Assembly (NCBI GenBank): GCA_002742935.1
Contig: PDON01000060.1
Location: forward strand, 1-64,000
Source: Candidatus Cloacimonadota bacterium
GTDB lineage: Bacteria > UBA4055
Direction of reading: 5' to 3'
Length of the DNA stretch: 64,000 nucleotides
Shown here: piece after piece, positions 1-64,000 of the stretch
How positions within the stretch are numbered: the first letter of the stretch is position 1
How the letters are laid out: every line of letters begins with the position of its first letter
Translations under genes and position numbers: made by a program
The notes under the pieces: model-generated
Told to the model about the DNA's origin: nothing
The model's input: the letters and a program-made list of their open reading frames with translations, nothing else
Databases searched by the model: none

Positions 1-99
1 GTAGTGCTAGACCTTGAAAATTATAGTAGTGGTGTTTACTACTCAAAATTGACAGTAAACAATAAAGTTGTTACGGCTAAACATGTTTATATAAGGTAG
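1..99 (+). CDS. C-terminal tail of a secreted protein with type IX sorting domain (5' truncated)
   Basis: An open frame enters from the left edge and stops with TAG at 97-99, giving the last 32 residues of a protein. The tail reads like the Por/type IX secretion C-terminal sorting domain: a Leu-Glu-x-Tyr-Ser-Ser-Gly-Val-Tyr-Tyr core, a short beta hairpin, then Thr-Ala-Lys-His and a terminal Ile-Arg. In the family the consensus is roughly sSGvYfy.l..g...ttKkmil.k. Such proteins are exported across the outer membrane and their tail is cleaved, so the match points to an FCB-group host. Only the tail is visible, so the catalytic or binding part is unknown. A hairpin terminator follows at once, which supports a real gene end. 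Confidence 0.6.
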   Translation, partial: VVLDLENYSSGVYYSKLTVNNKVVTAKHVYIR

Positions 100-130
100 C
101 TCTTTCTATCCAGAGCTATAATCTTTTTAA
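98..130 (+). terminator. Rho-independent terminator of the type IX cargo gene
   Basis: AGCTCT (98-103) and AGAGCT (112-117) form a 6-bp stem with an 8-nt loop, followed by a T-rich run ending near 130. It starts inside the stop codon of the upstream partial gene. Confidence 0.55.
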
Positions 131-195
131 AATAAACAGAAGGGGGCTTTTATGAAAAAGTGTAAAGCAAAGAAATTATGATAATTCACAATTCA

Positions 196-227
196 CCTGT
201 CTGCGTGCGTAACACGCACAGGTAGAC
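196..227. repeat. Short GC-rich palindromic repeat, copy 1
   Basis: A GC-rich island in AT-rich DNA. CCTGT-CTGCGTGCGT is followed by ACGCACAGG and AGAC, so GTGCGT can pair with ACGCAC. A near-identical copy lies at 2744-2774, with differences only in the loop and near the right end. It looks like a short dispersed intergenic palindrome (REP-like); its function is unknown. Confidence 0.5.
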
Positions 228-277
228 AATTCACCATTAAAACAATCTATTACTTTTATATCGAACTCAAGTTATCT

Positions 278-1531
278 CTAACTTTCTTGAAAGCTTTCAA
301 TCTTACCCATCTTTATAAGTAGTAGGATACCCGGAATTGCCAATATTGAACAGAGGATAAAAAACTGAAAATAGCTAATACTCTCAATCAACACTCCTGA
401 AAATCCCGAAAGAAATGTTCTTCCAAAAGAGGCTAAAGATGCAAATAGTGCGTATTGGGTAGCGGTAAATCTTCTATTTGTCATACCTGCCATAAAAGCT
501 ACCATGGCAGAAGTACCCATACCACTACTTAAATCCTCAAAAGCTATCACAGAGGTAAGAGCAAGTTTTGTAGGTAAAAGTGTCAAAATAGATAAAAATG
601 CTGTTGAGATTGCCTGTAAAAAACCAAAAGCCCAAAGAGATTTGTATATACCTATTTTAAAGATAACCCAACCCCCAATAAAGAGACCTGCCATAGAGGA
701 TAAAAAGCCGATACCTTTAGTAACCTCAGCTATTGTTTTATTATCAAATCCAACATCTACATAATAGGCTCCAAGCATAGATCCGGCTATTGAATCACCC
801 ATTTTAAAGAAGATTACAAACATAAGTATCCAAATTGCAAATGGTCTTGTTAAAAACTCCTTAAAAGGTTCAATTACAGCCTCCTCAATTGTAGAAGGAG
901 GTTTTCCTTCCATTTTAGGTTCATTACAGATATAGGTTGCAAATATACCAACAATCATTAAAGCTGCCATTAAAAGGAACATTTGGTTAAATGAAAAATC
1001 CAAAGTTTTAGGATCAACTGCCCAGAGACCAAATCCGGAAGCCATCAACATACCCACCCTGTAACCGTAAACACCTATACTGGCACCAATACCAAGCTCA
1101 CTATCAGGTAAAATTTCCCTTCTGTAGGCATCAACAGCTATATCTTGAGTAGCACTAAATATACAGAGAATAGTTCCCATTAGTACCAGATATGGAACAG
1201 AAACAACAGGATCTCCTAAACTTATGAGAATAAGGGAAATTACCAATCCAAGTTGGGTTATAATGAGCCAAGATCTTCTTCTACCCATTTTAAAAGGGAT
1301 AAATCTATCCAAGAGGAAAGACCACATAAAGTTAAAAGTATACGGTATTGTAATCCAGGAGAAGTATCCAATTGTGGAGAGATCAACACCCTCTCTTCTC
1401 ATCCATATTTTTAGAGTTGAGTAGAGAAGCATTATGGGAAGACCACTACTAAACCCAAGCAAAAAAACTATAATCATTCTCTTACTTCTAAGAGATTTTA
1501 TTAAATCGATAAAATTTGTACTACCGGACAT
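278..1531 (-). CDS. ampG: AmpG-family (PAT) MFS permease
   Basis: Polytopic inner-membrane protein of 417 residues with about 12 hydrophobic segments. The order of motifs is that of AmpG/PAT permeases: an N-terminal GFSSGLPIMLLYSTLKIWM stretch (about residues 26-45), SATQDIAVDAYRREIL (about 125-140), a G-x-x-x-G-Y-R-V-G-M segment, and a late A-F-E-D-L-S-S-G-M-G-T-S-A-M-V-A-F segment (about 330-346). AmpG carries anhydro-muropeptides into the cytoplasm for cell-wall recycling. Related PAT members carry acetyl-CoA or siderophores, so the substrate is inferred. The start ATG has AGAAGG just upstream. The lipoprotein gene ends only 13 bp upstream, so the two are probably co-transcribed. Confidence 0.82.
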   Translation of the reverse strand: MSGSTNFIDLIKSLRSKRMIIVFLLGFSSGLPIMLLYSTLKIWMRREGVDLSTIGYFSWITIPYTFNFMWSFLLDRFIPFKMGRRRSWLIITQLGLVISLILISLGDPVVSVPYLVLMGTILCIFSATQDIAVDAYRREILPDSELGIGASIGVYGYRVGMLMASGFGLWAVDPKTLDFSFNQMFLLMAALMIVGIFATYICNEPKMEGKPPSTIEEAVIEPFKEFLTRPFAIWILMFVIFFKMGDSIAGSMLGAYYVDVGFDNKTIAEVTKGIGFLSSMAGLFIGGWVIFKIGIYKSLWAFGFLQAISTAFLSILTLLPTKLALTSVIAFEDLSSGMGTSAMVAFMAGMTNRRFTATQYALFASLASFGRTFLSGFSGVLIESISYFQFFILCSILAIPGILLLIKMGKIESFQES

Positions 1532-1544
1532 ACAACACCTTCTA

Positions 1545-2174
1545 TTATTCTCTAACCTTCTTTAAGATAAACAGAACCTCTTTATCTCCATAAAAACCTT
1601 CAATCTTCTCAATACCTCTACTAGATATATAGTAATTTAGGTCTCTGCTCTCCTCACTATAGTACTCACTCTCCCCAATGTAAGATGAGATAAAAACCCT
1701 TATAACATCTACCTCTTTTCCCTCGACATCTAAAAGTTCATAACTGTGGGAATAAACAGTTACACTGTTCAAATCTGTGATATATCCAATTAGAGGATTA
1801 TCGTAATCTGTCATAATAATAGGAGTAGGATATTCATGAAAAGAGTTGTTTGAAATACCCTCAGAGTAACCCCACTCAATAAGCTTACTATTATCTACAC
1901 TCCAATATCTCATAGTTTCAAAATCCGGATCTTCCGTAAAAAGTTTAAAATCAGAGATCTTTGTAAGGAGCATACCGTTATTAAATTCACTACCCATATT
2001 AACTAGAGAATCAAGAGTTGTATAGCCATCTACCGTAACCTCATAGATCCAAGCTTTATGCTCTAGAGGAAACTCTCCAATTGCTATAACTCTACCATCT
2101 GTTGGAGAACTGCAAGAGATGAGAATGGAGAAAATAACAATTGATATAAATATTTTTAATCTATTAAATTTCAT
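1545..2174 (-). CDS. Predicted lipoprotein of unknown function
   Basis: Encodes 209 residues starting MKFNRLKIFISIVIFS followed by the lipobox ILISC, so the mature protein begins at Cys about 21 and is lipid-anchored. An ATG 12 bp further upstream (2186) is in frame, but a GGGG Shine-Dalgarno stretch overlaps it and sits 7 nt before the ATG at 2174, so the shorter form is preferred. The rest is beta-strand-rich, with many aromatic and acidic residues and no motif I recognise. It precedes ampG in a tight pair, which hints at an envelope role, but nothing in the sequence defines it. Confidence 0.72.
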   Translation of the reverse strand: MKFNRLKIFISIVIFSILISCSSPTDGRVIAIGEFPLEHKAWIYEVTVDGYTTLDSLVNMGSEFNNGMLLTKISDFKLFTEDPDFETMRYWSVDNSKLIEWGYSEGISNNSFHEYPTPIIMTDYDNPLIGYITDLNSVTVYSHSYELLDVEGKEVDVIRVFISSYIGESEYYSEESRDLNYYISSRGIEKIEGFYGDKEVLFILKKVRE

Positions 2175-2286
2175 ATAAAACCCCATTTTTATGTAAAAAA
2201 GTTATACAGAACAAATTAAATTTAAGCAAAAAATCTTACAATTTGTAAATAAATTACAGAAAATTTGATTTCCCCATTAATCCTAG

Positions 2287-2655
2287 CTTCTCGAAGAATA
2301 CAACACTTTTGACAAGTTTGGAAAAAGTTTTAAGATTTTTTTCAAAATCTATAAACTTTTTATTGGCACTTCTTTTGTAGCCAAAAGAAACAAAAGCTCT
2401 TCTTTTTCTTATCAAAAAGAAGCAAAAACATAATTGGGGCATAAAGCCCTGAGTTACTTACCATTATTGATGATGAAGGCTCAAACCCTTGTCGGGTTTG
2501 CCGATTCCACCGCTATATCGGAAACTGTTATTTGGAATGGGATATTAGTTGTTTCCGATCTAGAGGATACATCGGTAATGGAGGTTTGCTCTACATCCTT
2601 CTTTTGGTAAGATTCCAAGTTTACCTGTTTCGACAGAGTTAACCGATATAGCTAT
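2287..2655. repeat. Long structured intergenic repeat, copy 1 (inverted partner at 52519-52885)
   Basis: This non-coding stretch matches the reverse complement of 52519-52885 over almost its whole length, with scattered substitutions and small indels. It holds a chain of stem-loops whose arms are kept in both copies: CTTTTG/CAAAAG (2372-2387), CTTCTTTTT/AAAAAGAAG (2399-2422), GGGC/GCCC (2437-2449), AAACCC/GGGTTT (2483-2499), CCGAT/ATCGG (2501-2521) and TCGGAAAC/GTTTCCGA (2518-2558). Short frames of 62-71 codons inside both copies share residues, but only as expected from shared DNA. It may be a REP/MITE-like element or a structured RNA. Confidence 0.8.
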
Positions 2656-2743
2656 TTAGGCTATCTAGGTTTCTTATTTTTTAATAAAAGAAGCAAAATA
2701 ATAAGGAGATCAAACTCCCACCTCCGTCCTCGGTCTCCGGTCT

Positions 2744-2774
2744 CCTGTCTGCGTGCGTGGCACGCACAGGCAGA
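2744..2774. repeat. Short GC-rich palindromic repeat, copy 2
   Basis: Copy of the palindrome at 196-227 (CCTGTCTGCGTGCGT, two-base loop change, then CACGCACAGG and CAGA). Both copies are intergenic. The surrounding stretch 2656-2976 otherwise shows no gene. Confidence 0.5.
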
Positions 2775-2976
2775 TCCCTCTTCTGCCTTTCACTTTCTTG
2801 CTCTTTTACCTAAAAGCTTAATTCAACAGAATTGCTTTATACCTGCTCTTTTTTATATCCTCAAAAATATCTTATGGTGTATTGATATCCCCCTCAATAA
2901 AATTATATGATGTGATGGATGTTCATCATCAATAGAATGTATGAATAGAAAAAGGACAGATAGAAGATCTGCCCCC

Positions 2977-3193
2977 AGACTGTCAATAAACTTCCCATTA
3001 CTGCATCATCAATTTTTTCTGCAATGGATTACCTAGTATTTCTAGGCTAAAATACCATAAAAAAATGAACATAAAACTTTATCAGAATCCTTTAAACATC
3101 TCCCCTACAAGATTAGCCAAAATAAAGAGTTTCGAGAAGCGAGTAGTACAAGGCGAGTTAAATTTGAGTAGCGGAGCTTACAATTAGTAAGTG
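2977..3193. repeat. Tandem intergenic repeat, unit 1
   Basis: Begins with AGACTGTCAATAAACTTCCC and ends with a TTCGAGAAGCGAGTAGTACA-type tail plus TAGTAAGTG. It is repeated almost base for base at 3194-3390. Unit 1 carries an extra stretch of about 27 nt (near 3027-3053) that unit 2 lacks. No coding frame. Together with 2187-2976 this explains the 1.2-kb gap without a gene between the lipoprotein gene and ispG. Confidence 0.75.
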
Positions 3194-3390
3194 AGACTGT
3201 CAATAAACTTCCCATTACTGCATCATCAATTTTTTTCTGCAATGGATCCCATAAAAAAAATGAACATAAAACTTTATCAGAATCCTTTAAACATCTCCCC
3301 TAAAAGATTAACCAAAAATAAAGAGTTTCGAGAAGCGAGTAGTACAAGGCGAGTTAAATTTGAGTAGCGGAGCTTACGATTAAGTAAGTG
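3194..3390. repeat. Tandem intergenic repeat, unit 2
   Basis: Second unit of the tandem pair (offset 217 bp from unit 1), sharing the AACATAAAACTTTATCAGAA and GAGTAGCGGAGCTTAC blocks. Its right end forms the left half of a large palindrome that runs into the 3' end of ispG. Confidence 0.75.
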
Positions 3391-3444
3391 AGCAACGGAA
3401 AATTTAACTCAACGCAGTAATACGAAGCTTATCGAGACTCTTTA
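3319..3444. repeat. Large nested palindrome reaching into the ispG 3' end
   Basis: Nested inverted arms share one centre: TAAAGAGT (3319-3326) with ACTCTTTA (3437-3444), GAGTTAAATT (3351-3360) with AATTTAACTC (3401-3410), and CTTAC (3373-3377) with GTAAG (3384-3388). The outer right arm encodes the last codons of ispG. It could fold as a cruciform or as a terminator-like RNA at the end of the ispG transcript. Confidence 0.6.
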
Positions 3445-4517
3445 GACATTTTTTTTATTTCTTGAACAAGAACATCCGCAGCCTCACTCTCCTTTATCTT
3501 CTTGACAACCTTACCCTTAACAAAGAGAAGAGCTTCCTTTCTTCCACATGCAATTCCGAGATCTGCCTCTTTAGATTCTCCAGGACCGTTTACTGCACAA
3601 CCCATTATAGCTATGTTTAAATTTGGATCCAGCTTCTCTTTTTCCAACCTTTTTTCAACCTTATCTACAATAGAGGCTAGATCAACATCAGTCCTGCCAC
3701 AGGTTGGACATGATATAATATTAACACCACCTGATTTAAGGTGTAGGGATTTTAAGATCTGTTTAGCAACCTTTATTTCCTGATTTACATCTCCTGTTAA
3801 AGAAACCCTGATGGTATCCCCTATACCCTCGGCAAGTAGAGTACCTATACCAATACTGGATTTTATTGAACCAATGTTGTAAGCTCCCGCTTCTGTTACA
3901 CCTAAGTGAAGAGGATAATCAAATATTTTTGCAACCTCTCTGTAAACTTGAATCATAAATAAAACATCTGAAGATTTAAGGGAAAGGATTAGATCCTCAA
4001 AACCCTCCTTATCAAAATAGCCGAGAGATCTTTTCATACTCTCAACCATCCCTTTAGGAGTTACACCTCCATACTTGTCAACAAGATCCCTTTCTAAAGA
4101 TCCTGAATTAACACCAACCCTTATGGAAACACCATTCTGTTTACAAGCCCTAATAACCTCTTTGGTTTTAGCCTCTCCCCCAATGTTGCCGGGATTGATT
4201 CTAATCTTGTCAATACCGTTATCAATAGCGGCTAAAGCCATTCTATAATCAAAATGGATATCCCCTACCAGAGGTATATTTATCCTTCTTTTTATCTCCT
4301 TGACAGCTTTGGCAGCTTCAAGAGTTGGAATAGTTACTCTAACAAGCTGACAACCAACCTCTTCAAGACCTAAAATCTGCTCTACAGTCCTTTCAATATT
4401 TTCAGTTTTAGTATTACACATTGACTGGATAACAATATCATGTTCTGAACCTACCCAAATATCTCCAACCTTAACAGATCTTGTTTTTCTTCGTGGTATT
4501 ACCAAATGGGAACTCAT
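3429..4517 (-). CDS. ispG: 4-hydroxy-3-methylbut-2-en-1-yl diphosphate synthase (flavodoxin/ferredoxin)
   Basis: A 362-residue enzyme of the MEP isoprenoid pathway that reductively opens methylerythritol cyclodiphosphate to HMBPP. The N-terminal TIM barrel shows IQSMCNTKTENIERTVEQI, P-L-V-G-D-I-H-F-D-Y-R and KIRINPGNIG. The C-terminal half carries the [4Fe-4S] ligands in I-S-C-P-T-C-G-R and MGCAVNGPGE. The length fits the short, single-barrel bacterial form without the insert found in some Bacteroidetes and plants. The last codons lie inside a palindromic repeat, so the tail KESR may be recent. It is transcribed away from manA, from the gap 4518-4686. Confidence 0.95.
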   Translation of the reverse strand: MSSHLVIPRRKTRSVKVGDIWVGSEHDIVIQSMCNTKTENIERTVEQILGLEEVGCQLVRVTIPTLEAAKAVKEIKRRINIPLVGDIHFDYRMALAAIDNGIDKIRINPGNIGGEAKTKEVIRACKQNGVSIRVGVNSGSLERDLVDKYGGVTPKGMVESMKRSLGYFDKEGFEDLILSLKSSDVLFMIQVYREVAKIFDYPLHLGVTEAGAYNIGSIKSSIGIGTLLAEGIGDTIRVSLTGDVNQEIKVAKQILKSLHLKSGGVNIISCPTCGRTDVDLASIVDKVEKRLEKEKLDPNLNIAIMGCAVNGPGESKEADLGIACGRKEALLFVKGKVVKKIKESEAADVLVQEIKKMSKESR

Positions 4518-4686
4518 ATATCAACTCCAAATTACTACTATAATAGTTTTATATTTTAAACACTTCAATATAATAAAATTTATCGATTATTTTAGAGTAA
4601 AATTCTTTACTTATCACTATAATAATATTAACTTTCAACGAATTTGTTTCCAATCTATGTAAAATTTTAAATTTATGAGGTTATAA

Positions 4687-5628
4687 ATGAAAAAGTATCC
4701 TATAATATTTAAGCCATACCTTGTGGAAAAAGTCTGGGGTGGAGAAAAATTAAAAGAGTTTGGTAAAAAAGTTGATAAAAACATTGGTGAAAGTTGGGAG
4801 ATCTCCTGCCGTAAAGAGTGGAACTCCACAATACTAAACGGAGAGTATAAGGGTAAAAATATATCATATTTAATGGAAAATTACCAAATGGAGTTTTTTG
4901 GTTACAGCTTTGATAAATTTCCTCTACTTATAAAATTTTTAGATATAAATGATAAACTTTCGGTTCAGGTACACCCTGATGATAAATATGCTCAGGAAAA
5001 AGAGAATGATTTTGGAAAGTTTGAAACATGGTATATAATGGATGCAAGTGAAGATGCAACCATCATTGCCGGTCTTTCAGATAAATTTAAAAATATTAAA
5101 GATCTAAAGAACAAGCTTAAAAAAGGTGATGATTCTCCTCTTAAAAAGGTTAAAGTTAAAAAGGGTGATTTCCTCACAATTGAACCGGGTTTAGTCCATG
5201 CGACTATTGAGGGATTTATCCTAATATCTGAAATCCAACAAAACTCTGATACAACTTATAGGTTGTATGATTTTAATAGAGTTGATTCAGAAGGTAAAAA
5301 GAGAGAGCTACATTTGACAAAAGCCGGAGAGGTTATAAATCCAAGCCTATCCTCCACAATTCTCAGTACTGAAGATATTGAAATTGAGAACGGTATCTTA
5401 GAGCTTTCATCATCGGAGTTTTTCAGGGTATCAAAGATTAAACTAAACAATACTCTTGAGCTTTTTGATGATAAATTCTCAATAATGATGATAATTTCAG
5501 GAGATTTGGAGCTTAAAGACTCATTAAATAGTTTCAGATTTAAAAAAGGTGATACCTTTATGCTCCCGGCTAATTACAGCTACTCAATCAGTTCTGATAA
5601 TTGTGAAATTATATATGTAACTCTTTAA
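4687..5628 (+). CDS. manA: Mannose-6-phosphate isomerase, class I
   Basis: A 313-residue cytosolic zinc enzyme interconverting mannose-6-P and fructose-6-P, which feeds GDP-mannose and surface glycan synthesis. Visible landmarks are the N-terminal KPYLVEKVWGG, metal ligands in S-V-Q-V-H-P-D-D (about 97-104), the Glu in K-F-E-T-W-Y, and the His in G-L-V-H-A-T (about 179-184), followed by R-L-Y-D-F-N-R. The cupin-like C-terminal domain completes the short bacterial form. The start ATG follows a TTATGAGGTTATAA context. The last 60 bp and the downstream flank recur in degraded form at 8133-8285, so the locus seems to have been the site of a duplication. Confidence 0.92.
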   Translation: MKKYPIIFKPYLVEKVWGGEKLKEFGKKVDKNIGESWEISCRKEWNSTILNGEYKGKNISYLMENYQMEFFGYSFDKFPLLIKFLDINDKLSVQVHPDDKYAQEKENDFGKFETWYIMDASEDATIIAGLSDKFKNIKDLKNKLKKGDDSPLKKVKVKKGDFLTIEPGLVHATIEGFILISEIQQNSDTTYRLYDFNRVDSEGKKRELHLTKAGEVINPSLSSTILSTEDIEIENGILELSSSEFFRVSKIKLNNTLELFDDKFSIMMIISGDLELKDSLNSFRFKKGDTFMLPANYSYSISSDNCEIIYVTL

Positions 5629-5720
5629 ATTATATTTTTTTGAATTTTGGGATTATTCTCACTAACTTACCTATGTGGAAAAGGTGTTTGGGAAATACCG
5701 AATTTATTAGTTTGGAAAAG
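5568..5720 (+). repeat. manA 3' end and flank, intact copy of a direct duplication
   Basis: From GGCTAATTACAGCTACTCAA in the end of manA through the downstream gap to GGAAAAGAGA. The same order of blocks recurs at 8133-8285 in the same orientation, including a stretch of ATTATATTTTTTTGAATTTT. Confidence 0.75.
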
Positions 5721-5786
5721 AGACCAAAGAGGTTGGAATAAATATCTTGAAAAAAGTTTTGTATGAAAGGTTGAGTAAATAATAAT

Positions 5787-6071
5787 ATGATATTAGTTTT
5801 AGTAGAACATTACCTTGACAAATCAGGCAAAGAATATTTTGACAAGTGGATAAATGAAGTCAGAATAATTTTGAATAAATTCAAAGGATTCCAATCCATT
5901 GAAAAATTAGAAGATCTAGAAGATAAGGAAAGAACTCTTCTGCTATTAAAATTTGAAAACATTGAATTATTGAGAGAATGGTCAAGCAGTCAGGAACATA
6001 ATAATATGCTAAAACTTCTTGAAAAACATATGGTAAAAAAACAAAAATCTCAAATTCTAAGAAAATTGTGA
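5787..6071 (+). CDS. Small protein resembling the ABM/dimeric alpha-beta barrel family
   Basis: Encodes 94 residues. The pattern is beta1 (ILVLVEHYL), a long helix (KEYFDKWINEVRIILNKF), beta2 with K-G-F-Q-S-I-E-K-L, beta3 (RTLLLLKFEN), then a helix with R-E-W-S-S-S-Q-E-H. This is the layout of antibiotic-biosynthesis-monooxygenase-like dimeric ferredoxin-fold proteins (PF03992 type). The substrate is unknown, and the assignment rests on secondary-structure pattern rather than a catalytic motif. It is the first gene of the block enclosed by the duplicated manA tail. No strong ribosome binding site precedes the ATG. Confidence 0.5.
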   Translation: MILVLVEHYLDKSGKEYFDKWINEVRIILNKFKGFQSIEKLEDLEDKERTLLLLKFENIELLREWSSSQEHNNMLKLLEKHMVKKQKSQILRKL

Positions 6072-6271
6072 TCTATTAAAAGGAAGCCTGCCACTAATAA
6101 AGTGCATAAATAATAGCGGTTCAATCGCATAATCCAATGTTAAGGCATTCTAAACCACTAAACCTTATTTATAATTTTTTTTGCGTAAATTAAAAAAATT
6201 AAAACAAGTCTGAATTATTTTTAATCCCCTACTAATCACAGTAGACCGTTAGCCATAAGAAAAGAGAAATA

Positions 6272-6997
6272 ATGAGTAAGGAAAAAACCAGAATATCAAG
6301 ATTGATTTCGATTTTAACACAATTACAATCCAAACGAATGATAACAGCAAGGGAAATTGCCGAAAAACATAAGGTAAGTATAAGGACTGTTTATCGTGAT
6401 ATTCGAACACTCGAACAAGCAGGAGTTCCAATCGGAACGGAAGAAGGGAAAGGGTACTTTTTAGTGGAAGGCTATCGTATTCCCCCTGTTATGTTTACCG
6501 AAACAGAAGCTAATGCCTTAATAACTGCCGAGAAACTGATATTAAAGAATAAAGACCACTCTTTTACTTCAGAATATCAAAATGCAATTGCCAAAATAAA
6601 ATCCGTTTTACCTTATTCCCAAAAAGGGAAAATAGAGTTTTTAACTGAAAGAATCCATTTTAGAAATAATATTGAAAATCTCAAAACAAGTGATTACTTA
6701 ATGGTTATTCAATCTGCAATCTCTAACTTTAATGTTATTGAAATTGAATACCACTCTTTGCAAGGGGATAATACCAAACGCACCATAGAACCTTTTGCAC
6801 TTTACAGCACACAAGATAATTGGCTATTAATTGCAATGTGCAGACTAAGAAATGATTTTAGGGTATTTCGGTTAGACCATATCCAAAAATTGGTTGTTCA
6901 TAACCAACACTTTGAACCTCAAAAAATAACATTGCAGGAGTATTTTGAACTATGTAGAAAAAAATGTTTAACCACCCCTGACATACCTTTGTCATAA
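6272..6997 (+). CDS. YafY-type transcriptional regulator, HTH plus WYL domain
   Basis: A 241-residue DNA-binding regulator. Residues about 5-60 form a DeoR-like winged helix (TAREIAEKHKVSIRTVYRDI, then L-E-Q-A-G-V-P-I). Residues about 140-225 form a WYL domain with the strands IEIEYHSLQG, RTIEPFALYS and a D-N-W-L-L-I-A segment in place of the literal WYL. WYL domains sense ligands, often nucleotides, in stress and defence contexts. The GyrI-like and DUF1801 genes follow directly, the usual company of such YafY regulators in Bacteroidota. A TATCTTTG box follows the stop codon, so the next genes may have their own promoter. Confidence 0.88.
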   Translation: MSKEKTRISRLISILTQLQSKRMITAREIAEKHKVSIRTVYRDIRTLEQAGVPIGTEEGKGYFLVEGYRIPPVMFTETEANALITAEKLILKNKDHSFTSEYQNAIAKIKSVLPYSQKGKIEFLTERIHFRNNIENLKTSDYLMVIQSAISNFNVIEIEYHSLQGDNTKRTIEPFALYSTQDNWLLIAMCRLRNDFRVFRLDHIQKLVVHNQHFEPQKITLQEYFELCRKKCLTTPDIPLS

Positions 6998-7005
6998 GCA
7001 AGGTC

Positions 7006-7013
7006 TATCTTTG
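7006..7013 (+). promoter_or_regulatory. TAnnTTTG box (Bacteroidota-type -7 element)
   Basis: An exact TATCTTTG lies 31 bp before the GyrI-like start, just after the WYL gene. The Bacteroidota primary sigma factor prefers TAnnTTTG at -7. The matching -33 TTTG is not well spaced here, so the call is tentative. Confidence 0.35.
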
Positions 7014-7043
7014 TAATATCAATAATAAAAAAATGGATTTAAG

Positions 7044-7502
7044 ATGGAGAAAATAAACATTGAAACATTTACCGTAATCGGTATTTCTGTAAGAACGACT
7101 AATGAAAATGGGCAATCAGCCAAAGATATTGGAGCCCTGTGGAATAAATTTATGTCAGAAGGTATTTTGAACCAAATTCCAAACAAAATAGATAATACCA
7201 TTTATTCTATTTACACCGAATATCAAGGCGATTATACTCAACCTTATACTGCAATTTTGGGTTGCAGAGTTAAAAGTACAGATCTTATCCCCAATGGAAT
7301 GGTTGCAAAAACCATTAAGGGAGGTAATTATGCAAAATTTGTTGCCAAAGGTGATTTAACCAAAGGTGCTATTTATGAAGAATGGTCTAAGATTTGGAAT
7401 ACTGACTTAGACAGATTATACACGGAAGATTTTGAAATATATGGCGAAAAAGCACAAAATCCGACAGATGCAGAAGTAGAAATTTTAGTTGCTGTTAAAT
7501 GA
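7044..7502 (+). CDS. GyrI-like/effector-binding domain protein
   Basis: A 152-residue stand-alone effector-binding domain. It has the AraC-E-bind/GyrI pattern: an initial strand TFTVIGISVRT, a helix with I-G-A-L-W-N-K-F-M-S-E, the strand NTIYSIYTEYQ, Y-T-A-I-L-G-C-R-V, the strand G-G-N-Y-A-K-F-V-A-K-G-D and the final E-I-L-V-A-V-K. The fold (two SHS2 repeats) binds small hydrophobic or cationic molecules, and stand-alone members serve as ligand carriers or hydrolases. The stop overlaps the start of the DUF1801 gene by 4 bp (ATGA), showing co-translation. Its partner is probably the upstream WYL regulator. Confidence 0.8.
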   Translation: MEKINIETFTVIGISVRTTNENGQSAKDIGALWNKFMSEGILNQIPNKIDNTIYSIYTEYQGDYTQPYTAILGCRVKSTDLIPNGMVAKTIKGGNYAKFVAKGDLTKGAIYEEWSKIWNTDLDRLYTEDFEIYGEKAQNPTDAEVEILVAVK

Positions 7503-7936
7503 GAAAAATGAGAAAATTGAAAATAACAACAAATCCTCAATTTGAGGAAAAGTTAGAAACCTATCCTGATTTTGTTAGAGATAAATTGAAAGATTTAAGG
7601 GCATTAGTAATTGAAACTGCCGAAGAAATTCCGGAGATTACAGATTTGGAAGAGACTTTAAAATGGGGAGAACCGAGTTTCTTAACAAAAACAGGAAGTA
7701 CTTTGCGAATGGATTGGAAAAAAAAGACCCCAAACCAATATCAAATCTATTTTAAATGCACAAGTAGGTTGGTGGAAACTTTTAAATTGGTGTTTGGAGA
7801 GTTATTTGAATATGAAAAAAACAGAGCTATAATTTTTCAGCTAGACCAAGAGATACCTGTTACAGAACTGAAAAAATGTATAAGAGCAACTTTAATGTAT
7901 CATAAAGTAAAAGATGATTTAACATTGGGTCTCTAA
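7499..7936 (+). CDS. DUF1801-domain protein
   Basis: Encodes 145 residues. The DUF1801 (YdhG/Fra-like) signature is visible: an N-terminal helix F-V-R-D-K-L-K-D-L-R-A-L-V, then L-E-E-T-L-K-W-G-E-P-S-F, then R-M-D-W-K-K-K-T-P-N-Q-Y-Q-I-Y-F, and a C-terminal L-K-K-C-I-R-A-T-L-M-Y-H. No biochemical role is established for the family. The first ATG overlaps the upstream stop; an ATG 9 bp downstream is possible. It ends the three-gene set that the WYL regulator heads. Confidence 0.8.
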   Translation: MRKMRKLKITTNPQFEEKLETYPDFVRDKLKDLRALVIETAEEIPEITDLEETLKWGEPSFLTKTGSTLRMDWKKKTPNQYQIYFKCTSRLVETFKLVFGELFEYEKNRAIIFQLDQEIPVTELKKCIRATLMYHKVKDDLTLGL

Positions 7937-8132
7937 GTTGCCGGTGGATGAGATTGTATATACTCCTTTTGAGTTACCTCATACTTACCTATATAAAAAT
8001 CATCAACAATAGTATAAGTAATCTTTTTTGATTATTCAACTTATATATAATCTCATTTGAGGGTGGAATATCAATAACCTCTGTCCTCTACCCTAAGTTT
8101 CTCGAAGAGCTCAATTGTATAGATCAGATCAC

Positions 8133-8285
8133 GGCTAATTACAGCTACTCAATAGCTTCATCTGATTGTGAGACTATATATATCTTCAAATTATATTTTT
8201 TTGAATTTTGGGATTATTTTTACTAACTTACCTATGTGAGAAAGGGGTATGAAAAGTATCGAAATTTATTAATTCAGAAAAGATA
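8133..8285 (+). repeat. manA 3' end and flank, diverged copy of a direct duplication
   Basis: Same orientation and block order as 5568-5720, with substitutions and small indels; the manA frame is broken. The two copies bracket the ABM/WYL/GyrI/DUF1801 genes like the ends of an inserted segment. Confidence 0.75.
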
Positions 8286-8385
8286 TAGTAGTAGTACTGT
8301 AAAAGATTATTGTACTTGTTTTTTGGATAGTATGTGAAGAGGGGGATTAACATTTAAATGTTCTCTAGAACAACTCAAAATTAAA

Positions 8386-8416
8386 TTGAAATTTTAAAAT
8401 AATTTAGGTATCTTTG
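8386..8416 (+). promoter_or_regulatory. Putative Bacteroidota-type promoter of the R-M operon
   Basis: TTG (8386-8388), a 20-nt spacer and TATCTTTG (8409-8416), followed 5 bp later by the methyltransferase ATG. This fits the Bacteroidota -33/-7 layout and leaves a very short leader, which is common for such R-M genes. Confidence 0.45.
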
Positions 8417-8421
8417 TATTT

Positions 8422-9438
8422 ATGAGAATAGTATCTTTTTTTGCAGGAGCAGGTGGACTTGACCTTGGTTTTGAAAAAGCAGGGTTTGATGTTGTGTGGG
8501 CAAATGAATATGACAAAGAAATTTGGGAAACTTATGAAAAAAACCACCCAAACACTATTTTAGATAGAAGAAGTATTGTTAATATTCACGATAATGAAGT
8601 TCCTGAATGCGATGGGATTATTGGAGGACCACCCTGTCAAAGTTGGAGCGAGGCAGGATCATTACGAGGCATTAAAGATAAAAGAGGACAATTATTTTTT
8701 GATTTTATTAGGATTTTAAAAGCGAAACAACCAAAGTTTTTTTTTGCTGAAAATGTCAGTGGTATGCTTTTAGCTAGACATAGCGAAGCATTAGAAAGCA
8801 TAAAAAAAATGTTTGAAAATGCAGGTTACAATTTATCGTTTCAATTATTAAATGCATCAGATTACAATGTACCACAAGATAGAAAACGAGTATTTTTTAT
8901 TGGCATTCGCAAAGATTTAGGATTTAAATTTCAATTTCCAAAAATAACTTACCCTAAAGTTACATTAGAAAAAGCAATTAAGGATTTAGAAAGTGGGGTA
9001 TTACCTGCATTAGAAAAAAATAAAACGAATGGAAAAAACTGTATTATTCCAAATCATGAGTATATGATTGGTGGATTTTCTACCATTTTTATGTCAAGAA
9101 ATAGAGTGCGAAGTTGGGACGAACAATCTTTTACCATTCAAGCAGGAGGGCGACATGCTCCTTTGCACCCACAAGCACCCAAAATGCAATTTATAGAACA
9201 AAATAAACGAATCTTTGTTCCGAGTAAGGAGCATTTATACAGAAGATTAAGCGTACGAGAATGTGCGAGAATACAAACATTTCCTGATGATTTTATTTTT
9301 TATTATAATAAGGTATCAGTGGGATATAAAATGATTGGAAATGCTGTCCCTGTTAATTTGGCAGCTTTTTTGGCAGAAAGTATAAAACAGCAATTATCTA
9401 CAAACGAAAAAAAAGAAAAAATAGCTATTGCCGTATGA
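8422..9438 (+). CDS. Type II DNA (cytosine-5) methyltransferase
   Basis: A 338-residue C5-cytosine methyltransferase that protects host DNA from the partner nuclease. Motif I is [17 protein letters not shown] at the N-terminus (SAM binding). Motif IV is GGPPCQSW, with the catalytic Cys in Pro-Cys-Gln at about residue 73. Motif VI is A-E-N-V, motif VIII is [12 protein letters not shown], and motif X is GNAVPVNLA near the end. The target recognition region lies between VIII and X. It resembles HaeIII/NgoPII-type enzymes, so GGCC is the expected target, but only by inference. The stop overlaps the nuclease start by 4 bp. Confidence 0.92.
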
Positions 9439-10298
9439 CAAATATTTTAGAAGCTATATACAATATTGTAAATCAAAAACATTTTCAGATAAAAGAGTTC
9501 TATTCAAGTTCAAATAGAGCTAATAATATGGGTGAAGCACTTGAAAATTATATCAAAGATGCTTTTGCAGGAACATTTTATACACAAGATAAAATCAAAA
9601 GGTTGGAAATTTTCGAAAAAAAATTTTCGTGGTTAGGTTCTCAAAATAACCCTCCTGATATTATGATAAAAGGTGGTGATGCTATTGAGGTAAAAAAAAT
9701 ACAAGGAAATGGAAGTAGTTTAGCCTTAAATAGTAGCTATCCAAAAGCAGATTTACAAAGTTCAAGTCCAATGATTACAAAAGAATGTAAATCTTGTGAA
9801 GATTGGGATGTTAAAGATATGATTTATTGTGTAGGAAATGTAGATGATACAAAACTAAAATCATTGTGGTTAGTTTATGGCAGTATTTATTGTGCAAAGC
9901 ACGAAACTTATCAACGAATAAAAAACACTATTTCAGAAGGAATAAAGGCAATTCATAATGTTGTTTTTTCTGAAACAAAAGAATTGGGAAGAGTAAATCA
10001 AGTTGACCCTTTGGGAATCACAAATTTAAGAATTAGAGGAATGTGGCAAATTGAGCACCCAAAAAAAGTGTATAACTATTTGCATGCATCGGGTAATCAA
10101 GATTTTGAGTTGGTTTGTATTATTCCTAATGAAAAATATAAAAGCTTCCCAAAAGAAAGTCGTTTCAAAATTGAAAACATGAAAGAGCAAGGATTTAGCA
10201 TTGAAAATAGTAAAGTGAAAAATCCGAACAACCCAGCAAAACTAATAGATTGTAAATTGATAAAATTTATAAGTAAATGCAAAGAACACATTGTATAA
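9435..10298 (+). CDS. Type II restriction endonuclease, NgoPII-like
   Basis: Encodes 287 residues. Features recalled from the NgoPII family (PF09521) are present: [14 protein letters not shown] near residue 25, then [18 protein letters not shown] (about 73-90). The latter supplies the Asp and the Glu-x-Lys of a PD-(D/E)XK active site. L-A-L-N-S-S-Y-P-K and M-I-T-K-E-C follow. NgoPII cleaves GGCC; this specificity is inferred. It is co-translated with the methyltransferase through an ATGA overlap. The R-M pair sits between host genes manA and trmB and so is probably acquired. Confidence 0.78.
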
Positions 10299-10372
10299 GC
10301 TACACCAGTTAAATACTAAAATTAAACCTTCAACTCTACTAAAAAATCAAAATTGATAGAAACAAATAATAA

Positions 10373-10418
10373 AAGGGATTGATAGTTTTCCATAAGTCTG
10401 GTATTAAAACAATCCCTT
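10373..10418. terminator. Bidirectional hairpin between R-M genes and trmB
   Basis: AAGGGATTG (10373-10381) pairs with CAATCCCTT (10410-10418) across a 28-nt loop. On the minus strand it is followed by a T-rich run, so it can end trmB transcription and shield the convergent R-M operon. Confidence 0.5.
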
Positions 10419-10425
10419 GTTATAT

Positions 10426-11094
10426 CTACTTTTCAACCTTCCTATACTTCATATGATGAATCTCCCAACCCTCTCTGGTTTTATGCTTCTCAAATTGAGT
10501 CATAATTCTATCCTCAATTTCACTTTTATAATCGAGAGGAGCATAAAGATTTTCAAAAAGATCGCTTTCCTTAAAAAGTTCAATAACCTCATTTGAATAT
10601 TCGGGGTGATCTGAAGAGAATCTAAAAACACCATCTTTTTTTAGAAGAGAGTGGAGTACTTTTATAAAACTAGGGTTAACCGTTCTCTTTTTATGATGTC
10701 TCTTTTTAGGCCAAGGATCAGGGAAGTTCATTATAATTTCATCAAAAGATTCTCTATTTATCATCTCATTTAAATAGTCCGTTCCCGTTCTGGCAATTAA
10801 AAGATTAGGGAGCTTTGATCTATTAACCTTTGAAAGAGCAGTTCTTATCCTATCCATCTTTCTATCTATACCAAAATAGTTTATGTGAGGATTTCTCCTC
10901 GCAAGTTCAATTAGAGAATCCCCATTACCAAAACCTATTTCAAACTTTAAGATCTTATTATCATTTTTAAATAGAGAATTAAAATCGAGAGGCATCATAT
11001 CAGCGGTTAACTTAATATGAAAATCGCTATAATCGTAATACTTCTCATTATCTTGGTCTATTTTTTCTAAATACTGCTCAAGGTTAAGCCACAT
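10426..11094 (-). CDS. trmB: tRNA (guanine-N7-)-methyltransferase
   Basis: A 222-residue Rossmann methyltransferase that makes m7G46 in tRNA. Motif I is K-F-E-I-G-F-G-N-G-D-S-L (about 49-60). The family hallmark NFPDPWPKKRHHKKR is intact (about 127-141), followed by F-R-F-S-S-D-H-P-E-Y. The length is usual. prfA lies 35 bp upstream in the same direction, so the two probably form a translation-related operon. Confidence 0.94.
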   Translation of the reverse strand: MWLNLEQYLEKIDQDNEKYYDYSDFHIKLTADMMPLDFNSLFKNDNKILKFEIGFGNGDSLIELARRNPHINYFGIDRKMDRIRTALSKVNRSKLPNLLIARTGTDYLNEMINRESFDEIIMNFPDPWPKKRHHKKRTVNPSFIKVLHSLLKKDGVFRFSSDHPEYSNEVIELFKESDLFENLYAPLDYKSEIEDRIMTQFEKHKTREGWEIHHMKYRKVEK

Positions 11095-11129
11095 AGTAAA
11101 TACTCCCTTTAAAAGATCATATTAAAACT

Positions 11130-12203
11130 CTACTCATTTTCAGATTGTTGCAATCTTTCTGTTCTGTCTGCCAGTATAAGAGCCTCAATAATATCTTCAA
11201 CATCACCATTCATAATGGAATCAAGCTTGTATAGAGTCAAGCCTATTCTATGATCTGTTACCCTACCTTGAGGATAGTTGTAAGTTCTAATCTTACCGGA
11301 TCTATCCCCTGTTCCTACAAGTAACTTTCTTGCAGAAGATTCACTCTCCTTAACCTTTTGATTTTCAACCTCTTGAAGCTTTGTAGCAAGCATTTTCATA
11401 GCAGTTTCTTTATTTTTATGCTGAGATCTTTGGGTTTGACACTGAACAACAGTATTGGTTGGAAGGTGGGTAATCCTAATTGCAGAATCTGTTTTATTAA
11501 CATGCTGACCACCGGCTCCCGATGCTCTATAAGTATCAATTTTCAGATCTTTTGTATTTATAGTAATATCTTCCGTTGAGAACTCAGGAAGAACAGCTAC
11601 AGTTGCCGCACTTGTGTGAACTCTACCTTGAGTTTCAGTTTGAGGAACCCTTTGAACTCTATGAACACCGGATTCAAATTTAAGTTTACCAAAAACCTCA
11701 TCACCCTTTATCTCAACAACAACCTCTTTAATACCACCAATTCCCGTTTCACTTAGATCTGCAATATCAAAGCTCCACTTATTTATCTCGGCATATTTTT
11801 GGTACATCCTCAAAAGATCTTGAGCAAAAAGACCGGCCTCATCACCACCTGTTCCAGCCCTTATTTCAAGATAAACATCTTTAGAGTCGTTAGGATCTTT
11901 TGGAATAAGAAGGAGTTTTAGCTCTTCGGAAAGTTTTTCAAGTTCAGGCATAAGCTGATCAATCTCCTCTTTTGCCATCTCTTTAAGCTCAGGATCATCT
12001 TCAAGATCAAAAACCTCCTTTGCCTCTTCAAGATCAGAGCTTGCTTTTTTATACTCCTTAAACTTCTCAACAATAGGTTCAAGCTGAGATCTCTCTTTAC
12101 CAATGGCCCTGAACTTATCCATATTTGATATAATATCAGGATCAGATAAACTTTCGGTAAGATCATTAAACTTTTCAACTATATGTTCCAACTTATCCAA
12201 CAT
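11130..12203 (-). CDS. prfA: Peptide chain release factor 1
   Basis: A 357-residue translation release factor reading UAA/UAG. The N-terminal helical domain runs to about residue 110. The class I core follows with R-A-G-T-G-G-D-E-A-G-L-F and GVHRVQRVPQTETQGRVHTS. The catalytic GGQ loop is S-G-A-G-G-Q-H-V-N-K-T-D, with the RF1-type H-L-P-T-N-T-V-V after it. The lack of an RF2-type programmed frameshift near codon 25 and the RF1-type PQTETQGRVHTSAA segment favour RF1 over RF2. Confidence 0.94.
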   Translation of the reverse strand: MLDKLEHIVEKFNDLTESLSDPDIISNMDKFRAIGKERSQLEPIVEKFKEYKKASSDLEEAKEVFDLEDDPELKEMAKEEIDQLMPELEKLSEELKLLLIPKDPNDSKDVYLEIRAGTGGDEAGLFAQDLLRMYQKYAEINKWSFDIADLSETGIGGIKEVVVEIKGDEVFGKLKFESGVHRVQRVPQTETQGRVHTSAATVAVLPEFSTEDITINTKDLKIDTYRASGAGGQHVNKTDSAIRITHLPTNTVVQCQTQRSQHKNKETAMKMLATKLQEVENQKVKESESSARKLLVGTGDRSGKIRTYNYPQGRVTDHRIGLTLYKLDSIMNGDVEDIIEALILADRTERLQQSENE

Positions 12204-12365
12204 TTTATTATGCCCTACAATTTAATTTCTTTAACAAACGGATTAAAATATAGATACCATATGAGTCTAATAGATATATTATTAACAGCCCGTTATAACA
12301 ATACTTCTATAATCTCATTTTAAAAGATTATAGGCTATGATTTTAATCTTCTATCTTAGAAAAAT

Positions 12366-13277
12366 CTACTTAACAAAGATACCTAAATCATCTTCAACTT
12401 TTGCATGAAAAAAGATTTTACCTTTCTTAACATAAGGAGTTCCACACTCCTCTTCATCAATAATTATGTTAAGATTATTCTTACCACCAAATCCAATAAC
12501 ACTATTTTCATCCTTAAAAGCACGACAGTACAGCTTTCCATTCTCTACAAAGAAAGAACCTACAGGGTAGGAATAATCATGTTCAATAAAATCACCATAC
12601 TCACCCGAATTAAGATTAAAGTTATTATCTACAAAGTAGTTTTTTCCATTATACTTTCTATAGAAGAAAACAGGTTTTTCCATTGAAATAGGGGTTTCAC
12701 TACCTGAATATAAATTGTATCTAATCAAAGAAAGATCTTCATCCTTATCGTAAACACTTTTAATCTCATCATTTCTGTTACTTATGTAATAGAAACAATT
12801 ATCTCCAATAGTAACATTGTAATCGTCTGCTCCTCTTACTCCAACCCTAACTTCAGATTTAAGCTTAGTATCATAAATAATAATATCTCTATTCTCTTTG
12901 AGAGAATCTTCATAAGTTGAGCATATCAAATACCTTCCACCAAATTCAATTTTTGGATCAAAAAGATCAAAGTTTTCCTCATAAAAAGGAGTGCTTTTCA
13001 TACTCTTAAAACTATAAGAATATATAGACCACTTACTATCGCCTGTTCTTCTCTGATAGATAATGGTTGAATCATTTAACATACAAGGGTTTGCCTCATC
13101 TGTCCCTTTTTCATCAACAAGAATATAAAACTCTTCATTACTTGATTTGGGAAGTAGACTAAAATTATCTAAACTAAGACCCTTTTTTTTCAACAATAAC
13201 AACTCTTCATTTTTAAGATCTCTTTCCGTAGCACATGAAACTAACAGAATAAACAGAAAAAATAGAGCGATTCTCAT
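12366..13277 (-). CDS. Lipoprotein with beta-propeller-like repeats
   Basis: Encodes 303 residues. The signal peptide MRIALFFLFILLVSC ends in a lipobox with Cys15. The mature part shows repeated strands of the TolB/PD40 kind: N-P-C-M-L-N-D-S-T-I-I-Y-Q-R-R, S-I-Y-S-Y-S-F-K-S, G-G-R-Y-L-I-C-S-T-Y, D-I-I-I-Y-D-T-K-L-K, and N-C-F-Y-Y-I-S-N-R-N. This suggests a small propeller exposed to the periplasm or surface. The ligand is unknown. The amidohydrolase gene ends 9 bp upstream, so the pair may be transcribed together, but a functional link is not evident. Confidence 0.7.
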   Translation of the reverse strand: MRIALFFLFILLVSCATERDLKNEELLLLKKKGLSLDNFSLLPKSSNEEFYILVDEKGTDEANPCMLNDSTIIYQRRTGDSKWSIYSYSFKSMKSTPFYEENFDLFDPKIEFGGRYLICSTYEDSLKENRDIIIYDTKLKSEVRVGVRGADDYNVTIGDNCFYYISNRNDEIKSVYDKDEDLSLIRYNLYSGSETPISMEKPVFFYRKYNGKNYFVDNNFNLNSGEYGDFIEHDYSYPVGSFFVENGKLYCRAFKDENSVIGFGGKNNLNIIIDEEECGTPYVKKGKIFFHAKVEDDLGIFVK

Positions 13278-13286
13278 AACAGACTC

Positions 13287-14606
13287 CTATTCAAACTCTT
13301 TTGCAAATTTTTTGCAATTTTGGATAATATCTTCAATATCCAACTCTACCAACTTAAAATCTTTCATTAGTATCTTTCCGTTAACAATTGTGGTATCAAC
13401 TCTAGAATGCATAATACCATAGATAAGATTAGTATAAAGATTCTCAGAGGTTATCTCCAATTCAGGAACATAATCAACAGCAATTAAATCTGCTGCTGCA
13501 CCTGCTCTAATCTCACCAACTCTTCTGGAAACAAATTTATTCGCAATTCTTGATCCTGAATTAATAATAATATTTCCAATCTCTTTATTTCCATTCTCAA
13601 AGGATCTAAACTTCTTCTTAAACAATCTGTTGGCAAAGCTAGCTTCCCCTGAAATTGAAGGAGCTATACCATCAGAACCAAAACCCAACGGTATATTTTT
13701 TTGAGTGTAAAGATCAATAGGAGGGAATTGGAACCCTTTGTAGAATGATGAAGATGGTGTTAGAACAACATTTGCATCTGTTCTAAGAAGAACATCTGCT
13801 TCAAACTCATCAAGATTGTTAGCTCCAACAATAAGCGTTTTAGCATTTAACAAACCATGATCATTCAATCTATCAATAGTATACTTCCTAAAATGTTCTA
13901 TTGAATACTCATCATCATCACCCGTTTCAGCAAGATGAAGCATGATTCCACAACCTGTTCTTTTATTAAATCCTGCAATCTTACTTAAAAGCTGATCAGA
14001 AACCTCATTAACACTGTATAAACCTATCATACCATTAACTAAAGGGTGAGAGCCATTTTCCTCAACAAACTCCATGTTTGTTTCAAACATCTTTTCAGCT
14101 TTTCCATCACCTTGTCTGTTGCTAATCTCATAGGCAACAACACCTCTCATACCTGTATCAATGAATGCATCTGCAACATCATTTAGGGAATCTTCCACAC
14201 AATTTGGACTTGAATGAAGGTTGAAGATTGTAGTAGTACCGGATTTTATAGCATTTGTTATACCTTTAACAGCTGAATAAAATATCCCGTCAGAACTAAG
14301 TTTATCAGTTAACTTCCACCAATAGTTGGTCATAAAATCACTATAATTTTTTACACTTCCAAGTTTAATAGGTACATTTTGAAAAAAACCACTGTATAGA
14401 TGATTGTGAAAATCAATAAAACCCGGCATAACAATTTTACCACCCATATCAAGAGTCTTCATTCCAGGATTTTTAACCTCCATCTCTTTTCTCTTTCCAT
14501 ACTCCAATATTACTCCACGAGCAACATGAATTGCACCATCTTCAATGTATTTATCTGTAATACCAAAAGTAAGTATATTTGCATTAACTATAAGATATTC
14601 TTCCAC
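13287..14606 (-). CDS. Amidohydrolase of the SsnA/chlorohydrolase type
   Basis: A 439-residue metal-dependent hydrolase of the amidohydrolase superfamily, cytosolic. The N-terminal composite beta domain leads to M-P-G-F-I-D-F-H-N-H-L (metal ligands His-x-His, about 61-68). L-H-L-A-E-T-G-D-D-D (about 224) and G-F-G-S-D-G (the late Asp ligand, about 310) follow. The C-terminal strands R-A-G-A-A-A-D-L-I-A-V-D and T-I-V-N-G-K close the barrel cap. The family deaminates or dechlorinates N-heterocycles such as guanine or S-adenosylhomocysteine analogues. SsnA-like members are tied to purine or selenium-linked catabolism. The exact substrate cannot be read here. Confidence 0.82.
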   Translation of the reverse strand: MEEYLIVNANILTFGITDKYIEDGAIHVARGVILEYGKRKEMEVKNPGMKTLDMGGKIVMPGFIDFHNHLYSGFFQNVPIKLGSVKNYSDFMTNYWWKLTDKLSSDGIFYSAVKGITNAIKSGTTTIFNLHSSPNCVEDSLNDVADAFIDTGMRGVVAYEISNRQGDGKAEKMFETNMEFVEENGSHPLVNGMIGLYSVNEVSDQLLSKIAGFNKRTGCGIMLHLAETGDDDEYSIEHFRKYTIDRLNDHGLLNAKTLIVGANNLDEFEADVLLRTDANVVLTPSSSFYKGFQFPPIDLYTQKNIPLGFGSDGIAPSISGEASFANRLFKKKFRSFENGNKEIGNIIINSGSRIANKFVSRRVGEIRAGAAADLIAVDYVPELEITSENLYTNLIYGIMHSRVDTTIVNGKILMKDFKLVELDIEDIIQNCKKFAKEFE

Positions 14607-15026
14607 TAGAACCTCCGGCTTCTTTACTTAAAAACTCTGCGAAAGAACTATTTTAAGGTATAGAACTTCACAGCGAACATAAAATATATTTATAATATAA
14701 TATCTATGCAAGACAAATATTATTTTAGGATACAAAAGAGAGTGTAAATAGAGATTTACTTTAGATCCTTCTTTGGTGGGAAGATATATATTTTAGCGGT
14801 TATGACAAAACTGACTACTATCGTAATATTATAATTGAATACCCAGATTTAATTATTACATAAGGTAGATTATTATTTTTATATCTAACTCAGGTTAAAT
14901 ATAAATTTACAGATAAAAAATTGCTGCCATTAAGAAAGAGTTTTATTAAATGCAGATAACAAATGATAAAAACTTTTTCTAATTTACAATTAATGTAGTT
15001 ATCTTTACACCTCTAGGAGGTGAGGT
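14607..15026. other. Divergent intergenic gap
   Basis: 420 bp of AT-rich DNA between the minus-strand amidohydrolase and the plus-strand flippase-like gene. No coding frame, tRNA or long repeat is visible. It ends in a strong AGGAGG ribosome binding site at 15015-15020. Confidence 0.5.
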
Positions 15027-15935
15027 ATTAACAAAAAAAAGATATTAATATTGGGGAAACTAAGTATAACTTTCATAATTATACTCCTACTGGTCAATAA
15101 TGTTGATTTTGAGAAAATTGTTAAAAGCTTCGAACTATCCAATCAAAAATATATGATTTTAGCTATTCTTTTACTTCCTCTTAATATTTCCACACAAATT
15201 CTAAAATGGAAAACTGTAGTAAATTCAGTAGATAACACTATAAGTTTTAAAAAGATTATTTCATCATCGTTTATAGGTATAGCTCTTGGTTTCATAACAC
15301 CCGGAAAAACCGGAGAAATGGCTAAGTTTCTTCTTATAAACTCCCCCAAAAGAGTGGAAATTGCAGGAGGAACATTCTATGAGAAACTTTTGGATATGAT
15401 ATGGATCCCTCTGTTTGGGATAATCTCCTTGATTACAATTATTCCAAGAATAAGTAGTAACGAACTCTATGGAAGAGTAGTCTTACCACTGTTAATACTT
15501 ATTTCCATACCATTTTTAGGTTTAATAATATACAATATATTTAAATCAAAGATAAAAGAGAGTTATAGATTAACCTTAAATAAACTACTTGGCTTTTATA
15601 AAATAGCCGGAAGAAAACAGTTTTTTAAACTATCCCTTCTCTCCCTAATGCTGTATTTAATTTATACTCTCCAACTATCGTTGATTATAAAATCTATGAG
15701 TGAGACTACCATATTAACCGCTATAAATATATCAATCTTTTCCATTTTAATAAAATCACTCTTACCTATAAGTTTTGGAGATATTGGAGTAAGGGAGGGA
15801 GCAACAGCTTTTACAATGACACTTTTTAACCTACCTTTCGAAATAGGAGTTTTAGCAGGATTTTTACTTTTTACCACAAATGTTATTATACCGTCAACTA
15901 TTGGGGTTATAATACTCTTAAAAGGGAAAAATTGA
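15027..15935 (+). CDS. Flippase-like (UPF0104/LPG synthase TM) membrane protein, probable ATT start
   Basis: An integral membrane protein of about 302 residues of the lysylphosphatidylglycerol synthase TM/flippase-like family (PF03706). Visible features are ILKWKTVVNS after the first helices, the G-F-I-T-P-G-K-T-G-E-M-A-K motif (about residues 88-100), and the late I-S-F-G-D-I-G-V-R-E-G-A motif. Translation from the TTG at 15051 would leave the AGGAGG (15015-15020) 30 bp away. An in-frame ATT at 15027 lies 6 nt from it and yields the family-like N-terminus (M)NKKKILILGKL, so I prefer it. The gene is followed by a glycosyltransferase with an ATGA overlap, which suggests joint surface-glycolipid synthesis. 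Confidence 0.75.
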   Translation: MNKKKILILGKLSITFIIILLLVNNVDFEKIVKSFELSNQKYMILAILLLPLNISTQILKWKTVVNSVDNTISFKKIISSSFIGIALGFITPGKTGEMAKFLLINSPKRVEIAGGTFYEKLLDMIWIPLFGIISLITIIPRISSNELYGRVVLPLLILISIPFLGLIIYNIFKSKIKESYRLTLNKLLGFYKIAGRKQFFKLSLLSLMLYLIYTLQLSLIIKSMSETTILTAINISIFSILIKSLLPISFGDIGVREGATAFTMTLFNLPFEIGVLAGFLLFTTNVIIPSTIGVIILLKGKN

Positions 15936-17077
15936 TGAATGAACCAATAGTCCATATAGCTATACCCGCAATGAATGAATATAACTATATATTTAACACC
16001 ATTAAATCCATATCAAAAAATAGCAACTTTAAACTCTATATCCTTATAAACCAACCGGAAAAATATTGGAATGATAACAGAATAGATATATGCCTAAACA
16101 ATCAAAAAACTTATGAAGAGATAAGAAAAAAATTTCCTTGGGTGATAGTTTTAGATAAGTTCTCAAAAGGTAAAGGATGGGAAAAAGGCGGAGTTGGAGA
16201 AGCAAGATCATATCTTTTTGATTACATTTTAAAAAACTGTTCTAAGAATGATATTATAGCCAGTTTAGATGCAGATACAACTGTTGAAGAGAACTATTGT
16301 AGTGAGATAATTAAAGGTTTAAAAAACAGTAAAATATCGGCAATATCAATACCCTACTACCATAGACTGACCAAAGATACTATTCTAAATAAGAAACTCC
16401 TTTATTACGAAATATATATGAGAACTTACAGCATAAATCTTTCTAGAATTGGATCTATTTATAACTTCACGGCTTTAGGGTCTGCAATTGCTGTTAAACC
16501 CGAAAAGTATAAAAAAGTTGGTGGGTACCTAAAGAGAGAAGCAGGAGAAGATTACTACTTATTACAATCTCTGGTAAAAAATTTTAAGATCTCAAACTAT
16601 ATAAATACAATAGTTTATCCTTCAACAAGAGAATCAAAACGAGTTCCGTTTGGAACCGGACCTGCAATATCCTTCTCTTTTGAAAAACTTATTGAAAATT
16701 ATCCCATTTTCAATCCTAAACTTTTTGATGATATAAAGGAGTTTTACAATAATGTTCACTCATTTTTAGATGGAAAAAGTTCAAACAGATTTTCAACTTT
16801 TATACTCTCAAACAGAAAAAATGTTACAGCAATCTCAAAAATAAGAGAAAACTTTAAAAATGAACCCCTATTCAAAAGAGGAGTTGAAAGATATATTGAT
16901 GGTGTTAAGATATTGCAGTTTCTGAAATACTTTAATAATAATTCTCTAGAAAACTTAAACAATCTTTACAAATTACTAAACATTGACTTCGAACTTAAAT
17001 CAGTTGAAAACGAATCACAATTAGAAAAGGCAAGAAAAATCTTAACTAAAATAGATTTAAGATTAAAAAAGATATAG
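15935..17077 (+). CDS. Family 2 glycosyltransferase
   Basis: A 380-residue GT-A-fold glycosyltransferase. The N-terminal I-A-I-P-A-M-N-E-Y strand, G-G-V-G-E-A-R motif and acidic S-L-D-A-D-T-T (Asp-x-Asp, metal and nucleotide sugar binding, about 111-117) are present. G-S-A-I-A-V-K-P-E and A-G-E-D-Y-Y-L, the GED-like catalytic base region, follow. The C-terminal third is helical. The ATG at 15935 overlaps the TGA of the flippase-like gene; a TTG 3 bp earlier is less likely. Acceptor and sugar are unknown. Coupling to a lipid-flippase-like protein suggests a membrane-anchored glycan. Confidence 0.82.
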   Translation: MNEPIVHIAIPAMNEYNYIFNTIKSISKNSNFKLYILINQPEKYWNDNRIDICLNNQKTYEEIRKKFPWVIVLDKFSKGKGWEKGGVGEARSYLFDYILKNCSKNDIIASLDADTTVEENYCSEIIKGLKNSKISAISIPYYHRLTKDTILNKKLLYYEIYMRTYSINLSRIGSIYNFTALGSAIAVKPEKYKKVGGYLKREAGEDYYLLQSLVKNFKISNYINTIVYPSTRESKRVPFGTGPAISFSFEKLIENYPIFNPKLFDDIKEFYNNVHSFLDGKSSNRFSTFILSNRKNVTAISKIRENFKNEPLFKRGVERYIDGVKILQFLKYFNNNSLENLNNLYKLLNIDFELKSVENESQLEKARKILTKIDLRLKKI

Positions 17078-17291
17078 CTTTTATCACTTTTTATTATTAA
17101 TGTATTATTAGTTTTGCTAGTTCGTAAATAAACTGGCAAAACTGCAATAAAAAAGCTTTAGCAAGCTTAGGTTCTCTGCGAGAGAGACTTTATAAAGGCA
17201 GATTTTAAATGCTATATTTTAGAAAACCTACAATCTATTATGAACAACAAATCTCGCAGAATATTTAATATAGGGAAATAGAAATAGAGTT

Positions 17292-17321
17292 ATAAACAGA
17301 AATAGTTTATTTTCTGTTTAT
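17292..17321. promoter_or_regulatory. Perfect 11-bp inverted repeat upstream of the sensor kinase
   Basis: ATAAACAGAAA (17292-17302) and TTTCTGTTTAT (17311-17321) form a perfect inverted repeat with an 8-nt centre, 43 bp before the kinase start. It may be an operator or a leader hairpin; no regulator is identified. The rest of the 287-bp gap (17078-17364) shows no gene. Confidence 0.4.
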
Positions 17322-17364
17322 TTTAGTTAAAGAAATATTTTAAGTATTAAGAGTAAAGTCCTAC

Positions 17365-20300
17365 ATGAAAAGAGTTAGTTTTGTAAATTATTTAAGATTT
17401 AGAATCTTCATATTTTCCCTTTCGGCTGCTACTTTATTGATAGCTCTATATTTTGGATTATCAATTCTTGAACTGAATAATAGACCTCAAAAAATAAAAG
17501 AAAATTCTCATGAATTTCAAAGAGCAAAGAACTATTTAGTTTTCCAAGCCGAGGAGATTAGAAATAGTTTTGATGAAAGATATGAAAAAGCTAAAAAACT
17601 ATCAAAAGATAGGGCAAAACAGGGCTATCTTATTGCAAAAAGCATATATAATTCAGGTAAAGACAACTTTTCAAATAAAGATATATCACAAAAAATTAAG
17701 GAAACTATTAAGCATATAAACATCCCTTACAATAAAGAAAACATATTCATAATAGATATGAAAGATGTTTACTCTTTATTACACAACAACCCTGAAACAA
17801 AGGTAAGAAACCTACTGGACTTAAACCATAAAAACAGCGTTAAATTTGCCAGAGATATATTTGAGATTAGTAAAAATCCCGGTGAAGATTTATATGAACA
17901 TACTTGGAATAAAGTCAATAGAAATGGAACAAAATCTAAAAAACTATACTATCTAAAATATTTTAAACATCTTGATTCCTTCATTGGTTCAGGAATAGAT
18001 ATAGAAGATATTAAAAATAGTATAAAAAAAGATATTTTAAAAAGTATTACCCAAAAAAAGGATAGATTCAGTAATTCTATTTTCATAAGTACACTGGATG
18101 GAGATGCTCTCATTTTTAAGGGAAGATTTTTAGAAAAGGGAAAGAAAATATGGGATCTGTTTAAAAGTGGCAAGGATAGTTCTAATAGCAGTAGTAACAA
18201 TTTTCACAACCTATGTTTAAATGCTTCAGAAAATAGTGAGGGAGAATTTATAAGATATGAAGTAAAGAAGAGTTTAAATCAGAACTTATTTATATATGGC
18301 TTAAAGGATTTCAACTGGTATCTTGGTAGTGTTATAGGATCAGAAAAAGTAAAGAAAGGATTCCCAATTTACAATACTGATCTGTTCATATCAAAGAAAC
18401 TAATAATAATATTTTCAGCTTCAATAATCCTGTTTATTCTTTTTTTGTTTCTTTTTGAAAAGATATTGAAAAAGATAAAGAATGAAGTTAGAACATTTAC
18501 AAATGTTTTAAATGAAACTTCTGAAGATAAAAAAAGAATAAACTTCAACAATGTTAAATTTGAAGAGTTTTATGAGCTGGGAGCTAAAACAAATGTTATA
18601 AAAAAAGAGCTAATAGAAACTAAGAAAACATTCAATAAAATATCAGAAAATCTTAAAAATGTTCTCTTTAGAACCAGAAATTTTGATGGAGATTATGAGT
18701 ATATTAGAAATTCAAATAAAGATCTCCATAATGAAAAACCTTTATTTTATAAAATAACCACACCAAACTCATTAGAAAAATTAGATAAAACATGGAAAGA
18801 TTCAAAAAGCATATCTCAAGTTGAAGATTTTGACTTTTCTGTGTTACATAAAAATGGACAACTTAAACATTTTAACCAAAAAAGGAATGTTATTTTTGAT
18901 GAAGATGATAATATAGTTACAATTGAAGAGATAATCAAAGATACAAATCTGTTTTGTAGTAAATTTAATGAAGCTGAAAACAGTCAGAAAAAGTATAAAT
19001 ATCTATTTTTAAATAATCCTACTGCAATGGTTGAGTTTGATTTCTCTGAAATTAAAAAATATATAGATACAACAATTCGTTTAGGAAGTAATTTTGAAAA
19101 AATTATTAAGAAGAAAGATTTTATAGAAAAATGTTTGGAAAGATTAAAGTTTGTCAGATACAACCAATCTTTACTGGATGTTTTTAATTTTAAATCCGAA
19201 GCAGAGATGTTAAGAGAGGTTAAAAAATCCATTTTAACAGAAAGAACTGATAATTTTAGAAATCTATTACTATTCTTATTTAAAAACAAAAAGAAAAGTG
19301 TGGAAGAGTTTGAAACATTAGACACTAAAGGGAGAAAAAAATATCTAATAGCCCAATATTTTTCCAATGACAACTATGACAGAGTTATAATGTCCATAAT
19401 TGACATAACCCTCCAAAAAGAACATGAAAAAGCATTAAATATAAGTGAAAAAAACTTTAGAACTTTAATGGAAGAATCACCTCTTGCAATAAAAATTTTC
19501 AATAAAGAGGGTAAACTGACAAAGGTTAACAAAGCATGGCAAAACCTCTGGGGAATATATGACACCAAAGATATATTTGAGAAGTATAACTTTAGAAATG
19601 ATCCTCAATTTGAAAAACTGGGTCTTTTAGAAGAGATGGATAGAGTATTAAAAGGGGAGACTATTTTTATTCCAAGAGTAGAATTTGATCCTAAAGAATC
19701 AGGATATATAGGAAGAAAAAGAGTTATTAATATTATAGGCTATCCACTATTGAACGATAATGAAGAGTTGAATAAGATTGTTTTGATATACAGAGATATA
19801 ACATCTGATTTAGAAATTGAAAAAAAATTACAGAAAGTCCACACTCTTGAAAGAATTGGAAATCTTGCAGCCGGTATTGCACACGACTTCAACAATATTT
19901 TAACAAGTGTTTATGGAAATATCTCTTTAAGTAAGCTAAATCTTGATCCGGATAATAAGTCTCGCTACTATCTTGAACAATCAGAAGAATCTTTAGAAAG
20001 AGCAAGAAAATTAACATCTCAGCTTTTAACATTTTCAAAGGGAGGAGCTCCCATAAAAGAGAGTACATCTATTGTTTCTTTAGTTGAGGATGTTGTAAGA
20101 TTTGACCTTTCAGGAAGTAGCATAAAACTAAATATAAGTAAGGAGAATGATGATATGCTATGGCCTATTAAAATTGATGTTAGTCAAATTCAACAAGTAT
20201 TTTCAAATCTAACAATAAATGCCCAAAATGCTATGAAAAATGAAGGAAATATAGATATCAGCTTTAAAAATATTGAGATAAAAAATCATAAGGCTCTTAA

Positions 20301-20646
20301 GAATGGTAGATATATTAGAATAATTTTTAAAGATAACGGAAAAGGTATAGAAAAAAAGATATTAAACAGCATCTTTGACCCTTATTTTACTACTAAAAAT
20401 GATGGTCACGGCTTAGGACTTGCAATAGTTCAATCGGTTATAGTAAAGCATTCAGGATACATAAAGGTAGATTCTAAAACTGGACTTGGAACTACATTTA
20501 CCATATATCTTCCTGCCGATAACAGTAATAACAGTAATAACAGTAATAACAGTAATAACAGTAATAACAGTAATAACAGTAATAACAGTAATAACAGTAA
20601 TAACAGTAATAACAGAGTAATAACAGTAATAAGAAAAAAATCTTGA
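17365..20646 (+). CDS. Membrane sensor histidine kinase (hybrid kinase interrupted before its receiver)
   Basis: Encodes 1093 residues. TM1 (about 12-34) and TM2 (about 345-369) bracket an extracytoplasmic region with two Cache-type ends, one near 194-216 (Y-L-K-Y-F...I-G-S-G-I-D) and one near 308-328 (K-D-F-N-W-Y-L-G). The cytoplasmic part has a linker, two or three PAS-like regions, and HisKA with A-G-I-A-H-D-F-N-N (phospho-acceptor His840). The ATPase N box is N-L-T-I-N-A-Q-N-A-M, followed by D-N-G-K-G-I and G-H-G-L-G-L-A. A 9-bp repeat then codes Asn-Asn-Ser units. A 2-bp insertion in the repeat sends the frame to a stop at 20644, so the receiver is encoded in the -1 frame. Confidence 0.9.
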   Translation: MKRVSFVNYLRFRIFIFSLSAATLLIALYFGLSILELNNRPQKIKENSHEFQRAKNYLVFQAEEIRNSFDERYEKAKKLSKDRAKQGYLIAKSIYNSGKDNFSNKDISQKIKETIKHINIPYNKENIFIIDMKDVYSLLHNNPETKVRNLLDLNHKNSVKFARDIFEISKNPGEDLYEHTWNKVNRNGTKSKKLYYLKYFKHLDSFIGSGIDIEDIKNSIKKDILKSITQKKDRFSNSIFISTLDGDALIFKGRFLEKGKKIWDLFKSGKDSSNSSSNNFHNLCLNASENSEGEFIRYEVKKSLNQNLFIYGLKDFNWYLGSVIGSEKVKKGFPIYNTDLFISKKLIIIFSASIILFILFLFLFEKILKKIKNEVRTFTNVLNETSEDKKRINFNNVKFEEFYELGAKTNVIKKELIETKKTFNKISENLKNVLFRTRNFDGDYEYIRNSNKDLHNEKPLFYKITTPNSLEKLDKTWKDSKSISQVEDFDFSVLHKNGQLKHFNQKRNVIFDEDDNIVTIEEIIKDTNLFCSKFNEAENSQKKYKYLFLNNPTAMVEFDFSEIKKYIDTTIRLGSNFEKIIKKKDFIEKCLERLKFVRYNQSLLDVFNFKSEAEMLREVKKSILTERTDNFRNLLLFLFKNKKKSVEEFETLDTKGRKKYLIAQYFSNDNYDRVIMSIIDITLQKEHEKALNISEKNFRTLMEESPLAIKIFNKEGKLTKVNKAWQNLWGIYDTKDIFEKYNFRNDPQFEKLGLLEEMDRVLKGETIFIPRVEFDPKESGYIGRKRVINIIGYPLLNDNEELNKIVLIYRDITSDLEIEKKLQKVHTLERIGNLAAGIAHDFNNILTSVYGNISLSKLNLDPDNKSRYYLEQSEESLERARKLTSQLLTFSKGGAPIKESTSIVSLVEDVVRFDLSGSSIKLNISKENDDMLWPIKIDVSQIQQVFSNLTINAQNAMKNEGNIDISFKNIEIKNHKALKNGRYIRIIFKDNGKGIEKKILNSIFDPYFTTKNDGHGLGLAIVQSVIVKHSGYIKVDSKTGLGTTFTIYLPADNSNNSNNSNNSNNSNNSNNSNNSNNSNNSNNRVITVIRKKS
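20521..20630 (+). repeat. 9-bp microsatellite coding a poly(Asn-Ser-Asn) linker
   Basis: Ten perfect AACAGTAAT units (20521-20610), one unit with an extra AG (20611-20621) and one more perfect unit (20622-20630). Gain or loss of whole units changes only linker length. The AG insertion shifts the reading frame. Confidence 0.92.
20634..20640 (+). promoter_or_regulatory. A AAA AAA slippery heptamer before the kinase stop
   Basis: A run of seven A, phased as A-AAA-AAA in the kinase frame, two codons before TGA (20644-20646). A -1 slip here continues as ATC-TTG-ATA-ATG-GAT, exactly the receiver-domain frame. It is a candidate programmed or transcriptional frameshift site. Confidence 0.5.
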
Positions 20647-21002
20647 TAATGGATGATAATGATTTAATCTGCAAGATGCTATCCATGATACTAGAGGAGC
20701 TTGGATACAGTTCAACAATAGTAAACGATGGAAAGGATGCAATTGAGGAGTATAAAAAGCAGTATGAAAAGAAAGATCCTTACGATCTGGTAATTATGGA
20801 TCTAATAATCCCTGGTGGTATGGGTGGTAAAGAGGCTATAAAAGATTTATTAAAGATAGACAAAAACATCAAAGCTATTGCCTCAAGCGGATACTCAGAT
20901 TCGGATGTAATCTCCTCCTATGAAGATTATGGTTTTATAGGCAGAATCCCAAAACCATACACTCTGGATATAGTTAAAAACTGTATAGAAAAGCTTATAT
21001 AG
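20643..21002 (+). CDS. Response-regulator receiver domain (probably the C-terminal part of the upstream kinase)
   Basis: A receiver (REC) domain of about 119 residues. It has the acidic pair in M-D-D-N-D, the phospho-acceptor Asp in L-V-I-M-D-L-I-I-P-G (about 50), the Ser/Thr switch in A-S-S-G-Y and the conserved Lys in R-I-P-K-P-Y. Read alone from TTG 20643 or ATG 20649 it would lose the first beta strand. The codons just upstream in this frame read K-K-K-I-L-I, which is that strand. The domain therefore makes sense only as a fusion to the kinase, reached by removing the 2-bp insertion or by -1 slippage at the A7 run. It has no ribosome binding site of its own. Confidence 0.8.
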   Translation: MIMDDNDLICKMLSMILEELGYSSTIVNDGKDAIEEYKKQYEKKDPYDLVIMDLIIPGGMGGKEAIKDLLKIDKNIKAIASSGYSDSDVISSYEDYGFIGRIPKPYTLDIVKNCIEKLI

Positions 21003-21013
21003 AAGAATAGAAG

Positions 21014-22372
21014 CTAGATCAGTATAGTTCCATTATCTATTAGTTTAAGAGTATTTAATAAAACCTCTCTGCTATTTTCAATCTCTCCGACAACAACCTT
21101 ATCGGTAATATATTTTTTTACTTTTCCTATAATAGGACCTTTATAAACACCTATGGTATCCATTATATCTTTACCATCTATTGCAAGATTAAACTCTCTT
21201 AAACCGTGCTTCTCTTCAAGCTCTAATAATCTCTTTGAAAGCTTATTATAGTTTTCATAATATCTTTTATGGTTAACATCATCTAGCGTACTGATATAGG
21301 CTTTACAAAAAACCATTAAGTCTTCAATAAAATCTCCTCCTTCAAAAAGTAGTTTTCTAACTTTATAATCTGTAATACAATTTGTAGATAAATCTACTAC
21401 CCTCTTATAAAGTTTAACTATTTTGGAAATATAATTTATATTTGACCTAGGCCATTTCATTCTGTAACCAATAGTGTTAATAAGCTTTATTGCTACATCT
21501 TCATTACTCTCTTTACTATCATAGTTTTCTACTTTATGGAAAAGAGCAGAAATTCTAAGCTCTCTCTTGTTTGAAATTTCTGAAATTTTTTTGGCTACTT
21601 CCAGGGAGTGAATAAAACTATCTTTATTGAAAAGTTTTGTTTCAGCACCCTTTAACCTACTTAATTCAGGAAAAATGATATTTAGTAGCCCTGACCTATC
21701 AAGAAGCTCGACACCCTCAACAAACCTATCTGAATCAACAATTTTAAAAAACTCATCACTTATCCTTTCAGCAGAAACAATGGAAAGCCTCGATAAATTT
21801 TCCCTTATTGCATCAAACGATTCTTTCTCAATCTTATATCCAAACTTTGATGAGAACCTAATAGCTCTTAGCATTCGGAGAGGGTCCTCACTATAAGTTA
21901 TAAATGGATCTAAAGGTGTTCTAATAACTCCCTTTTTAAGATCTTCCAATCCTCCCAGATAATCTATAACTTCGGATTTAGTATTTAAAGAAACTCTTGC
22001 AGCGAGAGTATTTATCGTAAAATCTCTTCTCAATATATCTGTTTTAAGAGTTGTCTTTTTAACCCTTGGCTTTCGAGAATTTTTCTCATAAAGCTCCTCT
22101 CTTGCTGAAACAAACTCTATTTCACTACCTTTAAAAGGAACCTTTGCGGTCTCAAATCTTTTATATTTAATTACTTTTTTTATTTTGTAGAATGAAGCAA
22201 CCTCCTCTGCGAACTTTATACCGTCCCCCACAACTACAAAATCAATATCTTTTGGAGTTTTACCTAAAACCTTATCCCTAACAAAGCCACCAACCAGATA
22301 CACCTCTGCATTGGCAAAATCAACAACTTTTGCAATATCTCTAATAATTTTTTCGCTGCAATCTATATACAT
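21014..22372 (-). CDS. cca: CCA-adding tRNA nucleotidyltransferase (class II, with HD-like domain)
   Basis: A 452-residue polymerase that adds or repairs the 3' CCA of tRNA without a template. The head domain has V-G-G-F-V-R-D and P-K-D-I-D-F-V-V (catalytic Asp pair, about 28-48), then the R-R-D-F-T-I-N-T-L-A neck motif and E-D-P-L-R-M-L-R-A-I-R-F. The region after about 240 resembles the HD-type domain found in long CCA enzymes. The tRNA-Phe gene in this window lacks an encoded CCA, so this activity would be required. It is convergent with the kinase/receiver gene, with only 11 bp between. Confidence 0.9.
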   Translation of the reverse strand: MYIDCSEKIIRDIAKVVDFANAEVYLVGGFVRDKVLGKTPKDIDFVVVGDGIKFAEEVASFYKIKKVIKYKRFETAKVPFKGSEIEFVSAREELYEKNSRKPRVKKTTLKTDILRRDFTINTLAARVSLNTKSEVIDYLGGLEDLKKGVIRTPLDPFITYSEDPLRMLRAIRFSSKFGYKIEKESFDAIRENLSRLSIVSAERISDEFFKIVDSDRFVEGVELLDRSGLLNIIFPELSRLKGAETKLFNKDSFIHSLEVAKKISEISNKRELRISALFHKVENYDSKESNEDVAIKLINTIGYRMKWPRSNINYISKIVKLYKRVVDLSTNCITDYKVRKLLFEGGDFIEDLMVFCKAYISTLDDVNHKRYYENYNKLSKRLLELEEKHGLREFNLAIDGKDIMDTIGVYKGPIIGKVKKYITDKVVVGEIENSREVLLNTLKLIDNGTILI

Positions 22373-22718
22373 AAAAAATAACCTTTAATAAAAATAATAT
22401 TAACAGAATAGTAGAGACTTTAAATAATTTTTTTTAAACACTCCACACTAAAATTAAAGATAATCATTTAAAACCTTTTACTGAATCTATAATTTTATTA
22501 TTATTGATTTAATATAATATTTTTGTTATCTATTAACCATCTGTAAAATAGATAGGAAGTATAATAACAGGGTATCTACTTAGGAGCTACTTAAAACAGT
22601 AACAAATATTATTTTTTAAGAAGTTATTAGTTGCAATAATGAAAAATTCTCAAAAAATTGCTATCAAAAATTTTGCAATTAATATGGGAAAAAGAAACAA
22701 TAAGTTAAGAGGGTTATT
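22373..22718. other. Divergent intergenic gap between cca and psd
   Basis: 346 bp, very AT-rich, holding the promoters of two divergent genes. TTGATTTAATATAATA near 22505-22520 resembles promoter elements but is not cleanly spaced. No coding frame or repeat is visible. Confidence 0.4.
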
Positions 22719-23621
22719 ATGGAAAAGATATACTATAAAGAAAGATTTACAGGTAAAAAAATATTGGAAAATCCTCCGGGAAAAGGATTTATAAACTTTA
22801 TATACAACAGCTCTTTGGGAAAATTAACGCTTGAAGCCATGGTTAAGAGAAAGGTTGTTTCATATCTTTACGGAAAGTATATGGATTCAAAAAGATCTAG
22901 AAAAATGATTCCTGATTTTATAAAAAAGAACAATATCAATATTGAAGAAGCAAAATTAGCTCCTGATAAATATAAAACATTTAATCAATTTTTTTATAGA
23001 AATTTAAAAGATAAAGCAAGAAAACTGGGAAGAGGTTTGATATCTCCTGCAGATGGTAAGATATTGGTTTTTAATGAGATTGATGACAATAGAAACTTTT
23101 TTATTAAGGGTGAAGAGTTTACGCTTTCCCAATTTATAGGAGATGATGGTCTGGTAAAAAAATATTACAAAGGCTCTATGGCAATAATAAGATTAGCTCC
23201 TGCTGACTACCATAGATTTCACTTTCCTGCTACAGGAGTAGTTTCTAAATCAAAAAAAATTGATGGCAACTACTACTCTGTTTCACCTTTAGCAATGAAA
23301 AAAAGCTTACAATTTTTTCTAAAAAACAAAAGGGAGTATTCAATTTTAGAGAGTGAAAAATTTGGGGAAATATTATACTCTGAAATAGGTGCAACCATGG
23401 TTGGTTCTATTATTCAGACCTACAAACCAGATACAAAAGTAGAAAAAGGTGATGAAAAAGGATATTTTGCATTTGGAGGGTCATCACTCCTTCTATTATT
23501 TGAAAAAGATAAAGTTAAATTTTCAGAAGATTTACTCAAAAACACCAATGAGGGGTTTGAGACAAAGATAAATATGGGAGAAACTATTGGCAATTCAACA
23601 ATTGACAATGGTATAGTTTAG
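22719..23621 (+). CDS. psd: Phosphatidylserine decarboxylase proenzyme
   Basis: A 300-residue pyruvoyl-dependent enzyme making phosphatidylethanolamine at the inner membrane. Landmarks are S-P-A-D-G-K-I-L (about 105), R-L-A-P-A-D-Y-H-R-F-H-F-P-A (His of the catalytic site, about 156-169), G-A-T-M-V-G-S-I and the self-cleavage site in F-G-G-S-S-L-L. Here the usual L-G-S-T is G-G-S-S, a known variation in which Ser still supplies the pyruvoyl group. The start ATG follows AAGAGGGTTATT. The long form with an N-terminal helical extension matches the Clostridium/FCB-like subgroup. Confidence 0.92.
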   Translation: MEKIYYKERFTGKKILENPPGKGFINFIYNSSLGKLTLEAMVKRKVVSYLYGKYMDSKRSRKMIPDFIKKNNINIEEAKLAPDKYKTFNQFFYRNLKDKARKLGRGLISPADGKILVFNEIDDNRNFFIKGEEFTLSQFIGDDGLVKKYYKGSMAIIRLAPADYHRFHFPATGVVSKSKKIDGNYYSVSPLAMKKSLQFFLKNKREYSILESEKFGEILYSEIGATMVGSIIQTYKPDTKVEKGDEKGYFAFGGSSLLLLFEKDKVKFSEDLLKNTNEGFETKINMGETIGNSTIDNGIV

Positions 23622-23666
23622 AGCAATTTCTCTTCTTATGGTTGATTGTAAAATTGATACTGACTA

Positions 23667-23695
23667 TTGACATATTGGTTTAATTAAGTTATCTT
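23667..23695 (+). promoter_or_regulatory. Sigma-70-type promoter of rpsO
   Basis: TTGACA (23667-23672), a 17-nt spacer and TATCTT (23690-23695), about 75 bp before the S15 start. This shows that host genes use the standard -35/-10 layout. Confidence 0.55.
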
Positions 23696-23769
23696 CAGTT
23701 TGATTTTGTTCTCGGAATAGATAAAAGATTTATTCTGGGCTATGATCTTAATAAAAAATGGAGTAAAAA

Positions 23770-24078
23770 ATGATTACAAAAGAGAAAACATTAGAGCTTG
23801 TAAAAAAGTATGGAGAAACTGAGGGTGATACAGGAAATCCTAAGGTACAGATAGCAATTCTTACTGAAAGAATTAAAAACCTTACAGCTCACCTAAAAGA
23901 TCACAAACATGACTCTCACTCAAGAAGAGGTATGAGAATTATGCTTGGGAAAAGAAGTTCTCTACTTAAATATTTTAAAAGAGAGTGCCTGAGAAGAGAG
24001 AGAAGCAATCCTGAGTCTGGAGCTTTGGAAGGTTTTAAATCTTATCTTGGAGAGCTCGGTCTTAAAGATCGTTATTAA
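23770..24078 (+). CDS. rpsO: 30S ribosomal protein S15
   Basis: A 102-residue primary rRNA-binding protein of the small subunit. The core is typical: [29 protein letters not shown] and [12 protein letters not shown]. It is about 13 residues longer than the usual 89, with extra residues ([13 protein letters not shown]) between the last two helices. A good terminator follows, so it is likely monocistronic. Confidence 0.95.
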
Positions 24079-24104
24079 AGATCAGTAGATCTTTTTTGGG
24101 AAGG

Positions 24105-24131
24105 GGCAGATATTTTTATCTGCCTTTTTTA
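24105..24131 (+). terminator. Rho-independent terminator of rpsO
   Basis: GGCAGATA (24105-24112) and TATCTGCC (24117-24124) make an 8-bp stem with a 4-nt loop, followed by TTTTTT. Confidence 0.9.
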
Positions 24132-24258
24132 TATCAAAATTATTAAAAATTTCCATTATTAAAAAAGTTGATAATATTAAAAAGCTATATTATATTTTAA
24201 TTATATTTGGGCTGTAAACTATAATATTTATCTTTATGGAATCGTAAATGGGGAATCT

Positions 24259-25077
24259 ATGATTATAGCAAAAAAATCTTTAGGGCAGAATTTTCTTAAA
24301 GATAGATATTATAAGAAAAAAATTGTTGAAAGTTGCAATATAAAAAAGGGTGATTTTGTAGTTGAAATTGGTCCGGGAATGGGGGATTTAACAGAGATTC
24401 TTCTAAACTCTGAAGCCGATTTAGTTACCGCTATAGAGATTGATAAAAGACTTCAAGAACATCTTGAGGAAAAGTTTAAAGGAACAAAATTAAATCTAAT
24501 AAAAAATGACTTTATAAAGACCAATCCCGATCTTTACATTCCTAAAAATAATTCTGTAAAAGTTGTGGGGAATCTTCCCTACCACATAACATCAAAAATT
24601 ATTTTTAAGATAATGGATATTATAAAGGAGGATATTGAATCTGAGAAAATAGACAGTCTAACCATAATGATACAAAAAGAGGTTGCTTTAAGGTTATGTG
24701 CAAAACATAATAATAAAGCATATGGAGGGATAACAATTTTAACAGATCTGTTCTGTAAAAAAGAGATCCTTTTTGATGTTCCTCCGGAAGCATTTGTTCC
24801 AAAGCCCAAAGTTGTATCAACTGTAATGCAATTTAAGGTATTAAAAAACAATCCTTACTTTAGAAGATTAAAGGATTACAAAACTCTTAAAACTTTGGTA
24901 AAAACAGTATTTCTCAATAGAAGGAAAATGCTTAGAAACACACTGAAGGCTTTTGTTGATCCTCATTTGATAAAAACCGTGGATATAACCAGAAGACCGG
25001 AAACCCTAACCATAGGTGAGTTTATAGATTTAGCTAACGAGATTTTTATATTTATGAAAAGTGGTGGTGATTCTTAG
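24259..25077 (+). CDS. rsmA: 16S rRNA (adenine1518/1519-N6)-dimethyltransferase
   Basis: A 272-residue methyltransferase (KsgA) that dimethylates two adenines near the 3' end of 16S rRNA late in 30S assembly. The N-terminal K-S-L-G-Q-N-F-L-K-D is diagnostic. The SAM loop is V-V-E-I-G-P-G-M-G-D-L-T (about 34-45). The catalytic N-L-P-Y-H-I (about 103-108) and the C-terminal V-F-L-N-R-R-K-M-L-R-N-T-L are present. coaD starts directly after its stop codon, so the two are translationally coupled and lepB follows in the same unit. Confidence 0.95.
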   Translation: MIIAKKSLGQNFLKDRYYKKKIVESCNIKKGDFVVEIGPGMGDLTEILLNSEADLVTAIEIDKRLQEHLEEKFKGTKLNLIKNDFIKTNPDLYIPKNNSVKVVGNLPYHITSKIIFKIMDIIKEDIESEKIDSLTIMIQKEVALRLCAKHNNKAYGGITILTDLFCKKEILFDVPPEAFVPKPKVVSTVMQFKVLKNNPYFRRLKDYKTLKTLVKTVFLNRRKMLRNTLKAFVDPHLIKTVDITRRPETLTIGEFIDLANEIFIFMKSGGDS

Positions 25078-25563
25078 ATGAAAATAGCAGTTTATCCGGG
25101 ATCTTTTGATCCTATAACATTAGGGCATTATGATCTTATTGAAAGAGCAAGTAAAATATTTGATAAAGTTGTTGTACTAATTGGAAAAAACAGTTCAAAA
25201 TCTCCACTTTTTAGTGTAGAAGAGAGAATGTCAATGATTGAGATGACAGTAAAAGATCTTCCAAATGTTAGCGTAGATTCTAATGACAACCTTACTGTTG
25301 AATATGCTAGAGAGATAGGAGCATCAGCCTTACTTAGAGGAGTTAGAGCTTTTTCAGATTTTGAGTATGAGTTGCAGATGGCACTTATGAATAGAAGGCT
25401 TGACAGTAAGATTGAAACAGTATTTTTGATGCCCAAGAATGAGTTATCTTTTATAAATTCATCTCTTCTTAAAGGTGTTGCTCAATTTGGTGGCTCAATA
25501 TCAGATTTCGTTCCAAAAGGAATAGAACAAATTGTAAAGAAAAAATTTGAAGTATTAAAATAG
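25078..25563 (+). CDS. coaD: Phosphopantetheine adenylyltransferase
   Basis: A 161-residue nucleotidyltransferase of coenzyme A synthesis (4'-phosphopantetheine + ATP to dephospho-CoA). The N-terminal Y-P-G-S-F-D-P-I-T-L-G-H (HxGH-type site with T-L-G-H), L-L-R-G-V-R-A-F-S-D-F-E-Y-E and the ISSTxxR-equivalent I-N-S-S-L-L-K-G are all visible. The last normally has Arg and here reads Lys. The length is standard. It directly abuts rsmA. Confidence 0.95.
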   Translation: MKIAVYPGSFDPITLGHYDLIERASKIFDKVVVLIGKNSSKSPLFSVEERMSMIEMTVKDLPNVSVDSNDNLTVEYAREIGASALLRGVRAFSDFEYELQMALMNRRLDSKIETVFLMPKNELSFINSSLLKGVAQFGGSISDFVPKGIEQIVKKKFEVLK

Positions 25564-25613
25564 GAACATAACAATATTAGCTGTGTATAAGCTATAATTT
25601 TTTAAGGAAAACT

Positions 25614-26360
25614 ATGAGTAAAAAGGGTTTAAAATATCAAATCAAGTCTTTGGCATGGCTTATAATATCTCTATATTTTATTATGAATTTTTTTGTATCA
25701 GCATATAAAATACCTACAGGATCAATGGAAAGATCGTTGAGGGTTGGAGATATGCTTTTGGTTAATAAATTTGTTTACGGATTTAGAACACCAGACTGGT
25801 TTGGAATTCCTTTTACTCAAATTGGATTCGATATACCATGGGTTAAACTGCCAATGTTTAAAGAGCCTAAGAAGGGTGATGTTGTTGTATTTAAACCTCC
25901 TCACGAACCTGAGCTTTACTACGTAAAAAGATGTGTTGGAACTTCAGGAGATGTAATAGAGATTAAGGATAAGGTTCTTTTTGTTAACGGAAAACCTTTT
26001 GATGATTTTTATAAAACTTTAGAAAATGATGAATCAAATCCTGCTGAATCCCCAAACTCAATGTTTGTTGATAAGTATATATATCCCAAAGGGGGGATTC
26101 CTAGATTTGGACCAAGAATTTACAAAGATTTTACGGGGAATAGAGATAATTTTGGACCTGTTACAGTTCCCGAAGGAAAATATTTTATGATGGGTGATAA
26201 CAGAGACAATAGTTCTGATAGTAGATATTGGGGGTTTGTTCCGGAGGACAATATTGTAGGAAAGCCCATAATGGTGTATTTCTCTCTTGACCCAGAAGTT
26301 CCCATGACAAACTTGTTTCAGAAGATAGTTTGGGACAGAATTGGATTCTTTATAAGGTAA
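25614..26360 (+). CDS. lepB: Signal peptidase I
   Basis: A 248-residue inner-membrane protease that removes signal peptides of exported proteins. One TM helix (about 11-29) precedes the catalytic Ser in I-P-T-G-S-M-E (about 37) and the Lys base in Y-Y-V-K-R-C-V-G (about 107). The G-D-N-R-D-N-S-S-D-S-R-Y-W-G box and the final K-P-I-M-V-Y-F segment follow. An insert between the Lys box and the GDNRDNS box is somewhat long. It is the last gene of the rsmA-coaD-lepB unit, with AAGGAAAAC before the start. Confidence 0.94.
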   Translation: MSKKGLKYQIKSLAWLIISLYFIMNFFVSAYKIPTGSMERSLRVGDMLLVNKFVYGFRTPDWFGIPFTQIGFDIPWVKLPMFKEPKKGDVVVFKPPHEPELYYVKRCVGTSGDVIEIKDKVLFVNGKPFDDFYKTLENDESNPAESPNSMFVDKYIYPKGGIPRFGPRIYKDFTGNRDNFGPVTVPEGKYFMMGDNRDNSSDSRYWGFVPEDNIVGKPIMVYFSLDPEVPMTNLFQKIVWDRIGFFIR

Positions 26361-26668
26361 ATTTTACTGCCTTTTGAAAATAACATACTTTTAAGGGTTC
26401 TTAACTCTAAATTTTTCATTATTCCTTAAGAAAAATGGTATTTTGAAGTGAGATTTAGAGGAGGTTTTTCTTTTTTCATTATTTTTTTTTACTGTTTTAA
26501 AGACCTCTACAACAAGAATCCAAATATTAAAATAAACACTATTTAAATATAGAGGAAGTGCTTCTTTACCCTAATGTTTTACTGGGTCTAATCTAAAATT
26601 ATATTGCCGTATATATATATATACATTACATTTTAGTGTTGGGGTTAGAAAACATTAAGGAGGTCTTA
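26361..26668. other. Intergenic gap with promoter region of the envelope pair
   Basis: 308 bp without a coding frame. It contains poly-T and poly-A tracts, a pyrimidine-rich stretch near 26470-26490 and an alternating TA run at about 26611-26624, then a strong AAGGAGG ribosome binding site at 26657-26663. Confidence 0.45.
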
Positions 26669-27322
26669 ATGAGGAAATTGGGTACAATTATTACGCTCAT
26701 AGTTATGGGCTTACTCTACTCAAATGAGTATAACTTGGGTGTAAAATTTGGAACAAAAGGAATCGGAATAGACGGAGGAATGGAGATAAGCGAGCAGTTT
26801 AAAGGTAGAGTTTCTATTGACTACTCCTCTTTCTATTCATCAAAAGGACAATCTAACAATACTAATGGTTTTAGATATGATGCAGATCTATACCAACTAT
26901 CGCTTGGAGCTTTAGCAGATTGGCACCCTTTTGAGAACGGATTTAGGGTTACGGGTGGCGTATACTACTTGGACCACATAATAGAAGGTGTTTGTGAAGC
27001 CAGAAAGAGTTACTCTGTAGGAACCGGAGCTTGTCAACTTAACTACTTACCTGAAGATTTAGGAAAAGTGTATGTTGATGCTACTCTAAATCATGTTGCC
27101 CCATATTTTGGTATTGGCTACAATTCCAATTTCTACTCCTCAAGTAGATGGTCCATAAGTGTTGACTTTGGAGTTCTATATTCAGGATCACCAAAATTTG
27201 AAGTGGAATCAGATGGAGTAATTAAACACACAAAAGATGAGTTAGAACCACTGCTTAATGATGATTTTGAGGAGTTTAGATTTTTTCCGGAGCTATCATT
27301 AGGTATATCTTATAAAATTTAG
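26669..27322 (+). CDS. Outer-membrane beta-barrel-like protein
   Basis: Encodes 217 residues from the ATG at 26669, which has AAGGAGG 5 nt upstream; a longer frame from 26636 lacks a site. A short signal peptide (MRKLGTIITLIVMGLLYS) is followed by alternating strands such as Y-N-L-G-V-K-F-G, R-V-S-I-D-Y-S-S-F-Y, Y-Q-L-S-L-G-A-L-A-D-W, F-R-V-T-G-G-V-Y-Y-L, A-P-Y-F-G-I-G-Y and W-S-I-S-V-D-F-G-V-L-Y. It ends in an aromatic-rich strand with a terminal Ile, as expected for a BAM substrate. This is the OmpW/OprF-like small-barrel pattern; the transported compound is unknown. A lipoprotein gene follows 8 bp later. Confidence 0.68.
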   Translation: MRKLGTIITLIVMGLLYSNEYNLGVKFGTKGIGIDGGMEISEQFKGRVSIDYSSFYSSKGQSNNTNGFRYDADLYQLSLGALADWHPFENGFRVTGGVYYLDHIIEGVCEARKSYSVGTGACQLNYLPEDLGKVYVDATLNHVAPYFGIGYNSNFYSSSRWSISVDFGVLYSGSPKFEVESDGVIKHTKDELEPLLNDDFEEFRFFPELSLGISYKI

Positions 27323-27330
27323 GAGGAAAA

Positions 27331-29082
27331 ATGAGGAAAATATTATTTGTACCTTTTTTAGTTTTACTTTTTTTATCTTGTGAAACAACTACTGTTGAGG
27401 ATGCTAAAATCGCAGTTTCAACAGAAGAATTTAAGACTATGCTTATTGTGGACATAATTAACCCCTACACAGACAAAAATATAACCACAGATACTGTTGA
27501 GGATCTTACTAATATAAAACTAACATTAGCTTCTGACAAAAGTGTTGAGATAGATGGAACCTCCTATCTTCACTCTGAAATTTGGTCAGATTTAACCTAT
27601 AAAGCAAAATCTGTTTATGATAGCGAATTGGGAACTTTTGTTGTTGCTCTCTCATTAAATGCTCCTGATCCTGAAGAAAACGAATATGATTTAGATTTAA
27701 AGGTTGATTTTGAAGGTGCTGATAAAATGTTTGCACCTACATTTAAGAAACTTAAGATTAACAGATCAGGGATATACAAAATAGATATATATGGTGTTCT
27801 TCTTGGTGGAGCCGGAAATAACGGCATTACTTGTGCTCATAATGAATTAGAGCTACAAAATGGAATAACTCAAGAAGAACAGGTTCTACAAGCTGATGAT
27901 CATGAAGGTTTTGGAAGTGTAAGACTTACCATGCCCGAAGGTACAGAACTAGTTGATATAAATGGTAGTAGCTTGAGTGGCACTATTACTACACATGTTG
28001 GTTTTTTCAACAACCAAGATGATGAAAGTATGACTAAGGGGGATGGTTCGCTCAACTCAATTCCGGGAGGATTTAAAGGAAAGTTAAACGGAGAAGATGT
28101 TCACCTTATTTTGGCTGGAACCTCTATAGTATCAATTGTTGATGAAAATAATAAGCATGCAGATAAAATAAACTCTTCAAAAAGTTCTACTCAGATGATT
28201 ATGATAGTGCCTCCAAATACATATAACCCAAATACCCAAAAAAATATAGCTGATGGAGATGTAATATCTATATTTAGCTTAACTCCCGGATCAGAATCTT
28301 GGGAATATGTAGAGGACCAAGTAGTTTTCAAAGAAGAGTATAGTGAGATGTTATTTGTAAAATTTGAAATTAATAATGCAGGATATTGGACAGCTGCATT
28401 TAATATACCGGATTATACACCGGAGAGTGCAAAACCATCTATAAAAGTTAATGGTTCATTAGGTCAGCAAAATACACAACAACTTGATTATGTATTTTCA
28501 TCTCCTGGATATCTATATGAGTTTACCTATGAAACAACAGCAGGAGTTCCTTTTGAGATACCGCAAGCTATTCCGGCAAACCTACCTTTAAATATAACTA
28601 TCTCCGAACAAGGAAGTGATGAAAATATACAGAGTAAAAATCTACCTAATGGTGTTACTTCTGAAACAGAAATAGTATTTGATGATGTTAATTTAGAAGA
28701 TCATCAAACTTGGGAATTTATAGCTACAGGTATTTGTGAAGAATCTCAGGTAGCAATTAAACCTTCAGGTGTACCAATATACTATTCTAAGTATGAAATA
28801 TATGATAATGAAAATCCCTCTTTAAATGTTCTAGAAGAGAATAAACATTATGCTGGAGTAACTGCAAATGGAACAATCTCAATCAATGGTATTGATAGAA
28901 ATGACACACATTACAGGTTTTATGTTGACTATGAAAATATTCACGAATACTTAGATATGCACTTTACAGATAGTACAGCTGCTTTTCTTGATAAAACTGA
29001 GTATATATCAAACTTAAACGTATCAGGAACAACTGTAGAAGTAGAAGTTAAAGCTCCTGATAAAATTTGTAAAGAGTTTTAA
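27331..29082 (+). CDS. Large beta-rich lipoprotein, function unknown
   Basis: Encodes 583 residues. MRKILFVPFLVLLFLSC is a lipoprotein signal with Cys17. The mature region is strand-rich and acidic, with several Ig-like or carboxypeptidase-regulatory-like stretches (for example I-K-L-T-L-A-S-D-K-S-V-E-I-D-G, then G-S-V-R-L-T-M-P-E-G-T-E-L-V-D-I-N-G-S-S-L-S-G-T). I do not recognise a catalytic motif. The GGAGG site sits 5 nt before ATG, right after the barrel gene, so the two form an envelope pair. A strong terminator follows. Confidence 0.68.
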   Translation: MRKILFVPFLVLLFLSCETTTVEDAKIAVSTEEFKTMLIVDIINPYTDKNITTDTVEDLTNIKLTLASDKSVEIDGTSYLHSEIWSDLTYKAKSVYDSELGTFVVALSLNAPDPEENEYDLDLKVDFEGADKMFAPTFKKLKINRSGIYKIDIYGVLLGGAGNNGITCAHNELELQNGITQEEQVLQADDHEGFGSVRLTMPEGTELVDINGSSLSGTITTHVGFFNNQDDESMTKGDGSLNSIPGGFKGKLNGEDVHLILAGTSIVSIVDENNKHADKINSSKSSTQMIMIVPPNTYNPNTQKNIADGDVISIFSLTPGSESWEYVEDQVVFKEEYSEMLFVKFEINNAGYWTAAFNIPDYTPESAKPSIKVNGSLGQQNTQQLDYVFSSPGYLYEFTYETTAGVPFEIPQAIPANLPLNITISEQGSDENIQSKNLPNGVTSETEIVFDDVNLEDHQTWEFIATGICEESQVAIKPSGVPIYYSKYEIYDNENPSLNVLEENKHYAGVTANGTISINGIDRNDTHYRFYVDYENIHEYLDMHFTDSTAAFLDKTEYISNLNVSGTTVEVEVKAPDKICKEF

Positions 29083-29106
29083 TTTTATAAACTTTAAATT
29101 CTATAA

Positions 29107-29133
29107 AAAAGCTCCTAATTTAGGAGCTTTTTT
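29107..29133 (+). terminator. Rho-independent terminator of the envelope pair
   Basis: AAAAGCTCCTA and TAGGAGCTTTT make a stem with a 3-nt loop (core 29111-29127), followed by T residues to 29133. Confidence 0.9.
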
Positions 29134-29197
29134 ATTTAGTATAAATAGGAAAAAATGACTAAATTTACTTTGGTAAATAACATTGGATATTTTTATT

Positions 29198-29749
29198 ATG
29201 TGTGATATAAGAAAGAAAAAAAAAGATTTAAGAAAAAAAATTAAAAAACTAAAAAAAGATATAACAGATCAAAAAAGGGAAGTTTTATCAAATAGTTTAA
29301 TGGAAAAAATAGAGAATCTTGATCAATTTAAAAAGAGTAAAACTATTTTTATCTTTTGGTCTATGGATGATGAAGTAGATACCAGAGGTTTTATAAAAAA
29401 ACACCTTGGGAAAAAGAGATTTATTCTACCCTCAATAAAAGGTAATGATCTAATTCTCAAACCCTTGGATAGTTTAGATCAACTTATAGATGGAGAACAG
29501 TTTAATATTCCTGAACCCAATAGTGAACCTTTAAAAAATTTAGATGCAATTGATCTTGCAATTATACCGGGAGTAGCATTTGATATTAAAGGAAATAGAA
29601 TGGGAAGAGGAAGAGGTTTTTATGACAGAATCCTAAATTTACTACCAAAAACCACAGAAAAGATTGGGATATGCTACCAATGTCAGATTGTAGAAGATCT
29701 TCCCGTAGAAAGTTTTGACATCCCGATGGATACAGTCATTTACAGCTAA
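29198..29749 (+). CDS. fthC: 5-formyltetrahydrofolate cyclo-ligase
   Basis: A 183-residue enzyme converting 5-formyl-THF to 5,10-methenyl-THF with ATP in one-carbon metabolism. The Lys-rich N-terminus, F-W-S-M-D-D-E-V-D-T (about 50-59), the I-P-E-P site and the G-R-G-R-G-F-Y-D-R loop (about 142-150) are typical. The ATG at 29198 is chosen over a TTG 15 bp upstream. Neither has a clear ribosome binding site, so the start is uncertain. Confidence 0.9.
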   Translation: MCDIRKKKKDLRKKIKKLKKDITDQKREVLSNSLMEKIENLDQFKKSKTIFIFWSMDDEVDTRGFIKKHLGKKRFILPSIKGNDLILKPLDSLDQLIDGEQFNIPEPNSEPLKNLDAIDLAIIPGVAFDIKGNRMGRGRGFYDRILNLLPKTTEKIGICYQCQIVEDLPVESFDIPMDTVIYS

Positions 29750-29754
29750 CTTTT

Positions 29755-29787
29755 AAAGAGGGAATCTCTGTGTAAAATTCCCTCTTT
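29755..29787. terminator. Hairpin between convergent fthC and elbB
   Basis: AAAGAGGGAA (29755-29764) pairs with TTCCCTCTTT (29778-29787). The stem is strong but the flanking T-run is short on both strands, so it may act as a bidirectional terminator. Confidence 0.6.
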
Positions 29788-29815
29788 AAGAAGAGTTCTT
29801 AATTCTATAATTTTA

Positions 29816-30481
29816 CTAACTGTTTTCTGCTATATGATTAATGAGAAGTTCTATACCTGTATATACGGTAAATATAGATGCATCATTCATATAAGCAGGG
29901 GTTGTAACAATCCTATTTGGAGCATCAATACAGATCTCAGAGGACTCTTTTGCCACGGCTTCTCCACCGAGCTTTTCAACATGATCAAATACCGATCTAT
30001 TTGCTGTAGTACCAACAGTAATCTTAATCTTTATACCACTATCCTTAAAAGCAAAAGCAAGAAGAACAGGGGATATACATATAGCTCCTATATATTTTTT
30101 ACTCTTGTGAAAATCTAGGATAATAGCCTTTATATCATCTCTGATTGTACCATTAACTCCATCAAAAGCATAGCTCATATAGTTTTTGGCAACACCAAAC
30201 CCACCCGGAAGTACAAGAGCATCAAAATCTTGAACATTAAGCTCATTAAGAGGTTTAATATCCCCTCTTGCTATCCTTGCGGCTTCAGTTAAAAGATTCC
30301 TAACATCTCCATCGCTCTCGTCGGTAATATGGTTAACATAATCTTTAGCCAAACAATCAACAGAAAAGCATTGATATTCAATACCAGCTTTACTCATAGC
30401 CAAAAGGGCTGAAACTGTTTCCTGAATCTCACTACCATCTTTGTGACCACAACCGCCTATAACAACTGCAAATTTTTTCAT
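29816..30481 (-). CDS. elbB: ElbB-like DJ-1/PfpI family protein
   Basis: A 221-residue class I glutamine-amidotransferase-like protein of the ElbB group. The N-terminal V-V-I-G-G-C-G-H-K-D-G-S-E-I-Q-E is diagnostic. A-L-V-L-P-G-G-F-G-V-A-K-N (about 87-99) and the nucleophile elbow Y-I-G-A-I-C-I-S-P (Cys about 134) follow. ElbB has weak glyoxalase activity and is genetically linked to isoprenoid production in E. coli; its true role is unclear. It faces away from the defence island, whose first promoter begins about 195 bp beyond its start. Confidence 0.88.
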   Translation of the reverse strand: MKKFAVVIGGCGHKDGSEIQETVSALLAMSKAGIEYQCFSVDCLAKDYVNHITDESDGDVRNLLTEAARIARGDIKPLNELNVQDFDALVLPGGFGVAKNYMSYAFDGVNGTIRDDIKAIILDFHKSKKYIGAICISPVLLAFAFKDSGIKIKITVGTTANRSVFDHVEKLGGEAVAKESSEICIDAPNRIVTTPAYMNDASIFTVYTGIELLINHIAENS

Positions 30482-30676
30482 AGCTTCTCCATATTTAAAT
30501 TTAATCCTATATATTTATATATGAAAAAATATCAGTAAAGTAAAGAGATATAATAAGGAAGTTAAGGTAAAACAAAAAATTTGTAATATTTACTTTTGGA
30601 GATAATTTTTTTGTTATATAATATCATAGAGAGCTATTTTTATTGTTTAATTTTATAGTCTTGGTATAATTTTTTT

Positions 30677-30713
30677 ATAAAAAGTGTCAACCTTATAAAT
30701 TTTTATTCTATAT
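30677..30713 (+). promoter_or_regulatory. Island promoter motif P1 (before CARF/sigma unit)
   Basis: ATAAAAAGTGTCAAC (30677-30691), an 11-nt spacer and TTATTCTATAT (30703-30713), 47 bp before the CARF gene ATG. The same bipartite sequence recurs at 32269-32306 and 41288-41323, each time at the head of a transcription unit. It does not match the host TTGACA/TATAAT promoters and is a candidate site for the sigma-like factor encoded at 31396-32295. Confidence 0.7.
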
Positions 30714-30760
30714 CATGAATGTGTAATAAAAATGTTTAAAAAATCAATTTGAGGCTTAAA

Positions 30761-31375
30761 ATGAAGATAGTTTTTACGACAATACCAATGAAAGAATCTT
30801 TAACAGCTATGAAATATCCCGTTGTAGGGAATAGAAATTTAGAATATGACAGAGAGGTGCTTTTTCCTGTAAACTCCGTATTAGCTAAGAGTTTAAAAGA
30901 GAATGAAAGAGTTAAAATAGTTATGATACTTAATAATAATGGGTTTAGTGAGCAAAATGCAAAGAAATTTGAAATGGAACTTAAAGAGATAAATAAAAAT
31001 ATAAATGCAGATCTATCTTTTCATTATGCAATAGAAAATTTTGAAGAATCCAAGCAAACTCATGAAGCTCGTTTTAGGAAAATAATTGAGTTTTTAGAAG
31101 AGGATGCAGAAATTATTGCAGATATTACCTATGGACAAAAAACACTCCCATTAATACTATTTTCTGTTATGAATTTTGCAGAGAAATTTTTCAATAATGA
31201 TATACTGTATATTGTCTATGGAAAAGTTGAGTTTGAAAACAATAATATTTTAAAAAACAGTCAAAAATTGTACGATTTAACACCTCTTTATTACTTAAAT
31301 GCCTTAACATCTGCAATGGAAGCCCCAGATGGCAAGTCCGCCATAAAAATAGTTGATAATTTTTTTTCATTATAG
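30761..31375 (+). CDS. CARF-domain-like sensor protein
   Basis: Encodes 204 residues starting at the ATG with GAGG 6 nt upstream; a TTG 12 bp earlier is less likely. The layout is Rossmann-like: a first strand KIVFTTIPM, a middle strand RVKIVMILNN, then the hallmark A-D-I-T-Y-G-Q-K-T-L-P-L (Asp121-Gly125). That hallmark matches the D-I-T-x-G-x-x-x-L-P element of TM1812/Csx1-type CARF domains, and a following strand reads I-L-Y-I-V-Y-G. CARF domains bind cyclic oligonucleotides or RNA with cyclic-phosphate ends. No effector domain is attached. The sigma-like gene follows after 20 bp, so it likely signals to that protein. Confidence 0.7.
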   Translation: MKIVFTTIPMKESLTAMKYPVVGNRNLEYDREVLFPVNSVLAKSLKENERVKIVMILNNNGFSEQNAKKFEMELKEINKNINADLSFHYAIENFEESKQTHEARFRKIIEFLEEDAEIIADITYGQKTLPLILFSVMNFAEKFFNNDILYIVYGKVEFENNNILKNSQKLYDLTPLYYLNALTSAMEAPDGKSAIKIVDNFFSL

Positions 31376-31395
31376 ATATATAGGTAAATAGTTTT

Positions 31396-32295
31396 ATGAT
31401 AAAAAAAGAGAGATATGAAGAAGAGATAGAAGAATTATCGGTTTTATTTTTCTCTTTTGATAAAATAGATAAGGGATTATCAAGAGAGCGGGAAAAAGTA
31501 AAACTAAAACTTTGGATTGTATTGTGGAACTACTATAAATCAATTTATACCGATAAAAAAATTGAGTTATACAGTGGAGTTATAAACGAAACTATAGCAA
31601 ACTGTTTTATCTCTTATAAAATAGATTCAGAAACACCGTTTTTATATTATACGAACTCCGCTATAAAAAAAGAGATAGAAAGAGAAAGCCAAAAGGATAG
31701 TTATAAAGGTATTAAAATCCCTCAAAAAACAGAAAAAAATGGAAGAAGATTAAAGAAATTAGCAAAACAAAAAGGATTAACAGAAGATTATCAAATAGTT
31801 GACTTAGGTAAGAGTTTAGGCTTAGAAATAGATGATATTCAAGAAGCAATTGATTTTAACAAAACCAAATCAAACTTAACTATTTCTGATAATTATAAGA
31901 GTGATAAATGTGAAGAAATTTCAATAATTGATAAAGTAGCATATGAAAAGTATACACCTGAAAATATTTTTGAAAATAGGGAAAATTGTTTAAATATATT
32001 GGAAGTTATTGAAAGCACTTTCTTGAAGAAACAACATAGGGTACAAAAATACTTATCAGCTTTATTAACTTTCTATTTTTTTGATGACTTGATCTCTTTA
32101 GAAAATAAAGAGATAGAGCTTACTTATAAGTTTATTGATAAAGTTCTATTTAATGAACTTAATAGTTTAAGCTATAACCATTCTCTTCCAAATCAAAAAG
32201 ATATAGCAAAAAGATTTGGGAAGGATAAAACAGATGCAAGTAGAACATTAAGAAAATTTTTAAATGAGATAAAAAGTGTCAACTCATTAGGTTAA
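31396..32295 (+). CDS. Sigma-70-family-like transcription factor
   Basis: Encodes 299 residues. A helical N-terminal half with F-L-Y-Y-T-N-S-A-I-K-K-E-I-E-R-E resembles sigma region 2. Then I-V-D-L-G-K-S-L-G-L-E-I-D-D-I-Q-E-A (about 134-152) resembles the region 3 helix-turn-helix, and C-terminal Q-K-D-I-A-K-R-F-G-K-D-K-T-D-A-S-R-T-L (about 273-291) resembles region 4. The middle is divergent, so this is a remote assignment; a non-sigma HTH regulator is the alternative. It is co-transcribed with the CARF-like gene. Its last codons overlap promoter motif P2. Three copies of one promoter motif in the island fit a dedicated sigma factor that also controls itself. Confidence 0.6.
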   Translation: MIKKERYEEEIEELSVLFFSFDKIDKGLSREREKVKLKLWIVLWNYYKSIYTDKKIELYSGVINETIANCFISYKIDSETPFLYYTNSAIKKEIERESQKDSYKGIKIPQKTEKNGRRLKKLAKQKGLTEDYQIVDLGKSLGLEIDDIQEAIDFNKTKSNLTISDNYKSDKCEEISIIDKVAYEKYTPENIFENRENCLNILEVIESTFLKKQHRVQKYLSALLTFYFFDDLISLENKEIELTYKFIDKVLFNELNSLSYNHSLPNQKDIAKRFGKDKTDASRTLRKFLNEIKSVNSLG

Positions 32296-32306
32296 TTATA
32301 GTATAT
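32269..32306 (+). promoter_or_regulatory. Island promoter motif P2 (before TerY/kinase/helicase unit)
   Basis: ATAAAAAGTGTCAAC (32269-32283), identical over 15 bp to P1, a 12-nt spacer and TTATAGTATAT (32296-32306), 37 bp before the TerY start. The first half lies in the last codons of the sigma-like gene. Confidence 0.7.
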
Positions 32307-32343
32307 GAAAAGTAAGAGTAAAACTTAAGATTGGGAGAAAATT

Positions 32344-33048
32344 ATGTTTGATATTTCAAAGTTTACAGTAGAGAAGGCAAGACCAATCCCCGTTATTTTA
32401 TTGCTTGATGTTAGTGGAAGTATGAGTGGGGAAAAAATAGCACAGCTCAACAAAGCTGTTGCAGATATGCTTCAAGAATTTAAAACAGGGGGTGCACTAG
32501 AAACTGAAATTCAAATGTCAGTCATTACTTTCGGAGGTGATGTAAAACTTGCTTTACCACTAATCTCAGCATCAAATATCTCTACTATTCATCCTCTTAT
32601 AGCTAATGGAGGAACCCCTATGGGAACTGCTTTAAGGATGGCAAAAGAAATGATTGAAGATAAAGAAATCATTCCTTCAAAAGGATATAGACCAACAGTT
32701 GTGCTTATTTCAGATGGAGCTCCTACTGATAATTGGAAAGAACCTATGAATGCTTTTATCTCTTCAGGTCGTTCTTCAAAGTGCGATAGAATGGCAATGT
32801 CAATAGGAACAAGTCAAGATGATCCTGTGTTAAATCAATTTGTTACTGGGACAGAAAATAAAGTCTTCCTAGCTGAATATGCAAAAAATATCCCTCAATT
32901 CTTTAGAATGGTAACAATGAGTGTTAGTGTCCGTTCTCGTTCGCAAAATCCTAATAAATTAATTCCATTCAATGAAGTAAAAAAACTTACTGCTAAAACA
33001 AATTTAACAGAAGAAATTAAAGCTCTAAATGATTTTAGTGATTTTTAA
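32344..33048 (+). CDS. terY: TerY-like von Willebrand factor A protein
   Basis: A 234-residue vWA domain with an intact metal-ion-dependent adhesion site: D22-V-S-G-S (I-L-L-L-D-V-S-G-S-M), the Thr in G-G-T-P-M-G-T-A-L, and the Asp in V-L-I-S-D-G-A-P-T-D. TerY proteins form the TerY-P triad with a PP2C phosphatase and a kinase, both encoded downstream here. The triad is known from tellurite-resistance/stress clusters and is linked to phage defence. The role of TerY is inferred to be a Mg-dependent scaffold controlled by phosphorylation. A good GGGAGA site precedes the ATG, 37 bp after promoter motif P2. Confidence 0.9.
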   Translation: MFDISKFTVEKARPIPVILLLDVSGSMSGEKIAQLNKAVADMLQEFKTGGALETEIQMSVITFGGDVKLALPLISASNISTIHPLIANGGTPMGTALRMAKEMIEDKEIIPSKGYRPTVVLISDGAPTDNWKEPMNAFISSGRSSKCDRMAMSIGTSQDDPVLNQFVTGTENKVFLAEYAKNIPQFFRMVTMSVSVRSRSQNPNKLIPFNEVKKLTAKTNLTEEIKALNDFSDF

Positions 33049-33159
33049 AGTATTCTAAAAGAGTTATCCATAGAGATGGAAAACATTCTTTCTCTATGAT
33101 TGATTCTCAAGTTCTCAACGATATATACTTTAACTAGTAAGCTTAATATGGAATAACAA

Positions 33160-33549
33160 ATGAAAATACATTTAATTATCGATAAATCTGATAGTATGAA
33201 AACTTTAGGAAAAGTTTCAATCGTAAAAAACCTCATTCGGACTATAAAAATTCTAAAAGAGACCAGATCTGTATATGAAACTTATAAGTTTTCTAAAATA
33301 GATTGGAATGGAAAGTTGGAAGATTTAGAAAAAATTGTTCTATCTGAGTCAATTGATAATGCTTTGATTTTTACAGATGGTTATATATGCAAACCTAAGA
33401 AACTCAGAGAGTTTATCGACAATAATAGAAAGAAAAAGTATATAATTGTATATTGTGGATGCGATGCTAGATATTCAAATAAGTTTGGATACCAATCTCA
33501 AGATATATTATTAGCTTTAAATACTGTGACTGATATATATGAAATATAG
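33160..33549 (+). CDS. Minimal second vWA-like protein
   Basis: Only 129 residues. The start M-K-I-H-L-I-I-D-K-S-D-S-M shows the D-x-S-x-S metal motif (D8, S10, S12). N-A-L-I-F-T-D-G-Y-I matches the later Asp-Gly strand of vWA domains. The region between, which in TerY carries the Thr ligand, is shortened. It may be a reduced vWA partner of TerY or a regulatory decoy. Its end overlaps the PP2C gene by 11 bp, so it is part of the triad operon. The 111-bp gap before it holds a weak ATAGAG/CTCTAT hairpin. Confidence 0.6.
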   Translation: MKIHLIIDKSDSMKTLGKVSIVKNLIRTIKILKETRSVYETYKFSKIDWNGKLEDLEKIVLSESIDNALIFTDGYICKPKKLREFIDNNRKKKYIIVYCGCDARYSNKFGYQSQDILLALNTVTDIYEI

Positions 33550-34264
33550 ATCAAAAAAAAATTGGGGAGCATCTATCAAAGGTCCTTCTCATATTTTAAA
33601 TAATTTACCTAATCAAGATAGCTTTATAATTTCTAAAAGCTACAAAGGTGTAGTTGCTGTTGTTGCTGATGGTTTAGGAAGCAAGAGGCATTCAGAGAAA
33701 GGCTCAAAGCAAGCATGCATAGCTGTTCTTAAAGCAATAAAATGTTTAGAAAAAATTAGTAAGAAAAATAAACACACAAAAATACTAGATATTTTTCCTT
33801 TAATACATAAATATTGGGAAAAACCTTTAAAGCGTTATGGTGTGAAAAATTGTGCCTCTACTTGTCTTTTTACCTACATAACAACAAAACACATCTTGAC
33901 AGCAAGACTTGGTGACGGCATGATTTATCTATTAGGCAAACAAGGAAATAAAGACATTGTGATAAGCGATGATAAAGAAGAAAGTTTTTCTAATACTACT
34001 ATTAGTTTAGCCAGTAACAATGCCTTTAGTAGGTGGGATATCAAGATTTTAAGAACAAATCAAACGGAATCTATTATACTTTGCTCTGATGGGATTTCAA
34101 ACGATATAAAAGAAAATGCTTGGACTAATTTTGTAAAAGAACTTAGAAAAAAATCTTTAAAAAATAGCAGGAAAAAAAATATTAAGAATATTAAAGAGGT
34201 TTTGTTACAGTGGCCTGTAAAAGGTCATAGTGATGACAAAACTATTGTGTTTATAGAGGTGTAA
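33539..34264 (+). CDS. PP2C-family serine/threonine phosphatase
   Basis: A 241-residue PPM-fold phosphatase. The metal-binding acidic residues are in L-P-N-Q-D-S-F (D27) and V-V-A-D-G-L-G (D44). A-R-L-G-D-G-M-I-Y-L and I-L-C-S-D-G-I-S follow, and the final D-D-K-T-I-V supplies the last Asp. It is expected to reverse the action of the adjacent kinase, possibly on TerY. The start overlaps the mini-vWA gene and its stop is 2 bp from the kinase start. Confidence 0.88.
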   Translation: MKYRSKKNWGASIKGPSHILNNLPNQDSFIISKSYKGVVAVVADGLGSKRHSEKGSKQACIAVLKAIKCLEKISKKNKHTKILDIFPLIHKYWEKPLKRYGVKNCASTCLFTYITTKHILTARLGDGMIYLLGKQGNKDIVISDDKEESFSNTTISLASNNAFSRWDIKILRTNQTESIILCSDGISNDIKENAWTNFVKELRKKSLKNSRKKNIKNIKEVLLQWPVKGHSDDKTIVFIEV

Positions 34265-34266
34265 CT

Positions 34267-35781
34267 ATGGAAGGTATAAGAGAGAATAGTATTAATTTAC
34301 CAAATATTGTAGAAGATGAATATTTGTATGAACATAGATTGAGTAAAAAGCTTGGAGAAGGAGGGCAAGGTTTAGTTTGTGCTACAGAGAATCCACTCAT
34401 TGTTGTCAAATTTGTTACAGATAGAAATGGGAATTTAATAAGTAAAACAAAAAACAAAGAACTTTTTGATAAATATAACACGAGATTTAATAATATTCGT
34501 TTGTTACCAGTTGATAGAAATATAGCAAAGCCAATAGCCTTGCTAAATGATTATGCAGGTTATATAATGCAATTTATGGAAGATATGATGCCTCTTAGTG
34601 TGTTAGAGATTCTAGACACTAATGAAAAAGCTCCAGCTTGGCTTGTTGGAAAAAATCCTTCGACAGAAAAACTTTCTACAGCACAACAAAGATTATTTGC
34701 TTATTGCAAAAACGGAGGACTACGACATAGGTTAGAAATATTAGGAAAAACTGCAAAGGTTTTATCTCAATTACATACTCAGGGTTTAGTATATTGTGAT
34801 ATTTCTCCAAATAATATTTTTATAACAAATGATATTGACTTTGAAAATCCTAATGTTTGGTTTATTGATGCAGATAATATTTCCTTTTCATCAGAAGATA
34901 TAACAAAAGGGAATACTGTTTTTACTCCTAGATATGTTGCTCCAGAAGTTTATACACAAAAAACTGTTTGTACTCAAGACTCTGATATTTATGCTTTTGC
35001 TTTAACTGCATTTGAAAAAATATCCCTTGTATATCCTTTCTCTGGAGAAATGACAAATTCAGATGATGACTGGGACGATTGGGATGAATCAACAAGCATA
35101 AATAACGCAGAAGATGATTTTATGGATCCTATGGAAAAAGCTTATAGAGGAGAGTTGGATTGGATTTGGCAAAAAGAATCAAACAATAAAAGTTCTGACG
35201 GATTACCTAAAGGATTAGTATTGACACCATCATTATACCAATTATTTAACTTGTGTTTTAGTAAAGGAAGACAACAAATAGAATTTAGACCTCCTATGAT
35301 TCTATGGCATAAAACTTTATTAGAGGCTAAAGATTTAACGATAAAATGCTCAAACTGTAAGATGTCGTGGTATTTCCCACAGCAAAAATCAATTTGTCCT
35401 TACTGCGATAATAAAGTAAAGAAAGTATTACTTATAAAAGAAATAGACAGAAATAAAGAAGAAAATCTTATTTTTGCACACGAAATAGAAGCTAATCAAA
35501 ATATTTTAATATCTAAACAGAGACTGGGATTTCCAAAATTTGATAAAACTGAAAATAGTTTATTGCAGATTAAATATCAAAATTCTGAAAAGGGAACTGA
35601 GATAGATTCATTTTTATTAAATCTAAGATTAGATGAAAAAGAAAAATGCAAAATTTCACAAAATAGGGAAGAACAAAGTATTACTCATCAAATAGAAATT
35701 TTAGCTAACGATTTTCTACTTGAAATTGAATTAAACAATAAAAAGAGAAAATTCAAATTTGAGGTAATAAAGGAGAATTAG
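34267..35781 (+). CDS. Serine/threonine protein kinase with C-terminal zinc ribbon (TerY-P kinase)
   Basis: Encodes 504 residues. The kinase domain has the glycine loop G30-E-G-G-Q-G, K48 in V-V-K-F-V, the catalytic loop Y-C-D178-I-S-P-N-N and D201-A-D in place of DFG. A-P-E-V-Y is the activation-segment end. A zinc ribbon follows with C361-S-N-C364 and C377-P-Y-C380, then about 120 strand-rich residues of unknown fold. This kinase-plus-ribbon layout is that of the TerY-P triad. A long acidic insert (about 258-280) lies in the C-lobe. It is tightly linked to PP2C (2 bp) and helicase (3 bp), so the helicase is probably part of the same pathway. Confidence 0.88.
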   Translation: MEGIRENSINLPNIVEDEYLYEHRLSKKLGEGGQGLVCATENPLIVVKFVTDRNGNLISKTKNKELFDKYNTRFNNIRLLPVDRNIAKPIALLNDYAGYIMQFMEDMMPLSVLEILDTNEKAPAWLVGKNPSTEKLSTAQQRLFAYCKNGGLRHRLEILGKTAKVLSQLHTQGLVYCDISPNNIFITNDIDFENPNVWFIDADNISFSSEDITKGNTVFTPRYVAPEVYTQKTVCTQDSDIYAFALTAFEKISLVYPFSGEMTNSDDDWDDWDESTSINNAEDDFMDPMEKAYRGELDWIWQKESNNKSSDGLPKGLVLTPSLYQLFNLCFSKGRQQIEFRPPMILWHKTLLEAKDLTIKCSNCKMSWYFPQQKSICPYCDNKVKKVLLIKEIDRNKEENLIFAHEIEANQNILISKQRLGFPKFDKTENSLLQIKYQNSEKGTEIDSFLLNLRLDEKEKCKISQNREEQSITHQIEILANDFLLEIELNNKKRKFKFEVIKEN

Positions 35782-35784
35782 ATA

Positions 35785-38700
35785 ATGGAATTAAAAGATA
35801 TCAATATTCAAGATACTCTTATGGTAGAATGTAAGATTTTAAATAATTCAAAACTTTCAAAAGGAATAGGGAAAATTATACCAAATGATAGAACTTATAT
35901 ATTTAAAGGTGTTGAACTTTCTATATCTGATACTGCTAAAAAAAGAGATTTAGACTTTTATTTAAGCCGAGGAATAGCTCATTTAGCAGAAGTAGAAACT
36001 ATGTATAAAAATACCATAATTTTACGCTGTTGTTTTTTTGCAAATGAAATTATTGTTTTAAATGAAGATACTCATATTTATATAAATCCCGATAAAATTA
36101 AAAATAAGAAAGCAAAAAAAGATGATAAAAACTTAAACCAATATTTTGAAGAACTTGCAAAAAAATGTCATCTAATCTACTCATATAAAGATAATAAAGA
36201 AACATATTTTATTTTACAAGCTAACCCAGATATTTTTATTCCTGATGATGAAATAAATGAAGAGCTAAAACAGATTCAAGATGAAAACAATTTAGAAATT
36301 ACAAGTGAAAATGATGATAAAGCTACAAAAAAAAATGCAAAATTAAAATCAAAAATTCGTTCTGAAATGGAAAATGAAAATAAGCAAAAAATTGCCTTTT
36401 CAGTTTATGGAACAAATATTCGTATTGATGTAGAAAAATGGAAAACTGGTATAGGGTTTTCAGCGACTCGATTTGTTACAAGGAAGAATAAAAAGCAAGA
36501 ACCAAACTATATTTTAATAAAAGGGTGTTTAAAGTTTTCAAATGAAAAAACAGCAATTTCTGATTTTACCAAAAAAAAACTAGAAGAAATTAAAAAACAA
36601 TCTGGATCTTATCTTGATGCTTGGGATAAGTATGCAAATGAAAGGGGAGAAAATCTTTTAAAAAATGCACGAAATTTTGGGACTTTTAAAATAGAAAATA
36701 TAGAAATTGTATCTGAGACAAAAGATTCGTATAAATTATTTTTAAAAGAGTTTGATAAGCAAAAGCTTATTAATCATATGACTATTGATATTACTGATGA
36801 AGAGCCTCTTTTCCTTCGTAAAGAAGATTTGTCATGGTCTGAGTATTTAAATGAAAAACTCATAGAGGATAAGGATAAAAATAAAATATTGAAGGATATT
36901 TCAAAAGAAAAACAAGATGAAATAAAAAAGACTAAAAATTGTAAAATACAAACAAGTGATGGTAATTCAATTACGATTGAGTGTAAATATAATTTGTTGA
37001 AATTAAAGATTAAAAATTTATTAATCCACTTTTCTACATTTGGAGAAGAGGTGCAACTTAAAAGACAAAAAATAGCAAGAGAAGCTATTAATCAAGGAAG
37101 ATCAGGAATTCCATATCTTTCAATGTTACTCGAAGAAAAAGGTCAAATATTTCAATATCAAAAAATAGAAAATAAAAGGTTTAAAATTTCTACTAAAACT
37201 TTTGATAAAATTTTTAAGAATCCCCCTACTGATACACAAAGAGATGCTATTAAAATGGCTTTACAAACTCCTGATATAGCTTTAATCCAAGGACCTCCAG
37301 GGACAGGGAAAACCACTGTTATTAACGCTATTGTTGAAGAGTTAAATAATAGATATGATAAAAAAAATAATACAACAGGAGCAATTCTTTTATCTTCATA
37401 TCAACATGCCGCAGTTGAAAATATTATTGAAAGAGTACGCATAAACTCTCTTCCAACTCCAAAATTTGGTAAAAAGATAGATGGTGAAGAATATAGGGGT
37501 CATATTGAAAAGTGGACAAATGAACTTATAAATACAGTAAGAAAACAAAATCCTGAATTGAAATTTTCAGCTTATGATTTAGAGTTAAAATCTGCTTATG
37601 CAAAGTATAAAGTTGTTCCATCTCCAGCAAATAAAATTAGATTTTTAGATAAACTACTTCAAGAAATTTCATTGTCTAATGACTTAAGAAAAAAAATAGA
37701 TAAAGCACGAGAAGAGAGTCTGGAGCTCTCTTATTCTACAGATCAACTTTTATTACAAAAAATAAGAGCTTTACGAACTAATGAAGTTTCTTTTGCAGAT
37801 GACGGAAAAGAACGATGTAAAGATCTATTGTATGATTTGGAAAATGAAGAAAATAAAAAAGTTTTAGAGAAATATGCTTATTCTTCGGAACTTCCAAGTA
37901 ATAATGACCTACAAGCTTTACGAGGTTTAAAACAAGAACTATTGCATCAAGTTTTACCAAAACCTATGTATCTAAAGTTTGAAGTAGATAAAAATATTCA
38001 AGACCTATATGCTTTAGCACAAAAAGAAATTAAAATGAATAAGAGCAAACAGGATAAGACTCTTTTAACTCAATATGAATATTTGGAACATTTAGAATCA
38101 AACCCTATGGGGCTTAATACTGCAATTAATGATTGTTCTTTTGCTATTTCTGCAACAGCACAACAAGCTGAAGGAGGAGATCTTAAGAAATTTAAAAATC
38201 CTTTTTTCATAGATGATAAGACTTTAGAACTTTTTGACACTGTGATTATTGATGAAGCCGCTAGAGCTACCCCTCCGGATTTACTTATTCCTATGGCAAA
38301 AGCTCGTAAAAAAATTCTTTTGGTAGGAGATCATAGACAGTTGCCTCATTTAATAGATGAAGAGCTTGAAGAAAAAGTAATTGAAAGTGAGAAGAGGAGT
38401 AGTAAATCAGATGATTCAAACATAAAAGAGTACTATAATCTGAGTATGTTTGAACATATGTTTAAGCGTTTAAAGGAATTGGAAAAGAGCGATGGAATTA
38501 GACGAACTATAACACTTGATGCTCAATATCGTACGCATCCGTTATTGGGTAAATTTGCAAGTGATAACTTCTATGCAAAAAACAACGAAGCATTCAAGTC
38601 TCCAAGGCCTGCCGAAGATTTTTTTCACAATTTAGATCAGATTGAAAACAAAGCTTGTATATGGCTTGATGTATCTAAAAATTACGGCTTGGAAAGTCGT

Positions 38701-39138
38701 AGTGGTACCAGTTGGATTCGTAATGCAGAAATAATTAAAATAGTAGATTATCTTGAAAAATGGAAAAAATCTGAACAAGGCAAGAATTTAAGCTATGGTA
38801 TTATTACCTTTTATAAAGCTCAAAGTGATAAAATAAAAAAAGAGATTAAAAATCGGAAAATTGCAGAAAAAAATATAAAAGTTGGTACTGTTGACGCTTT
38901 CCAGGGTATGGAGTTTGATATAGTTTTTCTGTCGGCTGTTCGTTGTAACAAAAAGAAGCATTATGGATTTTTAACAATGGAAAACCGATTAAATGTTGCT
39001 GTTACAAGGCAGAAAAAAGCATTGGTTTTTGTAGGGGATTCAGAATTCTTAACAAGTGAAGATGCTCGTTTAGAAAGTAATATTCCTGCTATTGGAAATT
39101 TTTATGACTTGTGTAAAGAAAACGGGGTTATTTTATAG
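35785..39138 (+). CDS. UPF1-like superfamily 1 helicase with large N-terminal extension (CnuH-like)
   Basis: Encodes 1117 residues. The first about 470 residues are a divergent, Lys-rich region that may include an OB-like RNA-binding part, though I cannot prove it. The helicase core follows: T-D-T-Q-R-D-A-I (Q motif), Walker A Q-G-P-P-G-T-G-K-T (G503-T510), Walker B V-I-I-D-E-A-A-R-A-T, L-V-G-D-H-R-Q-L-P, D-A-Q-Y-R-T-H-P, G-T-V-D-A-F-Q-G-M-E-F and N-V-A-V-T-R-Q-K. A coiled insert lies between motifs Ia and II (about 570-780). SF1B UPF1-like enzymes act on RNA or DNA. In CoCoNuT defence systems such a helicase accompanies the McrB/McrC pair. Confidence 0.9.
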   Translation: MELKDINIQDTLMVECKILNNSKLSKGIGKIIPNDRTYIFKGVELSISDTAKKRDLDFYLSRGIAHLAEVETMYKNTIILRCCFFANEIIVLNEDTHIYINPDKIKNKKAKKDDKNLNQYFEELAKKCHLIYSYKDNKETYFILQANPDIFIPDDEINEELKQIQDENNLEITSENDDKATKKNAKLKSKIRSEMENENKQKIAFSVYGTNIRIDVEKWKTGIGFSATRFVTRKNKKQEPNYILIKGCLKFSNEKTAISDFTKKKLEEIKKQSGSYLDAWDKYANERGENLLKNARNFGTFKIENIEIVSETKDSYKLFLKEFDKQKLINHMTIDITDEEPLFLRKEDLSWSEYLNEKLIEDKDKNKILKDISKEKQDEIKKTKNCKIQTSDGNSITIECKYNLLKLKIKNLLIHFSTFGEEVQLKRQKIAREAINQGRSGIPYLSMLLEEKGQIFQYQKIENKRFKISTKTFDKIFKNPPTDTQRDAIKMALQTPDIALIQGPPGTGKTTVINAIVEELNNRYDKKNNTTGAILLSSYQHAAVENIIERVRINSLPTPKFGKKIDGEEYRGHIEKWTNELINTVRKQNPELKFSAYDLELKSAYAKYKVVPSPANKIRFLDKLLQEISLSNDLRKKIDKAREESLELSYSTDQLLLQKIRALRTNEVSFADDGKERCKDLLYDLENEENKKVLEKYAYSSELPSNNDLQALRGLKQELLHQVLPKPMYLKFEVDKNIQDLYALAQKEIKMNKSKQDKTLLTQYEYLEHLESNPMGLNTAINDCSFAISATAQQAEGGDLKKFKNPFFIDDKTLELFDTVIIDEAARATPPDLLIPMAKARKKILLVGDHRQLPHLIDEELEEKVIESEKRSSKSDDSNIKEYYNLSMFEHMFKRLKELEKSDGIRRTITLDAQYRTHPLLGKFASDNFYAKNNEAFKSPRPAEDFFHNLDQIENKACIWLDVSKNYGLESRSGTSWIRNAEIIKIVDYLEKWKKSEQGKNLSYGIITFYKAQSDKIKKEIKNRKIAEKNIKVGTVDAFQGMEFDIVFLSAVRCNKKKHYGFLTMENRLNVAVTRQKKALVFVGDSEFLTSEDARLESNIPAIGNFYDLCKENGVIL

Positions 39139-39149
39139 GAGAAATTATA

Positions 39150-41291
39150 ATGGATAACAAAATTAAAGAAGCAGAAGATTTTATCATTTATGATTATAAA
39201 ATTCCATTTTCAACACGATTGCAAAAACAGTTTTTTTGGCCTGTATATCGATACAAGGTTTCTATCAGTGGATTTAGCTTTGGAGTCTTAAATTTATTTG
39301 AATATTTCATGTTAAAATTTATTGCATCTGCAGGCAAGGATAAGTTAAAGTTGAAAAGTTTGACAGGAATGCAGGAAGATTTAATTGACTTTTTGCAACA
39401 AAAACTTACAAATAAAGGATATTTAGATGATAATTTTTATATAAATAAAAAAGGTTTGAGTATTCTATCTGAAATCGATGAAAAAGAAAATGAAGAAAAT
39501 TTAGATCGAGAACCTTATTTTTTCTATATTTATATTGATTCTTTTACAAAAAATATTTTACCAGTTATAATACCTATTGAAGAAGAGAAGGTTATTCAAT
39601 CAACTATTACGCAAGAAGGTAAGAGTTTAATTGTTTTTGAAAAACAGAGTTCTGTAGGAAAGCAAAACGAGAATGATACTAAAAAGATTTGGGCCTTTGA
39701 TTTTCCACAAAATTATAACTCCGATATAAATAAAGAAGAGGTTGAGCAACTTGTTATAAAGTCAATGAAAGATGGAAAGATTCCATATCAAGAGAACTTT
39801 AAAGTAGAAACAATAGAAGAAAGTGCTGAAAAAGTATATCTTGCAGTTCACTTTATTTTACAAGAAGGAAATACTAAGAAATGGTTGATAACAGAAGGTT
39901 TTTCTAGTGATTTTAGTACGATTTTTAACCCTGAATATTTAAATGATGCCGGTAAAGAAGAAGTTACAAAGTCTAGAGACTATATGATTCATAAGTCACT
40001 GAATATTCCTGATAAAATACAGGAAACAATGCCAAATGATATTGTAGAGAAATTAACTCCTTACTATCAATACCCACAAATTTTTGAAAAATTAAAACAA
40101 ATTGAAATATCCAAAGCTGGACTTGATAAAATTGGTAAAATCGATACAAGTGATAAACAGGAAGAATCTAAAAATAAAAAGAAAGATTTAATTAGTAATT
40201 TGTATCAGGTTATGGAATGGTCTTTTTTTCATTCTGCAAAAAATATTCAAGGGAAAAATAGTATCTTAAAAGAACTTAAAAATAAATCACCACTTGAAAT
40301 TAAAGATAAATCTTTAAAAATAATGAAAAAGCACAAACTTGATATTATAGAAAAATATAAAAACAATCTTAAAGTTAAATATGGGAGTATAGAGTATAGT
40401 TTAAAGGAGGATAGTGATAAACAACTAATACCTTTATTAGTATTTCATATTATAGCTGAATCTGAAAGATTTATAATACTGATGAATAAAAATCCTCAAC
40501 TAATAAATGACTTTATTCTTTTTACATATTTAAGAAATCCAGCCGAGCACAATGAGAATATAAATATAAAACAAGAACAAATTGATTTGTATTATGATAC
40601 TTGTTACAGTGTTTTAGAGTTTCTATTTCCTACCTTAAAAAGCAGTAAGGATATTATAAGTAAAAATTTTTATTTCTTTACAGAAACCGAAAGCCAAATT
40701 CATAAAAAGAGGTTCATGGCTCAAAAAGTTGTTGAAGAAAAATTAGGTTTCGGTTTGCAAAATAAATTAGCTCCTGATATATATCAGGATATGGTAAATA
40801 TAGAAAAATTTTTTATTAATTCAGATCAGAATAATATCAATCCAAATATAATAAAAAATCTATATAATATCTTTGATAAGATATTTATGCATATAAATCA
40901 AAATATATCAACTCCACAAAAAATTATAAAGGTTAATGAATGTCTTGAAAAAGCAAATAGTGTTGGATTTGATGTGGATAGAAATGAACTTAAATCATTT
41001 GAAAGGATAAATAAAGAGCGGTTACAAAAGGCTGTTGAAAATAAGCCTGTAAGTTTACAATCTTCATTCTTGGTGTTTTTATTCAAGATAGACAAAAAGA
41101 TTCTTAGAAAAATCTCAAAAGAAATGTCAAATTTATTATTTATCATAAATAATATTTCAAACCTACGAGGGCATGGAGATATTTTAATAATAAAGCAAAA
41201 AAAAGGAGCATTACTTCAAAACACAATTAGGGATGCTCATATTTTATTATATGATTTTACTAAGAAAGCATACAATTTAAATATAATATAA
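39150..41291 (+). CDS. Large protein with HEPN-type RNase motif
   Basis: Encodes 713 residues, mostly helical after an N-terminal mixed region (about 1-270). Y-L-R462-N-P-A-E-H467-N, followed by a helix rich in aromatics, fits the HEPN ribonuclease signature R-x4-6-H with a polar residue after Arg. A C-terminal N-L-R673-G-H-G-D may be the remnant of a second HEPN site but is too short for the consensus. HEPN proteins cut RNA in toxin, Abi and CRISPR systems. It lies between the helicase (11 bp) and promoter motif P3, so it belongs to the triad unit. The N-terminal region is unrecognised. Confidence 0.6.
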   Translation: MDNKIKEAEDFIIYDYKIPFSTRLQKQFFWPVYRYKVSISGFSFGVLNLFEYFMLKFIASAGKDKLKLKSLTGMQEDLIDFLQQKLTNKGYLDDNFYINKKGLSILSEIDEKENEENLDREPYFFYIYIDSFTKNILPVIIPIEEEKVIQSTITQEGKSLIVFEKQSSVGKQNENDTKKIWAFDFPQNYNSDINKEEVEQLVIKSMKDGKIPYQENFKVETIEESAEKVYLAVHFILQEGNTKKWLITEGFSSDFSTIFNPEYLNDAGKEEVTKSRDYMIHKSLNIPDKIQETMPNDIVEKLTPYYQYPQIFEKLKQIEISKAGLDKIGKIDTSDKQEESKNKKKDLISNLYQVMEWSFFHSAKNIQGKNSILKELKNKSPLEIKDKSLKIMKKHKLDIIEKYKNNLKVKYGSIEYSLKEDSDKQLIPLLVFHIIAESERFIILMNKNPQLINDFILFTYLRNPAEHNENINIKQEQIDLYYDTCYSVLEFLFPTLKSSKDIISKNFYFFTETESQIHKKRFMAQKVVEEKLGFGLQNKLAPDIYQDMVNIEKFFINSDQNNINPNIIKNLYNIFDKIFMHINQNISTPQKIIKVNECLEKANSVGFDVDRNELKSFERINKERLQKAVENKPVSLQSSFLVFLFKIDKKILRKISKEMSNLLFIINNISNLRGHGDILIIKQKKGALLQNTIRDAHILLYDFTKKAYNLNII

Positions 41292-41323
41292 AAGTGTCAA
41301 CAATTATGAATCTTATCCTATAT
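41288..41323 (+). promoter_or_regulatory. Island promoter motif P3 (before McrB-like unit)
   Basis: ATAAAAGTGTCAAC (41288-41301), an 11-nt spacer and TTATCCTATAT (41313-41323), 32 bp before the McrB-like start. Relative to P1 it has one A fewer in the leading run and the same spacing of GTGTCAAC to TATAT (17 nt). Confidence 0.7.
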
Positions 41324-41355
41324 GTAATTGTAATCTAACAAAGAAGGAGAATAGT

Positions 41356-44079
41356 ATGAGTTTTAATCTTTTTACTAATATTGCTAAAAAACGGGAAGCA
41401 GTAGCTGAACTTGAAAAACAAAGTCAGGAAACAATGAAGGAACTGCAAAATTTCTTTAATGAGAATTTACAAAATTATAAAAATAAAGTTCAGGCAGAAA
41501 TTGAACAAATGCACAGACTGGATACTCAAAAGATATCCGATTTCAATGAAATGATAGAACATTATAATAATAATATTCAAGAACTAATTTCTGAGAGAAT
41601 GAAGAACTTTGATAAAGTTCTTTTAAACTACAACAAACAAATAGAGCAGTTAAGTCAAGAAATAGAGATATTGCAGAGTGATAAAGTAAATATCATTAAG
41701 CAAAGTCAAGAAGAAATTCACAAATTACGCAATGATACATTAGCTCAAACAGAAGCTCGTCTAAAAGAGGAATATGAGAATCTTCATAAGCAACAAGATG
41801 AATTAGCTAGATTACAGAGTGAATATAAAGTAATGAAACAAAACTTTGATCTAGAGCAACAAAAGTTGCAGGCAGACCAAAAAAGATTGGAAGATTATTC
41901 TGAGAAGCTAAATCAAGAACGATTAGATATTGATAAAACAGTATTGGAAAAAATTAAAACAGAGAAACAGAATTTACTTGACTATGAAAAAAGAGTTCGA
42001 GATAAAGAGGCTGATATCCAAAATCAAGTTCTTAAAGAAACAAAGCTCGAAAGAGAAAGACTTTCAGATTATGAAAAGACACTTAATGAAAAAGAGAGTA
42101 TTATAAATGAGCAAGTTTTAGCTGCAACTGATACGGAAAGAAGAAGACTTTCAGAATATTTAAAAGAATTAGTCAATAAAGAAAATGCTATAAACCAAAC
42201 AGTACTGACTGAAACAGATCTTGAACGAAAACGACTTGAGCAATATTCTAAGGAATTAATTGAAAAGGAAGCTAATATCAAAAATACCATAGATAAAGAA
42301 ACTGAGTTTGAAAAGCAAAGACTATCAGATCTTGAAGAGAAGTTAAACAGTCGCGAAGAGTATCTAAATGATAGAGAAACCAATCTTGAAGAGATTATTG
42401 AAGAAAAGACTCAAGAAAGGGTGGAAAATAGAAAAAATGAAATGGAAGCAACTCTTAATAGGGCTAAAGAGGATATAAAATATTTTTCAGAAAAGACTCA
42501 AGGTTATGAAAAATTGGAGCAGCTATATCAAGAAATGTATAATACTGTTGGAAAAGATCCTGCTTCTATTATGAAACAATTGGCAGAAAAAAACGAAACC
42601 ATTCGTCAATTGAGAGAGGAATTAATTAATCGCCCAACAAAAGAGATGGAAGAGGAATATAGAAGATTAACCGATAAGAAAGAGAAAATAAATGAGATAC
42701 ATAAAAGAGTGAAGGAAAAAGAAGGAGAGTATAACTTTACTTTTTCAGAAAATGCCGATTTGAAAACTCAGATTGAACCGTTAAAAAGTCAAATTGATAG
42801 CCTTGAAAAAGAACTTGCAAGATACAGAGATATACACCAAACTGAGGCAAATCGTGATGAAAGAATAAAAGAGATAGAAAAACCTTTAGTTAATTTTTCT
42901 AATAAAATAATAGATAATGAAGAAGATGTTTGTGAAATGGATTGGTTAAATGATATAGATAGCGGTATAAGAAAATTTGGATTGATTTTCCCAAAGCGTA
43001 TTTTATATGCATTTCATACAGCACTTAAATGTGGAGAAATCTCTCCTCTTACGGTCTTAGCTGGTGTAAGTGGCACAGGGAAATCAGAATTACCTAGATT
43101 GTATTCACATTTTGGAGGTTTAAATTTTTTAAGTTTACCTGTTCAGCCTAACTGGGATAGTCAAGAATCAATGCTTGGATATTTTAATTCCATTGACAAT
43201 CGTTTTGATGCACAAGATATTTTACGCTTATTAGTTCAGACCCAAAAAGATGACAATCTAAAAGAAGCTATAACGCTTATCTTGCTTGATGAGATGAATT
43301 TAGCAAATGTAGAATTATACTTTTCTGATTTTTTAAGTAAATTAGAAACTCGTCGTGGAATTTCTGATGATAAACTTCCTTCAATAGCAGTAAAGCTTGG
43401 TTCTGGATTAGATGATTATCAAATTCCACTTGGAAGAAATGTTCTATGGACAGGAACAATGAATCAAGACGAAACAACAAAAACTCTTTCTGATAAGGTG
43501 TTAGATCGTGGAATTGTTATAAATTTTCCAAGCCCTAATAACTTGAGAAGTAGGAAGATAACTAATACCTTACCTAAAGATAGATCCTTATTACGCCGTA
43601 GTGTATGGAACAGGTGGATAAAGAAGTCTACACCAGAAAATATTAGTAAAAGTATGGATTCGTATAGAAATATTATTGAAGGTATAAACTCTGACATAGG
43701 AAAAGCTGGACGAGCTATAGGTCACCGAGTATGGCAATCTATCGAAAGCTACATTAATAACTATCCTACAGTAATTTCCAATTTAGAAAATGAAGAAGAT
43801 TTGAAAAAAGCAATGGATAATGCTTTTGCAGATCAATTAGTTCAAAAAATAATGCCTAAATTACGCGGTTTAGAAGTTGAAGGTATACAGGGTGATTGCC
43901 TAAAATCTGTTCAATCAAAAATTTCAAATTATGGTTTAGACGAAGACTTTAAAAATGCAATGGAATTAGGCTATGGACAATTTATGTGGAATACATCTAA
44001 CTATGCTTTAGACTCCAATAATCAAGATTCAGAAGTAAATAAAACTGAAACCTCTGAACAATTAACAAATGAAGAATAG
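41356..44079 (+). CDS. Coiled-coil McrB-type AAA+ GTPase/ATPase (CnuB-like)
   Basis: Encodes 907 residues. Residues about 10-510 are an extended coiled coil, dense in Glu, Lys, Gln and Leu, with internal repeats of L-x-E-K-E-x-x-I-x-x-x-V-L-x-E-T-x-x-E-R-x-R-L. The AAA+ domain follows with Walker A G570-V-S-G-T-G-K-S577 and Walker B L-I-L-L-D-E-M-N-L-A-N-V-E. The W-T-G-T-M-N-Q-D sensor is the McrB-specific signature. C-terminal helices end in an acidic tail. Coiled coils joined to an McrB motor define the CoCoNuT branch of type IV restriction, thought to act on RNA or translation components. A strong AAGGAGA site precedes the start. Confidence 0.85.
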   Translation: MSFNLFTNIAKKREAVAELEKQSQETMKELQNFFNENLQNYKNKVQAEIEQMHRLDTQKISDFNEMIEHYNNNIQELISERMKNFDKVLLNYNKQIEQLSQEIEILQSDKVNIIKQSQEEIHKLRNDTLAQTEARLKEEYENLHKQQDELARLQSEYKVMKQNFDLEQQKLQADQKRLEDYSEKLNQERLDIDKTVLEKIKTEKQNLLDYEKRVRDKEADIQNQVLKETKLERERLSDYEKTLNEKESIINEQVLAATDTERRRLSEYLKELVNKENAINQTVLTETDLERKRLEQYSKELIEKEANIKNTIDKETEFEKQRLSDLEEKLNSREEYLNDRETNLEEIIEEKTQERVENRKNEMEATLNRAKEDIKYFSEKTQGYEKLEQLYQEMYNTVGKDPASIMKQLAEKNETIRQLREELINRPTKEMEEEYRRLTDKKEKINEIHKRVKEKEGEYNFTFSENADLKTQIEPLKSQIDSLEKELARYRDIHQTEANRDERIKEIEKPLVNFSNKIIDNEEDVCEMDWLNDIDSGIRKFGLIFPKRILYAFHTALKCGEISPLTVLAGVSGTGKSELPRLYSHFGGLNFLSLPVQPNWDSQESMLGYFNSIDNRFDAQDILRLLVQTQKDDNLKEAITLILLDEMNLANVELYFSDFLSKLETRRGISDDKLPSIAVKLGSGLDDYQIPLGRNVLWTGTMNQDETTKTLSDKVLDRGIVINFPSPNNLRSRKITNTLPKDRSLLRRSVWNRWIKKSTPENISKSMDSYRNIIEGINSDIGKAGRAIGHRVWQSIESYINNYPTVISNLENEEDLKKAMDNAFADQLVQKIMPKLRGLEVEGIQGDCLKSVQSKISNYGLDEDFKNAMELGYGQFMWNTSNYALDSNNQDSEVNKTETSEQLTNEE

Positions 44080-44090
44080 ATAAAGATAAA

Positions 44091-44125
44091 CCTGCAAGTT
44101 TATTTTATGCTTGCAGGTATATTTT
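44091..44125 (+). terminator. Terminator-like hairpin between McrB-like and McrC-like genes
   Basis: CCTGCAAG (44091-44098) and CTTGCAGG (44110-44117) form a perfect 8-bp stem with an 11-nt loop, followed by TATATTTTT. It lies inside an operon-like gap, so it may reduce expression of the downstream genes. Confidence 0.65.
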
Positions 44126-44143
44126 TAATATTAGAGCAATAAT

Positions 44144-47100
44144 ATGATTGAAATTAAAACAATAAAAGAATTTTATAAAGCTATAAGTGAGAAGAATGAA
44201 ATAGCTACTAATTTGCTTAGTTTACAAAACCAATATAATTATTTATTTAACTTTGATCCAATTAGTTTCAAAAATTTAGATTCAGATTTAGATACAATTA
44301 TTTATAAGAATATATTATTTCATCAACAAGGTTTGAATTCAGACAATATTGAAATACAAGATTATCTTTATAGACTATTTTTATTTGTCGAACCAGCATT
44401 AAAACACATTTTTAATATTATGCACCAAAAAATTTTACGAGAGCATTCTATGCAACATATTGGAAGAGTTCGTGAAATTGATGGGAAGTCAATTAGTTGG
44501 CTAAATAAACAACCAGGAAGAACTATAAAACAGAAAGCAAGTTTAACAGGTAGGATACTTGCTCCTCGCAGAATAATCAGTATAGATACAGCAGAAAATA
44601 GGTTGTTAAAAGCTTTTGTTTACAAACTTGATATGCTTTTGAGTATTCAGCAAAAAGCAACAAATAGTTATTCTCCAAAAACTAAATTTATTCGTAGATG
44701 GTTACAATCATCTGATGCTGAATTTATAGGGAAATGGAATAATACACCTCCAAACAACTCTCTTCTTTCTGATAAAAACTATAAAAGAATTTGGAAGGGG
44801 TGGATAGAACTACAACATATTGATAGAAGAATAAAAAATGATTTTGAAAATTTGGAAGAGATAAGAACGGCCATAGAATATATTGATTTTACTACAAAAA
44901 AGTATCAGTCAGAAAGATATAAGATAATTCAAAGACCTCTTCTAGGTGATAGAGATTTTAATTTTATAACACCGTTTGAAGATAATGACTTTAATTTAAA
45001 GAAAGAAATAACTATAAATAAAAAAGAAATAAACCCTGAAACAGAAAATAATACCTTAAAAACAGATTTATGTACAATTGATTTTGATAGTATAAAACCA
45101 AATATCTCTTTTTTATTAGATGATAGTTTAGAAGATATAAAAATACAAAAATTACCATTTATTTTATTGCAACAAATATGGAGATGGAAAGATAAAAATA
45201 ATAACAAAGATAAGGTTCAATATATTGACTGTGCTAATTCTCAAGGAATTCTTTTAAATGATGTAGAAAACAGTTTCCAAATTGAAAATTTTTCTATTCA
45301 TGATGCTTTAAACACAGAAAGGAAAGAAAATAAAAATCACATAACAGGAGTTTTAATAAAGAAATTATCTAAATATTTGCAGTGTTCAAAACTGATATAT
45401 TTCTTGCCATCTGAATTAGATGAATTTTCAAGTCAAATAATTAGAACAAATTTAAATCTTTATTTTTTTAATGCAGAACAAATTCCTAAAAGTATTGCTC
45501 AAATTATATTTATATTTGATGATGCAAAAGCAGAAGAGATCGAAGATAATATATTTTTTATTTTAAAAGAAGAAACTGACAGTAAAATCATATACACTCC
45601 AATAAAAGCTATAAAAAATAAAAAATATAGCTTAGATTTAAAAAAAATACTACAAAAACATAATGGTATTGTATGGGAAAGGCATCCAAATATTATAATC
45701 AATAAAAAAACTAATAAAAAAAAGAGTATTCAAAATAGATCTAAAATTTTAGATGAATTTATTAAAAGCATACCTGAAAAGGATTATCAATTCTTACCTA
45801 GAATAAAAGAGAGTTCAAATTTTCATAAAATAAAATCAAAAAATATTATAAAGCAAACAGAAAATACTAACTCTGAATTATTAAAAGACTTTCCAAAAGA
45901 ATTGGATAAGTATCAATACAAAAAAATAATTGAGATAAATGAAAATGATATTATGAAAGGTGGAATTCTCTTTGCAAAATATCAAAAAAAATTAGAAGAG
46001 TTAAAGTGCGATGCTCCATTATGGAAAGATCATTTACCTCCTTTAAAATTAAAAACTTTTGATTCAGAAATTCAACTTGTTGGAAATAAAACTTCAATTA
46101 TTCCAAAAAGAGGCATTGCAATACCTATTCCTATTGAAAGAGACTTCACCTTACCAGAAAAAAGTCCTTTTATAGAATTTGAACTTGAAAGAGGTGATGG
46201 AACACAAGAAGATCAATTTTTCGCTTACATTAAAGATGATAACTTTCCACTAGAAGAGGATATTGATTGTAAATTAAAGCTTACATATACTTATGGAGAT
46301 AGCAGTCCTTATAAGCTAGTTTTTATTCCAAGTAAACCTCAGCAAGAAAAAAAGTATGGAGTTTTTACTGTAGAATGGACAAAAAAAAGTCATATTGATT
46401 TAAGCTCTTTTCCTATTCCTAACTACCCTCCTATATATCAATGGAAAGATTTTTTTAACTATCCTGACTCTAATAAAGAGAAGGATTCTAATATTATTGA
46501 ATGGTTAGAAGCTGAATTTCTTAAGATTCAGAATGTTGTTGATTATGGTTGGAATATGTATAAAGTCTATAATAAAGGATCTAAAAAATTTATAAATATA
46601 AATCAAGAGTTTATATTTAATAATAGTCCTGAAGATGAAGCTATTATTTTTGATAAAGAAAACAGAATTCAATCAGGAGATTTAATAAAATGCTTTATTA
46701 TTGAAAATACTAAAAGAATATCGAGGCATCACAGTAAATTTATTGCACAAAATTTTTATAAGATAGATTCTGAAGAAGAATCTTACAAATGTTTTCTAAA
46801 AAGATCTTTAAGATTCCCAATATTTATATTATGGAATAATACTTTTAGTATTGATAATGAAGATGTTTCTCTAGAATTTAAAGAAAAATGTCTTACTGCT
46901 ATTGAAAATGCAGAAAATATTATAAGTGATGATAGTATGCCCAATTTTATGAAAGATGAAATGAGAATGTTTTTAAGTGCTTTGCATAAAGATACGCCTC
47001 AATCAAATATTCAATTTTTAAATTCTTGTATTGATGATGATAAACTTTTTATAGAATATTATAGAAGAATTGCATTTGCAGTAAGCGATTGTTCTGAAAA

Positions 47101-47611
47101 CTGGCAAGAAGAACTTTTAGAAAAAGTTTTAGTAAAATTAGAAGAAGTAACATTTGAAAATAAACAGATAGTTGAATATACAATGCGTATTTTAACAATT
47201 TCGGTATGGAGATATGAAAAATTTATTAATAAATTCCATCTTGAAGAAATAGACCTTTTATTAAAAAATATTTCTATTAGTTGGAATGAATTCATCAATA
47301 ATCAATCACGAAATAAAAAAGATTTAGGACAACAAAGATTAAGTGCATCTCTTTTTATTGAATTACTTATAGCTTTATTAAGACTTAGAACCAAAAAGGA
47401 ATTCCAAAATATTTTTTCACCTTATTCCAATCAAATAAAAAAGTTATATAGTCAATTAAATAAAATAAAAGAAAAAGAAATAACGCTAAATACAAGAATT
47501 AAGTTTAAAAATGATAAAAATGAAGAGATAGATATCCTAGATTATACAATGGAGTATTTACTGGGTGTAGTAAAAGATACTTCTATAAAGATATCTTCTG
47601 TATCAGAATAA
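44144..47611 (+). CDS. McrC-like DUF2357 protein (CnuC-like)
   Basis: Encodes 1155 residues. Near the N-terminus R-R-I-I-S-I-D-T149-A-E-N-R153-L-L-K-A-F matches the DUF2357/McrC element that precedes the nuclease in McrC homologues. The middle (about 330-560) has alternating strands and helices. A strand-rich region (about 620-760) is followed by a helical C-terminus. I do not find a convincing D-x(n)-(D/E)-x-K nuclease site, which McrC usually shows as a D-A-K-Y-K-like strand. The nuclease may therefore be diverged or lost, or the middle could be another fold. It follows the McrB-like gene after a hairpin and is 16 bp from the CARF-RelE gene. Confidence 0.7.
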   Translation: MIEIKTIKEFYKAISEKNEIATNLLSLQNQYNYLFNFDPISFKNLDSDLDTIIYKNILFHQQGLNSDNIEIQDYLYRLFLFVEPALKHIFNIMHQKILREHSMQHIGRVREIDGKSISWLNKQPGRTIKQKASLTGRILAPRRIISIDTAENRLLKAFVYKLDMLLSIQQKATNSYSPKTKFIRRWLQSSDAEFIGKWNNTPPNNSLLSDKNYKRIWKGWIELQHIDRRIKNDFENLEEIRTAIEYIDFTTKKYQSERYKIIQRPLLGDRDFNFITPFEDNDFNLKKEITINKKEINPETENNTLKTDLCTIDFDSIKPNISFLLDDSLEDIKIQKLPFILLQQIWRWKDKNNNKDKVQYIDCANSQGILLNDVENSFQIENFSIHDALNTERKENKNHITGVLIKKLSKYLQCSKLIYFLPSELDEFSSQIIRTNLNLYFFNAEQIPKSIAQIIFIFDDAKAEEIEDNIFFILKEETDSKIIYTPIKAIKNKKYSLDLKKILQKHNGIVWERHPNIIINKKTNKKKSIQNRSKILDEFIKSIPEKDYQFLPRIKESSNFHKIKSKNIIKQTENTNSELLKDFPKELDKYQYKKIIEINENDIMKGGILFAKYQKKLEELKCDAPLWKDHLPPLKLKTFDSEIQLVGNKTSIIPKRGIAIPIPIERDFTLPEKSPFIEFELERGDGTQEDQFFAYIKDDNFPLEEDIDCKLKLTYTYGDSSPYKLVFIPSKPQQEKKYGVFTVEWTKKSHIDLSSFPIPNYPPIYQWKDFFNYPDSNKEKDSNIIEWLEAEFLKIQNVVDYGWNMYKVYNKGSKKFININQEFIFNNSPEDEAIIFDKENRIQSGDLIKCFIIENTKRISRHHSKFIAQNFYKIDSEEESYKCFLKRSLRFPIFILWNNTFSIDNEDVSLEFKEKCLTAIENAENIISDDSMPNFMKDEMRMFLSALHKDTPQSNIQFLNSCIDDDKLFIEYYRRIAFAVSDCSENWQEELLEKVLVKLEEVTFENKQIVEYTMRILTISVWRYEKFINKFHLEEIDLLLKNISISWNEFINNQSRNKKDLGQQRLSASLFIELLIALLRLRTKKEFQNIFSPYSNQIKKLYSQLNKIKEKEITLNTRIKFKNDKNEEIDILDYTMEYLLGVVKDTSIKISSVSE

Positions 47612-47627
47612 AACAAAGGAGAAAGTT

Positions 47628-48761
47628 ATGAGTAGAACCCCAAAACTTATTATTTGTACCGTAGGAACTTCAATTGCTAATGGTTGTCCAACTCAAAAAG
47701 ACCTATTTGAATCTCAAGCAGATTGGGATGATGATGATTCTATAATAAAAAAAGAGTTAAAAATCAAAATAGATAAAGAACTTCCTAAATTAAATATAGA
47801 AACAAAAGAATTTAGAAAATTAAGTGCAGAATTAAATACTTTAGATAGATTAAAATTAACTGAAAATGATAGAGTTGAGCTTATAAGTAGTGATAACTTA
47901 CTTGGAAAGGTTTGCAGTGAAAAGTTAAAAGAAATTATTAGTGTAGCTTATAATATGAATTCTACTCAAATAAATATTCATAAAATAGAAAAATTACAAA
48001 TCAAGAATATACAAGAATTACGAAAAACGGGAATAAAAAATCTAATTTCTACAGTTATAAATATATTAGAGGATAGTATGTATTCTCATGATATTATTTT
48101 TAATCCTGTTGGAGGTTATAAATTTATAAATCCTTTTATGACTATATTAGCTATGCTTTATGGAAAACGGAGTATTTATTTATTTGAATATTCTCAAGAA
48201 TTATTAAGTATCCCTGCTTTACCTATTACTTTTGATTTAAAAGTTTTTGAAAGAGCAAAGCCTGTTTTGGATAAGATAAAAAAAGATACAGCTATAAAAA
48301 AAGAAGAATATTTAAGTTTAATTCCTAATCTATCAGAATCTGAAAAAAATCTATTCTTATCATTTACAGAGTCTTGTGAATATAATTTCGTAACTTTATC
48401 TCCATTAGCTTTTGTATTCTTAGAATTAGAAAAATCAAAAAAAATACTAAAAATAAATTCTAAAGCTAAAAAACAACTTGAAGAATTGAAAAAAAATGAA
48501 AAAGCCCAATCAATTATCAATATATTGCAAAAAGCTCAAAATCCAATTTGGCTACATAACAACTTAGATAGTTGGAGTACAACAGATATTTTAAATCTAA
48601 AATGTAAGGATACAGGACAAAGAATATTTTGTTTTCTAGAAAATAAATCTCTAAGAATAATTTATATATGCAAGAATCATAAAGAATATGAAAGAATTGG
48701 AAATGAATTCAAAAAAATAAATTTTAAAAATGAAGAGTTTGAAGATTTAACAATTCCCTAA
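47628..48761 (+). CDS. CARF-RelE-like fusion (predicted second-messenger-gated mRNA interferase)
   Basis: Encodes 377 residues. The N-terminal half is CARF-like: I-I-C-T-V-G-T-S-I opens the first strand (as in APE2256/Csm6 families) and N159-P-V-G-G-Y-K165 is the ligand-loop element before helix F-I-N-P-F-M-T-I-L. After a helical linker, residues about 270-375 have the RelE order: helices S-K-A-K-K-Q-L-E-E-L-K-K, then T-G-Q-R-I-F-C-F-L-E, then L-R-I-I-Y-I-C-K-N-H-K-E-Y-E-R. CARF-RelE enzymes (Cami1) cut mRNA at the ribosome in type III CRISPR immunity. Here no CRISPR genes are seen, so another signal must gate it. GGAGAAAG precedes the ATG. Confidence 0.68.
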   Translation: MSRTPKLIICTVGTSIANGCPTQKDLFESQADWDDDDSIIKKELKIKIDKELPKLNIETKEFRKLSAELNTLDRLKLTENDRVELISSDNLLGKVCSEKLKEIISVAYNMNSTQINIHKIEKLQIKNIQELRKTGIKNLISTVINILEDSMYSHDIIFNPVGGYKFINPFMTILAMLYGKRSIYLFEYSQELLSIPALPITFDLKVFERAKPVLDKIKKDTAIKKEEYLSLIPNLSESEKNLFLSFTESCEYNFVTLSPLAFVFLELEKSKKILKINSKAKKQLEELKKNEKAQSIINILQKAQNPIWLHNNLDSWSTTDILNLKCKDTGQRIFCFLENKSLRIIYICKNHKEYERIGNEFKKINFKNEEFEDLTIP

Positions 48762-48934
48762 AAGAGTTAGTTAAGCAATTGGATATAATCAGAAAAAGGA
48801 AGACTAAAAGTTTATCGCTTACCTAAAACAGATATAAATATATATTTCTAATATTTTGTTTAAAAATGAATTTCTAGATTTTTACTATACATCTTTATAT
48901 AAATTGTATATAAAAATAACTCTATACAAAAAAA

Positions 48935-48954
48935 GGGTTAGAAAACTCTAACCC
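48935..48954 (-). terminator. Terminator of tRNA-Phe (also faces the island end)
   Basis: GGGTTAGA (48935-48942) and TCTAACCC (48947-48954) form an 8-bp stem with a 4-nt loop. Reading from the tRNA the stem is followed by a run of seven T. On the plus strand TTTT follows, so it may also stop read-through from the island. Confidence 0.85.
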
Positions 48955-48960
48955 TTTTCA

Positions 48961-49033
48961 TGCCTTCTCGCGGAATTGAACCACGGACACAGGGATTTTC
49001 AGTCCCTTGCTCTACCGACTGAGCTAAGAAGGC
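48961..49033 (-). tRNA. tRNA-Phe (anticodon GAA)
   Basis: On the minus strand a full cloverleaf can be folded: acceptor GCCTTCT/AGAAGGC plus discriminator A, D arm GCTC/GAGC, anticodon stem AGGGA/TCCCT with loop CTGAAAA (anticodon GAA), and T arm with GTTCAATTC. CCA is not encoded. It borders the right end of the defence island. Confidence 0.97.
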
Positions 49034-49047
49034 TTACCAACGGAGAG

Positions 49048-49076
49048 AATATATATATGATTTTTCTAATTGTCAA
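49048..49076 (-). promoter_or_regulatory. Sigma-70 promoter of tRNA-Phe
   Basis: On the minus strand TTGACA (49071-49076), a 17-nt spacer and TATATT (49048-49053) lie 14 bp before the tRNA. It is close to consensus. Confidence 0.8.
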
Positions 49077-49106
49077 TAGGTAAAATTATTCTTTTCTTTA
49101 GTTTTT

Positions 49107-49160
49107 AGTTCAATTTATAGGAATTTAAAGAACTTTTCCTCTTTAAATATATTTTGAACT
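49107..49160. promoter_or_regulatory. Nested palindrome upstream of znuA (candidate metal-regulator operator)
   Basis: Outer arms AGTTCAA (49107-49113)/TTGAACT (49154-49160) enclose inner arms ATTTAAAGA (49123-49131)/TCTTTAAAT (49140-49148), all perfect and nearly concentric. The palindrome ends 41 bp before the znuA ATG. A Zur-type repressor would fit a zinc uptake operon, but no regulator gene is present. Confidence 0.4.
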
Positions 49161-49201
49161 TTAAGAAGATGATTATAAAACCTACAAACTATGGAGAAAA
49201 T

Positions 49202-50071
49202 ATGTTTAGAGTTCTTTTCCTTTTAACAATTTTGATACCTCTTTTTCCAAAAGAGATAAGTGTTAGTATTCTTCCTCAAAAGTTTATTTTAGAACAGATT
49301 GTAAAAGATAAATTTAATATAAATGTAATGGTAAAACCGGGATTCTCTCCTGCAACCTATGAACCTACACCATCACAGATGAAGCATCTATCGAAATCCG
49401 ATATATTCTTCTCTATCGGAGTACCTTTTGAAAAAAATTGGGTTCCTAAAATAGAAAAAATGATAAAAGGTTTAAAAGTTGTAGATAGCTCTAAAGGTAT
49501 AGAGAGAAGAGAGATGGACTCTTTTAAACATATAGAAGAGAAAAATAATCATCATAAAGATCATGGTCATAAACATTCACATAATGGTAAAAAGGATCCT
49601 CATGTATGGCTGGATCCTATGTTGGTTAAAGTTATAGCTAAAAATATGACAGATGAGATGGTTAAAGCAGATAAGATAAATAGTAAGTTTTATCAAAAAA
49701 ATCTTGAAGAGCTGAATAGAAAAATGGATAATATCAATATAGAGATTAAAGATCTTCTTAAGGGTAAAAAATCCAATAAATTTATGGTATTTCACCCAAG
49801 CTGGGGATATTTTGGCGACAGATATGGTCTAAAACAGATCCCTGTTGAAGTTGAAGGAAAAACCCCTAGTGCAAAACAACTTAAAGAGATTGTCAAAATT
49901 GCTAAAGAGAAAAAAATAAAAATACTCTTTGTTCAACCTCAATTTGATAAAAGAGCTTTAAAAGCTATAGCAAAAGAGATAAAAGGCAAGGTTTTACCTA
50001 TAGATCCTCTTTCTTACGATTATATAAACAACTTGAAAGATGTTGCTAAAAAAGTATCGGAATCATTATAG
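49202..50071 (+). CDS. znuA: Zinc ABC transporter, periplasmic binding protein
   Basis: A 289-residue cluster A-I metal-binding protein. The ATG at 49202 has GGAGA upstream and starts a signal peptide (MFRVLFLLTILIPLFPKE); a longer frame from 49154 has no such context. The metal-site residues and the His-rich loop H-H-K-D-H-G-H-K-H-S-H typical of ZnuA (about 117-127) are seen, then D-P-H-V-W-L-D-P. H-P-S-W-G-Y-F and a late P-I-D-P-L follow. The loop favours zinc over manganese. The stop codon overlaps the GTG start of znuC. Confidence 0.9.
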   Translation: MFRVLFLLTILIPLFPKEISVSILPQKFILEQIVKDKFNINVMVKPGFSPATYEPTPSQMKHLSKSDIFFSIGVPFEKNWVPKIEKMIKGLKVVDSSKGIERREMDSFKHIEEKNNHHKDHGHKHSHNGKKDPHVWLDPMLVKVIAKNMTDEMVKADKINSKFYQKNLEELNRKMDNINIEIKDLLKGKKSNKFMVFHPSWGYFGDRYGLKQIPVEVEGKTPSAKQLKEIVKIAKEKKIKILFVQPQFDKRALKAIAKEIKGKVLPIDPLSYDYINNLKDVAKKVSESL

Positions 50072-50802
50072 TGAATATTTTAGATTTTGATAATGTTTCA
50101 TTTTCATTTGGAAAAGAATCCATAATCAGAAATGTATCTTTTGCCATAGAGAAAGGTGATTATTGTGGAGTTGTAGGACCAAATGGAGGAGGAAAAACAA
50201 CTATTTTGAGACTTATCATTGGTTTGCTGAAACCGGATAGTGGTAAAATAACTATAAACGGCAAAAGTATAAAGGAGTCCAGGAATATTATAGGATATGT
50301 TCCCCAATATTCAAATATGGATAACAGCTTCCCCATATCTGTTGAACAGGTTGTCGCTATGGGTGTTTTAAAGAGGTTTAACCTATCCCCTTTTTTAAAA
50401 AGTGACGATAAAAGAAGGGTAGAGGAAGCTTTGGATCTTTTAAAGATTAGAAATTTGAGAGATAATAGCTTTGGTGATCTTTCAGGAGGACAGAAACAGC
50501 GAGTTCTCATAGCAAGAGCTATAGTATCAAATCCTGAGATTCTTATTTTAGATGAACCAACTGCCAGTGTTGACAGTGAGATTGAGAAGGAGATCTATAT
50601 TCTATTAAAGGAGTTTAATAAGGATAAAACCATAATCTTAGTTTCTCATGATATGGAGAAGATCTCATCCGCCTCAAATAGACTACTATGTGTTAATAGA
50701 AAGGTTATAGTCCATTCAACTGAGAATAAAGAGTTTCATGATTCTACGACGAGTATATACAATCCCGAACTTAAAATTATAAAACATAAGTGTGGTATTT
50801 AG
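50071..50802 (+). CDS. znuC: Zinc ABC transporter, ATP-binding protein
   Basis: A 243-residue ABC ATPase. Walker A is V-G-P-N-G-G-G-K-T-T (about 36-45), the Q loop is Y-V-P-Q-Y, the signature is L-S-G-G-Q-K-Q-R, Walker B is L-I-L-D-E-P-T-A-S-V-D, and the switch His is in V-S-H-D-M. Y-V-P-Q with a Gly-rich P-loop is typical of metal importers. The GTG start overlaps the znuA stop and the permease gene abuts, so the three are co-translated. Confidence 0.93.
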   Translation: MNILDFDNVSFSFGKESIIRNVSFAIEKGDYCGVVGPNGGGKTTILRLIIGLLKPDSGKITINGKSIKESRNIIGYVPQYSNMDNSFPISVEQVVAMGVLKRFNLSPFLKSDDKRRVEEALDLLKIRNLRDNSFGDLSGGQKQRVLIARAIVSNPEILILDEPTASVDSEIEKEIYILLKEFNKDKTIILVSHDMEKISSASNRLLCVNRKVIVHSTENKEFHDSTTSIYNPELKIIKHKCGI

Positions 50803-51624
50803 ATGGATTTTTTAAGTTCTATTTTTGATTTTGATTTTCTTCTATATGCACTTATAGCCGGCATTTTATCAAGTATTGCTTGCGGTATAACAGGAACCTT
50901 TGTTGTAAAAAAAAAGATCACCTTTGTAAGTGGTGGTATAGCTCATGGTGTTTTGGGTGGTGTTGGTCTATTCTACTTTTTAGGATTGAATACCCAGATA
51001 GGAGCTGTAGTTGCTTCTTTAATATTTGCACTAATCTTAACAATCTCAAAATTTAAGTATAAGGGGAATGAGGATACCCTTGTAGCCTCTATATGGTCAG
51101 CCGGTATGAGCTTAGGTATAATTTTTATGTTTATCACCCCCGGGTATAATGTTGATCTTCTATCCTTTATCTTTGGTAATATACTAATGGTAGATCAAGA
51201 ATCTATTCTAATGCTCCTAGCCTTTGATATAATTATCATTGGATTGGTATTTTCACTCTATAAATATCTAAAATATGTAAGCTGGGACGAGGAGTATTTG
51301 GAGGTAAGGGGATTCAATGTTCCATTAATCTATTTTACTCTACTTGTTTTAGTTTCATTAACAGTTGTAATTTTATTAAATATTGTTGGACTTATTCTCA
51401 TAATTGCTCTTTTAACTTTACCATCAGCAATAGCATCACTATTTTTTAAAAGGTTTTCATATATAATGGTTGGAAGTGTAGTTATAGGTACTATTATTAC
51501 AACAATAGGGGTGTTTATCTCTTTTGAAAAGGATCTTCCTTCAGGAGCTACAATAGTACTTTTTGCCGCAACTACATATATATTATCGGTTCTTTTTAAA
51601 GGTTTAAAGAGTAAGTTCAATTAA
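50803..51624 (+). CDS. znuB: Zinc ABC transporter, permease
   Basis: A 273-residue ABC-3 family permease with about eight TM segments. S-G-G-I-A-H-G-V-L-G-G-V-G near the second helix and a coupling-helix region E-E-Y-L-E-V-R-G-F-N-V-P (about 165-176) are typical. The G-L-I-L-I-I-A-L-L-T-L-P-S-A-I-A stretch is the conserved late helix. It begins directly after the znuC stop and completes the transporter. Confidence 0.92.
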   Translation: MDFLSSIFDFDFLLYALIAGILSSIACGITGTFVVKKKITFVSGGIAHGVLGGVGLFYFLGLNTQIGAVVASLIFALILTISKFKYKGNEDTLVASIWSAGMSLGIIFMFITPGYNVDLLSFIFGNILMVDQESILMLLAFDIIIIGLVFSLYKYLKYVSWDEEYLEVRGFNVPLIYFTLLVLVSLTVVILLNIVGLILIIALLTLPSAIASLFFKRFSYIMVGSVVIGTIITTIGVFISFEKDLPSGATIVLFAATTYILSVLFKGLKSKFN

Positions 51625-51708
51625 ATTTTTCTGTAAAGATTGCTATTTTAGTATCAATGATATGACCTATAGATTGATTTATATAAAATTAAATAGTTGA
51701 GGATAGAT

Positions 51709-52470
51709 ATGAAAATATGTTCATGGAATGTTAATGGTTTGAGAGCCGTTATGAAAAAAGGTTTTCTCGATTGGGTTAAGGAGTATGATCCCGATATTTT
51801 ATGTTTACAGGAAACAAAACTTCAAGATGAGAATCTCGATGATTCAATGAGAAACATAGAAGGGTATAAAAGCTATTGGTCATTTGCAGAGAAGAAGGGT
51901 TATAGTGGAACTGTTATCTATACTAAAGAGGAGCCAATCTCTATCTATCATGGATTTGGTGTAGATGAGTTTGATAGTGAAGGTAGAATTGTAAGAGTAG
52001 ATTTTAAAGAGTTTATACTTATAAATATCTATTTCCCAAACGGTCAGAGTAGTGATGAGAGACTTGACTATAAAATGAGATTCTACGATAAATTTTTAGA
52101 GTACTCAAATGAGATTGTAAAGAGTGGAAAACAGCTTATTGTCTGTGGTGATTATAATACTGCTCACAATGAGATAGATCTAAAAAACCCTAAATCCAAT
52201 GCTAAGAGATCCGGATTCTTACCAATTGAGAGGGAGTGGATAGATAAATATATATCTAATGGATATGTAGATACTTTTAGAGCTCTAAATCCTGAAGAGG
52301 TTAAATATTCCTGGTGGAGCTATAGATTTAATGCAAGAAAAAATAATGCGGGCTGGAGAATTGATTACTTTTTTGTAAATGAAAACTTTTTCTCTGAAGT
52401 TAAAACTGCTTCAATACTAAACGATGTAATGGGATCTGATCACTGCCCTATAGAGATTGTACTGAACTAG
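51709..52470 (+). CDS. exoA: Exodeoxyribonuclease III (AP endonuclease)
   Basis: A 253-residue EEP-fold DNA repair nuclease acting at abasic sites. The start ATG at 51709 has GAGG upstream; a TTG 12 bp earlier is unlikely. Motifs: [18 protein letters not shown] (catalytic Glu), [23 protein letters not shown] (catalytic Asp-x-Asn), W-W-S-Y-R-F-N-A-R and the final G-S-D-H-C-P-I. This is the ExoA subgroup common in Firmicutes and FCB. It is followed by a gap holding a large repeat. Confidence 0.94.
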
Positions 52471-52518
52471 ATCTCTAAGTTCGGTATGAAAATAGAAATC
52501 TTGCTATAAGATTATGTA

Positions 52519-52885
52519 TATTGGTTAACTATGCCGAAACTGTTAAACTTGGAATCTTCTAAAAGAAGGATGTAAAACAAACCTCCATTACCGATGTATC
52601 CTCTATTCGGAAACAATTAATATCCTATTCCAAATAACAGTTTCCGATATAGCGGTGGAATCGGCAAACCCGACAAGGGTTTGAGTCTCCATCATCAATA
52701 ATGTTAAAGAGTTCAGGGCTTTATGCCCCAATTATCTTTTTACTTCTTTTTGATAAGAAAAAGAAGAGATTTTGTTTCTTTTGCCTACAAAAGAAGTACC
52801 GTAAAAAGTTTATAGATTTTGATAAAAATCTTAAAACTTTTCCCAGACTGATAGATAAAGTTGTACCCTTCGAGAACCTAAGGAA
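52519..52885. repeat. Long structured intergenic repeat, copy 2 (inverted relative to 2287-2655)
   Basis: Reverse-complement match of the element at 2287-2655. The same stem arms are present: TCGGAAAC/GTTTCCGA, CCGAT/ATCGG, AAACCC/GGGTTT, GGGC/GCCC, CTTCTTTTT/AAAAAGAAG and CTTTTG/CAAAAG. Loops differ while stems stay intact in several cases. It occupies most of the gap 52471-53116; the remainder shows no gene. Confidence 0.8.
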
Positions 52886-53116
52886 ACGATTTTTATATAG
52901 GTGTTTATATTTATAATACCAAATAGGATCTACTGAAAAAAGGAGAAACATTTTTTATTAAAGAATTTAACGATTATTCAGCAACCCTAAATTGCAAGGT
53001 TTTTAAACGATATTTATCAAAAATATTGTAGTTTTCTTGGGAGAAAGAAGATAACCTATCCATGAGTTTACTCTGTCCTGTTTTTTACTATTAAGAACGA
53101 TACAAGTAGATCTTAA

Positions 53117-53794
53117 TCACCTTGCCTTACTTTTTATCAACTCTCTCTGCTTTCTTAAAATATAACCCACCATCTCATCCAATTCACTTCCTTCCATAAA
53201 TAGGTGCTGTAGGTGTAAAAATATTTCATATTTAGATTTTTTATTTTCATCGGCTGAAATTCTTACAAGCTTATACCAATAACCCTTATTAGCAGTATCA
53301 AGAGTAGTAGAGATATAGATATGCTCCCCCAAACGAAATCTCTCTTTTGATGATGTAGCAACCTTAATTCCGCCGGCAGATATATTTTTAACAACTCCGG
53401 GGTCTATAGATTTAGATTCAGAAAAAAAGTTAGAAAACCTTTTTATTTTGCAATCAGCAGATATCTCAAGCCTGAAGAAATCTCTTCTCTGAACCTTTCT
53501 ATAAGAGTTCTTTACATAAAGAATCTTCATTCTCATGCTTTCACTCTTACCTGTTGAAACCACAATACCCTCAAAGATATGAATCCCATCATCTTTTATA
53601 GATATAAAATCAAGTCTAGTATTGCTCCTAAATTTAATAGAACGACTAAAAGCTATAGGAAGATCTACATAAAAATAATCATCATCAACAACTTCATCGA
53701 GACGAACGGGAAGCTCTCTACCATCTCCACCTGACAACCTAACAAAAAACTTGTCTCTTATTTTAAGGCTACTTAGCTTCACTTTCACTCTCAA
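53117..53794 (-). CDS. PilZ-domain protein (YcgR-like)
   Basis: Encodes 225 residues. The N-terminal YcgR-like barrel (about 1-100) is followed by a PilZ domain. Its c-di-GMP site is visible as V-Q-R-R-D-F-F-R-L-E (R-x-x-x-R) and N-I-S-A-G-G-I-K-V ((D/N)-x-S-x-x-G). YcgR-type proteins pass c-di-GMP signals to motility or surface machinery. The predicted start is GTG at 53794, which overlaps topA by 26 bp; another GTG 6 bp downstream is equally possible. It is at the end of the topA transcription unit. Confidence 0.82.
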   Translation of the reverse strand: MRVKVKLSSLKIRDKFFVRLSGGDGRELPVRLDEVVDDDYFYVDLPIAFSRSIKFRSNTRLDFISIKDDGIHIFEGIVVSTGKSESMRMKILYVKNSYRKVQRRDFFRLEISADCKIKRFSNFFSESKSIDPGVVKNISAGGIKVATSSKERFRLGEHIYISTTLDTANKGYWYKLVRISADENKKSKYEIFLHLQHLFMEGSELDEMVGYILRKQRELIKSKAR

Positions 53795-56015
53795 ACTCTG
53801 CTTTACACTCAGGGCAATAGAATGTTGTTCCTGATTTTCTTACTTTTTCCATTAAGATAGGGCTCTTGCAGGAAGAGCAGGATCTGTTTACAGGTTTATC
53901 CCAAGAAACAAAATCACATTTTGGATAGTTGGAACAGCCATAAAATACCTTACCTCTCTTAGATCTTTTTTGGGTAATATCACCATCACATCCATCTTTT
54001 GGACACTTAACTCCAAGATCCTCTGTCTTGATATTTTTACACTTTGGATAATTGTTACAAGCTATAAATTTACCATATCTACCCATTTTGGTGACCATAT
54101 CTCCACCACACTTTTCACACTTACCCACAACAGTAGATTCAACCTCTTTTTTCTCTCCCGAATCTCCATCTATTGAGTTTGTATATTTACATGTAGGAAA
54201 ATTATTACAAGCTATAAACTTACCATTTCTACCCCATCTGTAAACGAGTTCACCTTCATTACAAAGAGGACAATTTTGACCCGTTTTTTCTATATTACTC
54301 TTCTTAATTTCTTTACTGTTCTCCAAAGCCTCTTTTAAAGATTCACTGAAAGGGTTGTAGAAATTATGAAGAACTCCAACCCATTTTTGATCACCAAACT
54401 CTATTTTATCAAGCTCACTTTCCATTTTTTTTGTAAACTCAACATTAAGTATTTCAGGAAAACTTTTTACAAGAATACTATTAACTAAAACACCCAATTC
54501 GGTAGAGAAAAGTTTTCTTTCCTTCTTCTCAATGTATTGCTGAGAAATAAGTCTATCAATAATGGTTGCGTAGGTGGAAGGCCTTCCTATACCATCCTCT
54601 TCCAATGTTTTTGTTAGGGAAGCTTCATTAAACCTTGCCGGAGGTTTTGTAAAGTGTTGGTCAGCAGCAAGATCTTTAAGATCCACTTTATCACCCTCAC
54701 TAAAACCTTTCGGAATCATCTTATCCTCACCATCAGAAGCATCTTCTATGCTGTAAACTTTAAGAAAGCCATCAAAAACCATGACTCTGCCGGAGGTTCT
54801 AAAAGTAAACTCACCACCAACAGTATCAACAGATGTTTGGTTAAATTTAGCATCTGAGAACTGAGTTGCTAAAAATCTTTTATATATGAGATTATAGAGC
54901 TTTGATTGATCTTTGGTTAAATATTTAACAATTTTTTGAGGATCAAGAGTTATATCTGAAGGTCTAATAGCCTCATGTGCATCTTGAGTATTATTTGATT
55001 TACTCTTAAATTTTCTCACACTTTTATTTAGATAGTCATTAGGATAGTTTTCCGAAATATAGTCTCTTAAAGCCTTATTTGCATCATCTGAAATTCTTAC
55101 AGAATCGGTTCTCATATAGGTAATAAGTCCCACAAATCCATCACTACCAAGCTCAACACCCTCATACAGTTGCTGTGCTATCTGCATAGTTTTTTTGGAT
55201 GAAAACCCAAGTTTCTTAACACTCTCTTGAAGAAGAGTTGATGTTATAAAGGGTGGAGCAGGAGATTTTTTTACACTCTTTTTTGTTATTGATTTTATAT
55301 GGAAACTTTCATTTAAGATCTTATTTTTTATATCAACAGCTTCAGCTTCTGAACCAATGTTAAAATCTTTACCATCTATCTTATGAAGAGAGGCTTGATA
55401 TTCTCCATTACTATGTGTAAAAATAGAAGATAAACTCCAATACTCCTCCGGCTTGAAATCAGCTATCTCTTTATCTCTTTCGCATATAATCTTTAGAGCA
55501 ACACTTTGAACTCTTCCAGCACTCAACCCACCTGTTATAGTTTTCCATAAGAAAGGGCTTACCTTATAACCAACAAGCCTATCCATTATCCTTCTAGCCT
55601 GCTGAGCATCAACGAGATTTTGATTAATCTCACCAATATTTTCAATCCCTCTTTTTATACCATTCTTTGTTATTTCATTAAATGTAACTCTAAATATATT
55701 CTTGTTATGCTTAACTATCTTATTTGCAATATGCCAACCAATAGCTTCCCCTTCACGATCAGGGTCAGTTGCAATTAGAATCTTATCACTTGTTTTAGCT
55801 GCTTTCTCAATTCTCTTTATTGTCTTTGCTGCCTGACCGTTGCTGAGAACCTTATACTTAGGTTTAAAATCATTTTCAATATCTACTCCAATCTCCTTTT
55901 CCGGAAGATCAACCAAATGACCATTACTAGCCATAACCTCATATGTTTTTCCTAAATATTTACCTACAGCCTTTACCTTACCGGGAGACTCAAGTATAAC
56001 CAATGTTTTTCCCAT
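53769..56015 (-). CDS. topA: DNA topoisomerase I
   Basis: A 748-residue type IA topoisomerase relaxing negative supercoils. The TOPRIM domain has V-I-L-E-S-P-G-K and D-P-D-R-E-G-E-A-I-G-W-H. The active-site Tyr is in G-L-I-T-Y-M-R-T-D-S (about 302-311). Four C-terminal zinc-finger modules are visible (C-P-L-C, C-E-K-C, C-P-K-D-G-C and C-S-S-C starts, each with a second Cys pair), an intact set. The pilZ gene overlaps its 3' end and secA lies 20 bp upstream. Confidence 0.96.
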   Translation of the reverse strand: MGKTLVILESPGKVKAVGKYLGKTYEVMASNGHLVDLPEKEIGVDIENDFKPKYKVLSNGQAAKTIKRIEKAAKTSDKILIATDPDREGEAIGWHIANKIVKHNKNIFRVTFNEITKNGIKRGIENIGEINQNLVDAQQARRIMDRLVGYKVSPFLWKTITGGLSAGRVQSVALKIICERDKEIADFKPEEYWSLSSIFTHSNGEYQASLHKIDGKDFNIGSEAEAVDIKNKILNESFHIKSITKKSVKKSPAPPFITSTLLQESVKKLGFSSKKTMQIAQQLYEGVELGSDGFVGLITYMRTDSVRISDDANKALRDYISENYPNDYLNKSVRKFKSKSNNTQDAHEAIRPSDITLDPQKIVKYLTKDQSKLYNLIYKRFLATQFSDAKFNQTSVDTVGGEFTFRTSGRVMVFDGFLKVYSIEDASDGEDKMIPKGFSEGDKVDLKDLAADQHFTKPPARFNEASLTKTLEEDGIGRPSTYATIIDRLISQQYIEKKERKLFSTELGVLVNSILVKSFPEILNVEFTKKMESELDKIEFGDQKWVGVLHNFYNPFSESLKEALENSKEIKKSNIEKTGQNCPLCNEGELVYRWGRNGKFIACNNFPTCKYTNSIDGDSGEKKEVESTVVGKCEKCGGDMVTKMGRYGKFIACNNYPKCKNIKTEDLGVKCPKDGCDGDITQKRSKRGKVFYGCSNYPKCDFVSWDKPVNRSCSSCKSPILMEKVRKSGTTFYCPECKAEFESESEAK

Positions 56016-56035
56016 ATATCAACCTATATTAAATA

Positions 56036-58996
56036 TTACTCGTTTGCACCATGACAGCTTTTATATTTTTTACCGCTTCCACAAGGACAAGGATCATTTC
56101 TTCCCACTCTCGGACCACTTCTTAAAGGTTCCCTTTTATTAACCTTTTCCTCTTTAACGCTATTTGTCTTTGCATTTTTCATCATCTTTTTATCATCAGC
56201 TTTTCTTTTCTCATCCTCTTCTACCTCTACCTTAAATTGAGCTTTGAAAATAATCTCCAAAGCCTCCTCATTTATGGTATAGATCATCTGTTTAAAGGAT
56301 TCAAAACTCTGCTGTTTGTAAGTAATAAGAGGATCTTTTTGACTGTGAGCTACAAGACCCACACCTTTCATTAAATTCTCATTATCGTAGAGATGATCTT
56401 GCCAATTTTTATCAATGGTTCTAATAATTGCTATTTTGATGAGAATATTCATCATCTCCTCACCAATAACCTCAATCTTTTTAATAAACTTATCTTTGGC
56501 TCTTTCAACCAATAGATCTACAAGATCATTGTATGTTTTAATCTCAATTTCATCAAGATCAAAGCTTATAAAAAGAGACTTTGTTAAAGTGTCATTAATT
56601 CCATCAATATCCCAATTCTCAATAATATCAGTATTTCCGGTATGGGAGAATACAACCTCGTGTATATAATCTTGAATCATCTCAAAAACATCGTTTTCAA
56701 GCTTTTCGGTAGGATCAACCCCATACTCTTTTGCAAAAGGAACATCTTTACCCTCAAAAATAGCACCTTTAATAAGAGCTTTTCTTCTTCTATGATAGAT
56801 AACATTTCTCTGCTTATTCATCACATCATCATATTCAAGAGTATGCTTTCTTGAAGCAAAATAGTGAGCCTCAACCCTTTTTTGGGATCTTTCAATAGAT
56901 TTTGAGATCCACTTATGAGTAATAGCTTCACCCTCTTGATGACCAAACTTATCCATTACGGATGATATTTTTTCAGAACCAAAGATTCTCATTAAGTTAT
57001 CTTCAAGAGAAACATAGAATATAGAACTTCCCGGATCTCCCTGCCTTCCGGCTCTACCTCTAAGCTGTCTGTCAATACGCCTTGAGTTGTGCCTTTCACA
57101 GCCAATGATAGCCAATCCTCCGTTTGACTTAACTTCATCTGTTAACTTAATATCTGTACCACGACCTGCCATATTGGTTGCAATGGTAACTCTTCCGGCC
57201 CTACCTGCTTCAGCAACAATATGAGCCTCTTTAGCATGATTTTTAGCATTTAAAAGTTGATGTTCAATACCTTTTGCTCTCAAATATCTTGAAAGAACCT
57301 CACTTACATCAACATCAGGAGTACCCACAAGTACAGGTCTTCCCTCATCAACAAGAGCTTTTATATTTTCTACAACAGCATCATACTTCTCTTTTTTAGT
57401 CTTATAGACCATATCCTCTTGATCATTTCTAGCAATAGGAACATTGGTAGGAACAACAGAAACAGGAAGTTTATATATATCATAAAACTCATTCTCTTCA
57501 GTGATAGCGGTACCTGTCATACCACTTAAATTTTTATAAAGCCTGAAATAGTTCTGATAAGTGATAGATGCTATTGTTTGGGTATCTTGACCCACAGCAA
57601 CCCCCTCTTTAGCTTCAATACTTTGGTGCATTCCATCACTGAACCTACTATCAAGCTTTAAACGACCTGTACTTTGATCGACAATGATAACCTTACCATC
57701 CTGAACAACGTAATCAACATCTTTTTCAAATAAAGAGTAAGCTTTTAACAGTTGATGAAGTGTATGCAAAATATCACTCTTTTTGGAGTACTCATCATGA
57801 AGAGTTTGTTTTTTTATCTCTTTATCATTCTCGCTGATATCCATGCTATCAATATTTTGAAGCTCTATACCAAGATCCGGAAGAATAAACATATTCTCCT
57901 CTTCGGCAAACTTACTTAAAAGATCATGCCCTTTCTGACCCAAATCTACAGTATTTGATCTCTCATCAAGAGTGTAGTATAACCCTTCCAATACTTCATC
58001 AATTCTTTTCTCTCTCAAATAATCATTTTCAAGCTTCTGAATTGCAGTTTTTACTCCTGTTTTATTTAAAACCTTTGCCAATCTCTTATGTTTTGGTAAC
58101 GCTTTAAAGGATTGAAGAAGTTTAAAATGACCCTCTTTTTCAGTTTCAGGATTCTCAATAAGCTTCTCACCTTCGCTAACAAGATGGTTTACAAATTTTG
58201 TTTGTTCCCTAACAAGAGTTGATACTGCAGGTTTAAACTCCTCAAATCTCTGCTTAGTATCTCTGGAAACAGCACCCGAAATAATTAAAGGAACTCTTGC
58301 TTCATCAATTAATATGGAATCAACCTCATCAATGAGACAAAAGTTCCAACCTCTCTGAACCATCTCATCAATATCATGAACCATATTGTCTCTCAAATAA
58401 TCAAAACCAAACTCATGATTCACACCATAGGTTATATCTTTCTCATACTCACCTTTTCTAACATCATTACTTTTAACATCACTGTGTATCACACCAACTG
58501 AAAGGCCAAGAAGCTCATAAATAGGTGCCATCCAGTCTCTATCCCTTTTAGCCAAATAGTCGTTAACAGTAATAACATGAACACCTTTTCCAGTTAAACC
58601 ATGAAGATATGTAGGAAATATTGCAACCAAGGTTTTACCTTCTCCGGTAGCCATCTCAGCTATTCTTCCTCTGGCAAGAAGAATTCCCCCCATAATTTGA
58701 ACATCATAGGGAACCATTTTCCACTCCTGTTCCCTACCGTCAACTATCCAAGAGTTCCCACACATTTTAATACAAGCCTGTTTAACAAGACCAAATGCTT
58801 CGGGAATAATAGATTCTAAGCTCTCTCCATTTTTTATTCTATCTTTAAACTCTTGAGTTTTACTTAAAAAATCCTGCTCTTCAAAAGAGCTATACTCTTC
58901 ACAATATTGATTTACTTTTGAAACAATAGGTTTAAGCTTCTTTACCTCTCTCTCCTGCTTTGTTCCAAAAATTTTATTTAAAAAAAAGTTTATCAT
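56036..58996 (-). CDS. secA: Preprotein translocase subunit SecA
   Basis: A 986-residue ATPase driving protein export through SecYEG. Visible are [12 protein letters not shown] (Walker A), [16 protein letters not shown], the [10 protein letters not shown] motif, [11 protein letters not shown] and the C-terminal zinc motif [13 protein letters not shown]. It is longer than the E. coli protein, mainly through an insert at about 260-400 in the preprotein-crosslinking region, as in several FCB lineages. Confidence 0.97.
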
Positions 58997-59021
58997 ATAT
59001 TTCCCTAAACGATTTATTTAC

Positions 59022-59699
59022 CTATTTACCAATAAATAATCTTTCACCTAAAAAATTATCCAATTCTGATTTTTTTATCTTCATATAAACACTTTCAAGA
59101 TCATACTCAACCCTGAGAAACTGAAACTTATAAGTTTCAGTGTCAAAAATGGAAAAGCAAGCTTTTGAATTTCCATCTCTTGGTTGACCAACGGAACCTG
59201 AATTTATAATAAGTCTACCATCATGATTTCTAAAAACTTCACTTCTATGGGAATGACCAATAAAACAAATATCCTCGCTAAAACTAAGAAAATTTTCCTT
59301 TGCCGCTCCTAATGTTGTGAGATAGTTCCACTTAGAAGGATCTTTTGGTGTAGCATGTGTAAACAACATAGATTCCTTCTTTATCTGCAACGGTAAAGTT
59401 GAGAGATACTGGAGATTATCGTCTGAAAGCATCTTCCTTGTTACTTCCGTTGATTTTTTTGCATACTGATTAAAAAGAGCAGTACTTGTTTGACCCAAAA
59501 CCGCACTATCATGATTTCCCATAACCACATTATTTGAAACAGATCTTATGATATCAATACACTCATTGGGATTAGGCCCGTAACCAACAATATCACCTAA
59601 ACAGTATATCTTACTAACTTTCTCAGATTCAATCTTTTTTAATACAGCAAGTAAAGCTTCAAGATTTGAATGTATGTCAGATACTATTGCTATCTTCAT
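59022..59699 (-). CDS. Calcineurin-like metallophosphoesterase
   Basis: A 225-residue metallophosphoesterase of the MJ0936/YfcE type. The five metal motifs are in order: V-S-D-I-H-S-N, G-D-I-V-G-Y-G-P, G-N-H-D, T-H-A and G-H-S-H. S-G-S-V-G-Q-P-R follows, a feature of the cyclic-nucleotide-phosphodiesterase-like subgroup with a C-terminal sheet. The substrate is not known. The gene starts within the end of nusB (23-bp overlap) and precedes secA. Confidence 0.88.
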   Translation of the reverse strand: MKIAIVSDIHSNLEALLAVLKKIESEKVSKIYCLGDIVGYGPNPNECIDIIRSVSNNVVMGNHDSAVLGQTSTALFNQYAKKSTEVTRKMLSDDNLQYLSTLPLQIKKESMLFTHATPKDPSKWNYLTTLGAAKENFLSFSEDICFIGHSHRSEVFRNHDGRLIINSGSVGQPRDGNSKACFSIFDTETYKFQFLRVEYDLESVYMKIKKSELDNFLGERLFIGK

Positions 59700-60372
59700 T
59701 TTTCATATTGTGTAATAAATTATTCAATATACCATTAATAAAGTTTCCTGATTTTGGGGTACTGAATTTTTTAGATATATCAATGACCTCATTTATAGAA
59801 ACCTTTGGAGGTATCTTAGGCATATATAAAATCTCAACAACAGCCAATCTTAAAAGAAGTTTATCCATAAGAGTAAGTCTGTTAAAATCCCAATTATCCA
59901 ATCTGTTTAAAATCTCTTCATCAATAGATTTCTTGTTTGTGTTGTAGAATCCAATAAACTCTTTTACATATTCCAAGTTCTCATTAACTTTAACCAACTC
60001 CTCTTTTGTCAACTCGCCAAAAGAGATCTCCTCAACAGGAATATTTTCAGATATTTTATCTGCAAAAGAGTAAAAGTAATCTTTTTTCTTCTCTTCAATA
60101 AGGGTACTTAGACTCAAAGAAAGCTCCTCATCCATACCTGAAACTTTAAGAACTATTTTCTCTTCCTTATTTAGTCTCTCAAGTAAAATCTCATCGTAAG
60201 CCGAACTTAAAGTATCAACAATCTCATCCCAAGGGGTTTCAGTACAAGATTCTTCGAACCAACGCCAGTATTCAACCGGATCATTGTAAAAATCTTTGAG
60301 ATCAAAATCATAGTACTCCATTGTATATATTATTGAAAGAACTACTTCTCTTGTTTTTCTTCTTGTAATCAT
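59677..60372 (-). CDS. nusB: Transcription antitermination factor NusB
   Basis: Encodes 231 residues, much longer than the usual 130-150. The N-terminal R-R-K-T-R-E-V-V-L-S-I-I-Y-T-M-E and C-terminal L-L-R-L-A-V-V-E-I-L-Y-M-P-K-I-P-P-K-V-S-I-N-E-V-I-D-I-S-K-K-F-S are clear NusB. The added length is an acidic, helical insert (about 30-130). NusB binds boxA with S10 to antiterminate rRNA operons. It overlaps the phosphoesterase gene and follows rnhA by 18 bp. Confidence 0.9.
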   Translation of the reverse strand: MITRRKTREVVLSIIYTMEYYDFDLKDFYNDPVEYWRWFEESCTETPWDEIVDTLSSAYDEILLERLNKEEKIVLKVSGMDEELSLSLSTLIEEKKKDYFYSFADKISENIPVEEISFGELTKEELVKVNENLEYVKEFIGFYNTNKKSIDEEILNRLDNWDFNRLTLMDKLLLRLAVVEILYMPKIPPKVSINEVIDISKKFSTPKSGNFINGILNNLLHNMKNEDSNSI

Positions 60373-60390
60373 CCCTACTATTCCTACACT

Positions 60391-60831
60391 TTACTTTTTA
60401 TTATAAACTTTAATTTGCTCTCTCGCAATAAAATCCGCTTCATTATTTAACTCATTTTCTGAATGAGCTTTTACCCAATGCCACTCTATTTCATGTAAAA
60501 GAGAGAGTTCATAGAGCTTCTTCCACAACTCCATATTCTTTACCGGCTGATTGGAGCTGGTTTTCCAACCTCTTCTTATCCAATTTGATATCCAAGAGGT
60601 AATACCTTTTTTAACATACATAGAATCTGTATATATATTTATTTGACAACACTTTTTGAGGGCTTTGAGGGCTTCTATTACTGCTGTAAGCTCCATAACA
60701 TTATTGGTTGTACTCTCTTTGTACCCTTTTACAACCTTTTTATGCTCTTTATAAAATAAAATAGAACACCAACCTCCCGGACCTGGATTATAGCTACATG
60801 CTCCATCTGTGTATATTTCAACTCTCTGCAT
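60391..60831 (-). CDS. rnhA: Ribonuclease HI
   Basis: A 146-residue enzyme cutting RNA in RNA-DNA hybrids. The catalytic residues appear in I-Y-T-D-G-A-C (Asp), N-V-M-E-L-T-A (Glu), I-Y-T-D-S-M-Y-V (Asp) and N-N-E-A-D-F-I-A (Asp). The basic handle W-I-R-R-G-W-K is present, and W-H-W-V-K-A-H-S supplies the mobile His. The length is standard. It begins the rnhA-nusB-phosphoesterase-secA-topA-pilZ run. Confidence 0.95.
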   Translation of the reverse strand: MQRVEIYTDGACSYNPGPGGWCSILFYKEHKKVVKGYKESTTNNVMELTAVIEALKALKKCCQINIYTDSMYVKKGITSWISNWIRRGWKTSSNQPVKNMELWKKLYELSLLHEIEWHWVKAHSENELNNEADFIAREQIKVYNKK

Positions 60832-61309
60832 TTCACCCCTTCCTTACACAAAGAAAGAAACTATATCATTTATTCCTAATAAGCAAAACATATTTTAATG
60901 TAAGTTTAAAGGAAAAATAATAAAAACCAAGTATAATTAAGACTAAATACAACTTATTTTAAAAGATCAGTTTTTCAATTTTAATTATTTATGACCTACT
61001 GAAAAAATCATAAGAAAATAAGTTACGGCAGAGCAGATCTAAGGGAGCGAAGCTAATTCTTTATTTTGTGCTTCTTTCTCATAAGAAAACTGCAAGGTTT
61101 CTGATAGATATCACTTAAAAAGCCTACAGTTTTATTTCAAGCATATCCATAAAAACTATTAAATATCCTATTTTACCCTTTTTCAGAAGATATTATTTAT
61201 CATCAGTTTTTGAGATAGCTTAAAGTTATAAAAAACAAAAAGCTCTATAATTTCACACTTTCTATCTTTTAGAAATGGTTACTCAGAGACTAAATATTAA
61301 AACTGAAAT
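60832..61309. other. Intergenic gap between hldD and rnhA
   Basis: 478 bp without a gene. It has CTACTGAAAAAATCATAAGA and TTCTCATAAGAAAACTGCAAGG stretches that weakly echo the flank at 52930-53005, so it may hold a decayed intergenic repeat. Confidence 0.4.
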
Positions 61310-62296
61310 CTACTCATCACCCAAAAACTTATTAGGTATAAGATAATTTTTTACATAATCCTCAACAGATTCCTCCAGAGATCTAAACCTTGCTTTGTTT
61401 CCATCTCCCGCCATATTTATTTTTTCGTTTGATGCACAGGTATAATACTGATACTTACCTTTAAGGTTTTCAGGCATATCTATATAGTTTATATTCTCAC
61501 TTTTACCCATACTTTTAAATACCGCTTTAGCTAAATCATTCCAAGATCTAGGGGTTCCGGTACCTATGTTAAAAAGACCATTTATATTATGATTGCTCAT
61601 AATATCAGCAACAATAGAAACAACATCTTTAACATAGACAAAATCTCTTTTAGAGTCTCCGTTAGGATATTTTTCAGAATCTTCAGATTTAAATAAACTT
61701 ATATTTCCATTTTCCAAAACTTCATGATAGCTTTTAAAAATCTTACTACACATTGCACCCTTATGATACTCGTTAGGACCAAAAACATTGAAAAATTTTA
61801 GCCCCACAGATTTTTTAAACCCATCTCTCTTTTTTACATATCGATCAAAAAGATGTTTAGAGTAACCATACATATTTAAAGGTCTCAATTGATTGAGATT
61901 ATCCTCATTATCATCAAAACCTCTCTCCCCATCTCCATAAGTAGCAGCAGAAGAAGCGTATAAAAATCTAATATCCCTTTTCATTGCATAATCATAAAGC
62001 TTTTTTGAATATTTATAGTTATTCTCCATAAGAAAAGAGCTATCCTTTTCGGTTGTAACAGAGCATGCCCCAAAATGTACTATTGTTGGAATATTAAAAG
62101 CTACTCTATCATTTTCAATCATGTTAATAAACTGATCTCTGCTGTAATAATCACAATAATTTAAAGCTCTAAGGTTTTTCCATTTTTCACTACTATCAAG
62201 ATTATCAACAACTATAATCTTATCAAAACCTCTTCTGTTCAACTCCCAAACAAGTGCTGAACCTATAAATCCGGCTCCTCCGGTAATAACTATCAT
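61310..62296 (-). CDS. hldD: ADP-L-glycero-D-manno-heptose-6-epimerase
   Basis: A 328-residue short-chain dehydrogenase-type epimerase making the heptose donor for LPS inner core. NADP site: I-V-I-T-G-G-A-G-F-I-G-S. HldD-type features: V-V-D-N-L, H-F-G-A-C-S-V-T-T-E-K-D, A-S-S-A-A-T-Y-G-D-G, the catalytic M-Y-G-Y-S-K-H-L-F-D and K-F-F-N-V-F-G-P-N-E-Y-H-K-G. It shows the host has a Gram-negative LPS with heptose. The 72-residue membrane protein gene ends 2 bp upstream. Confidence 0.94.
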   Translation of the reverse strand: MIVITGGAGFIGSALVWELNRRGFDKIIVVDNLDSSEKWKNLRALNYCDYYSRDQFINMIENDRVAFNIPTIVHFGACSVTTEKDSSFLMENNYKYSKKLYDYAMKRDIRFLYASSAATYGDGERGFDDNEDNLNQLRPLNMYGYSKHLFDRYVKKRDGFKKSVGLKFFNVFGPNEYHKGAMCSKIFKSYHEVLENGNISLFKSEDSEKYPNGDSKRDFVYVKDVVSIVADIMSNHNINGLFNIGTGTPRSWNDLAKAVFKSMGKSENINYIDMPENLKGKYQYYTCASNEKINMAGDGNKARFRSLEESVEDYVKNYLIPNKFLGDE

Positions 62297-62298
62297 AA

Positions 62299-62517
62299 CT
62301 ACTCCTCTTCAACCGATTTTCCATTTCTTAACTTATATACTATTAGAGGTATAGAAAAAACAAATAACAATATGATGTACAATTTAAAGTTAACACCAGA
62401 GATTCCTTGTATACTGTTTTTACTATAGTTAATATCAAAAAGCATAGCCACTATAGTAGCAACAAAGAGAAATCCAAAGGTTGACCTTATGCTATTGCAA
62501 CATTTTTTAAAATTCAA
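62299..62517 (-). CDS. Small two-helix membrane protein
   Basis: Encodes 72 residues with two hydrophobic segments (about 13-28 and 44-60) and a charged C-terminus. The start is a TTG with AGGAG 7 nt upstream, lying inside the end of the DUF192 gene (11-bp overlap). Tight packing between DUF192 and hldD supports a real gene. The function is unknown. Confidence 0.6.
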   Translation of the reverse strand: MNFKKCCNSIRSTFGFLFVATIVAMLFDINYSKNSIQGISGVNFKLYIILLFVFSIPLIVYKLRNGKSVEEE

Positions 62518-62911
62518 GTTTATCTCCTACCAGTACATCATTCTCTTCAAACCAACCTCTCTTCATTTCCAGTGCATAAATTGCAGGTTTTGACGAGATT
62601 ACTTCATCAAGAGACAGAGGTTCCATATCTCTAATATCTACAATAATTCCCTCTCTGTCAATAAAAGCAATAGATAGAGGTATATATGTATCTTTCATCC
62701 AAAAATTGAGATAATCTGTTTTCTCAAAAATAAAGAGCATTCCACTATTTTTTGGAAGAGAATCAAGCTCCATTAAACCTCTGGCTCTCTTATAGTTATT
62801 ATCTGCGATCTCAATATGTATCTCTTTCCCGTTTATAGTTAAAAGATCTTTCCACTCATAACCAAAACAAAGTGAAAATAAAATAGAAATTATTGTAAAA
62901 TATTTTAACAT
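62507..62911 (-). CDS. DUF192 secreted protein
   Basis: A 134-residue protein of the DUF192 (UPF0127) family. A short signal peptide (MLKYFTIISILFSLCFG) precedes the core R-A-R-G-L-M (about 43-48), G-M-L-F-I-F, F-W-M-K-D-T-Y-I-P-L-S-I-A-F-I and Y-A-L-E-M-K-R-G-W-F. The family is periplasmic or exported and lacks a proven activity. It is flanked by two small membrane-protein genes in the same direction. Confidence 0.88.
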   Translation of the reverse strand: MLKYFTIISILFSLCFGYEWKDLLTINGKEIHIEIADNNYKRARGLMELDSLPKNSGMLFIFEKTDYLNFWMKDTYIPLSIAFIDREGIIVDIRDMEPLSLDEVISSKPAIYALEMKRGWFEENDVLVGDKLEF

Positions 62912-62922
62912 ATCTCAAATCC

Positions 62923-63063
62923 TCAAAATCTCTTTTCCATATTTTTTCTATATTTTTCCAACTTCTCCTCCCTACTCTTATTACTCTTTTTCACCTTGTA
63001 TAATACAACTACAACAGATAAAACTACAGCTAAAAAAACAACAATATATTGAAAAAGGTTCAT
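62923..63063 (-). CDS. 46-residue single-pass membrane protein
   Basis: A short frame with an excellent AGGAGAG site 3 nt before its ATG at 63063. It codes a hydrophobic helix (I-V-V-F-L-A-V-V-L-S-V-V-V-V-L-Y) followed by a strongly basic, Lys/Arg-rich tail. It ends 11 bp before the DUF192 start, so it likely heads the DUF192-hldD group. The product is unrecognised. Confidence 0.6.
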   Translation of the reverse strand: MNLFQYIVVFLAVVLSVVVVLYKVKKSNKSREEKLEKYRKNMEKRF

Positions 63064-63388
63064 ATCTCTCCTTTATATTTTTCCTGTTCACAATATAGTA
63101 CAAGTTTTATACTATTAGAAAGTGTTAATTTAGTACATACTAAAAAAGTCATAAACAAGTCAAGATAAAGTAAATTTTAGTAGTGTAGCCTACAAGTTTA
63201 GGTAAACCCAGGTAAATTAATTTTAATCCCGAAATCATAACTTATGGTTTCTTTTATATTAACTGAGCTAGAAAATAAGTATTTATATAAATGTCATGTA
63301 ATAAATAGAATATTCTATAAGTTTTTCTACTTTAAAGTTACCCAAATGTTATACTGTGTCGATAAATCTGGGAAAAGTTTATAGATTT
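63064..63388. other. Intergenic gap before mqnA
   Basis: 325 bp without a gene. A stretch near 63140-63200 (AGTAAATTTTAGTAGTGTAG) recalls the GTTAAATTTGAGTAGCGGAG block of the repeats at 3.1-3.4 kb, so a diverged repeat copy is possible. The 5' part should hold the promoter of the small membrane protein gene. Confidence 0.4.
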
Positions 63389-64000
63389 TTAATCAATAAA
63401 CTTTATTTGAGGAATTTTTTCTATAAATCCGTTTTCAAAACTCTTTTTATAAAAAAGATTAAGACCTTTTAACCTTTCACTGGTTAGATCATATTTTATA
63501 ATATTTTCAAGATAATTAATATTAAAACTTGTTTTTTCATCATTATTCAAAAGAGTTGAAATATTATCTATATTTTTTAAATATTGATCTTTAAAATGAT
63601 TAGGATCAACCTCTAAATCTTTTTTACAAACCCATAGAGCATAAACAAAGGGTAAACCTGTTATCCTGTTCCATAGCTCTCCAAGGTCATACTTATACTT
63701 TGAAGGATAATCTCTATTTTTAAGAGCATTATCGCCAATAAGTAGAACAGAATCGTAGATCCTTAAAAGTTTTTCCAGATTATTACCCTCCTCCTCATAC
63801 TTTACCACCTTATTCATCTCTTTCATAATAATTTTAAGAAGAGTTATTGATGACCTTGTTGATCTGTCGTAACCTACGGTTTTAATATTTCCTATTTTGA
63901 GATTTGAAAAAAGCGTAATGGAGCAAACTTTTTTATCAGATCCAATACATAGATCTTTAATAATTGTATAATCTTTAAATCTTTTTGCATACTCAATTGA
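63389..64000 (-). CDS. mqnA: Chorismate dehydratase MqnA (5' part outside the window)
   Basis: The frame runs from the right edge to a stop at 63389, giving the last about 203 residues. An internal ATG at 63826 is not the start, because homologous sequence continues upstream. V-C-S-I-T-L-F-S, the V-G-Y-D-R-S-T-R-S-S-I-T-L-L substrate-loop region, then L-L-I-G-D-N-A-L and G-L-P-F-V-Y-A-L-W-V-C fit MqnA. MqnA turns chorismate into 3-enolpyruvyl-benzoate, the first step of futalosine menaquinone synthesis, and so implies quinone-based respiration in the host. Confidence 0.85.
   Translation of the reverse strand, partial: SIEYAKRFKDYTIIKDLCIGSDKKVCSITLFSNLKIGNIKTVGYDRSTRSSITLLKIIMKEMNKVVKYEEEGNNLEKLLRIYDSVLLIGDNALKNRDYPSKYKYDLGELWNRITGLPFVYALWVCKKDLEVDPNHFKDQYLKNIDNISTLLNNDEKTSFNINYLENIIKYDLTSERLKGLNLFYKKSFENGFIEKIPQIKFID

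Follow-up and report, generated by a model that had tools for sequence, protein, structure and literature searches.

Small indels in simple repeats are known to inactivate two-component genes, among them the phase-variable sensor kinase gene bvgS of Bordetella pertussis with its C6/C7 tract (PMC1891110) and the phase-variable genes flgR and flgS of Campylobacter jejuni (PMC3930126). The locus described here resembles these cases, but in bvgS and flgR/flgS changes of 1 nt in a homopolymer switch the frame directly and the variation has been observed, whereas here the repeat unit has 9 bp and is frame-neutral, and a single 2-nt duplication is known from one sequence. With the -1 frameshifting of dnaX the locus shares an in-phase heptamer of the A_AAA_AAR type and two possible products. 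Unlike in dnaX, the heptamer of the kinase gene is accompanied neither by an SD stimulator nor by supporting conservation, and a shift would add the distal domain instead of removing it. Shift sites of the A_AAA_AAR type are in use in bacteria, A_AAA_AAA being much less shifty than A_AAA_AAG in E. coli, and the transcription slippage reported for bacteria involves runs of nine A or T (PMC5009743). No publication on frameshifting at A_AAA_AAA in histidine kinases or on linkers of varying repeat length turned up in the literature searches. The source genome itself possesses a dnaX gene (L064, G000:C29, reverse complement ~2797-2860) with the arrangement GAGGAGG-ATC-AAAAAAAA-G, in which a run of A8 follows the ATC, and with an in-phase A_AAA_AAA; its -1 frame stops early (K K R C Y stop) and, judged from this arrangement, the gene likely employs a classical programmed frameshift (gamma/tau).

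The window, that is the whole 64-kb stretch of DNA that was analyzed, contains on its forward strand an open reading frame for a sensor histidine kinase of 1093 amino acids (17365..20646). Pfam matches were obtained for dCache_2 (3e-31), PAS_4 (5e-6), HisKA (4e-10) and HATPase_c (4e-22), and HisKA and HATPase_c, which are expected of a hybrid histidine kinase, are both present. The HATPase part ends with YLPAD, after which a 9-bp coding minisatellite with the unit AACAGTAAT (Asn-Ser-Asn) begins that forms the inter-domain linker (20521..20630, forward strand; 12 units, 11 of them exact). This array consists of (AACAGTAAT)x10 at 20521-20610, the 11-bp unit AACAGAGTAAT at 20611..20621 and a further AACAGTAAT at 20622-20630, and is followed by AAGAAAAAAATCTTGA. 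The frame break coincides exactly with the 11-bp unit on the forward strand, the penultimate one of the array, in which a 2-nt AG duplication separates the reading frame of the kinase from that of the receiver. At its 3' end the kinase frame reads ...NSN-NRVITVIRKKS, the residues RVITVIRKKS being out of frame, and terminates with a TGA at 20644-20646 (forward strand) that overlaps the TTG 20643-20645 of the receiver frame. Reading of this TGA as a Trp codon was considered and rejected, as TAA is the next codon in the kinase frame and recoding would be of no help. Elsewhere in the window (8422-10295), a C5-cytosine methyltransferase gene is directly followed by a gene for an NgoPII-type restriction endonuclease, and the two constitute a complete type II restriction-modification pair.

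The receiver reading frame (20613..21002, forward strand) is not the frame of the kinase, but lies at -1 relative to it; it is open from 20613 and ends with a stop codon at 21000-21002. Its translation begins QSNNSNKKKILIMDDND... and contains a Response_reg domain (E 4e-16; ~20640-20972) in which the catalytic D-D/D/S/K residues are kept, with the acidic pair in ILIMDD, the phospho-acceptor Asp in VIMDL, the Ser/Thr in ASSGYS and the Lys in PKPY. The receiver frame is without a usable start codon or SD. The initial annotation had described the locus as a hybrid sensor kinase split by an additional AG within a 9-bp repeat, and its coordinates and frame arithmetic turned out to be correct to the base.

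The array is exceptional both in the window and in the genome. It attained a TRF score of 210, compared with at most 64 for every other array in the 64 kb, and the AACAGTAAT repeat has no second occurrence in the 2.63-Mb genome, not even when 3 mismatches were allowed. A codon-degenerate pattern search did not detect the array in any of 12 other genomes of the family, and none of these relatives possesses the repeat linker. Array and frame break are far beyond chance. As its units are near-perfect and absent from the 12 family genomes, we consider the array to be young and unstable. In a contingency locus, changes in the repeat unit switch the frame, but the 9-bp unit is in frame, and gain or loss of units alters the length of the linker and not the frame. 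The earlier idea that repeat slippage varies the frame hence does not apply to 9-bp units; it holds for the rarer 2-nt sub-unit event, which alone switches the frame and which, as a reverse duplication, might on rare occasions switch it back.

In domain order, receiver signature and catalytic residues the protein corresponds to hybrid histidine kinases with a C-terminal receiver (L011, L012, L014, L015), but these relatives are fused, whereas in the window the receiver is out of frame and a pure 9-bp repeat serves as linker. In the closest homologues (L011, L012, L014, L015 and L017), one ORF encodes both kinase and receiver, joined by linkers that are short and variable, and their receiver signature is closely similar to that of the window, for example MDLTIPGGMGGKEAI...SSGYS. 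Because these closest homologues are uninterrupted fusions, we regard the gene as a hybrid kinase that was split by the AG duplication. Compared with L011 and L012, identities amount to 46 and 50% for the receiver and to 50 and 48% for the kinase core, so that the receiver is without detectable decay. With its catalytic residues kept and with a conservation like that of the kinase core in the comparison with these two closest homologues, the split should either be of recent origin or an artefact of assembly. In comparisons with more distant homologues (L013, L014 and L016), identity was 29-42% for the receiver and 45-50% for the kinase core, a lower receiver conservation that may be normal for this domain. 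Proper orthologues are lacking, since the nearest homologues align over the C-terminal part alone (residues ~593 to 1051), and a peptide-pattern search of genome contigs for close relatives retrieved one distant Nitrospinota homologue and nothing else.

Shortly upstream of the TGA, the A7 at 20634..20640 (forward strand) is a slippery heptamer in the correct phase, A_AAA_AAA, with the stop 3 nt past it. Formally, the receiver frame would be re-entered by a -1 shift on A7, as had been proposed initially, and the phase was confirmed. If programmed -1 frameshifting of the ribosome or slippage during transcription took place at this site, kinase-only and kinase-receiver products would arise in a fixed ratio as in dnaX; besides the phase, the nearby stop and a receiver frame open from 20613, the use of A_AAA_AAR sites in bacteria and the cassette that dnaX of the source genome seems to carry are in favor of such a mechanism. 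However, A7 is made up of Lys codons that belong to the receiver itself (AAG AAA AAA ATC) and that enter the A_AAA_AAA phase automatically upon a 2-nt insertion, and we judged it to be incidental. In the 51 ORFs of the window (55.5 kb), 48 in-phase A_AAA_AAA heptamers were seen, in agreement with the 43.7 ± 6.2 expected from codon shuffling, and the kinase ORF alone holds four others. Across the window genes of both strands, this sequence of 30% GC shows no depletion of in-phase A_AAA_AAA heptamers. When random 2-bp duplications were simulated in the window genes, about 5% of them gained an A_AAA_AAA in the stretch from the break to the new stop; for any X_XXY_YYZ the value was 27%, or 20% when the overlap was 20-45 nt. 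In an A-rich genome such as this one, A7 does not exceed the chance expectation. Neither an SD-like stimulator upstream nor a structural stimulator downstream was encountered at A7: among 49 such sites it holds rank 19 for downstream MFE, indicating average folding, the fold of 147 nt around the site has an MFE z of -0.96, and the RNA structure around it gave no Rfam match. The combination of SD and A-run seen in dnaX of the same genome is absent at the kinase A7. Furthermore, A7 occurred at the receiver start in none of the 10 homologous junctions inspected, the nearest homologues being fused and none of them from the same genus, and A_AAA_AAA is far less prone to shifting than A_AAA_AAG in E. 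coli, and transcription slippage in bacteria has been reported for runs of nine A or T (PMC5009743). The suggestion of the initial annotation that the cell could make both kinase alone and kinase-receiver found no support as far as a purposeful shift at A7 is concerned, and we consider programmed frameshifting at this position very unlikely. Separate translation of the receiver is possible but unlikely. In a true two-gene system, which we consider very unlikely, the receiver would be made by termination-reinitiation at TTG 20643 or at ATG 20649. The former overlaps the stop (TTGA) in an arrangement able to couple translation, and other neighboring kinase and receiver genes exist in the genome, but neither codon is preceded by an SD, both are located within the first strand, and a start there would cut into beta-strand 1 (leaving MIMDD or MDD). 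In contrast, receivers that adjoin kinases elsewhere in the genome (L091, L096 and L081) have their own ATG and a complete first strand, with clear SDs of the AAGGAG type in the cases of L091 and L096. In addition, the window frame is open upstream through the linker codons QSNNSNKKK, a relic of a fusion. The naturally separate neighbors L047/L096 (G000:C27) and L050/L091 (G000:C6), whose receivers have SD and ATG, are a useful control for distinguishing split from broken hybrid kinases.

Another explanation is that the true sequence consists of 9-bp units throughout and encodes an ordinary fused hybrid kinase, the additional AG being a sequencing or assembly artefact. The break falls within a near-perfect repeat of 110 bp, which no other part of the window exceeds in difficulty of assembly, the genome is a draft of 99 contigs, and all close homologues are fused. 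On the other hand, a 2-nt duplication is unlike the usual homopolymer error or a collapse in unit count, and no other broken gene was noticed among the window genes scanned, which are rich in long A-runs. Those with a Pfam match mostly have near-complete domains, and 26 A-runs of 8-9 nt are located within intact window ORFs, which argues that the assembly is not generally indel-prone. An artefact thus appears rather unlikely to us, although it deserves to be taken seriously. That the repeat linker acts as a mutational switch by which the kinase is joined to its own receiver or separated from it, while slippage on A7 still yields a little fused protein from the 'off' allele, seems very unlikely.

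The explanation which we favor, and which is probably correct, is that of a hybrid kinase with a young repeat linker, whose receiver was put out of frame by a real and recent AG duplication. In a kinase of the order dCache-PAS-HisKA-HATPase-linker-receiver, the linker would have turned into a coding minisatellite of pure 9-bp units through recent expansion, and an AG duplication in its penultimate unit would have shifted the C-terminal receiver into another frame. We infer that the cell indeed carries this duplication, that slipped-strand mispairing produced it and that signalling is altered by it. The sequenced allele is predicted to make a kinase with a tail of 41 residues and without receiver, and any fused product resulting from -1 slippage on A7 would be an incidental one of low amount. 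The receiver DNA is intact, and a 2-nt slip in the reverse direction or any compensating indel could bring the receiver back. As it stands, the locus is mainly a warning that an in-phase A7 near a frameshift in A-rich genomes is not evidence of programmed frameshifting. If the duplication is real and variable, the locus would constitute another simple-repeat switch of a two-component regulator, one that uncouples the receiver rather than abolishing the kinase.
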